From assembly GCA_902590435.1 (NCBI GenBank), contig CACIWU010000004.1:1-53924 (forward strand): DNA of 53,924 nucleotides. Reading direction: 5' to 3'. Position numbers and translations under genes: made by a program. The notes beneath the pieces were generated by a model. It was given only the letters and a program-made list of their open reading frames with translations, ran no database searches and was not told the DNA's origin. This DNA comes from an uncultured SAR324 cluster bacterium (GTDB taxonomy: Bacteria; SAR324; NAC60-12). Numbering within the stretch: position 1 is the first letter of the stretch; each line of letters begins with the position of its first letter. Positions 1 to 53,924 of this stretch are shown here, piece after piece.

Positions 1-1
1 A

Positions 2-505
2 GGTTATACCCTTTCAAAGGGTGACGCATACTGGACTTTTTCAGGAGGATTGGCTGGGATAATTGCAGCTTCTGCTGGAAACGATCTTTATCATCCACTT
101 CAGGCATTCCTAGTTGCTATTGTCGGAGTTATAATAGCCTACAAACTCCATTATTGGGTTGAACGCAAATTTAAGATTGATGATGCTGTTGGGGCTGTTG
201 CAGTCCACGGTTATGCTGGTTCTTTTGGTGTAATAATAGCTGGATTTTTACTATGGGGCTACCCCGCAGTAGCAGATGGATCTTCTACTATTAATCCGCT
301 TGGTCAAATTGGAGGAGCTATCATGATGTTTCTTGTCTTAGGATTTATTCCTGCATACATAGCTTCTAAAATTCTAAATGGTATCGGAGTATTACGGATT
401 CCAAAAGAGGTTGAATTAGCTGGACTAGATTATGTAGAAGATCAAGACTTAGAATCCGAAAGTAAGGAAATTATCAATGCCGAATTAGCCGAAGCGAATA
501 GCTAA
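2..505 (+). CDS. amt: Ammonium transporter (Amt/MEP/Rh family), C-terminal part, truncated by window start
   Basis: Frame open from base 2 (GYTLSKGDAYWTFSGGLAGIIAASAGNDLYHPLQAFLVAIVG...DDAVGAVAVHGYAGSFGVI), typical Amt C-terminal TM segments with the D-D-x-x-G-A-x-x-V-H-G motif. Confidence 0.9.
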   Translation, partial: GYTLSKGDAYWTFSGGLAGIIAASAGNDLYHPLQAFLVAIVGVIIAYKLHYWVERKFKIDDAVGAVAVHGYAGSFGVIIAGFLLWGYPAVADGSSTINPLGQIGGAIMMFLVLGFIPAYIASKILNGIGVLRIPKEVELAGLDYVEDQDLESESKEIINAELAEANS

Positions 506-523
506 TTCTGTTACTAACTTTTA

Positions 524-751
524 ATGGAGAAATTTATGAGTACTGGACTAGAAAGCTGGAGTGCTGAATCTTTGGCGAAAATGGATGCTCTTTATCCTTT
601 TGTTGGTACAGAAGTATCTCTATCTATCATAGCTATTATCATATGGATCGGTTGGCACGTCTGGCAGATAAAGCATGAAAATAGCTCATTAGATGACCAA
701 ACTAGTAAATTGAAAGGTAATCTTTCAAAGGCTATCTCTGGTGATAAATAA
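524..751 (+). CDS. Small single-TM protein downstream of amt
   Basis: 75-aa ORF, probable start at the second Met (536), one hydrophobic helix (SLSIIAIIIWIGWHVWQI), co-directional 18 bp after amt. Confidence 0.65.
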   Translation: MEKFMSTGLESWSAESLAKMDALYPFVGTEVSLSIIAIIIWIGWHVWQIKHENSSLDDQTSKLKGNLSKAISGDK

Positions 752-762
752 TATTTAAATTT

Positions 763-791
763 ACGTTGCCGCTGATTTTAAGCGGCAACGT
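763..791. terminator. Perfect 11-bp stem hairpin between convergent genes (candidate bidirectional terminator)
   Basis: ACGTTGCCGCT-gatttta-AGCGGCAACGT; GC-rich relative to surroundings; lies between the + stop at 751 and the - stop at 866; no clear U-tract follows. Confidence 0.5.
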
Positions 792-865
792 ATCGACCTT
801 GCCTTATTATTTAGAATTTTTCCTAAAATATTGTATAAAATTTCATGTACCAACGTATTTTATAA

Positions 866-2170
866 TTAAACATCGAGAGCGTTTGTGTGCTCCCATTCAG
901 TAAAATACTGCATGAAACTGTTCCATTCTTCCATTTTTAACTTAAAGTAAGAATCAGCAAACTCAATTCCAAGTATCTTTCGCAAATTTTTGTTTTTTTC
1001 AAATGATCTCAATGCATCAAGAAGATTCAAGGGAAGCCTAGGTGCATCTATCTTGTCTCCATCTTTGTACATATCAACATCAAGTCTTTTGCCAGGATCA
1101 ATTTTATTTTCAATACCCCACATTCCTGACCCAATAAGTGCTGCTTGAAGCAGATAGGGATTAACAGCACCATCAGCAAGTCTTACCTCAATACGATCTG
1201 AATCTGGAATTCGAATCATATGAGTCCGATTGTTACCTGAATAAGTAACTGTATTCGGAGACCAAGTTGCTCCTGAAGAAGTACGTGGAGCATTAATTCG
1301 CTTGTAACTATTTACAACTGGATTTGTAATCGCAGTCAAACTTTCAGCATTTTTTAGTAATCCTCCAATAAAATTGTAAGCAAGTTTAGAAAGCCCTAGT
1401 TCTCCATTTGCATCTTCCATTAAATTTGTTTTTCCATCGTTACTCCAAACAGAAATATGTGCATGACAACCGTTACCAGTTAAAGACGATAATGGTTTTG
1501 GCATAAAGGTTGCGCGAAATCCGTGCAATTCAGCAATAGTCTTCACCATGTATTTGAAGAATGTATGTCTATCTGCTGTTGTTAGTGCTTCAGAATAATT
1601 CCAATTCATTTCAAACTGTCCGTTTGCATCCTCATGATCGTTCTGATATGGCCCCCAGCCAAGTGTCTCCATGTGATCACAAATTTCTGCAATAAGATCA
1701 TATTTTCTCATAAGGGCTTGCTGATCATAACAAGGCTTTGTTTGAGAGTCAGTAGAATCAGCAATTGATTTACCATCTGGAGAAAGTAAAAAATATTCAC
1801 ATTCAACTCCAGAATTAATAACATATCCCTTTGTATTAGCACTTTGTAAAACTTTTTTGAGGATCGTTCTTGGTCCATGAGATACTATTTTTGTATCAAG
1901 ATATATATCACTAGGCAACCAACCCACTTCTTTATTCCATGGTAATTGAATCAGTCTTTCCGCATCAGGAAGACCAAACATATCTGAATCTGCAGGAGTC
2001 ATGTCAAGATGTGCTGCAAAGCCAGCAAACCCGGCTCCTTCTTTTTGCATTCCCGCTATTGCACTAGTTGGTACAAGCTTTGATCTAACAACTCCAAATA
2101 AGTCCGTAAAACTTATTAAAAAATAGCGGATATCTCTTTTCTTAGCTACCTCTTCAAGTCTAATATTCAT
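866..2170 (-). CDS. Glutamine synthetase homologue, GlnT (type III)/gamma-glutamylmethylamide synthetase-like
   Basis: 434 aa; GS motifs VECEYF, DHEDANGQFEMNW, NGCHAHISVW, RIEVRLADGAVNPYL; length and layout like GlnT/GmaS; lacks the canonical DGSS loop. Confidence 0.85.
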   Translation of the reverse strand: MNIRLEEVAKKRDIRYFLISFTDLFGVVRSKLVPTSAIAGMQKEGAGFAGFAAHLDMTPADSDMFGLPDAERLIQLPWNKEVGWLPSDIYLDTKIVSHGPRTILKKVLQSANTKGYVINSGVECEYFLLSPDGKSIADSTDSQTKPCYDQQALMRKYDLIAEICDHMETLGWGPYQNDHEDANGQFEMNWNYSEALTTADRHTFFKYMVKTIAELHGFRATFMPKPLSSLTGNGCHAHISVWSNDGKTNLMEDANGELGLSKLAYNFIGGLLKNAESLTAITNPVVNSYKRINAPRTSSGATWSPNTVTYSGNNRTHMIRIPDSDRIEVRLADGAVNPYLLQAALIGSGMWGIENKIDPGKRLDVDMYKDGDKIDAPRLPLNLLDALRSFEKNKNLRKILGIEFADSYFKLKMEEWNSFMQYFTEWEHTNALDV

Positions 2171-2410
2171 TAGTTCCTCCTAAGTATTAAAATATATTTT
2201 CAAAAAGTATTATTTAACATGTAACAATATTTTTCATAGATTGTTATAAATCATCTTTAAAATGAAATACATAAAAAAAATTAATAATGTTAGGAGAAGA
2301 TATATACTTCTTCTCTGAAAAAAGTAATAAAATTAAATTTATTGTCTTGAATTAAAAATTTTTGTAAATAATACTTACATTTTTCTTAACGCTTGGAAGA
2401 ACTGACGACT

Positions 2411-4762
2411 ATGGATCTCGCAAAAACAAGATCAACTTCTGGAATTTTGGAACCTGGTCTTTGGCAACATAAAAAGGGGACAGAGCGTTACCGTGTTCCT
2501 GCCTCCGGGATGATTTTAGTTGAGTTATACTCGGATGATGTAATAACAGTTAAAACTCCTGAAGGTGCTCAGATAGGAGAAATAATTCCCTTTACAGTCA
2601 ACGGAAACGGAGATCCAGCTCTTCTAGGTATAAACAAAACTTTACCCGCTAATGGATTAAAAGGAATTCTTGCTGGAAAATCTGAAAGTGCAATAAGAGT
2701 TCGCAATGTAATGGAAAAAATGAAACTTGATATCTCTACAGCTAAAGCCGCTTTAATTTTTTCGCCGGATTCTAAAGCCAATGAAGAGGTAAGTTATACT
2801 GCAACTTCTCAAACTTCATGTGCCATTACTGCACCAGGAATGATTATGGCAGTTGATGGAGAGAGTTTACCACCAACAGATCTAATAGTTTATGTTCAAA
2901 GAGCATCAATTCCAGAAGAAAATGAAATTGAGCTACCTGAACCACTTGCTGAACCGCGACTCGACTTCAGGATTGATCGTTGTACAGCTAAAGCATTTGA
3001 AGTAAAAGATGGTGAATTTATTCAGGTCATTGACGTAATGGGAAGGGAGTGTTCGGATTTTCAAGCATTTAATAGAAGACAATTAGATATTGGTATTGAA
3101 AGGAATATAGATGTTACAACAACCAGAACTCTTATGGGATCAGGCTATCCAAGTCCTGGTCTTTTTTCAAAATATTATGATGTAGATATGCAACCTCTTG
3201 TCGAAGTAATTCGTGATACTGTAGGAAGGCATGACACTTTTGGTTTGGCGTGTGCAGCAAAATACTACGAAGACATGGGATATTTTGGTCATATCAACTG
3301 CTCAGACAATTTTAATAATGCTCTTGCTCCTTTCAACGTTAAAGAACGCAAAGGGTGGGCTGCAGCAAATTTCTTCTTCAATACAGGTATCGACGAACAC
3401 AATGTTCTATATAGTGACGAACCATGGTCACGTCCTGGAGATTATGTTTTAATGCAGGCTCAAACTGACATAGTTTGTGTATCCTCAGCATGTCCAGACG
3501 ACACCAGTCCTGCAAATGGTTGGGTTCCAACAGATATTCACGTCCGGGTTTACCCGGCAAAAAATAATTTCACTAAAGCTATAACCACTAGAATGACTCC
3601 TGATTCCGAAGCTAAACTTACACAAGAGACCGGTTTTCACCCCAGGACATCGGCACTTACTAGAAACTATACTGAATATAGGGGGTACTGGCTGCCAACT
3701 TGTTATAGAAATAATGGTGCCATAGAAGAATATTTTGCATGTCGAGAAAAAGCCATTGTAACTGACCTTTCGCCACTCAGAAAATTTGAAATTTTAGGTC
3801 CAGATTCTGAAGCACTAATGCAATGGGTTCTAACTCGTAATGTTAGAAAATTAGCAATCGGACAAGTTGTTTATTCTTCCATGTGCTACCCTCATGGAGG
3901 GATGATGGACGATGGAACATTACTGAGACTGGGGCAAGATAATTTTCGATGGATTGGTGGCGATGATTATGGAGGGATTTGGATAAGGGAGCAAGCAGAA
4001 AAACTAGGTTTAAAAGTTTGGGTAAAATCATCAACTGATCAGATACATAATATAGCGGTTCAGGGACCAAAAAGCAGAGAAATTCTTAAGAAATTTGTTT
4101 GGACATCTCCAACTCAACCAAAATTGGAAGAGATAGGTTGGTTTAGATTCACACTTGGTAGAATTGGAGATCTAAATGGTAAACCAATAATGGTTTCTCG
4201 CACTGGTTATACTGGAGAATTAGGATATGAAATTTGGTGTCATCCGAAAGATGCTACGGAAGTGTGGGATATTGTTTTGGAAGAAGGTAAACCACATGGA
4301 ATTCTACCACTAGGCTTGGAAGCTTTGGATATGCTTCGAATTGAATCCGGACTTGTCTTTGCGGGCTATGAATTCAGCGATGAGATTGATCCGTACGAAT
4401 CAGGTGTTGGATTCACAGTCCCTCTAAAAACAAAGGAAGATGATTTTGTTGGACGAGATGCACTTGTAAAACGCAAGGAAAATCCTCAACGTAAACTCGT
4501 CGGCCTTGAACTAGAAGGGAATGAACAGAGTTCACATGGAGATTGTGTTCATGTTGGAAGGGGTCAAGTGGGAATAATTACTAGCGGTACGCGCTCTCCA
4601 ATTTTAAAAAAGAATATTGCTCTGTGCAGAATGGATGTTAATTATTCAGAAGTTGGTACAGAAGTTCAAATTGGTAAACTTGATGGACATCAAAAAAGAA
4701 TCCAGGCAGTAGTTGTTCCTTTCCCATTCTATGATCCAGAAAAACTCAAACCACGATCTTGA
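2411..4762 (+). CDS. DUF1989 + GcvT (aminomethyltransferase) fusion, trimethylamine-N-oxide demethylase (Tdm)-like
   Basis: About 780 aa; DUF1989-like region with conserved Cys (RECSDFQAFN, HINCSDNF, DIVCVSSACPDDTSPANGW) then GcvT folate-binding domain (SRTGYTGELGYEIWCHP, LGLEALDMLRIESGL). ATG at 2411 is preferred over the TTG at 2393. Confidence 0.8.
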   Translation: MDLAKTRSTSGILEPGLWQHKKGTERYRVPASGMILVELYSDDVITVKTPEGAQIGEIIPFTVNGNGDPALLGINKTLPANGLKGILAGKSESAIRVRNVMEKMKLDISTAKAALIFSPDSKANEEVSYTATSQTSCAITAPGMIMAVDGESLPPTDLIVYVQRASIPEENEIELPEPLAEPRLDFRIDRCTAKAFEVKDGEFIQVIDVMGRECSDFQAFNRRQLDIGIERNIDVTTTRTLMGSGYPSPGLFSKYYDVDMQPLVEVIRDTVGRHDTFGLACAAKYYEDMGYFGHINCSDNFNNALAPFNVKERKGWAAANFFFNTGIDEHNVLYSDEPWSRPGDYVLMQAQTDIVCVSSACPDDTSPANGWVPTDIHVRVYPAKNNFTKAITTRMTPDSEAKLTQETGFHPRTSALTRNYTEYRGYWLPTCYRNNGAIEEYFACREKAIVTDLSPLRKFEILGPDSEALMQWVLTRNVRKLAIGQVVYSSMCYPHGGMMDDGTLLRLGQDNFRWIGGDDYGGIWIREQAEKLGLKVWVKSSTDQIHNIAVQGPKSREILKKFVWTSPTQPKLEEIGWFRFTLGRIGDLNGKPIMVSRTGYTGELGYEIWCHPKDATEVWDIVLEEGKPHGILPLGLEALDMLRIESGLVFAGYEFSDEIDPYESGVGFTVPLKTKEDDFVGRDALVKRKENPQRKLVGLELEGNEQSSHGDCVHVGRGQVGIITSGTRSPILKKNIALCRMDVNYSEVGTEVQIGKLDGHQKRIQAVVVPFPFYDPEKLKPRS

Positions 4763-4922
4763 CTTCTTATTTTTTTTAAGTTAGATTTGCAACCATTAAA
4801 AATTATAACATTATAAAAAATGAAAACAATAAAAACGGGCAAAATGTATTTTATTCTTTTAGCCCAATATTTCCAAATTTCATATGAAAAATCTTTCACA
4901 AAAAAAGAAATAATGAGGTAAC

Positions 4923-6389
4923 ATGACGGACTTAGAAGCATACGTTAGCGCAGATGGAAGGAATGAACTAGTAAAACAAGTTAGATCAAAAATAAATGAA
5001 CTTGGAATAACCTATATTTATTATCAATTTATTTCAGTTACAGGAAGAATAGTTGGTAAAGGTATTCCAGCTGATCACTGGGAAAGAACTGCAGAAAGGG
5101 GCTTCCAACTAGTCTATGGATCTACTGCAAATCTATTCATCGACCGACATGGAGATTACATTGGTTATGGTCCAGAAGCAATGGAGCTCGTCGGAATTCC
5201 TGATCCAGAAACATTCTGTCAATTACCATGGGATAAACGAGTTGCAAGAGTTTTTTGTGTTTGTTTTCGAAATCGTGAAGAAAGAGAGAATCCTGGCATG
5301 GCTTTAACATCTGATTGCAGGGGAAATCTCAAACGTTTCCACAAAGAATTCCAAGAAAAATACAATATGGATTTCAGAGTGGGAACAGAACCCGAAATGA
5401 TGTGGCTCAAAAAAGGTGAAGACGGAAAGCCGAATGGTGGTTTCTCTGAACCATATTGTTATCACATTGATCAGTTTGAATCTTTAAGGCCCGTTTTTAT
5501 GAAAGTAATCGAATACTGTAATGCAATGGGACTAGATATGATTCAAGGAGATCATGAGGACGCTCCAGGACAGCTAGAGTTAAATTGGACCTTCGATGAT
5601 GTAGTTCGAAATTCTGATAGACTATCTACTTATAGGCAAATATGTGCACAAGTAGCACGTGAAAACAATCTAATCGCCTGTTTTATGACTAAACCATTTA
5701 TGGGAGTTTCAGCATCGGGTTGCCATACGAATATTTCTCTTTGGAAGGGAGGAAGCCAATCAGTAAACAAACTTCACAACGATGTACTTCCTGGTATGGA
5801 GGATGTTTTTACTTACCGAAGTGGTGGAGAAAACACGTTTATGCCTGACACAGATGATCCACAAATGCCTGGTAAGATTGGCCTGCAATGTGTGGGTGGA
5901 ATAGTTAATCACTTGGGAGCTCTCACAGCTTTAGGTTGCTCAACTGTAAACTCATATAGACGTCTTTGGGACACAGGTTTCTGGGCACCTGTATTTGCAG
6001 ATTGGGGATATCAAAACCGAACAACAGGTCTTCGTATCTCAGCTCCTGGAAGATTTGAATATCGTGCAGTTGATTCAATGGTAAATCCATACTTGATGGG
6101 TGCAGCTCTTCTAAAGGCATTTGAAGATGGCATCGACAACAATATCGACCCTGGGAAACCTGAAAATCGTAACATTTATCAAGCAATGGAAGAAGGAAAA
6201 CAAGTCAAGAAACTACCTATGTCTTTGGGAGAAGCTCTTGATCGTCTCGCTAAAGATGAGGTCATTAAGTCTTCAATGCCCGATGAAATGTACAGAATTT
6301 TCCATTGGTACAAGAACGACGAATGGGAGCGGTTCATGCACACTACAACCGAATGGGATCTAGATACATATCTTGATTGTTTGCCCTAA
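4923..6389 (+). CDS. Second glutamine synthetase family protein
   Basis: 488 aa; VGTEPEMMWL, GDHEDAPGQLELNW, SGCHTNISLW, RFEYRAVDSMVNPYL GS motifs; divergent N-terminal domain. Confidence 0.85.
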   Translation: MTDLEAYVSADGRNELVKQVRSKINELGITYIYYQFISVTGRIVGKGIPADHWERTAERGFQLVYGSTANLFIDRHGDYIGYGPEAMELVGIPDPETFCQLPWDKRVARVFCVCFRNREERENPGMALTSDCRGNLKRFHKEFQEKYNMDFRVGTEPEMMWLKKGEDGKPNGGFSEPYCYHIDQFESLRPVFMKVIEYCNAMGLDMIQGDHEDAPGQLELNWTFDDVVRNSDRLSTYRQICAQVARENNLIACFMTKPFMGVSASGCHTNISLWKGGSQSVNKLHNDVLPGMEDVFTYRSGGENTFMPDTDDPQMPGKIGLQCVGGIVNHLGALTALGCSTVNSYRRLWDTGFWAPVFADWGYQNRTTGLRISAPGRFEYRAVDSMVNPYLMGAALLKAFEDGIDNNIDPGKPENRNIYQAMEEGKQVKKLPMSLGEALDRLAKDEVIKSSMPDEMYRIFHWYKNDEWERFMHTTTEWDLDTYLDCLP

Positions 6390-6465
6390 ACGCTCTTTCA
6401 AAAAAATACTAGCAAATAAAAATTTTAAATGAAAAATATTTTTTTTAATTGAGGAGGAATTTTTT

Positions 6466-7401
6466 ATGTGTGGTATTGCAGGAATAATACACCGAGGGAA
6501 ACCTGGGAATATCGGTGGAGAAATAACCTCAATGCTCAGATCCTTGAAACACAGAGGACCAGATTCAACTGGATTAGCCGTGTATGGTATTCCGGATAAT
6601 AATCAATGTGTCATGCGATTTAAGGTTGCTGAACAGGAAGATGTTAGTAAGGGTTTCAATATCCATCAGGAAATTAAAGATCGACGTAAAGTTGTGAATA
6701 ACCGTCTTAAAGAGCTTGGTGTAAAAATATTATCTGAGGATGTAGCAACAGAATATGCTTTTCGATACACCTTAAGCTATGATGGAGATATGCATCATTT
6801 GGCAGATTACATTGAAGACATAGAAGGTACAGAAATTATGTCTTTAGGAAAAGCACTTGAATTAATTAAAGATTTAGGAGATGCGGATGTAGTTTCAGAT
6901 CAGTATGGTATTGCCAATTTCAAAGGTAGTCATGCTATCGGGCATACTCGTATGGCAACTGAGTCAGATGTTGATATTCGATCTGCTCATCCATATTGGG
7001 CATATCCTTTCAATGATGTGGCTGTCGTCCACAATGGACAGTTGACAAATTATTGGAACTGGAGAAGGAATCTAGAACACCGTGGCCATCGCTTCATGTC
7101 TAACTGCGATTCAGAGCTGATTGCTGTTTATTTAGCAGATAAAATGGATCAAAAGATTGAACTTATCGATGCCATGCATGACTCTTTAGATGAGCTTGAT
7201 GGTGTATTTACATATGTTGTAGCAACTTCTGATAAACTAGGAATGGCGAAAGATTATATGGCGGCAAAACCAATGGTTCTTCATGAATCTGATGATTTTG
7301 TTGCGCTCGCTTCAGAAGAAGTTGCCATTCGCAGCATATTTCCACATGAAATTGATACATTTGATCCATATGAAGGTGAGGTTAGAGTATGGGAACTATA
7401 G
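6466..7401 (+). CDS. Class II glutamine amidotransferase-domain protein, GlxB/MgsA-like
   Basis: N-terminal MCGIAGIIHRG with Cys2, LKHRGPDSTG, GHTRMATES, VVHNGQLTNY. Confidence 0.85.
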   Translation: MCGIAGIIHRGKPGNIGGEITSMLRSLKHRGPDSTGLAVYGIPDNNQCVMRFKVAEQEDVSKGFNIHQEIKDRRKVVNNRLKELGVKILSEDVATEYAFRYTLSYDGDMHHLADYIEDIEGTEIMSLGKALELIKDLGDADVVSDQYGIANFKGSHAIGHTRMATESDVDIRSAHPYWAYPFNDVAVVHNGQLTNYWNWRRNLEHRGHRFMSNCDSELIAVYLADKMDQKIELIDAMHDSLDELDGVFTYVVATSDKLGMAKDYMAAKPMVLHESDDFVALASEEVAIRSIFPHEIDTFDPYEGEVRVWEL

Positions 7402-8228
7402 AAAAATCATTCGACGCTGGATTGCACACTGAACAACTTCGTGGAAGAACTCAGCAAACTTTTTTTTCATCAACCGAAGAAGAAAATTTTATTTATCCGT
7501 ACAATGGATTTGAAGTCGATATTGATAAAAAAACTGAATTTGATGCCCAAGATTTGGAAAGTTCAGAAATAAATCTAAAAATTCGTAGTCTAATGAAAGA
7601 AGGCTATGGACACATTGTCGTTAAAAATCCGCGAGCAAAACACTCAATTGGAGTTGGAATTCTCAACAGACTTTCGCTTGAATTCGAGGGTAGTCTCGGT
7701 TACTTCGGATGTGGTTTAGTTGACGGTCCAAATATTCATATTTCTGGAAGAGTTGGATGGTCATTTGGTGAAAACATGATGGCAGGGACTATCGTTGTAG
7801 AAAAGAACGCTGGATCAACATTTGGAGCTGCGATTCGTGGAGGTGATCTAGTTTGTAAAGGAGATGTAGGATCTAGAACGGGTATAGATATGAAAGGTGG
7901 TAACATTATAGTTGGTGGTCGAACAGGGACTCTATCAGGATTTATGATGCAGAGAGGCAGAATGATTGTCCTCGGAGATGCTGGTCCAAATTTGGGAGAT
8001 TCAATGTACGACGGTACAATATACATTGGGGGTAAAATTGATTCTTTAGGAGTAGATGCTGTTCAATCTGAAATTACGGATCTAGAAATAAAATGGATTG
8101 AACGTAAACTTTCTTTATATGGTCTAGAGGCACCAAATGGTGCTTCTAAATTACAAAAGATAGTAGCAGGAAAACAATTATGGAATTACGACAATCTTGA
8201 ACCTTCTGAAAAGAAGATTGTTCTATAG
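7389..8228 (+). CDS. Glutamate synthase GXGXG (beta-helix) domain protein, GlxC/MgsB-like
   Basis: Repeated G-x-x-x-G units (GGDLVCKGDVGSRTGIDMKGGNIIVGGRTGTLSGFMMQRG); overlaps previous ORF by 13 bp. Confidence 0.85.
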   Translation: MGTIEKSFDAGLHTEQLRGRTQQTFFSSTEEENFIYPYNGFEVDIDKKTEFDAQDLESSEINLKIRSLMKEGYGHIVVKNPRAKHSIGVGILNRLSLEFEGSLGYFGCGLVDGPNIHISGRVGWSFGENMMAGTIVVEKNAGSTFGAAIRGGDLVCKGDVGSRTGIDMKGGNIIVGGRTGTLSGFMMQRGRMIVLGDAGPNLGDSMYDGTIYIGGKIDSLGVDAVQSEITDLEIKWIERKLSLYGLEAPNGASKLQKIVAGKQLWNYDNLEPSEKKIVL

Positions 8229-8279
8229 GTTGAAAAATTATTTTTAATCATACACTTTAATTTAAATTAAAAGAACACT

Positions 8280-9611
8280 ATGGCAAGGAATAAATCAGTA
8301 TTGGGGAAGAGTTTCATTTTTCAGCCAGAGGTAATAGATGATATCCATATTAAGGCTGAACTAGGAAGATATAGAATGAGAGGTATGTCTTTGTTTAAAA
8401 ACATCCCGACATGGGATGATCTCACTTTTTTACCAGGAACTCTCACTAGATTTGTAATTGAAGGTTATCGAGAAAAATGCTTAACTAAGACTGTTATTGG
8501 TCCAAAAGCTAAAAGACCTTTGGAATTAGACATTCCAATATATATTACTGGAATGAGCTTTGGTGCGTTGAGCTATGAAGCTAAAACTGCACTGGCTAGA
8601 GGAGCAACAATGGCAGGTACAGCAACCTGTTCCGGTGAAGGAGGTATGATTCCAGATGAACGAAGATATTCATCAAAATGGCTATACCAATGTATACAGT
8701 CCAGATATGGATTTAATCCTCATCATCTAAGACTTGCAGATGCCTGCGAATTCTTTATTGGACAAGGATGTAAGGTTGGTCTGGGCGGTCACTTAATGGG
8801 ACAAAAAGTAACAGATCAAGTTGCAGAAATGCGTTCACTTCCAGCAGGGATAGATCAAAGATCTCCTGCCCGACACCCGGACTGGTTAGGACCTGATGAT
8901 CTAGCCTTAAAAATTCAAGAAATAAGAGAAGCAACAGACTGTCAGATTCCTATCCAGCTAAAACTTGGTGCTGCTCGCGTATACGACGACGTTCGCATGG
9001 CTTTAAAAACAAATCCGGATAGTATATATATTGATGGAATGGAGGGGTCTACTGGTGCAGGACCTCATCTCGCCACAGAAGAAACAGGAGTACCTGGAAT
9101 TGCTGCTATAAGACAAGCTCGTAAGGCATTCGACGATTTAGGCTACACTGGGAAAGTTTCTCTAGTTTATGCAGGGGGGATTCGTAATGGTGCTGATGTA
9201 GCAAAAGCTCTTGCATTAGGGGCAGACGCCATAGCAATTGGTCATTCTGCCATGATGGCACTTAATTGTAACAAAGACATACCTGAAGCAGACTACCAAG
9301 AGGAAATGGGAGTAGATGCTGGAGATTGTTATCATTGTCATACTGGTCGTTGTCCAGTTGGAGTTGCAACTCAGGATCCTGAATTAAGGAAAAGGCTTAA
9401 TCCTGATGAAGCTGCAGAACGTGTTTACAATTTTCTTCACTGTCTGACAATTGAATGTCAAATGATGGCTAGAGCTTGCGGGAAAACTAATGTTCATTCC
9501 TTAGAACCGGAAGACTTAGCCGCTCTAACAATGGAAGCTTCCGCTTTAGCCCAAGTACCATTAGCTGGATCACAACACACAGTAGGAAGACCAGATATGA
9601 ATCGCTACTAA
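8280..9611 (+). CDS. FMN-binding glutamate synthase-like domain protein, GlxD/MgsC-like
   Basis: ITGMSFGALSYEAKTALARG, IQLKLGAAR, DGMEGSTGAGP, Fe-S motif DCYHCHTGRCPVGVATQDP. Confidence 0.88.
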   Translation: MARNKSVLGKSFIFQPEVIDDIHIKAELGRYRMRGMSLFKNIPTWDDLTFLPGTLTRFVIEGYREKCLTKTVIGPKAKRPLELDIPIYITGMSFGALSYEAKTALARGATMAGTATCSGEGGMIPDERRYSSKWLYQCIQSRYGFNPHHLRLADACEFFIGQGCKVGLGGHLMGQKVTDQVAEMRSLPAGIDQRSPARHPDWLGPDDLALKIQEIREATDCQIPIQLKLGAARVYDDVRMALKTNPDSIYIDGMEGSTGAGPHLATEETGVPGIAAIRQARKAFDDLGYTGKVSLVYAGGIRNGADVAKALALGADAIAIGHSAMMALNCNKDIPEADYQEEMGVDAGDCYHCHTGRCPVGVATQDPELRKRLNPDEAAERVYNFLHCLTIECQMMARACGKTNVHSLEPEDLAALTMEASALAQVPLAGSQHTVGRPDMNRY

Positions 9612-9691
9612 GTAATTCAGAAATATTAAAAAATAGATCTTTTATTTTTTTTTAATCTTAATACTTAAAAAACATTTAGATTTTAATTAAT

Positions 9692-10072
9692 ATGACTACA
9701 AAAAACGATGAACTAGTTCCAGAAGATTTAGGAACAGAAAGAGAAAAAGAAATTGGTCAGCATATTGGTTATAGATATGATGTAAATCTTGTACCTGACT
9801 ATGAGCGTCTTACTCCTTTTCTCAAGAAATATATTGAAACGATGGGATGGGAAGACCTTAACTGGTTAGAGGATGTCCATATGGGTTACGAGGAGGATCG
9901 TGCAGCTGTATTTGATCGTAATATCAACGGATGGGTAACTGTCCCAGAAGAAATGGCATTGCCAGACAATCAACAGGATCGTGATATGATTGCCCGTGAA
10001 TTATTGATCAAGTTTCAAATGTCAAAACGACATCCTATGGTACTGCTCGAAGAAACTTATGGAAAATTTTGA
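9692..10072 (+). CDS. Conserved-looking acidic 126-aa protein of unknown function at the end of the amine cluster
   Basis: Co-directional 80 bp after GlxD-like gene; clean ORF, no recognised motif. Confidence 0.65.
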   Translation: MTTKNDELVPEDLGTEREKEIGQHIGYRYDVNLVPDYERLTPFLKKYIETMGWEDLNWLEDVHMGYEEDRAAVFDRNINGWVTVPEEMALPDNQQDRDMIARELLIKFQMSKRHPMVLLEETYGKF

Positions 10073-10127
10073 AAAAGATCTTATTATTCTTTTTCTTGAT
10101 GCTTGATTTTTTATATTTTATAGCATC

Positions 10128-10418
10128 TTAATCTGAAAGTGGCGTAATTCCTGACAGTAATTTCTTTCTTACTTTTTTTACTTTATTAGATTTTGTAATG
10201 GATTTAAATCCATCAGGTTTCTCGATTGCACTATTATCAGGTCCTACATTTTTTTTATTTTCTACTTTATTATTTAAACTTTTGTCATAATCAAATATCG
10301 ATTCTAAATCATAATCTATTTGAAAATTTTCTAGATTTGATATACCTTCCTCCTGTTTTTTGCATGAAACAAATAGGCAAGAGGAACTTATGATTAAAAT
10401 TAAAAGTTTATTTTTCAG
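10128..10418 (-). CDS. Small putative lipoprotein with non-ATG (CTG) start, absent from ORF track
   Basis: Open frame with no internal stop: (M)KNKLLILIISSSCLFVSCKKQEEGISNLENFQIDYDLESIFDYDKSLNNKVENKKNVGPDNSAIEKPDGFKSITKSNKVKKVRKKLLSGITPLSD; lipobox-like FVSC; AAGGA just upstream of CTG. Confidence 0.5.
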   Translation of the reverse strand: MKNKLLILIISSSCLFVSCKKQEEGISNLENFQIDYDLESIFDYDKSLNNKVENKKNVGPDNSAIEKPDGFKSITKSNKVKKVRKKLLSGITPLSD

Positions 10419-10474
10419 AAATTCCTTAATAATGCTTCTTTATTAGCAACACATCATACTCTAATTCTTTTCTC

Positions 10475-10693
10475 TTAACTCTTTCTGAAAGAATAATGTT
10501 GAATCATACTAGATTTTTCATTCATCATTCCTCTTTCAAAAGCTATTTCCAACAATCGATTATGGATTTTCCTTTTATCCAAAAAATTTTTAACCCACCA
10601 ACTTATTAATCCTATAGAGCACAAAACAACAAATAGGATTGTAAAAAATTGAGAAGAAAAGATTGAGAGATACGCTCCGATAGTACTTTCCAT
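10475..10693 (-). CDS. Small single-TM protein
   Basis: 72 aa; N-terminal TM helix then charged segment (FLDKRKIHNRLLEIAFERGMMNE); upstream GAGGTTCTC. Confidence 0.5.
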   Translation of the reverse strand: MESTIGAYLSIFSSQFFTILFVVLCSIGLISWWVKNFLDKRKIHNRLLEIAFERGMMNEKSSMIQHYSFRKS

Positions 10694-10791
10694 TGAGAAC
10701 CTCCTATGTTTTCTAATTGAAAGTTTCTAGCAGTATAATTATTCTAATATACACCGTTTTTAAAAAATTAAAACATTATTTTATGAATACT

Positions 10792-11628
10792 TTAAAATCC
10801 AAATGGTTTGTCATTATTTAGACTCGGAATTCTAATCCTCGTCATATTAACCTCTTCTAGATTAATATTTACATTTATAAAACCTGGACTAGTCCCTCCA
10901 TCAGCAAGAATCTCTCCCCAAGGATTAATGATCAATGAATGACCATAACATTCACCACCTCCTTCTATTTTTCCTATAGAACATGGCGCTATAACAAAAG
11001 CCCCATTTTCTATTGCACGCGCTCTGTTAAGTACGTGCCAATGAGCCTTACCAGTTTTTTTTGTAAAAGCTGCAGGTACAAACAAAATTTCTGCCCCCTT
11101 TTTTGATAACTCACGAAAAAGATTAGGAAATCTCAAATCATAGCAAATTGTATGTCCTATACAGCCCCAAGATGTCTTTGAAATAACTGCTTTATTACCA
11201 CCATGTACAGTTTTACTTTCTAAATATGATTCTCTTTCTGATAATTTTATATCAAAAAGATGAATTTTGTCATATCTGCTAATGATGCTACCATAGTCAT
11301 CAATAATGTAGCTTCGATTCAATATTTTTTCATCTGGACCGCTTATTGCGATAGAACCAATAAGAATGAACTTCTTTTTATTTCTTGCAAATTCTTTTAG
11401 ACCCTTCAAAACTGGATGTGATTCTTCGGGACTAAAAGGAGGTGAAAAAGAATAACCTTCTGTTTTCAATCCTCCACAATATTCAGGAAGGGTTAGCATA
11501 TCTGCACCAGCCTCAATTGCATTTTCTGCATGACATATTGCTTCATCAAGAGAGGACTTAAAATTAGCTTTTGGACTTATTTGAAGGCAAGCAACATTAA
11601 ACTGTCTTTTGTAATTTTTTTTTCTCAC
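10792..11628 (-). CDS. Carbon-nitrogen hydrolase (nitrilase/Nit/omega-amidase-like)
   Basis: E-K-C triad context: LPEYCGG, RYDKIHLFDI, GHTICYDLRFPNLFREL. Confidence 0.88.
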   Translation of the reverse strand: MRKKNYKRQFNVACLQISPKANFKSSLDEAICHAENAIEAGADMLTLPEYCGGLKTEGYSFSPPFSPEESHPVLKGLKEFARNKKKFILIGSIAISGPDEKILNRSYIIDDYGSIISRYDKIHLFDIKLSERESYLESKTVHGGNKAVISKTSWGCIGHTICYDLRFPNLFRELSKKGAEILFVPAAFTKKTGKAHWHVLNRARAIENGAFVIAPCSIGKIEGGGECYGHSLIINPWGEILADGGTSPGFINVNINLEEVNMTRIRIPSLNNDKPFGF

Positions 11629-11719
11629 ATTAACTTTATAGAAAAAATCTACCGTCTATTTAAATATTTTACATAATTTTTTTGAATTTTGAGCACAAAA
11701 AATTTACTTTTGCTTTTTT

Positions 11720-12451
11720 TTATTCATGAAAAACTCCTTTAATATAATTACCAACTATTTTTCCAAATTTGTTGTATTCTTTACCTTCCCAAAAACCTCC
11801 CTCTTTGAAAATGCCAACCAACTTTCTACCATCATTCCAATTATAAGTGCCTTTACCATTGAAAAAACCATCTTTGTATTCTCCATTATAGTTAATTCCA
11901 TCAGGAGATGTAAATTTTCCAAACCCATTTTTTTCTCCATTTTTCCAACCTCCTTCATATTTCCAACTATTGTGCTTAATATATATTCCTTGACCATTTC
12001 TTTTTCCATTTTTAAATTCTCCTTCATATGTACTGCCATCCGGCCAGGTATATACTCCATTAAAATGTTTTTTCCCATCCTTCCATTCACCTTCATAATT
12101 TCCTCCATCAGAATATCTCCTCTTTCCATTACCATTTTCTTCATCATTTTTCCAACCTCCTTCATAGGTACTACCATCTAAGAATGTGAATACACCCTTA
12201 CCATAAAATTTACCATCTTTCCATTCTCCAACATATTTTTCACCTATAGGCGTCGTTAATATTCCTAGTCCGTTTGGTTTACCATTATCAACATCTCCTT
12301 TAAATAATGGTTGAGATTCAATGTCTCCAAATCCTTTCCACTCGATTCCAGAAGTTGTATCCCATTTAAATAATATTTCTCCTTCGAAACAATTTACTAT
12401 GTGTGGAAAAAACAAAAATATGAATAAGATTATAATTTTATTATTTTTCAA
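11720..12451 (-). CDS. MORN-repeat protein with signal peptide
   Basis: About 7-8 tandem YEGxWKxGxxxGxGxxxxxDG units after an N-terminal hydrophobic signal. Confidence 0.9.
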   Translation of the reverse strand: MKNNKIIILFIFLFFPHIVNCFEGEILFKWDTTSGIEWKGFGDIESQPLFKGDVDNGKPNGLGILTTPIGEKYVGEWKDGKFYGKGVFTFLDGSTYEGGWKNDEENGNGKRRYSDGGNYEGEWKDGKKHFNGVYTWPDGSTYEGEFKNGKRNGQGIYIKHNSWKYEGGWKNGEKNGFGKFTSPDGINYNGEYKDGFFNGKGTYNWNDGRKLVGIFKEGGFWEGKEYNKFGKIVGNYIKGVFHE

Positions 12452-12538
12452 ATTTTATCCTTATTAAGGATTGAAATGAACTATATTTTGGAAGGTTTTG
12501 TTGATTATTTGGGAAAACTTTTAAAATTAATAAATTTT

Positions 12539-12697
12539 TTACACTTTTTCCCTCCTAAAATTTTTCTCTTTCCCAACATCCCTTATTGATGCAGCTAAAA
12601 CGAACCAAAAAAAACGAATTCTATTCAAAAAACCTTTTTTTTTGGAAAGTTCATCAAATTTTTCTATTCCACATGTTGTTCTAATATTATTTTTCAT
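12539..12697 (-). CDS. Short ORF (52 aa), not in ORF track
   Basis: MKNNIRTTCGIEKFDELSKKKGFLNRIRFFWFVLAASIRDVGKEKNFRREKV, ATG start, co-directional and close behind the 197-aa ORF. Confidence 0.4.
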   Translation of the reverse strand: MKNNIRTTCGIEKFDELSKKKGFLNRIRFFWFVLAASIRDVGKEKNFRREKV

Positions 12698-12709
12698 TCT
12701 CAAAATAAA

Positions 12710-13303
12710 TCAATAATTTATCTCTGGAATTGCAATTGAATTGGACCAATCTGGACGAAAAATTAATACTCGTGATTCTGGAGATATACTAGGATTAAAA
12801 AGGAGGTTGTGCCAATAAGTAAATTGATAACCTATATCCTCATTTTTTAATTCATCCACAAAACAACAAATTTTAAATGATTGCTTCTGGTAGTCAAAAT
12901 TTAGTAAAATTTTTTTTTCGTTTAAAATATGTGTTGCTGTTATAGAATTTTTTGGGAAAAGTCCTGTCATCAATCCTTCAAAATCTGCATTATGTTGAAA
13001 AAATGTTGATGAAAGAATCTCGATTACTTTTTTGTACCTTTCATTAGGATCATTAGTTTTTTTAGCTATAAATCGGAACTGTAATACACTTTCAAGTGGG
13101 TTTTTGGGTACTAAAAGTAATATAACCGAAGAATTTAATTCTTTATCGTTTGCACTCAGGACTCGAGGACAAATCCCAAGTGATGGACGCCCATTATTAT
13201 TTCTCAAAGAATATTCCCTTATACGGCACTGCCAACCAATAAAGTGCCTCTGAATATTTAAATTACTATAACTAGAATCACTTTCTTTTGATTCTGATTT
13301 CAT
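12710..13303 (-). CDS. Uncharacterised 197-aa protein downstream of the FAD oxidoreductase
   Basis: Clean ORF; (H)FIGWQCRIREYSLRNNNGRPSLGICPRV N-terminal segment; 47 bp after the oxidoreductase stop. Confidence 0.65.
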   Translation of the reverse strand: MKSESKESDSSYSNLNIQRHFIGWQCRIREYSLRNNNGRPSLGICPRVLSANDKELNSSVILLLVPKNPLESVLQFRFIAKKTNDPNERYKKVIEILSSTFFQHNADFEGLMTGLFPKNSITATHILNEKKILLNFDYQKQSFKICCFVDELKNEDIGYQFTYWHNLLFNPSISPESRVLIFRPDWSNSIAIPEINY

Positions 13304-13350
13304 AAAGTATAATTAGTTGAACCTGTTTAAAAATTATAGATGATAATTCT

Positions 13351-14682
13351 TCAACTCCATGGGAAAGGACTATTTGAAACCGGATGTAAATTACCTTTCT
13401 CAAAACGATTAAATCGAAAAGGATCTAATAACGTACTTGATTCACCCATTATTTCTTTAGAAACTAGTTTACCAACTCCTATCATTTTCCAACCATGATT
13501 TGAGTCTGCTATCACATAACAGTTTTCATGAAAAACATCAAAAACGGGAAAACTATCAGGAGCTAATGCACCGAGTCCTCCCGAGGGTTTTTCTCTGTAA
13601 AGGTTTCTACTACCTTCAAATCGTTTTTGACAGAAAGCTAATGCAGAACACCACATATCTACAAATTTTTTACCAACTACAAAGTCTGGAGATTCCGTAC
13701 CGTAAGGATCTACACTAAAATCTTCTCCTGTATTATCAACATTATAAGGTGCTGATCCACCTTGAATCCCATCAAAACTGAAATCTGGTTTATAATATAT
13801 ACCCCACATTTTATCTGTTATTAAATTACCATTCGTATCTGAGTAAAGTGGTACATCAGAATCAACATGGACAACTGGAGGCATTTTACCTTCATTTGTT
13901 TTTAGCATGTTTGGATCAACACCCAAAGTTCCTTCCTGTAAACAGTAATATCGCCACATTTCCACATCTTCAAAATATTTTTCGCCATCCTTAATTCTAA
14001 TCTTGCGCGGTAGGTTTAAAATTTTCCAAAAATTATTTATCCATGGACCTACACCGACTACTAAGTAATCTATTTTTATTTCTCCTATATTTGTAATTAC
14101 TTTAGAAATAGATTTTCCTGAATATTCAACTCCCAATACTTCCACATTGCCAATAATTAAAACTCCCTCACTTTCTGCTTTAGCTGCAAGACCCTCTAAA
14201 CACTTCCTGTTATTAGAGTAACCACCCTTTTTCTCATGCAGAACCGATGTTATCCCTTTCGCATGCCAATCATCGAAAATACCTCGCATATAACTCATTG
14301 AATCTTCACTACCCTCTATAAACTCAGAAGGATAGCCAATGGCTTTTTGTTGTTCATAAATCGAAGATACATCAGAACGCATAACTTCTGGACTAATTTG
14401 CATGTAACCAACAGGATGATAACTATAATTTTTGGGATCACTTTCCCATACCTCCACACTATGTGCCATCAATTCGCGCATAGCTGGTTGGAAATAATTA
14501 TTTCTAACCACACCGCAAGCAATTCCTGAAGCACCCGCTCCAATACCAGATTTGTCAATTACAATTATATCTTTTCCGCTTCCAAGCCCACGATTTTTTA
14601 ATTCTAGTGAAAGATGATATGCGGTACTAAGGCCATGAATTCCTGAACCAACAATTAGGTACTTTGTAGTACTAGGTAACAT
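13351..14682 (-). CDS. FAD-dependent oxidoreductase, DAO family (sarcosine oxidase/DadA-like)
   Basis: N-terminal Rossmann YLIVGSGIHGLSTAYHL, VIDKSGIGAGASGIACGVVR, YLVVGVGPWI, C-terminal NCYVIADSNHGWKMIGVGKLVS. Confidence 0.88.
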   Translation of the reverse strand: MLPSTTKYLIVGSGIHGLSTAYHLSLELKNRGLGSGKDIIVIDKSGIGAGASGIACGVVRNNYFQPAMRELMAHSVEVWESDPKNYSYHPVGYMQISPEVMRSDVSSIYEQQKAIGYPSEFIEGSEDSMSYMRGIFDDWHAKGITSVLHEKKGGYSNNRKCLEGLAAKAESEGVLIIGNVEVLGVEYSGKSISKVITNIGEIKIDYLVVGVGPWINNFWKILNLPRKIRIKDGEKYFEDVEMWRYYCLQEGTLGVDPNMLKTNEGKMPPVVHVDSDVPLYSDTNGNLITDKMWGIYYKPDFSFDGIQGGSAPYNVDNTGEDFSVDPYGTESPDFVVGKKFVDMWCSALAFCQKRFEGSRNLYREKPSGGLGALAPDSFPVFDVFHENCYVIADSNHGWKMIGVGKLVSKEIMGESSTLLDPFRFNRFEKGNLHPVSNSPFPWS

Positions 14683-14838
14683 ATTTTTTTCTCAAAAAAA
14701 CAGTTTTTTAAAAATATAAATAACAAGATTTATAAACAGAATTAATTTTCAATTATCGTTCCAAAAAATGCAAGATACATTAGTTATGGACATAGAAAAA
14801 TAATTAAATTTTTCATGATATAAAAAAAATAATCAAAT

Positions 14839-16407
14839 TCAGAATGAATAGCGAACCTCAAAGAAAAATCGATCATTCTCATTCAAACTCTTAAAATATG
14901 AGCTTTCACCTGATTGATATATCATAACTCCTCCTTTTACGGAAAAGGCATCAAATATGTCATATTTCAATGAAAAACGGTTTATTCCACCATCTCTGCC
15001 ACTTTTACCAATCATCATCCCCAAAATATCAAAGTGTAAAGTTTTATTAAGATAATCTTGTGCAAAACTAAATGAGTTTACATAACTTTCCTCGCGTTTA
15101 TAATCCGGGAAACCCTCTAAACGAAAATCAAAATCATTGAGATATTGTAACGCCGACTCTATTGAAACAGATGTTTCACTCAACCCAGAATATTCAATAC
15201 CAAAAAGTAAATCCAAACGTGAAAAAGTTTTGTCCGCAACAAGTGCAAACTCAAAACCGTGCAACTTAGCTGCTTCTGCTTTCAATAAGTAATTACCAGA
15301 TGGAATACTCAAAGTCATTCCAGCCATAGTTAAGCGACTATGGTGCATTTCATAGGATGGTATCACCCCTATTCCAGGAATTATCGTTATGCTACTAATT
15401 TTAAAATGGTTCGTGTCTTCAAAAAACTGTGCCCAATGTAAAGACGCATCCCATCCTTTGAATGTTCCAATCAAAGCTAAACCGTATTCTGTATTTTCCC
15501 TATTGCTTTCAGGAATTACGTCATTAATTTTTTGAGTTTCTGGATTAAAATCACTACCATATGGAGCGGATTTGTTAAATTTTATTTCGTGTACAGCAAC
15601 TGCTTCAAATTTAAAATCTCCAATATAATAATCAAACCGTGTCATATTAATTGGTATGCGCGTGTCTTCCAAATCAGTCATGCCAAATTCCCTGTTATCA
15701 GTTGGATTCAAAACATCTACAACTCTTAAGCTATTCGCCACTCCCCAAACTATAATCTGATTTCCAAGCTTGACATCTAAAAATTTAAACGGACTACCCT
15801 CAATATAAAATTCACGAAACTCTGCTTCTTCCTCAAGTTCATTAAGTACTTCATTGGAAAATTTTTCACGTTCTTTCATACCATAAGCAAAGTTGTAAAA
15901 TACTTTTCCAGAAATCCTAGTTTTCCAGTTATGACTTAGTTTAGCGTCCCATGTCAAGGAAATAAAAGGTTGTATTTTAGTAAAACCACTCCAATCTGCT
16001 TGCGTTTTATTTTCAGGCAATTCCTTGGCATAATTGTAACTCAGACTCAATCCCGTATTTCCAAATATACTGTTCCAATTTTCCTCTTTAGCTACTAACT
16101 CAACGTCTTCACTATTTTCTAATTCATCATCTTCTTCGTCATCAAATCCAGAAAGAATATCTTCAACATTGTCTTCTACATTTTGATCGTCAAATCCAGA
16201 AAGGGCTTCTTCTAAAACTACTTCTTCAGAAACTTTTTGAGCAATTGCATATTTAGTAATATAAACATTAAGTACTAAAATAGTGAAAACAATTAAAAAA
16301 AACTTAATCCTGATTTTTGAGAAAATATTTTTAAATTTTGAACCTCTGAATTTCTGAAAAAGCATTTCATTAAAAATTGGGAAACTAGTACTTCTTCGCT
16401 TTTTCAT
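14839..16407 (-). CDS. Outer-membrane beta-barrel, DUF1302-like
   Basis: N-terminal hydrophobic signal; FLDVKLGNQIIVWGVANSLRVVDVLNPTDNREFG; ends in F (FFFEVRYSF) like outer-membrane barrels. Confidence 0.75.
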   Translation of the reverse strand: MKKRRSTSFPIFNEMLFQKFRGSKFKNIFSKIRIKFFLIVFTILVLNVYITKYAIAQKVSEEVVLEEALSGFDDQNVEDNVEDILSGFDDEEDDELENSEDVELVAKEENWNSIFGNTGLSLSYNYAKELPENKTQADWSGFTKIQPFISLTWDAKLSHNWKTRISGKVFYNFAYGMKEREKFSNEVLNELEEEAEFREFYIEGSPFKFLDVKLGNQIIVWGVANSLRVVDVLNPTDNREFGMTDLEDTRIPINMTRFDYYIGDFKFEAVAVHEIKFNKSAPYGSDFNPETQKINDVIPESNRENTEYGLALIGTFKGWDASLHWAQFFEDTNHFKISSITIIPGIGVIPSYEMHHSRLTMAGMTLSIPSGNYLLKAEAAKLHGFEFALVADKTFSRLDLLFGIEYSGLSETSVSIESALQYLNDFDFRLEGFPDYKREESYVNSFSFAQDYLNKTLHFDILGMMIGKSGRDGGINRFSLKYDIFDAFSVKGGVMIYQSGESSYFKSLNENDRFFFEVRYSF

Positions 16408-17231
16408 AATCCTTTTTCTAATCTTCGGATCGTAAACAAATTCCCATTCACTTCATCTTGATAAAAACGCATGTTTTTTTCTTTTAATATAGTTTTGTGA
16501 AGGATTTTCTTTCCTGATTTTGTGGTCACATGCATTTCTGTTGAAACCCAAATCCCATCTATTTTTTCCAACTTCTTAACATCCAAATATTTATTGCGCC
16601 TTTTATTGTGAACCCAGCGTAATCCGCGAATCATTACATAATTATCCTGACGAATGAAAATAATTGATTTACTATATCCACTTTTTTTTACTTCATCTTT
16701 GGTTTTTGGAACAGACTTAATTTGCCAAACTTTTTGACCTTTTATCTCAGTTTCCTTCATCAAAGTATAATCATACAAATCAAGGTCAGGAGATGTCATA
16801 TCCGAATAATTCAAATCAGATCCCATAAAACTTCCACTCTTATCGCTTGAAGCAATTCTCTTGGTCCTTCGTAGCGCAGGGAGATACAACCATTGCTCAT
16901 CTTCCTTTCCAAATTCATCGTAATCATATGTCAGAAAACTTGTATTTCTTACATCTGCTGGTGAGATAAAAATAATCAAACTCTTAGAAAATCCTCCTTT
17001 TTTACTGCCATATGTCTTAAAATTCCTGACACGCCTTTTACCTTTTTTATCAATAAGAATCATTTCTGTTTCCGAAACCGAGTTGTCTCCTTCATCTCGA
17101 TCAATTACTTTTTTCATGATTTCTCGTCCGCTGAGGGCAAATACTTTATCATGAAGCATTATAAATCCAGAAATTATAATACTAAAGATAGTAAAATTGA
17201 TTTTGATAGAAGTTATTTTATTGAAAATCAT
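16404..17231 (-). CDS. Outer-membrane lipoprotein-sorting (LolA-like) protein
   Basis: Signal peptide; YLPALRRTKRIASSDKSGSFMGSDLNYSDM, LRWVHNKRRNKYLDVKKLEKIDGIWV; overlaps the DUF1302-like gene by 4 bp. Confidence 0.8.
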   Translation of the reverse strand: MIFNKITSIKINFTIFSIIISGFIMLHDKVFALSGREIMKKVIDRDEGDNSVSETEMILIDKKGKRRVRNFKTYGSKKGGFSKSLIIFISPADVRNTSFLTYDYDEFGKEDEQWLYLPALRRTKRIASSDKSGSFMGSDLNYSDMTSPDLDLYDYTLMKETEIKGQKVWQIKSVPKTKDEVKKSGYSKSIIFIRQDNYVMIRGLRWVHNKRRNKYLDVKKLEKIDGIWVSTEMHVTTKSGKKILHKTILKEKNMRFYQDEVNGNLFTIRRLEKGL

Positions 17232-17269
17232 AGTGTCTTCTAATTTTTAGAGTTGGAAGGTCTATTTTT

Positions 17270-17383
17270 TTAGATCAAAGACATCATTGATCGAGCATGA
17301 AGGATGATATCCGCGAGAAGAGCAATGATATGGTCAAATCCAGTAATTAAAAAAAGTGAAATGAGGTTGTAAATCCTGGATTG
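17270..17383 (-). pseudogene. Possible C-terminal remnant of an RND/MMPL-family exporter
   Basis: Frame reads QSRIYNLISLFLITGFDHIIALLADIILHARSMMSLI*, resembling the last TM of RND/MMPL exporters; stop about 39 bp before the LolA-like gene; frame closed immediately upstream. Confidence 0.35.
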
Positions 17384-17492
17384 TTATTATTAAAAAACAA
17401 TCCTATAAATTTTCTATACTTTCTGACAAAATAAACTTTTTTGATTTTTAGCTAATTTTCGCTTTATTTAATTTTTTCGCTGAAATATTGGG

Positions 17493-17690
17493 ATGGGCGC
17501 TTATTCTGAACTTCAAAAAAGAGAATTTGAACTAAATGAAACGACAGGATTCAAAGCCGTAAAGCATCAAAGTATTGTTGGGACTAGCTATTTTGAAAGA
17601 GTTCAAAATACTGTTTCAGGAGGACATTCATCAACTGTCGCGTTGAAGGAGTCAACTGAAGTAGAACAATTCAACAAAGAAGCTGCATAA
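17493..17690 (+). CDS. Small hypothetical protein
   Basis: 65-aa ORF, isolated between two minus-strand operons; no recognised motif. Confidence 0.4.
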   Translation: MGAYSELQKREFELNETTGFKAVKHQSIVGTSYFERVQNTVSGGHSSTVALKESTEVEQFNKEAA

Positions 17691-17727
17691 AGATTTTTGG
17701 CTTTGCGTTCAGTCTAGATAAAAAGAA

Positions 17728-19617
17728 CTATCTTATTATTTTACGACGTTTTGTAGTTCGATGACGATAAATGATTATTCCAAAAGTTCCAACTATTAAA
17801 GGAACTAAAAGCAGATTAATCATTAATAATATTTGTCCTAATCTCTCTATATCTTGTCTCAAAATTTTGCGAACCTCTCTTAATTTTCTACGAGTTTGTC
17901 TTTCTTCATCTTTAAATTTTTGAATTTCAAGTTGAATCTCTTTAGGTAAAATTAATTCTTTCTGTTGATTCCCAGTAGAGTCGAGTAAATTGTTTAAACT
18001 TTTTTGTACTTCATCTAAATGTGCAAGAAGTAGTTTCTCTTCTTCTTGGTATCGAATTTGAGCTTGATTTTGCATAGCCAATAAACGGGTGAAAGGCCTT
18101 GAAAATCTTCCCCTAGATCTAATACTCATTAAAGCTTCATTACCTGATAGATGTTCTGCTGCATTGAGCATGAGGTTCATATTGTCATTCGTAGGCTGAA
18201 TTATTGTTTGTCCTAGAAAATTAAGTTTTTGTACTGAAAACTGATCTGACAAAAAATCCACATCGCTAAAGATCAAAATAGAATTTTGATCTTTAGCGAT
18301 TTTAAGATGCTTGTGTTTTAAAGGTGTTTGCTCCGATACCTCTTCATCTTTCTTTTTTTCTTTTGGCGGTTGCCCATTAGGAAAAGCACTTCTAAAAATA
18401 CCCTTTGTTATAGCCATAACTGCTTTTGAATCATTGTCTATAACCAAATCCCTTGATAGTTGTTTTGGTTCAGCAAATCGAAGTTGAAAAGCATCTATCA
18501 AACCACTATTTTCAGATAAAGATAGTAAAGGAAAAAATTCTGTATTACTATCTGCAATCTTTTTAAGAGAACCCGCTTCAACAAATAATAATTTTTCTAG
18601 CTGGGTAGTTATAGGATGACTCTGATCAAGAGATTCTGATCGGAATGACATCCACATAGGGAAACTCATTACTCCTTGTCCAGTATTAACTTGTGTTCCG
18701 TATAAGTGATCCCCAACAACTTTGTTTGATTTATATTCCACTCCCCAAACTTTTAGTAATTCTGGGAGATCACTTGTAAGCTGTGGTTGTTGCCCAAATC
18801 TGTTTTCTGGTGAAGTCATATCTATTCTGGCATTTGGATCAAGCAAAACAATTAACCTGCCACCTCGTAAAACATACTGATCTATTGCATACCTCAGTCT
18901 AAGGCTAAATCCTCGAGGATGTAATACTATCAACAAACTAATATTGTCTGGAATTTCTTGAGTTGTAACAGGTATAATTTCAACAGAAATAGATTTTTCT
19001 AATTCACTAAAAAAAGCCCATTTTTCCATTGGAGGCTGTCCAGGGATCATTGACCTACCTCCCTGCAGATTAAGAGCACTAAGTATTCCTACTTTAGAAT
19101 CAGAAGTTGAACTTACTTTTTGTATAGCCTGAGAAATATCATATTCCAAAAATTCCTGTCTGCGTTGGTCAAAATATGGAATAAGCATTTCTTGATCTAA
19201 CATCGAAATGACAGCTCCAAAAAAAACTTTGTTCCCCGAAGATAATGCTATAGTTTTTATACCAAATTTTTGAGCCCATTCTTCTTCCTCAGTATCAGGT
19301 TTAGGATCTGAAATTTCCAAAATCACTTTGCCACTTGAAATTTTTTCAAATTCTTCAAGTAATTCCCTAACGCGCTGAGCATAAGTCTTAAAATTTTGAG
19401 GAAGTTCTTCATTGTTTTTAGAAAAATAAAATTTAATCCTAATTGGATCTTTCAGGTTCTCTAAAATTTTTCTAGATCCTTCAGAAATAGTGTAAAGCCT
19501 ATCTTCTGTAAGATCAAATCGCAATGGAATGAAGGAAAATATAACATTAATAGAAACTAAACAAATAAGGAGCAAAATAACACTCCCTAGAGTACTAGGT
19601 AATGATAATGATTTCAT
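17728..19617 (-). CDS. GldG-like ABC-2 transporter auxiliary protein
   Basis: N- and C-terminal TMs, IRIKFYFSKNNEELP, VLLDPNARID, IFSDVDFLSD; adjacent to ABC-2 permease and ATPase. Confidence 0.8.
   Translation of the reverse strand: MKSLSLPSTLGSVILLLICLVSINVIFSFIPLRFDLTEDRLYTISEGSRKILENLKDPIRIKFYFSKNNEELPQNFKTYAQRVRELLEEFEKISSGKVILEISDPKPDTEEEEWAQKFGIKTIALSSGNKVFFGAVISMLDQEMLIPYFDQRRQEFLEYDISQAIQKVSSTSDSKVGILSALNLQGGRSMIPGQPPMEKWAFFSELEKSISVEIIPVTTQEIPDNISLLIVLHPRGFSLRLRYAIDQYVLRGGRLIVLLDPNARIDMTSPENRFGQQPQLTSDLPELLKVWGVEYKSNKVVGDHLYGTQVNTGQGVMSFPMWMSFRSESLDQSHPITTQLEKLLFVEAGSLKKIADSNTEFFPLLSLSENSGLIDAFQLRFAEPKQLSRDLVIDNDSKAVMAITKGIFRSAFPNGQPPKEKKKDEEVSEQTPLKHKHLKIAKDQNSILIFSDVDFLSDQFSVQKLNFLGQTIIQPTNDNMNLMLNAAEHLSGNEALMSIRSRGRFSRPFTRLLAMQNQAQIRYQEEEKLLLAHLDEVQKSLNNLLDSTGNQQKELILPKEIQLEIQKFKDEERQTRRKLREVRKILRQDIERLGQILLMINLLLVPLIVGTFGIIIYRHRTTKRRKIIR
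18262..18300. repeat. Perfect 18-bp inverted repeat with 3-nt loop inside coding sequence
   Basis: ATCGCTAAAGATCAAAAT-AGA-ATTTTGATCTTTAGCGAT. Confidence 0.95.
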
Positions 19618-19682
19618 TATTTTTTAAAGTTCTTAGTTAATTAAATATTATTTTGTTTTTTAAAATATTTTTTCTAATTTTT

Positions 19683-20417
19683 TCAAGAGGACTTGTAAGA
19701 TTCGATTACCACAACGTTTAACATTAGAACGACAACTATGATCGAAACAAAATAAACTAAATCTCTTATGTCAATCACTCCCCTACGCAAAGCATTAAAA
19801 TGAGTCGTAAAACTAAATTGATTTATAAGATCGCTTATCCAAACTGGGAAAATAGTGTTTAAAGTTTCGTTTAAAACTCCCCAACCTAAAAATACCAAGA
19901 TTAAACAAATAACAACGCTTAGTATAAAACTTATTACCTGATTCTTTGTCATAGCAGAAGTACAACTGGCTATTGCTAAATAAGATCCTGCCATCAAAAA
20001 ACTTCCAATATAGCCTGTTATTATGGGCCCATTGTCTGGATCCCCCAAAAAATGAACTGTAATAATCATAGGAAAAGTAAGAAAAAGGGAAATACCTATA
20101 AAAATCCATCCAGCAAAAAATTTAGAAAAAACTGTAGTAGTCAATCTTACAGGGAAAGTTAACAATATTTCACCAGTACCGGCACGTCTTTCTTCTGCCC
20201 AAAGTCTCATGCCGACTGCTGGAATGAGGAACAAATAAAGCCAAGGATGAAAAAGAAAGAAAATTTCAAGACTTGCTTGTTGTGAATTATAAAAATTACC
20301 TAACATAAAAGTACATCCTGCATTTGCTACTAAAAATATTATAATAAATACATATGCAACTGGTGATCTAAAATAAGCAAATAATTCACGTTTGAAAATC
20401 GGGAAGAAACCAATCAT
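19683..20417 (-). CDS. ABC-2 type permease (GldF-like)
   Basis: Six hydrophobic segments; FKRELFAYFRSPVAYVF, MRLWAEERRAGTGEILLTFPV. Confidence 0.85.
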   Translation of the reverse strand: MIGFFPIFKRELFAYFRSPVAYVFIIIFLVANAGCTFMLGNFYNSQQASLEIFFLFHPWLYLFLIPAVGMRLWAEERRAGTGEILLTFPVRLTTTVFSKFFAGWIFIGISLFLTFPMIITVHFLGDPDNGPIITGYIGSFLMAGSYLAIASCTSAMTKNQVISFILSVVICLILVFLGWGVLNETLNTIFPVWISDLINQFSFTTHFNALRRGVIDIRDLVYFVSIIVVVLMLNVVVIESYKSS

Positions 20418-20485
20418 AACTAATCTCTACTTTTTAAATTAATAATTTTGGGTTAATGGCTGTATTTTTTATAAATAACAATAAT

Positions 20486-21418
20486 TTAGTTAGTAAGTTC
20501 ACGAAATACTTCATCAAGGCGACCACGATTTACATTAAATTGTTCTATTGCTATTTTTTGAGAAAATAAATACTCTTCCAGTTTTAATGCAATAGATTCT
20601 TTATTTTCTGGGAAAAGACGCATTGTAACCATATCATCTCTCTTGTTAGCAATTCTTTCAACTGAATATACAAAATCAAGCTTGTTAAATTTTTCAAGTA
20701 ATTTTGCTGGATCAGCTCCATTCACACTTACAGTAACAGAATTTCGATACATAGATTGAGCCATTAATTCATCTGGAGTTCCATACCCAACTACTTTTCC
20801 ATCAGAAATAATAATTGCACGAGAACAAACAGCATCAACCTCTTCTAATATGTGAGTAGATATCAAAATAGTTCTTTCTTCACTCATGTTTTGGATAAGA
20901 GAACGGACCTCATGTTTTTGATTTGGATCAAGTCCATCAGTAGGCTCATCTAGTATAAGTACTGGGGGATCGTGAATTAATGCTTGTGCAAGGCAAGTGC
21001 GTTGTCTAAATCCCTTAGATAGGGTATCTATCATTTGATTCTTAACATCACCAAGAGAAGTCATTTCAATAACAATACTAACCCTTTTTTTTAATTCTTT
21101 GCCCCTAAATCCTCTTACTTCTGCAACAAAATTTAAAAATTCAATTACTAACATTTCATCGTATGAAGGAGCGCTTTCGGGAAGGTATCCAATTTGCTCA
21201 CGGACTTGAAGCGGATTCTCTAAAATACTGTAACCACAAACTTCAGCTGTTCCTGAAGTGGGAGGAATAAAACATGTCAACATTTTCATAGTTGTCGATT
21301 TTCCCGCCCCGTTAGGTCCAAGGAAGCCTAATACTTCTCCTGGTTTAACCTCGAATGAAACTTGATCAACCGCCTGAATATTGTTAAAATTCTTACTCAA
21401 TGCTTGAACGCTTATCAT
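20486..21418 (-). CDS. ABC transporter ATP-binding protein (GldA-like)
   Basis: Walker A GPNGAGKST, signature LSKGFRQRTCLAQAL, Walker B VLILDEPTDGLDP. Confidence 0.93.
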   Translation of the reverse strand: MISVQALSKNFNNIQAVDQVSFEVKPGEVLGFLGPNGAGKSTTMKMLTCFIPPTSGTAEVCGYSILENPLQVREQIGYLPESAPSYDEMLVIEFLNFVAEVRGFRGKELKKRVSIVIEMTSLGDVKNQMIDTLSKGFRQRTCLAQALIHDPPVLILDEPTDGLDPNQKHEVRSLIQNMSEERTILISTHILEEVDAVCSRAIIISDGKVVGYGTPDELMAQSMYRNSVTVSVNGADPAKLLEKFNKLDFVYSVERIANKRDDMVTMRLFPENKESIALKLEEYLFSQKIAIEQFNVNRGRLDEVFRELTN

Positions 21419-21546
21419 TTTTAATCCGATTTAGAAGACTAAAATTTAACTAGTGAATAAAGGTCATTATTATACAACTTCTTTAATTTTGTATCAAGGG
21501 GAAATGGTTAATTTTTTAAAAATTTTTTAATCAAATATTAAGAAAA

Positions 21547-22356
21547 ATGAAAAATTTTTTTTTATTCCCCAAAGACTTTCGCCGAAATTTAGAAAATGAA
21601 ATTCCTATGCTTAATCCAGATTTAGAAGGAGGGAGTTTTCATTGGGAGAGTGGTGAAATAGGCATATTGTTTATTCATGGTCTAACCACTACTACAGCTG
21701 AAGTTCGCCCTTTGGCTAAAAGATTCAAAGAGAAAGGATTCACAGTTTCAGGGATTCTACTTCCCGGTCATGGAACAACACCTGAAGATTTAAATAAAAC
21801 TCATAGGAAATATTGGATAAAGGAAAGTGAAAAAGCCTACTTAAAGCTTAAAGCTAAATGTTCAACTGTATTTATAGCGGCATCGTCCGCCGGATGCTTA
21901 ATTGCATTGCACCTCGCAAGCAAATATCATGAAATAAATGGACTTCTTCTATATGCACCAGCAATGAAATTAGCAATATCATTTATTAAAACTTTACTTT
22001 TGATAATTGCTTCTCCATTTGTTTTTTCAGCAAAAAAAATATACGAAAATAGAAATGGGATGCCATGGCAAGGATACAAAGTTAACCCTCTAAAAGCAGG
22101 CATTCAATTGTTAAAATTACAATCGGAAACTCAAAAATGCCTTCATAGAATTTATCAGCCAATTCTTATTATCCAAGCAAGTCTAGATAAAACTGTTGAT
22201 TTAAAAAGTGGAGAAATGATATCTAAAGGAGTACAATCACCTGTATGTGAATCTTACTGGATGTATAAATCAAATCATGTAGTTATACTAGATCAAGAAT
22301 TTGAAGAAGTTCTGGAAATAAGTTTAGATTTTATAAAGACATTAATTACTAAATGA
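21547..22356 (+). CDS. Alpha/beta hydrolase (carboxylesterase-like)
   Basis: LFIHGLTTTTAEVRPLA, LLPGHGTTPEDL, AASSAGCLIAL, C-terminal SNHVV. Confidence 0.85.
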   Translation: MKNFFLFPKDFRRNLENEIPMLNPDLEGGSFHWESGEIGILFIHGLTTTTAEVRPLAKRFKEKGFTVSGILLPGHGTTPEDLNKTHRKYWIKESEKAYLKLKAKCSTVFIAASSAGCLIALHLASKYHEINGLLLYAPAMKLAISFIKTLLLIIASPFVFSAKKIYENRNGMPWQGYKVNPLKAGIQLLKLQSETQKCLHRIYQPILIIQASLDKTVDLKSGEMISKGVQSPVCESYWMYKSNHVVILDQEFEEVLEISLDFIKTLITK

Positions 22357-22490
22357 ACAAATATAAATATATATTAAACAAAAATATGTTTTATTTTGAG
22401 TAATATCTGAAATTTTATTTTTACTTTTAAAAAAATTAAAGAATTGAAACTAACTGTACATTTAAATTTTTAACTGGTTAAGAAATTTTT

Positions 22491-24497
22491 ATGAAACCAA
22501 TTGAATTACCCAATTTTGTAGAATTAATCAAAAAAAGAGCTTTAAAACACCCCAATAGAGATTGTGTTATTTTTTTGAAGGATGGTGATAATAATGCCGT
22601 TACTATGTCATATTTAGAAAATGATTATTTCGCCCGTCTTGTCGCATCAAACCTTCAAAATAGAAAAATTAATAAAGGAGATAGAGTCCTTATTATGCTT
22701 CCGAATTCCTTAGAGTTTGTAAAAATTTTTTTTGGTTGTATGTACGGAGGAATGCTTGCTGTTCCTTTATCAGAGCCCGCTAGTCAAGAAAACATGGATG
22801 CATATCTAGAAACATTTTTACCAACATTGAAAGTTAGTAAGCCAAGTTTACTTATAGCAACAACTTACATGGTTAATTTTTTACGGAACAAATTGTCCAA
22901 TCAACTTGCAAACGTATTTTCGGATCTCAAAATAGCTTCTGATGAAGAAATTTTATCGGATAATTCACGAGAATATTCTTGTCCTCATATCAAAGAAAAT
23001 GATACTGCCTACTTACAATTCACCTCAGGAAGTACAGGCTCACCTAAAGGTATAATGATAGGTCACAATAACCTGATGGTAAATCTAGAAGAAGCAAGAA
23101 AGTTTATGCAAATTGAGGAAAAAAGTGGTACCGCTGTTTGGCTACCACTCTTTCATGATTTTGGCTTAGCTGCCGGACTGATGGGATCTATATTTTCAGG
23201 AGGTTTCACCGTTTTAATGACTCCAGCGCATTTTATTAGAAAACCACTGAGATGGCTTAAAGCAATTTCAAAATTTAACTGTGCTCATAGTTATGTTCCT
23301 CCATTTGCATTGGATTTATGTATGAAAAAAATTTCTGATGAAGAACTTAAAAAGTTGGATTTATCCTGTTTGATCTCTATTACTGAAGGGTCAGAACCTG
23401 TTCACTATTATCCTACAAAAAAGTTTATTGAGCGATTTTCAGAATGTGGTTTAAAATCGAATGTAATTAGACCAGGTTTTGGAATGGCAGAAATCGTAAT
23501 CATGTTTTCAGGTTGTAAAGAAGGGTTAAAAGGACTTTGTGTAGATAGAAAACTTTTTGAAACAGAGGGTAAAATTAAAATGTTTAGAGAAGATTCAACG
23601 GATAAAGATAAAAAGATGCTTGTTAATTTAGGTTCACAAATGGATAGTCACGAAATAATTATTACAGGTGATGGGAACCAACCACTGCCCGAAGGTAAAG
23701 TTGGTGAGTTGATGATAAGTGGTCCGTCTGTTGCTAAAGGATACTATAAAAATGCCTCTGCTACAAAAGAAATTTTTCACCAAAATATTCAAGGCAAAGA
23801 AAACTTATATTTATCGACTGGTGATAAAGCTGTAATTTGGAATGGTGATCTTTATTTTGCTGGCAGGAAAAAGGATATAATTATAATTCGTGGAAGGAAT
23901 TATTATCCACAAGATATTGAACATGTACTTTCTAAAATTGAAGAATTACGTCCAGGTTGCTTAATGGCTTTTTCCTCTGAAAATGAAAACGGATCAGAGT
24001 ACTTGTCATTAGGAGTAGAAGTACGTTCTGATTTAATTAAAAATTTGGAAGTTTTTATAAAATATATTTTAAACTCAATTGACCAGAAAATTATTGAGAC
24101 TGTAATGAAATATTTTCAAATTACTCCCATAGAACGATTATATTTAAAACCAGGATCTATAAGAAAAACATCAAGTGGTAAAATCAAACATTTGCATAAC
24201 AAAAAAATGTTTGAACAATTAAATTTCACTGGTTTGATTAAACGGGTTAAATCATCATCTGATAAAAATTTACAAAATAATGATGACAAAATTTCGACAA
24301 TTGAAGCTGAACTTTTATCTCTTTTTGAAAAAATAATTTCAATTCCACCGAATACTAATAAACCTATTTTAGATTATGGGGTGGATTCGGTTTTGATTGT
24401 AGAATTAGTTGATCAAATAGAGACTAAATTTTCAATAAATCTTGATATTCAAGACAATACAACGCTTAGAGACATTGAACAACAGATCAAAGATTAG
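22491..24497 (+). CDS. Fatty acyl-AMP ligase-like adenylating enzyme with C-terminal acyl carrier domain
   Basis: AMP-binding YLQFTSGSTGSPKGIMI; YLSTGDKAVIWNGDLYFAGRKKDIIIIRGRNYYPQDIE; carrier motif LDYGVDSVLIVELVDQIETKF. Confidence 0.88.
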   Translation: MKPIELPNFVELIKKRALKHPNRDCVIFLKDGDNNAVTMSYLENDYFARLVASNLQNRKINKGDRVLIMLPNSLEFVKIFFGCMYGGMLAVPLSEPASQENMDAYLETFLPTLKVSKPSLLIATTYMVNFLRNKLSNQLANVFSDLKIASDEEILSDNSREYSCPHIKENDTAYLQFTSGSTGSPKGIMIGHNNLMVNLEEARKFMQIEEKSGTAVWLPLFHDFGLAAGLMGSIFSGGFTVLMTPAHFIRKPLRWLKAISKFNCAHSYVPPFALDLCMKKISDEELKKLDLSCLISITEGSEPVHYYPTKKFIERFSECGLKSNVIRPGFGMAEIVIMFSGCKEGLKGLCVDRKLFETEGKIKMFREDSTDKDKKMLVNLGSQMDSHEIIITGDGNQPLPEGKVGELMISGPSVAKGYYKNASATKEIFHQNIQGKENLYLSTGDKAVIWNGDLYFAGRKKDIIIIRGRNYYPQDIEHVLSKIEELRPGCLMAFSSENENGSEYLSLGVEVRSDLIKNLEVFIKYILNSIDQKIIETVMKYFQITPIERLYLKPGSIRKTSSGKIKHLHNKKMFEQLNFTGLIKRVKSSSDKNLQNNDDKISTIEAELLSLFEKIISIPPNTNKPILDYGVDSVLIVELVDQIETKFSINLDIQDNTTLRDIEQQIKD

Positions 24498-25488
24498 ATT
24501 TTAATTTTTGTATTTGACTAAGTAACAAATTAAAATCTTTAGGTATCTTGGATACAAATTCATACCACTCTCCAGAAAAAGGATGTTTGAATCCTAGTAT
24601 TTCAGCATGTAGTGCTTGACGACTAAATTTAGAGATAGATCTTTTTAATTCAATCGGTAATAGAGAAAATATTTTTTTTGGTGTCTTACCGTATTGTTGA
24701 TCTCCTACGAGTGGGTGTCCAATCGAATTTAAATGTACCCTAATTTGATGTGTGCGCCCTGTTTCTAACCTACAAGCAAGTAATGAAAAAAAATCATACC
24801 TTTGCAATACTCGCCAATGAGTAATTGCATTTTTGCCCTTTTTTACTCTTTTACCTTGTGCTTTCGAATCATTTGTTAAAATGGCTATTTCTTTTCTACG
24901 AATAGGATGGCGACCTAATGCTGCATCAATTTTTCCAAATTCATTTTTTGGAACTCCCCAAACCAAAGCCTGATATTGTCTTTTTACTGAATGATTTTTG
25001 AATTGAGCTGACAAATCCATATGAGCTACATTGGTTTTTGCCACTACAATTAATCCTGAAGTATCTTTATCGATTCTATGTACTATCCCAGGTCTCAAGA
25101 CTTCTCCAATTCCTGAAAAATCTTTACAATGATGCATTAAATAATTAACTAGTGTACCTGTTTTGTGTCCTACCGATGGATGAACAACTATGCCAGCTTT
25201 CTTATTTACAACAATTAAATGTGAATCTTCAAAAATTATTTCTAAGTCCCCTTTTTCTGGAAGAATACTTGCAGATTTTATTGGAGGAATTGACAGTTTA
25301 ATTTCTTGTCCAGCAGAGACTTTTCTAGAAGGTGACAAAACTTGCTGACCATTTAACAATACAAATCCTGATTTTAAAAATCTTTGAGCTTGTGCACGAG
25401 AGACAACATCTGTTATGGATGACAGGACTTGATCCAATCTCAATCCATTTTCATTTTTTGAAACATAACGAAAAATATACTCACTCAT
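24487..25488 (-). CDS. rluD: RluD/RluA-family 23S rRNA pseudouridine synthase
   Basis: S4 domain N-terminus, GIVHRIDKDTSGLIVVAKT, CRLETGRTHQIRVHL. Confidence 0.92.
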   Translation of the reverse strand: MSEYIFRYVSKNENGLRLDQVLSSITDVVSRAQAQRFLKSGFVLLNGQQVLSPSRKVSAGQEIKLSIPPIKSASILPEKGDLEIIFEDSHLIVVNKKAGIVVHPSVGHKTGTLVNYLMHHCKDFSGIGEVLRPGIVHRIDKDTSGLIVVAKTNVAHMDLSAQFKNHSVKRQYQALVWGVPKNEFGKIDAALGRHPIRRKEIAILTNDSKAQGKRVKKGKNAITHWRVLQRYDFFSLLACRLETGRTHQIRVHLNSIGHPLVGDQQYGKTPKKIFSLLPIELKRSISKFSRQALHAEILGFKHPFSGEWYEFVSKIPKDFNLLLSQIQKLKSNL

Positions 25489-26633
25489 AAAAGCTTACTT
25501 TCATAAAGTTTTTTTAAAGCACGTTCTATATTCGCTATAGATTGAGCATAACTTAATCTGATATAGCCTTCACCCCCTGATCCAAAATCTCTTCCGGGAG
25601 CAATAGCAACGCCTGTTTTTTCAAGAACTTCTAAACAAAAGTCAAAAGAAGATTTTTTGTTATTTTTATATTTATACATAACATAAAAAGCTCCTGTTGG
25701 TTTGTAACCAGGATCCATACCAAGCTCTTTTAAAAGATTTAAAATATAAATACGTCTATGATCAAATTCTAATTTCATTTTTTCACAATAGTCTTTACTT
25801 TTTTGTAGAACGGAAATACCAGCTTCTTGCACAAATTCTGTTGCTGAAATCATTAAATTCTGATGCAATCGGTCTGCAGCAAAGATCCATTCCTTTGGAG
25901 AAATAAGATAACCAAGACGCCAACCCGTCATAGCGTAATATTTAGAAAAACCATTAATAGCAACAGTTTGCTGTGAAAAATTCAAAAAACTCTTAGGCTT
26001 TTCTTCAAAACTTAAATCGGCATAAATTTCATCAGATATAACAGGAATATCTAGTTCAGCAAGTTCCATCATAACTTCATTAGAAAAAACTACACCAGTT
26101 GGATTCATTGGAGAATTTATAAGAATTGCCTTAGTCTTTTTGGTTAATTTTTTTTTAAGTTCATTAACATTCAATTGGAATCCATCTTCTTGTCTAAGCT
26201 TTACTATAACAGGTACTGCACCAGCCAATCGAATTACATTTTCATAGCATGCATAACATGGATCCGTAATAATAACTTCACTACCAAATGGAGCAAGAAG
26301 ACGAATAGAAAGATAAAGCAAAAAAGATGTTCCATTAGAAACTAAAACTTGATCTGGAAGAATTTCTACACCATAATCACGTGAATATTTTTTAACAATT
26401 TCATTCCTCAATCCTTCTAGGCCTCTAGAAAAAGTATACCCTGCATCGTTATTCTTCATACTATTTAGAACAGATTTTAATGCATCTTCTGGTGCTGAAA
26501 AGTCAGGCTCTCCAAATTCAAGATGAATAATTTCATGTCCTAAACTTTCAAGTTTTTTGGCTCTAGAAAAAATTTCCATTGCCAAAAAAGATCCAATAGA
26601 GTCTAGATGTGAAGTTTGTTTAATGTTAATCAT
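25485..26633 (-). CDS. Class I/II pyridoxal-phosphate aminotransferase
   Basis: INSPMNPTGVVFS, INGFSKYYAMTGWRLGYLISP, IRLSYA. Confidence 0.92.
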   Translation of the reverse strand: MINIKQTSHLDSIGSFLAMEIFSRAKKLESLGHEIIHLEFGEPDFSAPEDALKSVLNSMKNNDAGYTFSRGLEGLRNEIVKKYSRDYGVEILPDQVLVSNGTSFLLYLSIRLLAPFGSEVIITDPCYACYENVIRLAGAVPVIVKLRQEDGFQLNVNELKKKLTKKTKAILINSPMNPTGVVFSNEVMMELAELDIPVISDEIYADLSFEEKPKSFLNFSQQTVAINGFSKYYAMTGWRLGYLISPKEWIFAADRLHQNLMISATEFVQEAGISVLQKSKDYCEKMKLEFDHRRIYILNLLKELGMDPGYKPTGAFYVMYKYKNNKKSSFDFCLEVLEKTGVAIAPGRDFGSGGEGYIRLSYAQSIANIERALKKLYESKLL

Positions 26634-26713
26634 TTTTTCAAAAAACTATTTTAAAGATTAAGATATAAATCTAAAAATATATTAATTATTTTAGTAATTT
26701 GGTTAGTAAATTA

Positions 26714-27805
26714 CTAAATATTTTCCCGTTTTTTTTCTCCAAGCTTATATCGTTTAGATCCATCAAGATATTTTAAACCATCTTCGTAAGTATGAGGAAG
26801 AATATTTGGCACTAGTCGTTGTATTCGATCTATATTTTCGAGAATTTCAAATGTAAAATAACAGACGTTTGTTGTTTGCTTTTTTCCTGAATTTGGATGA
26901 ATAACCTCGTTAACTACCTCGACCATCAATTTATTTTCTTTAGTATAAACAACCGTACCTTGGATAGAAAGAATTGAACCAATTTCAACTGGTTTTAGAA
27001 AATACATATGATCCATGCTTAAAAAGTTTGGCATTTTTTTACAGAAAAGATAGGATATATTCCACGCAATCTCATAGGCTTCTTTCATTAGGAACCCACC
27101 AAATATTTTATTATGGACATTGCGAGATTGAGGCTGCATGATCAAAGTTGATTGTCTAATAGATTCTTTCATGGAGACCCCTTCAATTTCCCTATTTTTA
27201 ATTCTTAGAAAAAGATCGTGAATAAGATTATTTTCTTCCGCGGTAGGGGTTTGGATCAGATAACTAGTTTGAGCTATAGACCTTCTCTCTTTCTGCCTAT
27301 ATTTTCCCTCTTTAAACCTACGAAATTCATCTTTTTTTGTGGGTTTTATCTTATTGACAGGCTCTGCTTTCCCATTTATAAGAGCAACCATTATAAAATA
27401 TGCTCTTGCAACTCTCTTCCATTTTTCATTTTCCTTTGATGAAACCTTAATTCCAACTTCAATAGAACTTCTACCAACCCAATTAACACTCGCAAGAATT
27501 TGCAAGTCACAGTTACTTCGTAATTCATCCAACAAATCTATTCTGTCACATGCCGCTGTAACTATTGTTAATCCTCTTTCCAAGCCTTCAGTATGTTTAT
27601 ATGCCACGCGTCCAGCAATAAAATCAAGGTCCTCCAACAATTTACCCAATCTTAATCCATCAAAGAAGTTTATATAACTGTCTCTTAGCTTCAAATCTGT
27701 ACCGAAAGGTAAAATTTTTTCAAAAGCTGAGTCAGAAACAACACGAGATACTGGAGGGTTACAAAATTTACTTCTATTTTTTTTGTTGATATTTAATTTT
27801 GACAT
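26714..27805 (-). CDS. Acyl-CoA thioesterase-like double hotdog protein
   Basis: Second hotdog: NVHNKIFGGFLMKEAYEIAWNISYLF, SMDHMYFLKPVEIGSILSIQG; first repeat less conserved. Confidence 0.78.
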   Translation of the reverse strand: MSKLNINKKNRSKFCNPPVSRVVSDSAFEKILPFGTDLKLRDSYINFFDGLRLGKLLEDLDFIAGRVAYKHTEGLERGLTIVTAACDRIDLLDELRSNCDLQILASVNWVGRSSIEVGIKVSSKENEKWKRVARAYFIMVALINGKAEPVNKIKPTKKDEFRRFKEGKYRQKERRSIAQTSYLIQTPTAEENNLIHDLFLRIKNREIEGVSMKESIRQSTLIMQPQSRNVHNKIFGGFLMKEAYEIAWNISYLFCKKMPNFLSMDHMYFLKPVEIGSILSIQGTVVYTKENKLMVEVVNEVIHPNSGKKQTTNVCYFTFEILENIDRIQRLVPNILPHTYEDGLKYLDGSKRYKLGEKKRENI

Positions 27806-27883
27806 CGAAAAGATACTTAAATATTTTTTTATTATAGATACGATAAATTTTTAATAGTTGATTTTATTTTTTTTTAAATTTTT

Positions 27884-29257
27884 TTAATTTATGTCCATTG
27901 CACAGCGAAAACCTATTTGAAAAGAACGTGTCCATTCTACATACGCATATCGTTTAGATACTCTAACTCCTTTAGGAGATCCAGCATTGTTCAAACCACC
28001 CCAAGCTCCTCCCCTTACTACTCTAAGTGGATATTTTTCATCTAGAGGAAATGAAGGACCGATAGGATTATTTTGCTGTCTAAGCGAAGAAGAATAATCT
28101 TGGTTATAGTAATTTTGTACCCACTCCATCACATTGCCATGTAGGTCAAATAAACCCCATTGGTTTGCTTTTTTTCTCCCAACATTTTTTGCACCCCACA
28201 AACCAATTTCAACAGTATTTGTTTCAACCCATGCGAAATCTTCAAGTAATTTAAGATCTTCTCCAAAACCATATTCTCCTTCACTTCCAGCACGAGCAGC
28301 ATATTCCCATTCAGCTTCTGTGGGCAATCTTTTATTTTGATATTTACAAAATTTATCAGCATTTATCCAGTCAACATACACAGCCGGTTTTTCAGAATCC
28401 ATTGTATCAAAGCCACCAGTAGCTCGTTCACAATCCATACACTTATTGTAATAAAAATTTGTGACTTCATATTTATCAAGATAAAAACTCTTTATAAAAA
28501 CCAAATGATCTGGCAATTCATCTTCTCCACCATAATCGCTGCCCATTATAAATTCCCCCTCAGGTATTTTGACCATACCTTTAGGTATTTTTAAAAATTC
28601 ATCTTTTTGAGAAAGATTTTCTACAGAAGAATATTCTGAAAGAGATTCGATAGATTCATCCTCTTCCAAATTATTTTTAAAAGAACCTAAACTATTTTTT
28701 TCTTGCATAATTGGATCTTCTTCTTTACTACTTTTTACAATCGTATCCCAAATTATGTCTCCGCTATTTATATCGAAAAGCTTTAAACTAACACTAATAT
28801 GTTCAATTTTTTCTTGATAAGTTCCGGTAACTAGCCAATCAGCACCTGTAATTTTTATAATATTTTCAGTCAATTTTTCTGGTATTATTTCAGGGTATCT
28901 GTTTATCCATTCCAAGCGTAGAGAAACTATCTCAAAATATGGCACCACTTGTTCGGGAATCATTTCGAACAACAAATCTGAAAATTGTTCCTCCAATAAG
29001 TCTCCTTTTGTTTCCCGAAATTGTGTTTCAGTATTCAAAATATCAACAACAGCAATTAAAATTTTTTCATCCTCTGCAAGTACATGATTTGCAATATTTC
29101 TTGCCGCTAATTTTAGACTCGTATTAAAATAATTTGATTCTGCCATATAAAAAGTAGAGGCATAAATTCCTTTTGAAAGATCAAAAAAAAATATGCTTTT
29201 AAAAATAAAAAATATTATTATAAAAATACATATCAAGAATGGTCTAATTATATTCAT
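27884..29257 (-). CDS. FlgO/CsgG-like domain fused to SUMF1/FGE-sulfatase-like domain
   Basis: N-terminal ILIAVVDILN...ITGADWLVTGTYQE...GDIIWDT; C-terminal IPEGEFIMGSDYGGEDELPDH, YEVTNFYY, RLPTEAEWEYAARAG, DLHGNVMEWVQ, VVRGGAW, QIGFRCA. Confidence 0.85.
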   Translation of the reverse strand: MNIIRPFLICIFIIIFFIFKSIFFFDLSKGIYASTFYMAESNYFNTSLKLAARNIANHVLAEDEKILIAVVDILNTETQFRETKGDLLEEQFSDLLFEMIPEQVVPYFEIVSLRLEWINRYPEIIPEKLTENIIKITGADWLVTGTYQEKIEHISVSLKLFDINSGDIIWDTIVKSSKEEDPIMQEKNSLGSFKNNLEEDESIESLSEYSSVENLSQKDEFLKIPKGMVKIPEGEFIMGSDYGGEDELPDHLVFIKSFYLDKYEVTNFYYNKCMDCERATGGFDTMDSEKPAVYVDWINADKFCKYQNKRLPTEAEWEYAARAGSEGEYGFGEDLKLLEDFAWVETNTVEIGLWGAKNVGRKKANQWGLFDLHGNVMEWVQNYYNQDYSSSLRQQNNPIGPSFPLDEKYPLRVVRGGAWGGLNNAGSPKGVRVSKRYAYVEWTRSFQIGFRCAMDIN

Positions 29258-29332
29258 AATTTTAGTAAAATTTTTGAACTTTAAATAAAAATATTTCCCA
29301 ATTACACAAATTTATTACAATTTTCTGTCGTT

Positions 29333-30769
29333 TCATATTTCTATAGCTCGTTTCACTAACCGTAGACATTTCTCCTTACCAAACAAATCTACAATCAAAT
29401 TTAAATCTGGTCCTTTTACTTCGAGTGTAATCGCGTATCGAAGTGGTAACCAAAGATCTGTACCGTTTAAACTAGTTTTGTTTTGAACATTTTTTACAAC
29501 AATTCCTAAATTTTCTTTGTTCAAATTTTCAAGAGATAGAACCTGTTTATAAAATTCATCTAGAACTATTTTTGATGATTTTTGTTTTAAAAGACACAAA
29601 ACCTTAGAATTTGTTGTCTTTGGATTATCGTCAACAAAATATGGCAATCTTTCAAAAAAATTATTAAGCGTGATTAAGCGTGACTGTTGAATTTGGACTA
29701 CCTTCTTAAGAAAATCAGGATTTAATTTTTTAAATGATTTACTTTTTGAAAAAGAACTTAACCTTTTAATTAAATCTTTTTGATCCAAATTTTGAATATA
29801 TTTGTGATTCATCCAATTTAGTTTTTCTCTATCAAAAATAGCTCCTGATTTATTAATTTTTTTAAAACTAAATTCTTTAACTAGTTCTTTCAGACTATAA
29901 ATTTCCCTTTTTTCTATTGGAGACCATCCAAGCAAAGTAATAAAGTTTATTAGTGCTTCTGGGATATATCCTTGATCTCTAAAATCTTCCACAGCCACAT
30001 CCATTTGCCTTTTACTAAGTTTTGAGCGGTCTGGGTTTAGAATTAAAGGCAAATGAGCAAATTTCGGACTATCCCATCCAAAATAACGATAAAGTAGTAA
30101 ATGTTTAGGAAAAGAAGGAAGCCACTCTTCACCACGTACGACATGAGTTATCTTCATCAAATAGTCATCTACAACTACTGCTAGATGATAAGTCGGGAAA
30201 CCATCACTTTTCAAAATAACTTGATCTTCTGTATTACTTGTATCAATAGAAATCCTACCTCGAATTATATCATCAAGAATCAAAACCTCTGATTTTTCAG
30301 GAATTTTCATTCTGATAACATACATTTCACCTGATTCAACTTTTTTTTTGCTTTGCTCATTGCTAAGCTTTCTACAAAATTTATCATAACGTGGAGTTTC
30401 TCCTTTTAATCTTTGTTCATTTCTTAAACTATCAAGTCTTTCTAGAGAACAAAAGCATCTATAGGCTAGATTTTTGTTAATCAATTCTTGGACGTAATGA
30501 TTATAAATGTGCAATCGCTCTGACTGACGATAAGGACCAAATTCTCCACCATCTAAAGGGCCTTCATCTATGCTAATTCCACTCCATTTCAACATTCTAA
30601 TTAAAGCGTTTTCTGAACCTTTTACCAACCGATTTTGATCCGTATCCTCTAAACGTAGTATAAACTTACCATTTTTTTGTTTTGCATACAGCCAGGAAAA
30701 AAGTGCAGTACGTAAACCTCCTACGTGTAAGTATCCTGTCGGACTGGGAGCAAAACGAAGACGAACCAT
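29333..30769 (-). CDS. gltX: Glutamyl-tRNA synthetase
   Basis: RFAPSPTGYLHVGGLRTALFSWLYA, KLSKRQ (KLSKR). Confidence 0.95.
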   Translation of the reverse strand: MVRLRFAPSPTGYLHVGGLRTALFSWLYAKQKNGKFILRLEDTDQNRLVKGSENALIRMLKWSGISIDEGPLDGGEFGPYRQSERLHIYNHYVQELINKNLAYRCFCSLERLDSLRNEQRLKGETPRYDKFCRKLSNEQSKKKVESGEMYVIRMKIPEKSEVLILDDIIRGRISIDTSNTEDQVILKSDGFPTYHLAVVVDDYLMKITHVVRGEEWLPSFPKHLLLYRYFGWDSPKFAHLPLILNPDRSKLSKRQMDVAVEDFRDQGYIPEALINFITLLGWSPIEKREIYSLKELVKEFSFKKINKSGAIFDREKLNWMNHKYIQNLDQKDLIKRLSSFSKSKSFKKLNPDFLKKVVQIQQSRLITLNNFFERLPYFVDDNPKTTNSKVLCLLKQKSSKIVLDEFYKQVLSLENLNKENLGIVVKNVQNKTSLNGTDLWLPLRYAITLEVKGPDLNLIVDLFGKEKCLRLVKRAIEI

Positions 30770-30823
30770 AAAATTAATTAGTTTTTGGTATTAAAAAGTA
30801 GGGAAATAGAAATTTTGACCTGG

Positions 30824-31927
30824 TTAATTCTTTTCAAATCGGCGCATACGTATGTTTAGTAAAAGACCAACTCCAAACATCATTGAAAGCATTGAAGATC
30901 CTCCATAACTAAAAAATGGAAGAGGAACTCCGACTACAGGCATCAAACCTGTGGTCATACCGATATTTATCAAAACATGCGAAATAATTATTGCCACTAT
31001 GCCTGTTATTAAAATAGCACTGATACGATTTTTAGATTTTAATACTTCAGCAAGTGACCACAATGTCAAAGTTAAAAAAAGTAGCAGTACCATCATCGCG
31101 CCTATAAATCCCCACTCTTCAGAAAAAACAGAAAATATAAAGTCTGTATGGTGTGCTGGTAAAAAATTAAGTTGCCCCTGCGTACCTTCTCCATATCCTT
31201 TACCAAAAACACGTCCACTACCTATAGCAATTTTTGATTGAATTATATGATAACCAGAACCCAGAGGATCGCGTTCTGGATTTAGAAAAGTTAATATTCT
31301 TCCCTTTTGATATGATTTTAAAACGTAGATCCATACTATAGGAAGAGAAGCTATAGAAAGTATAGCTAAGAAAAAAATTGTTTTTAAACGAATCCCCATT
31401 AAAAAAATAATAGGTATGAATACTATAACTAACAATAATGCTGTTCCCAGGTCTGGTTGCTTTATAATCAAGACTACAGGGACAGCCATCAAAGCCAGTG
31501 GCCATATCATCCAAACCCAATTCCCTTTTGGTTGTTCGAAATCTCTAAAATGGTGGGAAAGAGCAAGTACTAGTGTGAATTTGCTAAATTCTGATGGTTG
31601 AAAAAAAAATGGGCCCACTTTCAACCACCTTTGTACCGGCGCACCTGGTCCCCCAGTGCCATAAAAAAGTACTAAAACTAATAAAACAATAACTACCAAA
31701 TGCATCAAAAATCCAACCCTAGCCCAGTGACGATAGTGAATTAATTGGGTTAAAATAATTACTACAATTCCTCCAAGAATTCTATAAATTTGCTGTATTA
31801 GATAATCTTCCTGTCCAGGACTCCCAACTATAGCTGAAGAAAGAGCTATTAAACCAACACCTGAGATCAACAATACTAAAACACAAAGTGTCCAATCGAT
31901 ATTGGAAAACATACGTTGATCAATCAT
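30824..31927 (-). CDS. rodA: Rod shape-determining protein RodA (SEDS family)
   Basis: Multi-TM; QPSEFSKF, KQPDLGTALLL, FNPERDPLGSGYHIIQSKIAIGSG, GVPLPFFSYGGSSML. Confidence 0.94.
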   Translation of the reverse strand: MIDQRMFSNIDWTLCVLVLLISGVGLIALSSAIVGSPGQEDYLIQQIYRILGGIVVIILTQLIHYRHWARVGFLMHLVVIVLLVLVLFYGTGGPGAPVQRWLKVGPFFFQPSEFSKFTLVLALSHHFRDFEQPKGNWVWMIWPLALMAVPVVLIIKQPDLGTALLLVIVFIPIIFLMGIRLKTIFFLAILSIASLPIVWIYVLKSYQKGRILTFLNPERDPLGSGYHIIQSKIAIGSGRVFGKGYGEGTQGQLNFLPAHHTDFIFSVFSEEWGFIGAMMVLLLFLTLTLWSLAEVLKSKNRISAILITGIVAIIISHVLINIGMTTGLMPVVGVPLPFFSYGGSSMLSMMFGVGLLLNIRMRRFEKN

Positions 31928-32150
31928 GGATCTAAACTTTTTCTAAATTGTTTTCTTTTTTTAAGAAAGGAATTCAATAATAATTTCAAACATAACAACT
32001 ATTTTGTCTTCAAATGTTAATACTTGGCCACAAAATCCTTAACATTAATGAATCAAGCATTGATTTTACTTTTAGAGCAAGATAGTCTAATGTTCGTATA
32101 TAATTGTAGCAGTATAATTTAATTTGCACAATCTCACAAAGAATATTGAA

Positions 32151-32543
32151 ATGTTTGGAATAGGAATTCCAGAAATGATAGTAATAGCGGCAGTAGCGCT
32201 CGTATTTATAGGCCCTGACAAACTACCAGGAGTTCTAAGATCAATAGGAAAAGGACTTGTAGAACTTAAACGCTCTACTAGTGATGTCCGTTCAACAGTA
32301 CAAAATGAAATGCAAAAAATTGAAGAGGAAATTGAACTTAACGAAGTAAGAAAATCAGCTGAAGATTTTAAGAATGATTTAGGTGGAATAGCTAATAAAG
32401 TCGAACCATTATCATTATCTAAAATGAGCGCAGACAATCCGCTAGAAAAAATGGCTGATGTAATTGAAGACTCAAATAAGGAAGAAAACATTGATAACGA
32501 GAAAATAGAATCAAAAAAAACAAAGACTAAAAAAATTGGCTAA
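32151..32543 (+). CDS. tatB: Sec-independent protein translocase TatB
   Basis: MFGIGIPEMIVIAAVALVFIGPDKLPGVLRSIGKGLVELKRSTSDVRS; start at 32151 preferred over 32124. Confidence 0.85.
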   Translation: MFGIGIPEMIVIAAVALVFIGPDKLPGVLRSIGKGLVELKRSTSDVRSTVQNEMQKIEEEIELNEVRKSAEDFKNDLGGIANKVEPLSLSKMSADNPLEKMADVIEDSNKEENIDNEKIESKKTKTKKIG

Positions 32544-32677
32544 CCAAATATCCTATTTATAAAATAAAATATTTTTTTGAAAAACTTGAAAAATTAATTA
32601 TTATAAAAAAATAACTAATATTAAAATACAAAAAGCTTGGACATAGATCGCTTTTATGCTAATATTATTAACTAATA

Positions 32678-32702
32678 TTTTGTTAAGATTACCTTAACAA
32701 AA
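32678..32702. promoter_or_regulatory. Perfect 10-bp inverted repeat between tatB and the next gene (operator or hairpin candidate)
   Basis: TTTTGTTAAG-attac-CTTAACAAAA. Confidence 0.4.
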
Positions 32703-32780
32703 AATAATTGTGCAGGATTCTCTTAAATAATTTTATTTAATAATTTACAAGTCTAAAACTTCAAAATAAAAGGTAATAAT

Positions 32781-33035
32781 ATGACTAGCCAAGTTAATTT
32801 GGAGAAGGAATACAGAGAGAATGAGATAGAAGATCAGGATAAACGAAAGGTAAGTATAAAAGATGGGGAAGAATTAGACAAAAATATTAAAAACCGAATG
32901 AATGCGGGAGAAATTGGTGTATCGCATGGAATTGATAATCATATTGGTATAATTATGTTTGTCACATCAACACTAGTTACTTTGCTCGCTCTTTATTTCA
33001 TTTTCGGAGTAGTTCCTGATCGTTATTATAGTTGA
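32781..33035 (+). CDS. Small protein with one C-terminal TM helix
   Basis: 84 aa, charged N-terminus, IGIIMFVTSTLVTLLALYFIFGVVP; AAAAGGTAATAAT before ATG. Confidence 0.6.
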   Translation: MTSQVNLEKEYRENEIEDQDKRKVSIKDGEELDKNIKNRMNAGEIGVSHGIDNHIGIIMFVTSTLVTLLALYFIFGVVPDRYYS

Positions 33036-33084
33036 TTTTTTGCATAAATAAAAATTATTTTTTCCCAAGATTTTTTTTGTTTCC

Positions 33085-33840
33085 CTAATATTTTTTCATT
33101 TTAAGGATTTTTTCTACAAGTTCTATATCTTTCGGTACATCAACACTCATACTATCGTATTCAGCCTCAACACAAAGAATAGTCTCTCCGTTTTCTAGGA
33201 TTCTAAGCTGTTCTAGTTTTTCTATTTTCTCTAGCAAAGTTTGGGGCCATTTATAAAACTTCATTAAAAAATCATTTTTGAAAAGATAAACCCCCAAGTG
33301 ACGCCAACTGAAAATAGTTTTCTTATTGATAGTATTAGGAAATGGAATCAAGGATCTAGAAAAATAAAGTGCCTGCATTTTTTTATTTAATGTAACTTTA
33401 ACCACATTTGGGTCTTTTAGTAAAACTTCATCATATGTTTTATGAACCATTGTTGATACTTTAGTTCCATTTGTTTTTTGTGTTTTTTTTATTAACCTTT
33501 CTAAATCGGAAGATGATATCAACGGTTCATCTCCCTGAATATTTAGTACCCAATCATACGAAACCCCAGCAAGTGCTTCAACAATTCTATCTGTTCCAGT
33601 TTTATGATTAGGATCAGTTAAAACTACTTTACCTCCAAACTTGATAACAGAATCGAAAATTCTCTGATCGTCTGTTGCTACAATAACCTCATCTATTACT
33701 TTAGTATTTGTAACATTTTCCCAGACACGTTGAATCATTGATTTCCCGTCAATTTCAGCCAAAGGTTTTCCTGGGAATCTTGAAGAAGAGTATCTTGCAG
33801 GGATAATAGCTATTGTTTTTTGAGGAGATTTTATTCTCAA
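33085..33840 (-). CDS. kdsB: 3-deoxy-manno-octulosonate cytidylyltransferase
   Basis: IAIIPARYSSSRFPGKPLAEIDGKSMIQRVWE, NIQGDEPLI, HLGVYLF. Confidence 0.94.
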   Translation of the reverse strand: MRIKSPQKTIAIIPARYSSSRFPGKPLAEIDGKSMIQRVWENVTNTKVIDEVIVATDDQRIFDSVIKFGGKVVLTDPNHKTGTDRIVEALAGVSYDWVLNIQGDEPLISSSDLERLIKKTQKTNGTKVSTMVHKTYDEVLLKDPNVVKVTLNKKMQALYFSRSLIPFPNTINKKTIFSWRHLGVYLFKNDFLMKFYKWPQTLLEKIEKLEQLRILENGETILCVEAEYDSMSVDVPKDIELVEKILKMKKY

Positions 33841-33869
33841 AATATTTTTTTGTTAAATCATGAAAAGAA

Positions 33870-34514
33870 TTATTTTTTTGTGATTTTAATTACTCTCTCC
33901 AACATTCTATCCAATCCTTTTTTTCGAAAACGTTCATCAATAATATCGATCGTTTCCAAAAGTTGTATATTGCCGTGCTTGCTAAAAATATTTTTTACTT
34001 CAGAAAAAGGGACACTATAAGGAGGTCCATACATCTGATTCTGGTCATACTCTAAAATAATTAATAAAATTATTCCATCTTCAGTAAGTAAATCTATGAG
34101 ATGATCCGCAAATTTTCTTCTTTGTTCTGCTTCTATTGCAACAATTGAAGCACGGTCATAAATTGCATTAAATTGTCCTATTTTATGATTTTTTAAATCA
34201 AAAAAATCCCCATGATAAATTTCAATAGAGTCACTCTTAAAAAGTTCAAGTTGATCAACATTTTGTATATTGTATTTTAAATTATTTTCTATAAAAAATT
34301 CTTCAATCGGTTGTCTAACATAGTCGATTCCAACCACTTTTTTTATTCTTCTTGATAACCATAATAGGTCTAATGATTTTCCACAGAGAGGAACAAATAT
34401 TTTTTTTACTTTCTGTTTTAATAAATGTTCAGAATGACGTATCAAATATGAATTTACTTCTGAAAGATGGAATCCAATACGCCCTTCTTGCCATCGTAAT
34501 TCCCATTGATCCAT
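33870..34514 (-). CDS. tpm: Thiopurine S-methyltransferase family
   Basis: WELRWQEGRIGFHLSEVNSYL, FVPLCGKSLDLLWLS, GIDYVRQPIEEFF, YGPPYSV. Confidence 0.9.
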   Translation of the reverse strand: MDQWELRWQEGRIGFHLSEVNSYLIRHSEHLLKQKVKKIFVPLCGKSLDLLWLSRRIKKVVGIDYVRQPIEEFFIENNLKYNIQNVDQLELFKSDSIEIYHGDFFDLKNHKIGQFNAIYDRASIVAIEAEQRRKFADHLIDLLTEDGIILLIILEYDQNQMYGPPYSVPFSEVKNIFSKHGNIQLLETIDIIDERFRKKGLDRMLERVIKITKK

Positions 34515-34538
34515 AACTAAAGTATTTTTAAAAGAATT

Positions 34539-35243
34539 CTATATTCCTAACTTCCCACGATCAATTTGATTTGACTTTGTAGTTAAGTGGTTATATCTCC
34601 ATTGATGCCAAGGAATAATAAACCCTCTAGCAAATTCATTAACTATTTCATTGCTTGCTTTCAAAGCTAAATTTTTGTAATATTCTGTATTTTTTTTGCC
34701 TTCAGAAATTTCATGCTTTTTTCTAGCCCAAAAAATTAAATCTCCACTTCGTGATTCTATAAGTTTTAATCGAACTAACCATTGATGATTTGAAGAACAA
34801 TCTATTGTACAAGGATATGATAATACTTCGAAAAATAAAAAATATTGTATCCCAAATTTTTTTTCAAGTTTCAAAGCTATTTCTTTATCCGAAATACCCG
34901 TCAATGAGAGTGTATTTATGTATGTCTTGAATTTTGATTTTAGTTTAGGATTCATGTTAAATTTTTGTTCTTGCTCATTATAACCAACAACTTTACCTAG
35001 AAAGGGCAAATTTTTTAGCTTTTTTTCCAAACTATTAATTATTTCTTTCCAAACACTCTTTAATTTACTAGGAGGATTTACTGAAATAAAAGCTACAGGT
35101 TTGAATACATGCATAGACAACTCTGGCTCAGCATTTGTATCAATTGTTTTACATGCAATCAATGAAAATATAATTCCGGAGATAAATGCTATAAAAAATC
35201 TTTTTCTTAAAAAAGACTTCCTTTTAAAATATTTTTTTTTCAT
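34539..35243 (-). CDS. Putative lipoprotein of unknown function
   Basis: Basic N-terminus then FIAFISGIIFSLIACKTID lipobox. Confidence 0.7.
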   Translation of the reverse strand: MKKKYFKRKSFLRKRFFIAFISGIIFSLIACKTIDTNAEPELSMHVFKPVAFISVNPPSKLKSVWKEIINSLEKKLKNLPFLGKVVGYNEQEQKFNMNPKLKSKFKTYINTLSLTGISDKEIALKLEKKFGIQYFLFFEVLSYPCTIDCSSNHQWLVRLKLIESRSGDLIFWARKKHEISEGKKNTEYYKNLALKASNEIVNEFARGFIIPWHQWRYNHLTTKSNQIDRGKLGI

Positions 35244-35384
35244 AAGTAAAACAAAATGGAATAATTAATTTATTATCAACTAGAGTAAACCCATGCTTAA
35301 AAGATTTCAACTTGTTATTTATTTTGAAAAACAATAAAATTAAGGCTATCTTTTTTTACTATTTATTTAAAAGGATTTGATCCA

Positions 35385-36489
35385 ATGCAATCTGAAGATA
35401 TCAATACTAGGATTGATGATCTAGCTAATAGGTTGGGCGACCTAGAAGGATTTCTTTGAAATCAAATTAAAACAAGAAAACTTAAATAATTTGGAAAAAG
35501 AAACTTCTAGTGACGGTTTCTGGGAATTGCCAATTGAGAAAAGGACCGTATTACTAAAAAAAATCTCACGTCTTGGCGAATCAATAAAATTTTGGAATGA
35601 ATTGAATTCCTTATGTGACAATTTGAAAGCTGCAGCAGAATTGTATCAAGAAGAAGATGATGATGAGTTGCTAGCAGAAATCACGGACTATTTTGCAAAG
35701 ATTGACAATAGTTTGGAGTCCCTTGAAATTACAGGCCTTTTTAATCCTGACATAGATGACAGGAATGCAATAGTTTCAATTCATCCAGGAGCAGGAGGAA
35801 CAGAATCAACTGACTGGGCTTCAATGCTATATGAAATGTATCGAAGATGGATTACAGAGGAAGATTTAAAATTTAAACTCCTTGATTATATCCCAGGAGA
35901 TGAAGCGGGGATTAAATCCGTAACTTTTTCTGTGACTGGGCCTTTTGCTTTTGGTAAACTCAAAGCTGAAATTGGAGTTCATAGATTAGTTAGGATATCT
36001 CCTTTTGATTCACAAAAAAGGCGTCATACTTCTTTCGCATCGGTTTTTGTCTTCGCTGAAATTGATGAGGATGTTGAAGTAGAAATTTTAGCTGATGATA
36101 TCAGAGTAGATACATATCGTGCTAGTGGAGCTGGTGGACAGCATGTAAATACAACTGATTCAGCCGTAAGAATTACACATACTACAACAGGAATTGTAGT
36201 ACAATGTCAAAATGAACGTTCCCAACACAAAAATAAAGCCACTGCAATGAAAATGTTAAAATCTCAACTTTTTGATTTACAGCAAAAAGAATTGAATAAA
36301 GAGAAAGATTTGGAGAACAGTAAGAAACAGGATAATTCCTGGGGAAGTCAGATAAGGAGTTACGTATTACACCCTTATCAAATGGTAAAAGATCATAGAA
36401 CAAACTGGGAAGTTGGAAACACCAGAGCAGTTCTAAACGGAGAAATAAATGAATTTATAAAAGCTGCTCTTTCACAAAAAATATGTTAA
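35385..36489 (+). CDS. prfB: Peptide chain release factor 2, expressed by +1 programmed frameshift (CTT TGA A at 35454-35460)
   Basis: Frame 0 from ATG 35385: MQSEDINTRIDDLANRLGDLEGFL-TGA (35457-35459); +1 frame continues EIKLKQENLNNLEKETSSDGFWE...; SPF and ASGAGGQHVNTTDSAVRITH motifs; SD-like GAAGGA at the spacing used in canonical prfB. Confidence 0.93.
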
Positions 36490-36523
36490 ATACATAGGTA
36501 ATAATTAAGAATTTAAAAATAAA

Positions 36524-36979
36524 ATGGCTTCATTTGATATAGTTTGCGAAATTAACATTCAGGAATTAAACAACGCAATTGATCAAGCTCGAAAAGAAAT
36601 AAAAAGTCGTTATGATTTTCGAGATTCAAACTGTGAAATCGACTTTGACAAAAAAAAACCTGCTTTAAATGTAACTGCTGATGATGAATATAAAATGCAA
36701 ACTACAATAGACATCTTGCTAACTAAATTGATCAAACGTTCTGTACCAGTAAAGTCTCTAGTATTTGGTAAAACAGAGTCTAGTGGCAGACTCCAAAAAA
36801 AAGAAATAACTATTCAGCAAGGGTTGTCTAAAGAACAATGCAAAATAATACAAATTTTCATAAAATCTTCCAAATTAAAAGTCCAGACACAAACCCAGAA
36901 TGACTCAGTAAGAGTGAGTAGCAAAAAGAAAGATGATTTGCAGATTATAATTAGTTCCTTAAAGAAAAAAAGATTTTGA
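36524..36979 (+). CDS. yajQ: YajQ family nucleotide-binding protein
   Basis: MASFDIVCEINIQELNNAIDQARKEIKSRYDFR. Confidence 0.92.
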   Translation: MASFDIVCEINIQELNNAIDQARKEIKSRYDFRDSNCEIDFDKKKPALNVTADDEYKMQTTIDILLTKLIKRSVPVKSLVFGKTESSGRLQKKEITIQQGLSKEQCKIIQIFIKSSKLKVQTQTQNDSVRVSSKKKDDLQIIISSLKKKRF

Positions 36980-37063
36980 CTTTGACATACAGTTTACAAA
37001 TTATCGTTAAGAAAAAAATTACTTCTTTAAATCATTTTTTAAAAAAAATATTTTTTAAATTTT

Positions 37064-39808
37064 TCATTCGCTAAAAAATATTCTTTTTCTTCGCTCAGAT
37101 ATAGTTCCTTGAAAATTTCTGGCAAATACTGATATTTCATTTTTTCCATTTCTCAATTTAATCTTAGTACTAAAACTAAATCCTTTCTTAAAAAATAAAT
37201 CCTCCTCATAATTGTCAACTTTTTTATCATTCTCAATATAAAAAACTTTCTTATCATTTAAATGTACATACAAATCTCGTAAATTAGAAGAGTTTTGAAC
37301 TTGACCGTTTAAAACAACTGTTTGTGAGTTTGTTACTCTACTTAAAATATTTCCATCATTGTCATTTAGATTTAACAAATTTATGATGGGTATCATTTCT
37401 TCTTTTTCAGAAAATTCTTCATTCAAGTTCCACTTCTTTACAATTATTGGATTGCCTGACTTCATGTCAACTATTTCGAGTTTTATTTTTCCAAGATTTT
37501 TGGAATTATTAATTGGTTGAAAAAGGAAAAAATCACTTTTTTCAGTACCTGGCAATAAATTTTTTAAAATAATTTTTCCTCTATTTATCCTGAATAAACC
37601 TTCAGATCCTCTAATTTTCAGCAAAACTTCTGGAAGTATTTTTTCATCCTGATTGATTAAATTAAATCTCAAGGCAATTATTTCACCTTTTTGTGTTTTA
37701 GTATCACCGTTACCTTTACTTCCATACTCTCCATTGTCATACATTTTAGTAGTAAATCCAAAAGATGGATTTGTTTTGGGTAAGAAGTTTAAATTTTTAC
37801 TTTCTGACTTTAACTGATTCATTTTATTATCAAAAAGTATAACCTCAACTAATTCTGCCTCCTCCATGTCTCCAATATTATATTTTAAATTTAATTGTTG
37901 AGAACGAGTTTCTCCAGGTAAAATTTTTCCCAAAGGGAATTCCAATCCATCTAACAAAACATTACTTGCTTTTGTAACTGCAAACAATCTATTTGCTTCC
38001 TGATTCCCAAGATTATGAATTTCAACTTTTATAACCAAAATTCCATCTGAAATTTTTTCTGATTCCCATTTAAAATTAATATCTTCAGGAAAAGGAGTTT
38101 GTGTAAACTCACTCAAGCTCCAATCAACTCCTAACTCATTAAGTTTACGATGTATTTTTCTACTTTGTACTATCTCAAATTCCCTAAATATTTTTTTAAA
38201 ATCAAAAATTATATTTTCTGGATTCCAACTCTCTAAAAACTTTATAGAAGCTTTAACAAAAATATCAGATTTTAATTTATCAATGTAAGATTTATAGCTT
38301 ATTATTTCCGATAATTTTTTGCTATTATTGCTCAAATAATTTATTCTGTAAGACACTGAATTAAGTGAGTTATTAACCAATTTATTTGCTTCGAAAAATC
38401 TAAATCTTACATCACCTAAATTTTTACCATTTTCAACAATTTCTTTTTCCAAATTATTGACATTTTCAGAAATATAAATTGGGACTAAAATAAGGGATGG
38501 CTCTACACCAATATTATGAATTGAATTGCCTGAAGGAGTTAAATATTCTCCGATAGTTAGCTTCAATCCTGATCCGTCTTTCAAATCCCAGAGTGTTTGT
38601 ACTGTACCTTTTCCGAAGCTTTTTTCTCCAATTAATATTGCCCGTTGATTCTGTTTTAAAGAAGCAGCAACTATTTCTGACGCGGAAGCACTACCTTTGT
38701 TTATAAGTACAACAAGTGGAATTTTTTCTAAAGTTTCTTCTAAAAACAATTTTTTTGATTCATGTATTTTTGAAACAGAAGGACCTATGGTGCTAACAAT
38801 TAGTTGTTTCCCAGGCAAAAATAAATCACTAACTTTGACTGCTTCTTCTAGTAAACCTCCGGGATTATTTCGTAAATCAAGTATTAATCCATCAATACCT
38901 TTCAAATCTTTTATTTTGTTTTTAACTTCTTTAGAAGTTCCTTTTTGAAAATTTTTTATTCGTATGTATCTGAAAGTTTTTTCAGCATTAACCAAATCAT
39001 ATTTAACAGCGCTTTCAACCTTGATTTCTTCTCTTAAAAGATTGAAATTTAATGTATTTGTATTACCTTTTCTAAAAACACTTAACTTCACTGTAGTCCC
39101 CAAATTACCACGTAACCTATGGAGAATTTCTTCAAGAGTCAAATACTCCGTTTTTTCATTATCAACTGCTACAATTCGATCAAGTGGTTGAAGTCCAGCT
39201 TTTGCGGCAGGACTTCCATCCATCGGCGATATTACAGTAAGATATCCATCTCTCATACCTACCACAAGTCCGACACCAGCAAAATGTCCTTCTATATTGA
39301 TATTAAAATCTCTATATATTTCACTAGGTAATAAAACTGAATATCCGTCCAATCTATTCAAAATTCCACGAACAAACACATGTTCAATTTGCAACTTTGA
39401 TAGATTGAGATTATTTTCCAATAGTATTTTCAACAATCTTTGTAATACATCCTGCAAACCTAAAATTCCATCCAATTCAGATATAGGAAGTAATATGGTT
39501 TCCTTTCCAAACACTATATTTAATTTTTGTGCGTTACCATCTGGATTAAATTTTGGAGAAATCCAGACTTCTGGAACAATTCTCTCGAGCTCGGTTAGGG
39601 CTCCACTAAGTAAAATTTTCGGATCTAATTTTTCTTGTTTTAAATAATCCAATTGTAAATGCATTAAAACCTCCGCAATCAGTAAGGATTCAGGATCATG
39701 CAATGGTGAGATGTAATTTTCATTATAACTTAACGAAGATTTGCAACCATTCAAAAGAATTGCAAAAAAAAATAACAAACTGATAAGACTATATTTTCGA
39801 GGGATCAT
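37064..39808 (-). CDS. S41 (CtpA-type) serine protease lipoprotein with long C-terminal extension
   Basis: Lipobox AILLNGCKSS; PDZ GVGLVVGMRDGYLTVISPMDGSPAAKAGL; catalytic GSASASEIVAAS and GEKSFGKGTVQT; about 400-aa C-terminal beta-rich part. Confidence 0.9.
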   Translation of the reverse strand: MIPRKYSLISLLFFFAILLNGCKSSLSYNENYISPLHDPESLLIAEVLMHLQLDYLKQEKLDPKILLSGALTELERIVPEVWISPKFNPDGNAQKLNIVFGKETILLPISELDGILGLQDVLQRLLKILLENNLNLSKLQIEHVFVRGILNRLDGYSVLLPSEIYRDFNINIEGHFAGVGLVVGMRDGYLTVISPMDGSPAAKAGLQPLDRIVAVDNEKTEYLTLEEILHRLRGNLGTTVKLSVFRKGNTNTLNFNLLREEIKVESAVKYDLVNAEKTFRYIRIKNFQKGTSKEVKNKIKDLKGIDGLILDLRNNPGGLLEEAVKVSDLFLPGKQLIVSTIGPSVSKIHESKKLFLEETLEKIPLVVLINKGSASASEIVAASLKQNQRAILIGEKSFGKGTVQTLWDLKDGSGLKLTIGEYLTPSGNSIHNIGVEPSLILVPIYISENVNNLEKEIVENGKNLGDVRFRFFEANKLVNNSLNSVSYRINYLSNNSKKLSEIISYKSYIDKLKSDIFVKASIKFLESWNPENIIFDFKKIFREFEIVQSRKIHRKLNELGVDWSLSEFTQTPFPEDINFKWESEKISDGILVIKVEIHNLGNQEANRLFAVTKASNVLLDGLEFPLGKILPGETRSQQLNLKYNIGDMEEAELVEVILFDNKMNQLKSESKNLNFLPKTNPSFGFTTKMYDNGEYGSKGNGDTKTQKGEIIALRFNLINQDEKILPEVLLKIRGSEGLFRINRGKIILKNLLPGTEKSDFFLFQPINNSKNLGKIKLEIVDMKSGNPIIVKKWNLNEEFSEKEEMIPIINLLNLNDNDGNILSRVTNSQTVVLNGQVQNSSNLRDLYVHLNDKKVFYIENDKKVDNYEEDLFFKKGFSFSTKIKLRNGKNEISVFARNFQGTISERRKRIFFSE

Positions 39809-39995
39809 TATGTAACACTTATTAAAGTTATTTTTTAAAAAATGTAACTTTTTAATAAAACAATTAAAAATACTAACACATTTTTTAAAATGTTTTTATA
39901 TTCAATACCTAATTTAAGCTTTAGATGATTCGAAAAAGATTTTTTTAAAATTAATCTTAAAAAGTCGAGCTTTGGCTTGATATTGAATAATCCTC

Positions 39996-41606
39996 ATGAT
40001 AGTAAAAACGCCTAATCTTAGTATTACTAGAAAATGGAATAAAAAATCACCTTATCTAATAAACATGAACATCGGTTCTCTACTTCAAAGACATGCCCTT
40101 TTTCGCTCTAATCACCTTGCTTTTGTAATTGGGAAAGAACGTTTAGACTTCTTTGAATTAAATCGTCGTGTTAATAAACTCTCAAACGCACTTCTATCTT
40201 CAGGCATTACTAAAGGTGAGAAAATGGCGACCATTCTTCCTAATTGTGAGGAATTAATGTTGCTATATTGGGCCGCTGCAAAAACAGGAATCGTTATAGT
40301 ACCTGGAAGTACCTTACTTCTTGATTCAGGGATAAAAAAGATGCTAGAAGATTCTGAATCAGTAATTGTGTTTGCTGATTCAAAATTTGAGAATACATTA
40401 AATAAGGTAAAAAAATACTTACCAAGTATTAAAAAGGAACACTGGATAATTTTAGGAGATGTAAACAAAAATTCGAAATTTCAAAATTTCAAAAATTTTA
40501 TCTCAAAATCTAATACTAAAGAACCTCCAGATGCAGAATTAAAAAATGATGATGTCTACAACATTATGTATTCAAGTGGAACAACTGGTGAACCAAAAGG
40601 AATAGTGCATACTCATTATGCGCGATCAAATTACTGCACTCACTTTGCTTCAGCTTGGCGAATGACACCAGAAAGTATAGTCCTTCACGCCGGTGCAATT
40701 GTATTTAATGGAGCTATGCTTGATTTAATGCCTTGGATGTTTCTAGGGGCTACTTACATATTGCACAAAAATTTTGAAGAAGAAAATGTTTTAAAAACTA
40801 TTGAGAAAGAAAATGTTACACATATTGTAATGGTTCCCTCTCAAATAATTAAATTGCTAAATCATCCGAGTTTTGAACCAAAAAAAATTAAATCTTTGGA
40901 AATGCTTTTAAGTGTTGGTGCACCATTATTATTTGAATATAAACAAAAAATTAATGACCTTTTGCCAGGAATTTTTTATGAACTTTATGGTGTTACAGAG
41001 GGGTTTTTTACATATTTAGATCGTGAAGATGCAATGCGCAAAATTGGTTCTGTTGGAAGCTCTCCACCATTTATTGATATTAAAATTTTTAAAGAAAACG
41101 GAAAAGAATGTAAATCAAGAGAAATCGGTGAAATATGTGGTCGTGGGCCAATGATGATGACTGGATACTATAAAAAACCTGAATTAACAAAAAAATCTAT
41201 CATTAATGGTTGGATGCATTCAGGTGATTTGGGTTATCTCGATGAAGATGGTTTTTTATATTTAGTAGATCGTTTAAAAGATATAATAATTAGTGGTGGA
41301 GTAAATATTTTCCCAAAAGATATTGAAGAAATAATAATAAATCATCCAGTAATATCTGAAGTTTCAGTATTTGGGGTCCCTCACAAAGATTGGGGTGAGA
41401 CACCAGTAGCTGCTGTTATTTTTCACCGAGGTAAAATAATTTCTAAAGAAGAATTAATTAAATGGACCAATGAAAGAGTAGATGCAAAATTTCAAAAAAT
41501 TACAGATATAAAAATATACGACTCATTCCCACGAAATATTGCAGGAAAAACACTCAAAAGAGAAATGCGTAAGTCATATTTAAAAAATAAGTTTAAACAT
41601 TTTTAG
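39996..41606 (+). CDS. AMP-dependent acyl-CoA synthetase/ligase
   Basis: YNIMYSSGTTGEPKGIVHTH, YELYGVTEG, GWMHSGDLGYLDEDGFLYLVDRLKDIIISGGVNIFPKDIE, KTLKREMR. Confidence 0.92.
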   Translation: MIVKTPNLSITRKWNKKSPYLINMNIGSLLQRHALFRSNHLAFVIGKERLDFFELNRRVNKLSNALLSSGITKGEKMATILPNCEELMLLYWAAAKTGIVIVPGSTLLLDSGIKKMLEDSESVIVFADSKFENTLNKVKKYLPSIKKEHWIILGDVNKNSKFQNFKNFISKSNTKEPPDAELKNDDVYNIMYSSGTTGEPKGIVHTHYARSNYCTHFASAWRMTPESIVLHAGAIVFNGAMLDLMPWMFLGATYILHKNFEEENVLKTIEKENVTHIVMVPSQIIKLLNHPSFEPKKIKSLEMLLSVGAPLLFEYKQKINDLLPGIFYELYGVTEGFFTYLDREDAMRKIGSVGSSPPFIDIKIFKENGKECKSREIGEICGRGPMMMTGYYKKPELTKKSIINGWMHSGDLGYLDEDGFLYLVDRLKDIIISGGVNIFPKDIEEIIINHPVISEVSVFGVPHKDWGETPVAAVIFHRGKIISKEELIKWTNERVDAKFQKITDIKIYDSFPRNIAGKTLKREMRKSYLKNKFKHF

Positions 41607-41639
41607 TACATAAAAAAAATCTTTTAAAGTATTTTTGAG

Positions 41640-41685
41640 CCTCTGTCCATTTTTTTAAAACATAAAAATTGGTTAGAGGTTTTTA
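41640..41685 (+). terminator. Rho-independent-like terminator after acyl-CoA synthetase gene
   Basis: CCTCTgtCCATTTTT ... AAAAATTGGttAGAGG followed by TTTTT. Confidence 0.6.
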
Positions 41686-41762
41686 ATTGTACATTTACAT
41701 ATAATCTCTGATAGACTGTTTTGCTAATTTGATACACTTGTATAATTATTTGCAGAGGAAAT

Positions 41763-43085
41763 TTGAACGAAAATAGATTATTCAAAAATTGGGAAAGAGC
41801 TTTAATCGTATTATTACATTTACCAAACAGATCAACCTCTGATATTAAGAATGCGATTAGTGAAATGACATCTCTGACATATTCGTTGGGTGGAAAAGTT
41901 ATTGGTAAAATTATTCAAACACGTACACAGATTGATCCTGCTTATTTTTTTGGTAAAGGTAAAATAAAAGAAATAAAGAATACAATAAAAAGAAAATCGG
42001 TAGATGCTGTACTAGTGGATAATCTTCTAGGCCCTAAACAAATACAAAATTTAGAGAAAATTTTAGAATGTGAAGTTTTGGATCGCACACAAGTAATTTT
42101 AGAGATTTTCGCAAAAAATGCTAGGACACGCGAAGCTAAACTCCAGATATATTTAGCACAATCGCAATATTTGTTACCTCGCTTAGTTGGCTTGTGGAAG
42201 CATTTGGATAGAGAGCGTGGAGGAATTGGAGCTTCTCGAGGTACAGGAGAAAAACAAATTGAGAAAGACAGACAATACCTTCGACATAGAATTACTCATT
42301 TAAAGACTCAGATAGAGCGTGTAGAGAGGGAACGCAATACTCAAAAACGTAGAAGGACTTCTTGCCTTAGAGTTAGCCTTGTTGGTTACACAAATGCTGG
42401 CAAATCAACCATTATGAATGCTTTAACAAATTCAAATCTAGTTGTAAAAGACCACTTGTTTGCCACACTTGATTCCACAACTAGACTCTTAGAAGAAGAG
42501 AGTAGACCAAAGGTGTTACTTTCTGATACGGTTGGTTTCATTGATAACCTACCACACGAATTAGTTGCAGCTTTTAGATCTACTTTATCTATAATTAGAG
42601 ATGCTGACTTACTCCTTCAAATAATTGATGCAAGCGAAAATATTGAAAAACATATAAAAACATCGGAGAATGTTTTAAAAGATCTAGAAGCACGAGCAAT
42701 TCCAATACTAAAGGTGTTTAACAAAATAGATATTATTTCAACTGAGAGATTACTATTATTGGAAAAATTATATCCAGAAGCATTTTTTGTTTCAGCATTA
42801 CAAGGTGAGTTTCTTGGCAAGAAAAATAAGTATGATTTAGTCGAAAAATTGAGAAAAAAGATACTTATATTTTTTGATGATCGCATGCAAACGAGAAGGA
42901 TTCGGCTTGACTACAAAAACTCTCAGAAATTATCCAGTATATACGAATGGAGTAAAGTAGACAAAATTGAATTTCAAGAGGAAGGTATTTTGATGACAGT
43001 AACTACAATCCCGGGAAATTTTGATCGATTACGTCATGACTTAGGTGATAAATTCACTGAATTGCAACAAAACATTAATGCATAG
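41763..43085 (+). CDS. hflX: GTPase HflX (ATG-less start TTG)
   Basis: QTRTQIDPAYFFGKGKIKEI, DRTQVILEIFAKNARTREAKLQ, GGIGASRGTGEKQIEKDRQ, VGYTNAGKSTIMNAL, DTVGFIDNLPHELVAAF. Confidence 0.94.
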   Translation: MNENRLFKNWERALIVLLHLPNRSTSDIKNAISEMTSLTYSLGGKVIGKIIQTRTQIDPAYFFGKGKIKEIKNTIKRKSVDAVLVDNLLGPKQIQNLEKILECEVLDRTQVILEIFAKNARTREAKLQIYLAQSQYLLPRLVGLWKHLDRERGGIGASRGTGEKQIEKDRQYLRHRITHLKTQIERVERERNTQKRRRTSCLRVSLVGYTNAGKSTIMNALTNSNLVVKDHLFATLDSTTRLLEEESRPKVLLSDTVGFIDNLPHELVAAFRSTLSIIRDADLLLQIIDASENIEKHIKTSENVLKDLEARAIPILKVFNKIDIISTERLLLLEKLYPEAFFVSALQGEFLGKKNKYDLVEKLRKKILIFFDDRMQTRRIRLDYKNSQKLSSIYEWSKVDKIEFQEEGILMTVTTIPGNFDRLRHDLGDKFTELQQNINA

Positions 43086-43220
43086 GTTAATTGAAAAACA
43101 TTTTTATTAATTCCCCTCCTTGGAAAGAACTATCTAATTTTAGATTTATCTTTGAAAAAATTTTTACATTGAATAAAATTTATTAAGTACGTCATAATTA
43201 TTTAAATTGAGAAATTTTTT

Positions 43221-44507
43221 ATGCAAAAATTTATAGTAAAAGGAGGGAATCAACTTTCTGGAAGTATAACTCCATCAGGCAATAAAAATGAAGCCTTACC
43301 AGTATTAGCAGCAACTTTATTAGCACAGGGACCAGTTATTTTAAAAAACTTACCTGATATTCTAGATATTTCTATAATGCTTGAACTCATTAATAGTCTT
43401 GGAGTAGTTGTAAAAAGAATTGATAAACATAGTTATAGTTTTGACTCAAGTCGTCTTATATCTTCAAAACCAGATCCAGATCAAGCTGAAAAAATTAGGG
43501 GATCTTTTCTTTTAGCAGGACCATTGTTAGCTCGAAAAAATTCAATTGATTTACCTGCACCTGGAGGTGACCGAATTGGTTTAAGACCCGTAAACACGCA
43601 CCTTCTTGCTCTTGAAAAACTAGGAGCTTCTATAAGCCAAAAACCAAATGGAATCTACAAGATGCGAACTTCTGGCTTGGTAGGAAATGAAATATATTTG
43701 GACGAAGCTAGTGTTATGGCTACGGAAAATTCAATTATGGCTGCAGTTACTGCGAAGGGAAAAACCATAATCTATAATGCTGCATGTGAACCGCACGTCC
43801 AGGGACTATGTAACTTTTTGGTAATGCTAGGAGCATCAATTAAAGGAATTGGAAGTAATTTATTAGTCATTGAAGGAGTAGATGAACTTTCAGGAGGTAA
43901 CTACAACATTCAACCAGACCATACTGAAGTCGGTTCATTTATTGGGTTAGCTGCTGTGACAAAAAGTGAAATACGAATTGAGAATGCAGGAGTCAAGTAT
44001 TTGCGTATGACTTGTCTGATGTTTGAGAAACTTGGTGTAGAAATAATAATTGATGGAGATAATTTATTAATTCCGAAAAGTCAAAAACTTACTATATCAA
44101 AAAATATATCAGGAGGTATTCCAAAAATAGATGATTCACCTTGGCCTGGATTCCCGGCAGACCTAACAAGTATTATGACTGTAGTTGCAACTCAATGTAA
44201 AGGAGCTGTTTTAATATTTGAAAAAATGTTTGAAAGCCGGTTATTTTGGGTAGACAAATTAATTGAAATGGGTGCACAAATTATAATATGTGATCCTCAT
44301 CGAGCAGTTGTGTCTGGACCAACTCCACTAAGAGGGGCAAAAGTTTCTTCTCCAGATATTAGGGCTGGAATGGCTTTGTTAATAGCAGCTCTGGGTGCAA
44401 AAGGAACTACAGAAATTCAAAACATTGATCAAATTGACAGAGGTTATGAAAATATTGACCAAAGATTGAAAAGTTTGGGCGCAAAGATTGAAAGGGTAAG
44501 AGATTAA
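43221..44507 (+). CDS. murA: UDP-N-acetylglucosamine 1-carboxyvinyltransferase
   Basis: [62 protein letters not shown]. Confidence 0.95.
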
Positions 44508-44515
44508 AAATAGTA

Positions 44516-46969
44516 ATGACAAAAGAAAAAATATTATCCGAAGAACAGTTAAAAGTTTTGAAGGAAGAAAAAGAGATCCTATTAAAAGTTAAGCAAGGTC
44601 TTCTAATACTTGCCGCAGAGAATAAAAAAAGTGATATAGGTAACTTACAGTTCGAAAACATTATAGAATTGAGAGACTCTCTGTCTGATACCTTGCCAGA
44701 GGACATCCCAGCATTAATGGCTCAAATGGAGAGGATGGTTTTATTACATACTCATCAAGATAAAAACAAATTTTCTTCTAATTATAATTTAAACAACCCA
44801 TATTTTGCTCATATTCGTCTCGGTGAAGAAAATAGAAAGCGTGATTTGCTGATTGGAAATCAAAACTGTTTTTCAACTCACTTACCATGTCCAATAGTTG
44901 ATTGGAAAAATGCTCCTATAAGCAAAATATTTTATCGCTATAGAGAAGGAGATGAATATGTTGAAGATATAGGTGATCGAGAAATTGAAGGGAAATTGGT
45001 AATAAGGAGAATGTTACTTATAGAAAATGGGAATTTACTCAGAATAAATTGGCCAGGAGGATTTTTAGAAAATATCTCAACAAGAAAAGAAGAAAAAAAC
45101 AATTGGCATATAGTCAATATCAATAAACCAAAGCTAGAAATTGGACCAGAAAAAACCTTGAATGAACTTAACTTGTCTGAAAATGATGACTTTTATTCTG
45201 GAAAAAAGTCAAATTTAAATTTTTCTGGATACAGAATTGATAAACATCTTAGACAAATAACTGCGCTGGTAGATCCACAACAGTTTGAACTAATAACTCA
45301 TTCAGAATCTGGAATAGTTCTTATTCAAGGTGGTGCTGGCTCTGGGAAAACAACTGTCGCACTTCACAGACTTGCCTATTTAATGTCAAAAAAACCACTA
45401 CTATTTAAACCTAAAAATGTACTTCCTGTAGTTTTTGGTCCTGCACTGGCAAACTACATGTCAAAAGTTTTACCTGCATTAGGTGTAAATGGAGTAACCC
45501 CCAAAACTTATCATAAATGGGTGTCAGTTCTACGCCGAAATGTATTGCCAGAGCTACCTTCTAAATATTCTGAAAATACACCTATGGATGTGATAGAACT
45601 AAAAAGGCATCCACTTTGGTTAAATTACTACAAAGAAGAAATTCAAGAACGTACAAAAAGTTCCCGCAAATTGTTTATAGAAAATCTTTCAACCATTGAG
45701 GAGTTTGACTTAGTTCTCGATGCGTGGGATTTTTTGGATAACTTACCTCTGATCGCTAGATTATTGAGTTTGATTAGTTGGTCAAAAGGAGAATATTTAA
45801 TAAATTCTATAAATAAACTTTCTAGTACAAGAATGAAAAAAAGACTTCAAAATATTTTAGAAAAATCTTTTCCTGAATTGTTTATAACTCCTCATTTATT
45901 AATCCCTCAAATTTGGAATGACTGCCTTGTAAACAAAGAATTACTATATAAAACTGTAGAAAATCTTGCACCTGGAGAATTCAAAGAGAGTCAACTTAAT
46001 AGTGTTTGGACTTGGTCCGTAAGGCAGTATCAAAAAAGGTTGGAAAAAACAAATCTATTAGAAAAAGATAGGGTAGAAATAGATGAGCATGGAGATGGTT
46101 TAGAAAATAAAAAACAAAATTTGTCTGATGAAAAAGCTTTTTTGGACGAAGAAGATGATACACTATTACTTTTACTATATCAATTAATTATGGGGCCCTT
46201 AAAGAGAAAAAATAACCAGATACTTAAATATTCTCATTTAATGCTAGATGAAGCCCAAGATTTTGGAGCTCTAGAATTTCAACTTTTAGTAAGTTTAACC
46301 AATGAAAATCAACCAAGTGTAACATTAGCAGGAGATTTAGATCAAAGAATAATGCTTGGTAGAAAAAATGAAACATGGGAAGAATCACTATCTCATTTGA
46401 CTTTACCAAATGGGAAAAAACCAGATGTTACTGCATTAGAACCACTAAAAATTGGATACCGTTCAACTGCTGAAATAATGGAAATTGCAAAAAATATAAT
46501 TGGCACATATAGTGTAAATACTGAGTGGAACTCTGCTCGTAATGGAGTCCCAGTTGAATTATTTAGATTCAGAGAAAGAGGTACAATGATAGCATTTCTT
46601 TCAGAAATACTTGAAGATTTAACTATTCGAGAACCTCTTGCTAGTGTAGCTGTTTTAGTTCGTTCTCAAGAAACTGCTTTATCACTATATGAAGGCTTAC
46701 AACGAACAGATATAGCTAATATTCGCCTAATTAGAGATCAAGAATTTTCATTCACACCGGGAATTGATGTGACAAATATTGCCCAAACAAAAGGACTAGA
46801 ATTTGACACTGTAATCATAGCAGATGTTGACGCGTCAACATATGGCCCTGATATTCGGTCTAGACAATTGTTATATGTTGGAGTTACTAGAGCATCTCAT
46901 CAATTGTGGCTTTTACATTGTGGCAATAAATCAAACTTGATAGCAGGAATAAAAGAAAATTCTTATTAA
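44516..46969 (+). CDS. UvrD/HelD-like superfamily 1 helicase
   Basis: Walker A IQGGAGSGKTTVALHRLAYL, LMLDEAQDFGALEFQL, LAGDLDQRI, YVGVTRASHQLWLL. Confidence 0.9.
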   Translation: MTKEKILSEEQLKVLKEEKEILLKVKQGLLILAAENKKSDIGNLQFENIIELRDSLSDTLPEDIPALMAQMERMVLLHTHQDKNKFSSNYNLNNPYFAHIRLGEENRKRDLLIGNQNCFSTHLPCPIVDWKNAPISKIFYRYREGDEYVEDIGDREIEGKLVIRRMLLIENGNLLRINWPGGFLENISTRKEEKNNWHIVNINKPKLEIGPEKTLNELNLSENDDFYSGKKSNLNFSGYRIDKHLRQITALVDPQQFELITHSESGIVLIQGGAGSGKTTVALHRLAYLMSKKPLLFKPKNVLPVVFGPALANYMSKVLPALGVNGVTPKTYHKWVSVLRRNVLPELPSKYSENTPMDVIELKRHPLWLNYYKEEIQERTKSSRKLFIENLSTIEEFDLVLDAWDFLDNLPLIARLLSLISWSKGEYLINSINKLSSTRMKKRLQNILEKSFPELFITPHLLIPQIWNDCLVNKELLYKTVENLAPGEFKESQLNSVWTWSVRQYQKRLEKTNLLEKDRVEIDEHGDGLENKKQNLSDEKAFLDEEDDTLLLLLYQLIMGPLKRKNNQILKYSHLMLDEAQDFGALEFQLLVSLTNENQPSVTLAGDLDQRIMLGRKNETWEESLSHLTLPNGKKPDVTALEPLKIGYRSTAEIMEIAKNIIGTYSVNTEWNSARNGVPVELFRFRERGTMIAFLSEILEDLTIREPLASVAVLVRSQETALSLYEGLQRTDIANIRLIRDQEFSFTPGIDVTNIAQTKGLEFDTVIIADVDASTYGPDIRSRQLLYVGVTRASHQLWLLHCGNKSNLIAGIKENSY

Positions 46970-46997
46970 TTTTTTTAGAAAATTTTTCAGGTATTTC

Positions 46998-48272
46998 ATG
47001 AATACTAGAATTAACAAACAAATATTCAATTTAAAAGAGTCTGCTACTTTATACATTAACCAGTTAGCACTTGATTTAAGAGATAAAGGACAAAACATTT
47101 GCCACCTTGGATTTGGTGAATCTCCTTTTCCGGTTCCAAAAGCAATGCAAGATGAATTAAGCAATAATGTTCATAAAAAACATTATATTTCTGGAAATGG
47201 ACTACCTAAATTAAGAAAAGCAATTGCTAAATTCTTTAATAATAAATTTGGATACAACTACTCTTATGAGAATATTTTTATAGGACCAGGAAGTAAAGAG
47301 TTGATTTTTCAACTTGTATACTTGTTAGATGGTCCTTTGATGGTGCCCGCGCCAAGTTGGGTTAGTTACGGTCCTCATGCAACTATTAGGTCTAAAAAAT
47401 TCATTCCAATAAAAACTGATTTCGAGAATGGTTATCGTTTACAGGCTTCAGAATTGGAAAAAATTTGCAAACTTCAAAATAATAGACAAAAGATTTTAAT
47501 TCTTAATAATCCTTGCAACCCTACAGGAAGTGTACATAAGCCAGGTGAATTAAAGGATATTTCTGAAGTTTGTAGAAAACATGGTGTTATAGTTATTTCT
47601 GATGAAATATATGCACTGATAAATTTTGGAAATGAAATTTTTGAGGGAATTGCAAAATATTATCCTGAAGGTACAATTACTACTAGCGGTGTATCGAAAG
47701 CTTTTTCAGCAGGAGGGTGGCGTCTTGGCTTTGCAATGATACCAAAAGAATTAAGTATAATTGCAAAACCATTTTCAGCTTTTATCAGTGAAACTTTCAG
47801 CTGTGTAAGCGCACCTATTCAGCATGGAGTACTTCCAGCTTTTGAAAATTATGAATTAGTAAAAAATCATGTAGAAAATTGTAGAGATATTCATGGTATC
47901 GCAGGAAATTTTTTATATAAAAAATTTAAAGAAATAGGATTAAACTGTCCCAAACCGGAAGGAGCATTTTATTTGTTCCCAGACTTTGAGAATTTTAAAG
48001 AACTTTTAAATTCACGTGGGATTGTATCAAGTAATGAATTATGTAAAGTACTTTTAAAAGAAGCCCACGTCGCGCTTCTTCCTGGATCTAATTTTTATAT
48101 GAATGAAAATTTTTTTGCTGTTCGTGTAGCAAGTGTAGATTATAATGGGGCAAAAGTATTAAAGGATTTTTTAAAATATGATAAATTTAACGAAGAAACA
48201 TGTTTAAAAATATTTCCTAACTTATCAAAAGCATGCGATAATATCGATTCATGGTTGAAAAATAATGTATAA
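46998..48272 (+). CDS. Class I/II pyridoxal-phosphate aminotransferase
   Basis: LNNPCNPTGSVH, TTSGVSKAFSAGGWRLGFAMIP, PEGAFYLFPDF. Confidence 0.92.
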   Translation: MNTRINKQIFNLKESATLYINQLALDLRDKGQNICHLGFGESPFPVPKAMQDELSNNVHKKHYISGNGLPKLRKAIAKFFNNKFGYNYSYENIFIGPGSKELIFQLVYLLDGPLMVPAPSWVSYGPHATIRSKKFIPIKTDFENGYRLQASELEKICKLQNNRQKILILNNPCNPTGSVHKPGELKDISEVCRKHGVIVISDEIYALINFGNEIFEGIAKYYPEGTITTSGVSKAFSAGGWRLGFAMIPKELSIIAKPFSAFISETFSCVSAPIQHGVLPAFENYELVKNHVENCRDIHGIAGNFLYKKFKEIGLNCPKPEGAFYLFPDFENFKELLNSRGIVSSNELCKVLLKEAHVALLPGSNFYMNENFFAVRVASVDYNGAKVLKDFLKYDKFNEETCLKIFPNLSKACDNIDSWLKNNV

Positions 48273-48321
48273 AAACATCATTACATAATTCAAAATATAA
48301 TTTTTTTTAAATTACCATCTG

Positions 48322-48654
48322 ATGAAATTAATTACAGGTTATTTAGGTCAAGATTTACAACTTGAAGCGAGCCTTTCAACTAGTGAAAGCCTTCGGATTG
48401 ATTGTACTTACGTGGGAAATATTTCAAGTGAAAACATAATTATTGTTGGAGAATTTGGTAATATAAGAGGAGATATTAAAGCACCTGTAGTTAGAGTTGA
48501 TGGTCAGGTACATGGTAATTTAAAAGCTAGCAAACTAGTGGAACTAATGAAAAATGCAAGAATAAAAGGGAATATTTTCACTCCAGTTGGTGGTTTAGAA
48601 ATGAGAATAGGAAGTAACTTTGAAGGAAATTTTATAATGGATACATCTGGATAA
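48322..48654 (+). CDS. Bactofilin-like polymer-forming protein
   Basis: 110 aa; IIIVGEFGNIRGDIKAPVVRVDGQVHGNLKASKLVELMKNARIKGNIFTPVGGLEMRIGSNFEGN beta-helix repeats. Confidence 0.85.
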   Translation: MKLITGYLGQDLQLEASLSTSESLRIDCTYVGNISSENIIIVGEFGNIRGDIKAPVVRVDGQVHGNLKASKLVELMKNARIKGNIFTPVGGLEMRIGSNFEGNFIMDTSG

Positions 48655-48675
48655 TATTTTTGAAAGACTTGTGAA

Positions 48676-49239
48676 TTAAGCAATGGATTGTTTTTGATTT
48701 GATTTTGGGATGTCCAACACACTAATCTCAGATTCTTTTTTTATGGGAATGTTTGGTGCTAACTTCGACGAATAAGTTTTAGAAGCTGTATTACTTTCTG
48801 CTTGCATTAATTCGGCAAATTTAGGCAATTTTAAAAACTTGAATAATCTTGGTAATTCTTCTTCATTTCTTATTTTTTCTTTAATTATTTCAGGAAGATT
48901 ATCTATATTTTTTAATTCTATACTTTCAGCTTCCGGCTGTTTCAAAAGCATCTTTCTGTCATCTTCTCCCATTAATTCAATTTGATTTTTTACTGCACCA
49001 ACAAATCCATCAACAGCTGCATCTGGTAATTTTTGTTGAAAAATTAAATTTTCGATTCTTGAGAGTACTTTTAAATATTGAGAAGTTTCATTTCTCTCAG
49101 CTCCTTTTACAAAATTTTCATTTTCATGAATTTTTAAGTTGTCTGAATTGTTAATTTTTGAAGAAGTTTTATCATTACCCGCTACTTGTCTCTCCAAGCC
49201 TGATTGTTTTTGAGGAATTGTTTTTGAAGAGACTTGCAT
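48676..49239 (-). CDS. Hypothetical hydrophilic protein
   Basis: 187-aa clean ORF; no recognised motif. Confidence 0.6.
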   Translation of the reverse strand: MQVSSKTIPQKQSGLERQVAGNDKTSSKINNSDNLKIHENENFVKGAERNETSQYLKVLSRIENLIFQQKLPDAAVDGFVGAVKNQIELMGEDDRKMLLKQPEAESIELKNIDNLPEIIKEKIRNEEELPRLFKFLKLPKFAELMQAESNTASKTYSSKLAPNIPIKKESEISVLDIPKSNQKQSIA

Positions 49240-49442
49240 AACTAAATTATTCTTAATAAGATTTTTTAAGATTTTAAAGTTACAATCCCGGCATTCAAGT
49301 ATTGAGCCAATTTTTAAGTTTTTTAATTAAATTCCAGCTTGATTTAAAATCAAATTTTCTTGAATATTAGAATGAGATTTTGATAATTTTTTTGATTCTG
49401 AATTAAACAGTTAAATACAATTTAATAGATTTAAACTAATTT

Positions 49443-50162
49443 ATGCTAATTATTCCAGCTATTGATTTGAGTGAGGGGCGATGTGTTAGGCTAATTCAGG
49501 GTAAAGCCAACTCAGAAACTGTATACTCTAAAAATCCCACTGCCATGGCCATGAAATTTGAACAGGCTGGTGCAAAAAGAATACATTTAGTTGATTTAGA
49601 TGGAGCTTTCAAGGGTAAATCCGTCAACAAAGATTGTATCAGAGCTATAGTTAAAAACGTATCAGTTCCAGTACAAGTGGGAGGAGGAATTCGTAAAGAA
49701 GAAGATATTGAAAGAATGTTTGATCTTGGAGTTAAATCAGTAATTGTAGGAACTTTAGCAGTTAAAAAACCTAAAATTTTGGAAAATTCTATAAAACGTT
49801 ATCCAGGAGAAAAAATTATTCTTGGGATTGATATGCTAAAACGTAAAATTGCAATACAAGGATGGCAAAAAGAAACTTCAATTGATGATGTAGAATTTGC
49901 AAAAAGATGGAGAGAGACTGGTATACAAAGAGTTGTTTTCACAGATATTTCGCGAGATGGCATGCTTAAAGGTACGAATATTTTAGCACTGAAAGATTTT
50001 GCAAATCGTTCTAAATTAAAAGTTGTAGCGTCCGGAGGAATCTCTTCTATTGCCGATCTTAATCAAATTAACCATCTGAAAGATTATGGAGTTGATCAAG
50101 TAATAATTGGAAAAGCTATCTATGAAGGAAAAATCCATCTAGAAGATATATTTGAATGTTAG
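49443..50162 (+). CDS. hisA: Phosphoribosylformimino-5-aminoimidazole carboxamide ribotide isomerase
   Basis: MLIIPAIDLSEGRCVRLIQGKA, VQVGGGIRKEEDIERM, VVASGGISS. Confidence 0.95.
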   Translation: MLIIPAIDLSEGRCVRLIQGKANSETVYSKNPTAMAMKFEQAGAKRIHLVDLDGAFKGKSVNKDCIRAIVKNVSVPVQVGGGIRKEEDIERMFDLGVKSVIVGTLAVKKPKILENSIKRYPGEKIILGIDMLKRKIAIQGWQKETSIDDVEFAKRWRETGIQRVVFTDISRDGMLKGTNILALKDFANRSKLKVVASGGISSIADLNQINHLKDYGVDQVIIGKAIYEGKIHLEDIFEC

Positions 50163-50950
50163 CTCGCAGAATAATTCCATGTCTCGATATTAAGGAGGGA
50201 AGAGTAGTAAAAGGTATCAATTTTTTAAATTTACGTGATGCTGGTGATCCTGTAGAACTTGCACAACGTTACAACAGGCAATCTGCTGACGAACTTGTAT
50301 TTCTTGATATCAATGCGACTAAAGAAAATAGAGGAACAACGATTTCTCTCGCTACTCGTTTGGCACGTGAATTGTTTATACCATTTACTATAGGGGGTGG
50401 AATTTCATCCATCGAGGATATTCAAGCTCTTGTGACTGCTGGGGCAGACAAAGTTTCAATAAATTCGTCAGCTATAAGAAATCCTAATTTAATTACAGAA
50501 GCGGCAAAGCGCTTTGGTTCTCAGTGTATTGTGCTTGCAATTGATGCAAGAAAACGTAATCATATACATCCCAAAAATAAATCTAGCATACAACAATCTA
50601 CTTGGGAAGTATTTAGCCACGGTGGAAGTCGTCCTACAAACATAGAAGCATTGGAATGGGCTAAGGAAATGGAGAATCGTGGTGCAGGAGAAATTTTGCT
50701 AACTAGTATGGATAATGATGGAAAAAAGGATGGATTTGATATAGAATTAACTTCTACTATAAGTGAAAATCTAAATATACCTGTCATTGCATCTGGTGGC
50801 GCAGGATATTTAAAACACTTTAGAGATGCATTCAGCCAAGGGAAAGCAGATGCTGTTCTTGCAGCTTCAGTATTTCACTATGGGAAATATACTGTTTCGC
50901 AGGTTAAAGAATATCTGAGTAAATACGATATACCAGTGCGTATTGTTTAA
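50156..50950 (+). CDS. hisF: Imidazole glycerol phosphate synthase subunit HisF
   Basis: [56 protein letters not shown]; overlaps hisA by 7 bp. Confidence 0.95.
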
Positions 50951-50972
50951 AATATATTTTTTAAAATAAATT

Positions 50973-51560
50973 ATGTTTTTAGGTATAAAATACAATAGAT
51001 TACATGAATTTTTTTCATTTATATTATTTGCAATTTTATTTGAAAGTTCTGGTTTTGTTCTAGCAAATGATGAAAGTCACAGTCGAAATGTGAATAAGAG
51101 AGTTCAATCAATTGCTAGTGGTAAATTAAAATTAGATAAATCATCATACTCTGTTGCTAGAGTTAGATTTTCCACACCTAACCCAGAATTGCTTACACCT
51201 CAATCCTCTTCCAAAAACTATGAGACAATATCTCCTAAAACACTCGTAAAGTTAAGATTTTCTCCTCTTTATTATCAGCAAAAAAAGTTTGGTAAGCAAA
51301 TTATACGAGGTACATATGCATCTAACTCAAAAGGACGTGCAAAATCATTTAATGTAGACACTAATGGTGTAAAAAGATTTTGCAACACTAATGCTACTAC
51401 ACATTTTTGTATCAGAGAAGGAGCAAATACTATACGATACATGGGGAACACTCCACGAAAACATGCCAGAAATATTGATTTCAGTGATAAAAACATCTTC
51501 CACAAAAGACAAGAATCAAAAAATTTTGCACAGCAATTATTAAAGCAGTCTAATCGCTAA
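50973..51560 (+). CDS. Hypothetical secreted/membrane-anchored protein
   Basis: 195 aa with N-terminal hydrophobic signal (FFSFILFAILFESSGFVLANDE). Confidence 0.6.
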   Translation: MFLGIKYNRLHEFFSFILFAILFESSGFVLANDESHSRNVNKRVQSIASGKLKLDKSSYSVARVRFSTPNPELLTPQSSSKNYETISPKTLVKLRFSPLYYQQKKFGKQIIRGTYASNSKGRAKSFNVDTNGVKRFCNTNATTHFCIREGANTIRYMGNTPRKHARNIDFSDKNIFHKRQESKNFAQQLLKQSNR

Positions 51561-51564
51561 AATA

Positions 51565-53157
51565 ATGCAAAAAAATCATAAAAATTTAATTAGACTAGCA
51601 GACACATTTACAATGCGTGAAATGGACAAACGCGCAATTGAAAAATTTGGGCTCAATGGATTGGTTTTAATGGAAAATGCGGCTCGCAGTGTAGCAGATT
51701 GGCTGGAACGAAATAAATTAAAAAATGAATCTGAAACACTTGTTGTCGTTTGTTGTGGTAAAGGTAACAATGGTGGAGATGGCTTTGCAATCGCAAGACT
51801 TTTGACCAACAGAGGTTATAATGTTTCTGTAGTTGACTCTGGCATAGCAAAAAAACAAAATGCAAGAGAGAACCAAATTATCTGGGAGAAGTTTGGCGAA
51901 AGCGCATCTTTCCCAGATTCAAATGCCACTCGCTTGATAGAAGAAGCAGATGTCCTTATAGATGCTATATTTGGAATTGGGATAGACCAGAATGTTGAGG
52001 GTGCTTACCGAGAATGGATTGAAATTTTCAACCTCAACAAAAAAGCCTTAAAGATTGCTGTTGACATTCCTTCAGGAGTTTCGACTGATGATAGTAAAAT
52101 TTTCGGTATAGCGGCCGAATGTGATCACACTATTACTTTTCAAAAAGGTAAACCTGGTTGTTACCAATATCCAGGGTTGCATTACTGTGGATTTATACAT
52201 ATAGCCGACATATCAGTTCCCGAATATTGGCCCGAATTTAATAATTCGAAAAAAGATGAAGATAACCAAATTATATATCAACCAAAGACATTTTTGTTAA
52301 CTAATAAATTTGTCAGGAATCTATTGCCAAAAAAACTTCCTGATTCCCACAAAGGTTCTTCTGGTAATTTGTTAACTATCTGCGGCTCTATTGGTATGAG
52401 TGGAGCCGCAAGCCTTGCAAGTATGGGAGGACTAAAAAGTGGTGCAGGTGTGGTAAAAGCATGTGTTCCAAATGAATTAAGAGACAACCTTCCAGGTCAA
52501 ACTGGAGAAATTATAACAACTAGTCCAAAAAATGCCTCTGAATATTTTTCTGAAGAACATGCAGATTTCGTCGAACAACTTGCATTAGTTAGTGATGCTG
52601 TTGTTATGGGATGTGGACTAGGAGTCAATTCCCAAACAGCAAAATTTGTTCAAAAACTTTCAAAACATATAAAGGGGCCCTTGCTAATTGACGCAGATGG
52701 ATTAAACAATTTGGAAAAGACTAATCTGTCTGAAAGACTCGATATTTCAATTATAACTCCCCATCCCTTAGAATTATCACGACTCTGTGGAAAAAGTGTT
52801 ACAGAAATCCAAGAAAATAGAATTGCAACAGTTAGGAAATTATCAAGAGAATGGAATGTAGTTTTATTGTTAAAAGGAGCTTATTCAATAATAGGAACTC
52901 CTGAATCAGAAATTTTTATAAATCCTACAGGTAATCATGCTCTTGCGACAGCAGGCTCTGGAGATGTGTTAAGTGGTTTTATTGGAGGTTTTCTCGCACA
53001 GGGGCTCTCACCTTTGAATGCAACTCTTATAGGTTCTTATATTCATGGTCTGGCAGCAGAATGTTTTACTGAAAAAACAAATTCAGACCAAATGGTTGCA
53101 AGTGATCTATTTGAAGGGCTGAAAATGGCAAAGAATTTAATAAAAAATGAAAAGTAA
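51565..53157 (+). CDS. nnr: Bifunctional NAD(P)H-hydrate epimerase/dehydratase
   Basis: MREMDKRAIEKFGLNGLVLMENAARSVA, CCGKGNNGGDGFAIARLL, HKGSSGNLLTICGS, ITPHPLELSRL, ATAGSGDVLSGFIGGFLAQG. Confidence 0.94.
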   Translation: MQKNHKNLIRLADTFTMREMDKRAIEKFGLNGLVLMENAARSVADWLERNKLKNESETLVVVCCGKGNNGGDGFAIARLLTNRGYNVSVVDSGIAKKQNARENQIIWEKFGESASFPDSNATRLIEEADVLIDAIFGIGIDQNVEGAYREWIEIFNLNKKALKIAVDIPSGVSTDDSKIFGIAAECDHTITFQKGKPGCYQYPGLHYCGFIHIADISVPEYWPEFNNSKKDEDNQIIYQPKTFLLTNKFVRNLLPKKLPDSHKGSSGNLLTICGSIGMSGAASLASMGGLKSGAGVVKACVPNELRDNLPGQTGEIITTSPKNASEYFSEEHADFVEQLALVSDAVVMGCGLGVNSQTAKFVQKLSKHIKGPLLIDADGLNNLEKTNLSERLDISIITPHPLELSRLCGKSVTEIQENRIATVRKLSREWNVVLLLKGAYSIIGTPESEIFINPTGNHALATAGSGDVLSGFIGGFLAQGLSPLNATLIGSYIHGLAAECFTEKTNSDQMVASDLFEGLKMAKNLIKNEK

Positions 53158-53222
53158 TTATAAATTAAATAGTTATTTTTTTGACAAAATCTATTTTAAA
53201 AAAATTAATTATAAAAAATATT

Positions 53223-53924
53223 ATGTCTCTTGAATCTAATACTTCTGAACTACATTTATTAGGAAGCCAGAATTTTTTGCATCCTTTCACTGATCCTAAA
53301 TCAATACTTAAAGATGGCTCAAGAATAATTTCTCGAGCAGAAGGTATATATCTTTGGGATTCAGAAGGGGAAAAAATACTCGATGCAATGGCTGGACTTT
53401 GGTGTGTCAATGTTGGTTATGGTCGAGAAAAACTTGCAAAAGTAGCATTCGAACAATTAAGAATCTTGCCTTATTATAACAGTTTTTTCAAAACAACAAC
53501 ACCACCAACAATTTCTCTCTCAAAGAAATTAGTTGAAATTACACCTGAAAACTTCAACCATGCTTTTTTTACAAACTCTGGTTCAGAAGCAAATGACACA
53601 GTAATCAGGACAGCAAGAAGATATTGGCGTTTATTAAACAAACCTAAAAGGCGAGTGATTATAAGTCGTAAGGAAGCCTATCATGGAAGCACTATAGCTG
53701 CTGCTAGTTTGGGTGGACAAAGTTTTGCTCACGAAATGGATGGGCTTCCAATTCCGGACATTGTTCATATAGACTGTCCATATTGGTATAGACAAGGAGG
53801 AGATTTAACTCCTGAAGAGTTTGGAATTAAAAACGCACAAAATTTGGAAAAAAAAATTAATGAAATAGGATCAGAAAACGTTGCTGCATTTATTGGAGAA
53901 CCAATTCAAGGGGCAGGAGGATTG
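53223..53924 (+). CDS. Class III aminotransferase, N-terminal part (truncated by window end)
   Basis: MSLESNTSELHLLGSQNFLHPFTDPKSIL..., LDAMAGLWCVNVGYGREKL, FFTNSGSEANDTVIRTARRYW, YHGSTIAAASLGG. Confidence 0.9.
   Translation, partial: MSLESNTSELHLLGSQNFLHPFTDPKSILKDGSRIISRAEGIYLWDSEGEKILDAMAGLWCVNVGYGREKLAKVAFEQLRILPYYNSFFKTTTPPTISLSKKLVEITPENFNHAFFTNSGSEANDTVIRTARRYWRLLNKPKRRVIISRKEAYHGSTIAAASLGGQSFAHEMDGLPIPDIVHIDCPYWYRQGGDLTPEEFGIKNAQNLEKKINEIGSENVAAFIGEPIQGAGGL

Follow-up and report, generated by a model that had tools for sequence, protein, structure and literature searches.

A glutamine synthetase-like module beside the TMAO demethylase gene of a SAR324 bacterium: a candidate for dimethylamine use

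Which step of methylated-amine metabolism is served by a second glutamine synthetase-like gene located next to a TMAO demethylase gene? This question is raised by the window analyzed here, i.e., the whole stretch of 53,924 nucleotides from an uncultured SAR324 cluster bacterium, which extends from base 1 onward of contig C4.

Gene content of the locus

The interval comprises two methylated-amine units plus the TMAO demethylase Tdm. The components listed in the first-pass annotation, namely amt, two glutamine synthetase (GS) homologues, a DUF1989+GcvT fusion, and a split glutamate-synthase trio, were all recovered computationally at or near the positions assigned to them. The gene amt (2–505, plus strand; ammonium/methylammonium transporter, PF00909 with 73 bits) is represented by its C-terminal part and lacks the N-terminal part, because the window starts at the first base of the contig. 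The first GS homologue (GS1; 866–2170, minus strand) was identified as gamma-glutamylmethylamide synthetase (GmaS), since it exceeded the TIGR03105 cut-off (622 vs. 470 bits), fell inside the GmaS clade, and featured GmaS-like residues (Asp50' replaced by Ala and Glu327 by Trp); it matched the solved GmaS 7cql with 592 bits. The fusion (2393–4762, plus strand) is, judging from its sequence, a TMAO demethylase, with an NF053776 score of 1199 bits (curated cut-off 1100) spanning residues 25–788 and 982 bits to PDB 9q59. It is full-length and showed no notable difference from the Tdm family (SPO1562, Msil_3606-type); SAR11, SAR324, and gammaproteobacterial relatives share 53–80% identity with it. 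Enzymes of this family convert TMAO to dimethylamine (DMA) and a C1 unit (formaldehyde). The proposed use of methylated amines by this cluster is supported, as are the identities of GmaS and Tdm.

The second GS homologue (GS2; 4923–6389, plus strand) contains a Gln-synt_C domain, but reached only 296 bits for TIGR03105, below the cut-off of 470. In the tree, it was placed outside the GmaS clade of 36 sequences, both clades being well supported. In glutamine synthetase, Asp50' and Glu327 bind and deprotonate ammonium. GS2 carries Val at the ammonium-site position Asp50' and Trp at the flap position Glu327, whereas GlnA of E. coli and the genome's own GlnA (contig C23) have Asp and Glu at these positions. 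A role as ammonium glutamine synthetase was rejected on the basis of these residues, neither of the two being kept, as in GmaS. The identity of GS2 to its counterparts amounted to about 80% for those of SAR11 and 93% for those of marine gammaproteobacteria, and it is the orthologue of SAR11_1305; its equation with SAR11_1316 (glnT/GmaS) was rejected on the basis of neighbourhood tables and published locus tags, SAR11_1316 being GmaS.

GS2 is followed by the three genes of the trio, here termed trio A. They encode a glutamine-amidotransferase subunit (6466–7401, plus strand; GATase_6/7) with the N-terminal motif MCGI including the nucleophile Cys, a GXGXG subunit (7389–8228, plus strand; PF01493), and an FMN glutamate-synthase-like subunit (8280–9611, plus strand; PF01645 with 303 bits) featuring a three-Cys Fe-S motif at about 9324–9374. 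One reading of GS2 and trio A is a miniature GS-GOGAT system assimilating ammonium supplied by amt, as trio A resembles a split glutamate synthase with its glutaminase subunit and Fe-S cysteines, and amt was found near the module in 21 out of 44 loci. This reading is disfavoured and appears highly improbable, because GS2 is devoid of both ammonium-site residues and an ordinary GlnA featuring both is encoded in the same genome.

Two genes had been missed by the first-pass annotation: orf126, downstream of trio A (9692–10072, plus strand), and a SoxB-like flavin oxidase (DAO; 13351–14682, minus strand), which is located outside the interval considered then but forms part of this module in related loci. 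The highly conserved 126-aa product of orf126, an orthologue of SAR11_1309, showed 67–90% identity over 33 diverse relatives and was present in 39 of the 44 module loci. Searches of its sequence against Pfam and NCBIfam and of its AF2 model (pLDDT 76, confident core) against PDB folds returned no match; it probably acts together with trio A, either as a partner or as a fourth subunit. DAO, an FAD oxidoreductase (PF01266 with 106 bits; the closest of the solved sarcosine oxidases matched with only 50 bits) and orthologue of SAR11_1304, is encoded directly upstream of GS2 in SAR11, where it is 60% identical. It was detected in 27 of the 44 loci, is not near the module in the other 17, and is proposed to act as an N-methyl(dimethyl)glutamate demethylase.

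The 197-aa protein encoded by orf197 (12710–13303, minus strand; near the module in 20/44 loci) may possess an FMN-binding split-barrel fold, its AF2 model (pLDDT 92.6) yielding weak split-barrel matches (best PDB match: E 1.6e-3, TM about 0.4). A CN-hydrolase (nitrilase/omega-amidase-like; 10792–11628, minus strand; PF00795) is a tentative member, a homologue adjoining the module in 7/44 loci (56% identical in locus L187). Matches in promoter and terminator scans were no more numerous than in shuffled sequence.

Relationship to the N-methylglutamate pathway

GS2, trio A, and orf126 constitute a separate module, which is often joined by DAO and orf197. The same module corresponds to SAR11_1304–1309, located between tdm and amt, and was found in dozens of SAR11 genomes; where these genes have published names, they are called monomeric sarcosine oxidase, glutamine synthetase, or hypothetical protein. 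The gene tdm is a neighbour of the module not only in SAR324 but also in SAR11 and many gammaproteobacteria.

With the N-methylglutamate pathway of methylotrophs and Roseobacters (GmaS, MgsABC, MgdABCD), the module shares a GS-fold amine ligase without an ammonium site, a split GATase/GXGXG/FMN trio in the same three-gene order, and a sarcosine-oxidase-like flavoenzyme. In contrast to this pathway, it includes the additional orf126, a single-gene DAO in place of MgdABCD, and a ligase only about 25–30% identical to GmaS and of another clade; moreover, it is linked to Tdm and exclusive with the dimethylamine monooxygenase Dmm. The first two trio A subunits are 58% and 62–86% identical to their counterparts in SAR11 and in relatives, respectively, but only about 30% to canonical MgsA and 34–42% to MgsB. 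The FMN subunit (about 50–51% identical to canonical MgsC) lies outside the canonical MgsC clade, which is monophyletic with a support of 1.0, and canonical MgsC adjoins GmaS in congeners that also possess the window-type trio. The former equation of the trio with MgsABC was therefore abandoned; with its shared three-gene order, trio A may nevertheless work like Mgs. The Fe-S cysteines separate the two trios only in part, since the motif is present in 33/33 trio A FMN subunits and lost in 12/16 canonical MgsC, while four of the 16 canonical-clade sequences keep it.

In agreement with the previous observation that the Mgd step is absent locally, genes for a heterotetrameric sarcosine oxidase or Mgd were not seen in an inspection of the window ORFs by eye. 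Elsewhere in this genome, contig C78 harbors a partial SoxA/MgdC gene with SoxG- and SoxB-like genes, which scored below the TIGR01372 cut-off and may be specific for either sarcosine or N-methylglutamate. Mgd may thus possibly be encoded elsewhere in the genome by this SoxA/MgdC-type set.

PuuA and the GS-like ligases from amine clusters of Paracoccus, Ruegeria, and Rhodococcus are comparable to GS2 as enzymes of the GS fold making gamma-glutamyl amides. These clusters, however, feature aldehyde dehydrogenases, P450s, or gamma-glutamyl hydrolases and contain no glutamate-synthase-like trio. Relatives of GS2 with 54–55% identity are encoded on Rhodobacterales plasmids in other amine-degradation contexts, and the wider GS2 family is therefore not DMA-specific.

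Near mutual exclusion with DmmDABC

To evaluate the co-occurrence of GS2 and Dmm, 60 genomes with a true Tdm were sampled in three strata and subjected to a stratified exact test. Exactly one of the two systems was present in 58 out of 60 genomes (Dmm only, 31; GS2 only, 27), one genome possessing both (G663) and one neither (G339). The pattern appeared in each of the three strata (p = 6.6e-8, a value not corrected for phylogeny among these related genomes). A further genome, G019 of genus g4, also contains both, but GS2 is located there on a 4.2 kb contig. Among genomes without a true Tdm, Dmm or GS2 was detected in 1 out of 18. Within the SAR324 family, genus g1 featured GS2 in 9/17 genomes and Dmm in none, whereas genus g2 featured Dmm in 6/6 and GS2 in none; all 23 GS2-carrying SAR11 and gammaproteobacterial genomes covered by this comparison were without Dmm. 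The PF11927-type Dmm subunit yielded no match in the genome itself (G000; 54% complete) and all its 16 congeners.

The additional GS, correctly noted in the first-pass annotation, is no mere accessory: it forms the basis of a second module, and this module and dimethylamine monooxygenase nearly exclude each other. DmmDABC, whose metabolic step after Tdm the module is proposed to fill, has no protein related to those of the module; it is composed of subunits of an oxygenase and a reductase together with a GcvT protein, and includes no ligase. Owing to the near mutual exclusion, the missing step filled by the module is most likely the DMA step rather than the N-methylglutamate step, and the module, being located beside Tdm and almost only where Dmm is absent, probably represents the missing DMA route.

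Alternatively, the GS2 module could operate beside or instead of GmaS/MgsABC as a second N-alkylglutamate system, not specific for DMA but for monomethylamine or a broad range of alkylamines. Canonical MgsC was not detected in 29 out of 53 GS2-carrying genomes, although several encode GmaS, and trio A may accordingly work for GmaS as well; the GS2 relatives in other amine clusters likewise fit this explanation. It is nevertheless unlikely, as it leaves the near-total exclusion of Dmm and the link to Tdm unexplained, and GmaS/MgsABC and the GS2 module occur together in many genomes.

Proposed dimethylamine route and its meaning for marine bacteria

We consider it somewhat more probable than an even bet (about 0.55) that the GS2 module replaces Dmm and handles the DMA released by Tdm, with substrate and chemistry inferred. 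Tdm would convert TMAO to DMA and a C1 unit, and GmaS would handle monomethylamine; the latter enzyme acts poorly on DMA (Km 16 mM vs. 27 uM for monomethylamine; PMC7948447). GS2 would ligate DMA to glutamate at the expense of ATP, yielding gamma-glutamyl-dimethylamide. This amide would be cleaved by the GATase subunit of trio A and its DMA handed on to the FMN/Fe-S subunit, where reductive coupling with 2-oxoglutarate would yield N,N-dimethylglutamate. The methyl groups would then be removed by DAO or a SoxA/Mgd-type dehydrogenase, via N-methylglutamate to glutamate. In two genomes (G065 and G751), trio A is absent and GS2 is accompanied by canonical MgsABC instead, so the GS2 product looks Mgs-like.

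The Fe-S motif of trio A could, however, serve an oxidative instead of a reductive reaction. An FMN barrel combined with an Fe-S cluster is likewise typical of the known DMA and TMA dehydrogenases. Trio A itself might accordingly be the demethylase: DMA freed by the GATase subunit would enter a tunnel, and its dehydrogenation by the FMN/Fe-S subunit would yield methylamine and formaldehyde, with electrons leaving via the Fe-S cluster and methylamine being taken by GmaS. The motif's invariance in trio A and frequent loss in MgsC, the co-occurrence of GmaS at many loci, and the occasional absence of DAO nearby are in line with such a role. It is quite doubtful, though, given that the FMN domain belongs to the glutamate-synthase rather than the TMA-dehydrogenase family, and that GS2 occurs in G751 and G065 with canonical Mgs and without trio A. 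Our literature search for dimethylglutamate or glutamyldimethylamide in connection with bacterial dimethylamine had no result, a wider search returned only a paper on the SAR11 TMAO transporter, and the literature searched contained no earlier proposal of such a role for the module.

Lidbury et al. 2017 (PMC5520151) concluded from the lack of dmmDABC that DMA is probably not demethylated by SAR11 and further abundant bacteria of the sea, so that it should accumulate, escape to the air, and seed aerosols. SAR11 strain HTCC1062, on the other hand, grows with TMAO as sole nitrogen source without dmmDABC, for which an unknown 'isoenzyme' was invoked (PMC8918994). The chances are roughly equal for and against SAR11, SAR324, and many marine TMAO users employing an oxygenase-independent DMA route (a gamma-glutamyl-dimethylamide synthetase plus a four-subunit glutamate-synthase-like enzyme) in place of DmmDABC, so that the 'DMA bottleneck' would not be as described. 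The GS2 module represents a concrete, testable candidate for the missing SAR11 DMA step. If this is true, it would fill the bottleneck in SAR11, gene surveys based on dmm only would under-estimate the oceanic consumption of DMA, and SAR11_1304–1309 would gain a function.

Gene content and modular organisation of the cluster

Contig C4, from a 54% complete genome of 1.5 Mb, begins with the window, and the contig start truncated the first gene, of which the amt C-terminus remained. It is followed by GmaS (GS1, 866–2170) on the minus strand and, on the plus strand, by the DUF1989+GcvT fusion (2393–4762), a second GS homologue termed GS2 (4923–6389), the GATase (6466–7401), GXGXG (7389–8228), and FMN (8280–9611) subunits of a split glutamate synthase, termed trio A, and a 126-aa ORF (orf126, 9692–10072). 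Judged by database scores, GS1 is GmaS (above the TIGR03105 cut-off; 592 bits against the solved Rhodovulum GmaS), and the fusion is Tdm (1199 bits against NF053776; top PDB match ‘trimethylamine N-oxide demethylase’), supporting both assignments of the first-pass annotation. The GC content of 37–39% across the cluster dropped to about 30–33% over the remaining window, with a break at about 10000–10100, and given this drop the cluster may have been acquired or be under different selection.

The interval comprises two separate modules. In SAR324 congeners, GmaS was adjoined by canonical MgsABC (N-methylglutamate synthase), and Tdm-GS2-trio-orf126 was arranged divergently from these genes, followed on the opposite strand by orf197 and the SoxB-like flavin oxidase DAO (window: 12710–13303 and 13351–14682, both minus). 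The SAR11 gene order was Tdm-DAO-GS2-trio-orf126-amt-(canonical trio, in some genomes)-GmaS. Based on this order and on the tags in the papers, not on the HTCC1062 sequence, SAR11_1303 corresponds to Tdm, 1304 to DAO, 1305 to GS2, 1309 to orf126, 1310 to amt, 1313–1315 to canonical MgsABC, and 1316 to GmaS (PMC3160333, PMC5069961, PMC2704228).

The FMN subunit of the window shared 79–95% identity with its counterparts in GS2-linked trios (SAR11, SAR324, and gammaproteobacteria) and about 51% with canonical MgsC, which formed its own clade in the tree (support 1.0); the trio thus fell outside canonical MgsABC, and its earlier equation with N-methylglutamate (NMG) synthase was rejected. GS2 likewise fell in a clade separate from GmaS (24–30% identity), so that of the two GS homologues only GS1 remained with GmaS. 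With GS2 outside GmaS and the trio outside MgsABC, the GS2 module, although its parts resemble those of the N-methylglutamate pathway, is classed as a variant of it. Within 44 loci from many lineages, picked for GS2, its neighbourhood included the trio (43/44), orf126 (39/44), DAO (27/44), Tdm or another GcvT protein (27/44), amt (21/44), orf197 (20/44), and a CN-hydrolase (7/44; window 10792–11628, minus strand).

In the congener locus L105 (607–5308), canonical MgsABC lies between amt and GmaS, two genes that are only about 360 bases apart in the window (505–866); canonical MgsC was not found in the 54% complete window genome. Furthermore, the window GS2 (as well as those of G016 and G019) was 90–93% identical to gammaproteobacterial GS2 and 78–81% to most congeners (compared with L019, L099, and L105), and the adjoining trio was closer to congeners. 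This mismatch points to gene-level transfer or recombination within the cluster.

Active site and relatives of GS2

Alignment to E. coli GlnA revealed that GS2 kept the metal-binding glutamates and the histidine, and featured Val at Asp50' and Trp at Glu327. The corresponding residues are Ala and Trp in GmaS, and Asp and Glu in the GlnA of the window genome. Loss of both residues in GmaS accompanies use of an amine instead of ammonium (PMC7948447). From its sequence, GS2 thus most likely acts as an amine ligase.

GS2-like proteins (54–62%) paired with a second GS-like protein were also encoded on a Paracoccus sp. TOH plasmid (L109), a Ruegeria plasmid (L110), and at loci L192–L196, together with, where annotated, P450, aldehyde dehydrogenase, ABC transporter, or gamma-glutamyl hydrolase genes. 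These loci probably represent a related gamma-glutamylation route for some amine. On the Gordonia sp. KTR9 plasmid pGKT2 (L112, 9782–12367), a GS2-like domain and an annotated FAD-dependent oxidoreductase share a single open frame, possibly a natural fusion of ligase and oxidase partners.

Distribution of GS2 and Dmm

Tdm produces dimethylamine (DMA). Since GmaS is poor on DMA (Km 16 mM; PMC7948447) and SAR11 lacks DmmDABC, the known enzyme after Tdm (PMC5520151), GS2 was tested as a stand-in for Dmm. Even samples of genomes were drawn from three groups: two classes, one defined by a SAR11 and the other by a gammaproteobacterial genome, and the order to which G332 belongs (by inference Rhodobacterales). 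True-Tdm genomes were searched for Dmm (PF11927, at least 210 bits; a weaker class of 129–186 bits was uncounted) and GS2 (at least 67% identity, or an 88% identical fragment in G582), with score cut-offs fixed once both score classes had been seen. Two centre genomes chosen for carrying GS2 and G513 (ambiguous Tdm; Dmm, no GS2) were left out.

In total, 31 out of 60 true-Tdm genomes carried Dmm only, 27 GS2 only, one both, and one neither (stratified exact p = 6.6e-8, counts not corrected for phylogeny), and the exclusion was found in all three strata (p = 0.0003, 0.014, and 0.015). Among 18 genomes that lacked Tdm or encoded only a lower-scoring paralogue, Dmm or GS2 occurred in one (G087). 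The same swap was repeated inside separate groups. In the SAR324 family, genus g1, including the window, carried GS2 in 9/17 and Dmm in 0/17 genomes, and genus g2 carried Dmm in 6/6 and GS2 in 0/6. Dmm was detected in none of the 23 GS2-carrying SAR11 and gammaproteobacterial genomes checked.

No full Tdm was found in the Dmm-carrying g2 genomes (G017, G024, G027–G030), which may use DMA directly. A 4.2 kb contig (C81, L009) of G019, which belongs to another genus and also carries Dmm, contains Tdm-GS2-trio with 90% GS2 identity; the contig may be a contaminant, or the genome may be a true second example in which both systems occur. Seven Rhodobacterales genomes (G102, G718, G730, G734, G746, G750, and G754) encode a DUF1989+GcvT paralogue reaching 1020–1067 bits against the Tdm model, probably a demethylase for another substrate, and had neither high-scoring Dmm nor GS2.

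HTCC1062 was reported to grow on TMAO without dmmDABC, for which an unknown ‘isoenzyme’ was invoked (PMC8918994). No paper giving SAR11_1304–1309 a DMA role was found in the literature searched, which left most subscription papers and preprints outside, where earlier proposals may exist. A ‘general amine oxidase’ expressed under N limitation, its locus unnamed and its DMA role unconfirmed (PMC5520151), may be the DAO of the GS2 module.

Proposed route and role of trio A

We infer a route in which GS2 would form gamma-glutamyl-dimethylamide, the GATase of trio A would free DMA, and the FMN site would couple it to 2-oxoglutarate, with orf126 as a probable partner of trio A; DAO and/or a SoxA/Mgd-type enzyme would then demethylate the product. 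The middle step is suggested by analogy with GmaS/MgsABC and by G065 and G751, where GS2 is accompanied by canonical MgsC and no trio A; the G065 cluster that contains GS2 also includes Mgd-like, Mgs, and GmaS genes. A three-cysteine Fe-S motif was kept in 33/33 trio A FMN subunits and lost in 12/16 canonical MgsC, suggesting an outside electron partner; the motif would also fit a rival, less likely route in which trio A itself oxidises DMA directly.

On contig C78 of the window genome, a partial SoxA/MgdC-like gene adjoins SoxG- and SoxB-like genes, and NMG dehydrogenase (Mgd) may be encoded elsewhere, as first proposed. However, the same set in congeners lies next to genes resembling, by eye, electron-transfer flavoproteins, and use of sarcosine and use of NMG are therefore equally likely. 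Given this set, local absence of Mgd is no evidence for an Mgd-free pathway.

Canonical MgsC was not found in 29 of the 53 GS2-carrying genomes searched, the window genome (G000) among these; genome incompleteness may account for part of these cases. Several of the 29 carry GmaS, and where canonical MgsC is absent, trio A may serve both ligases, GS2 and GmaS.
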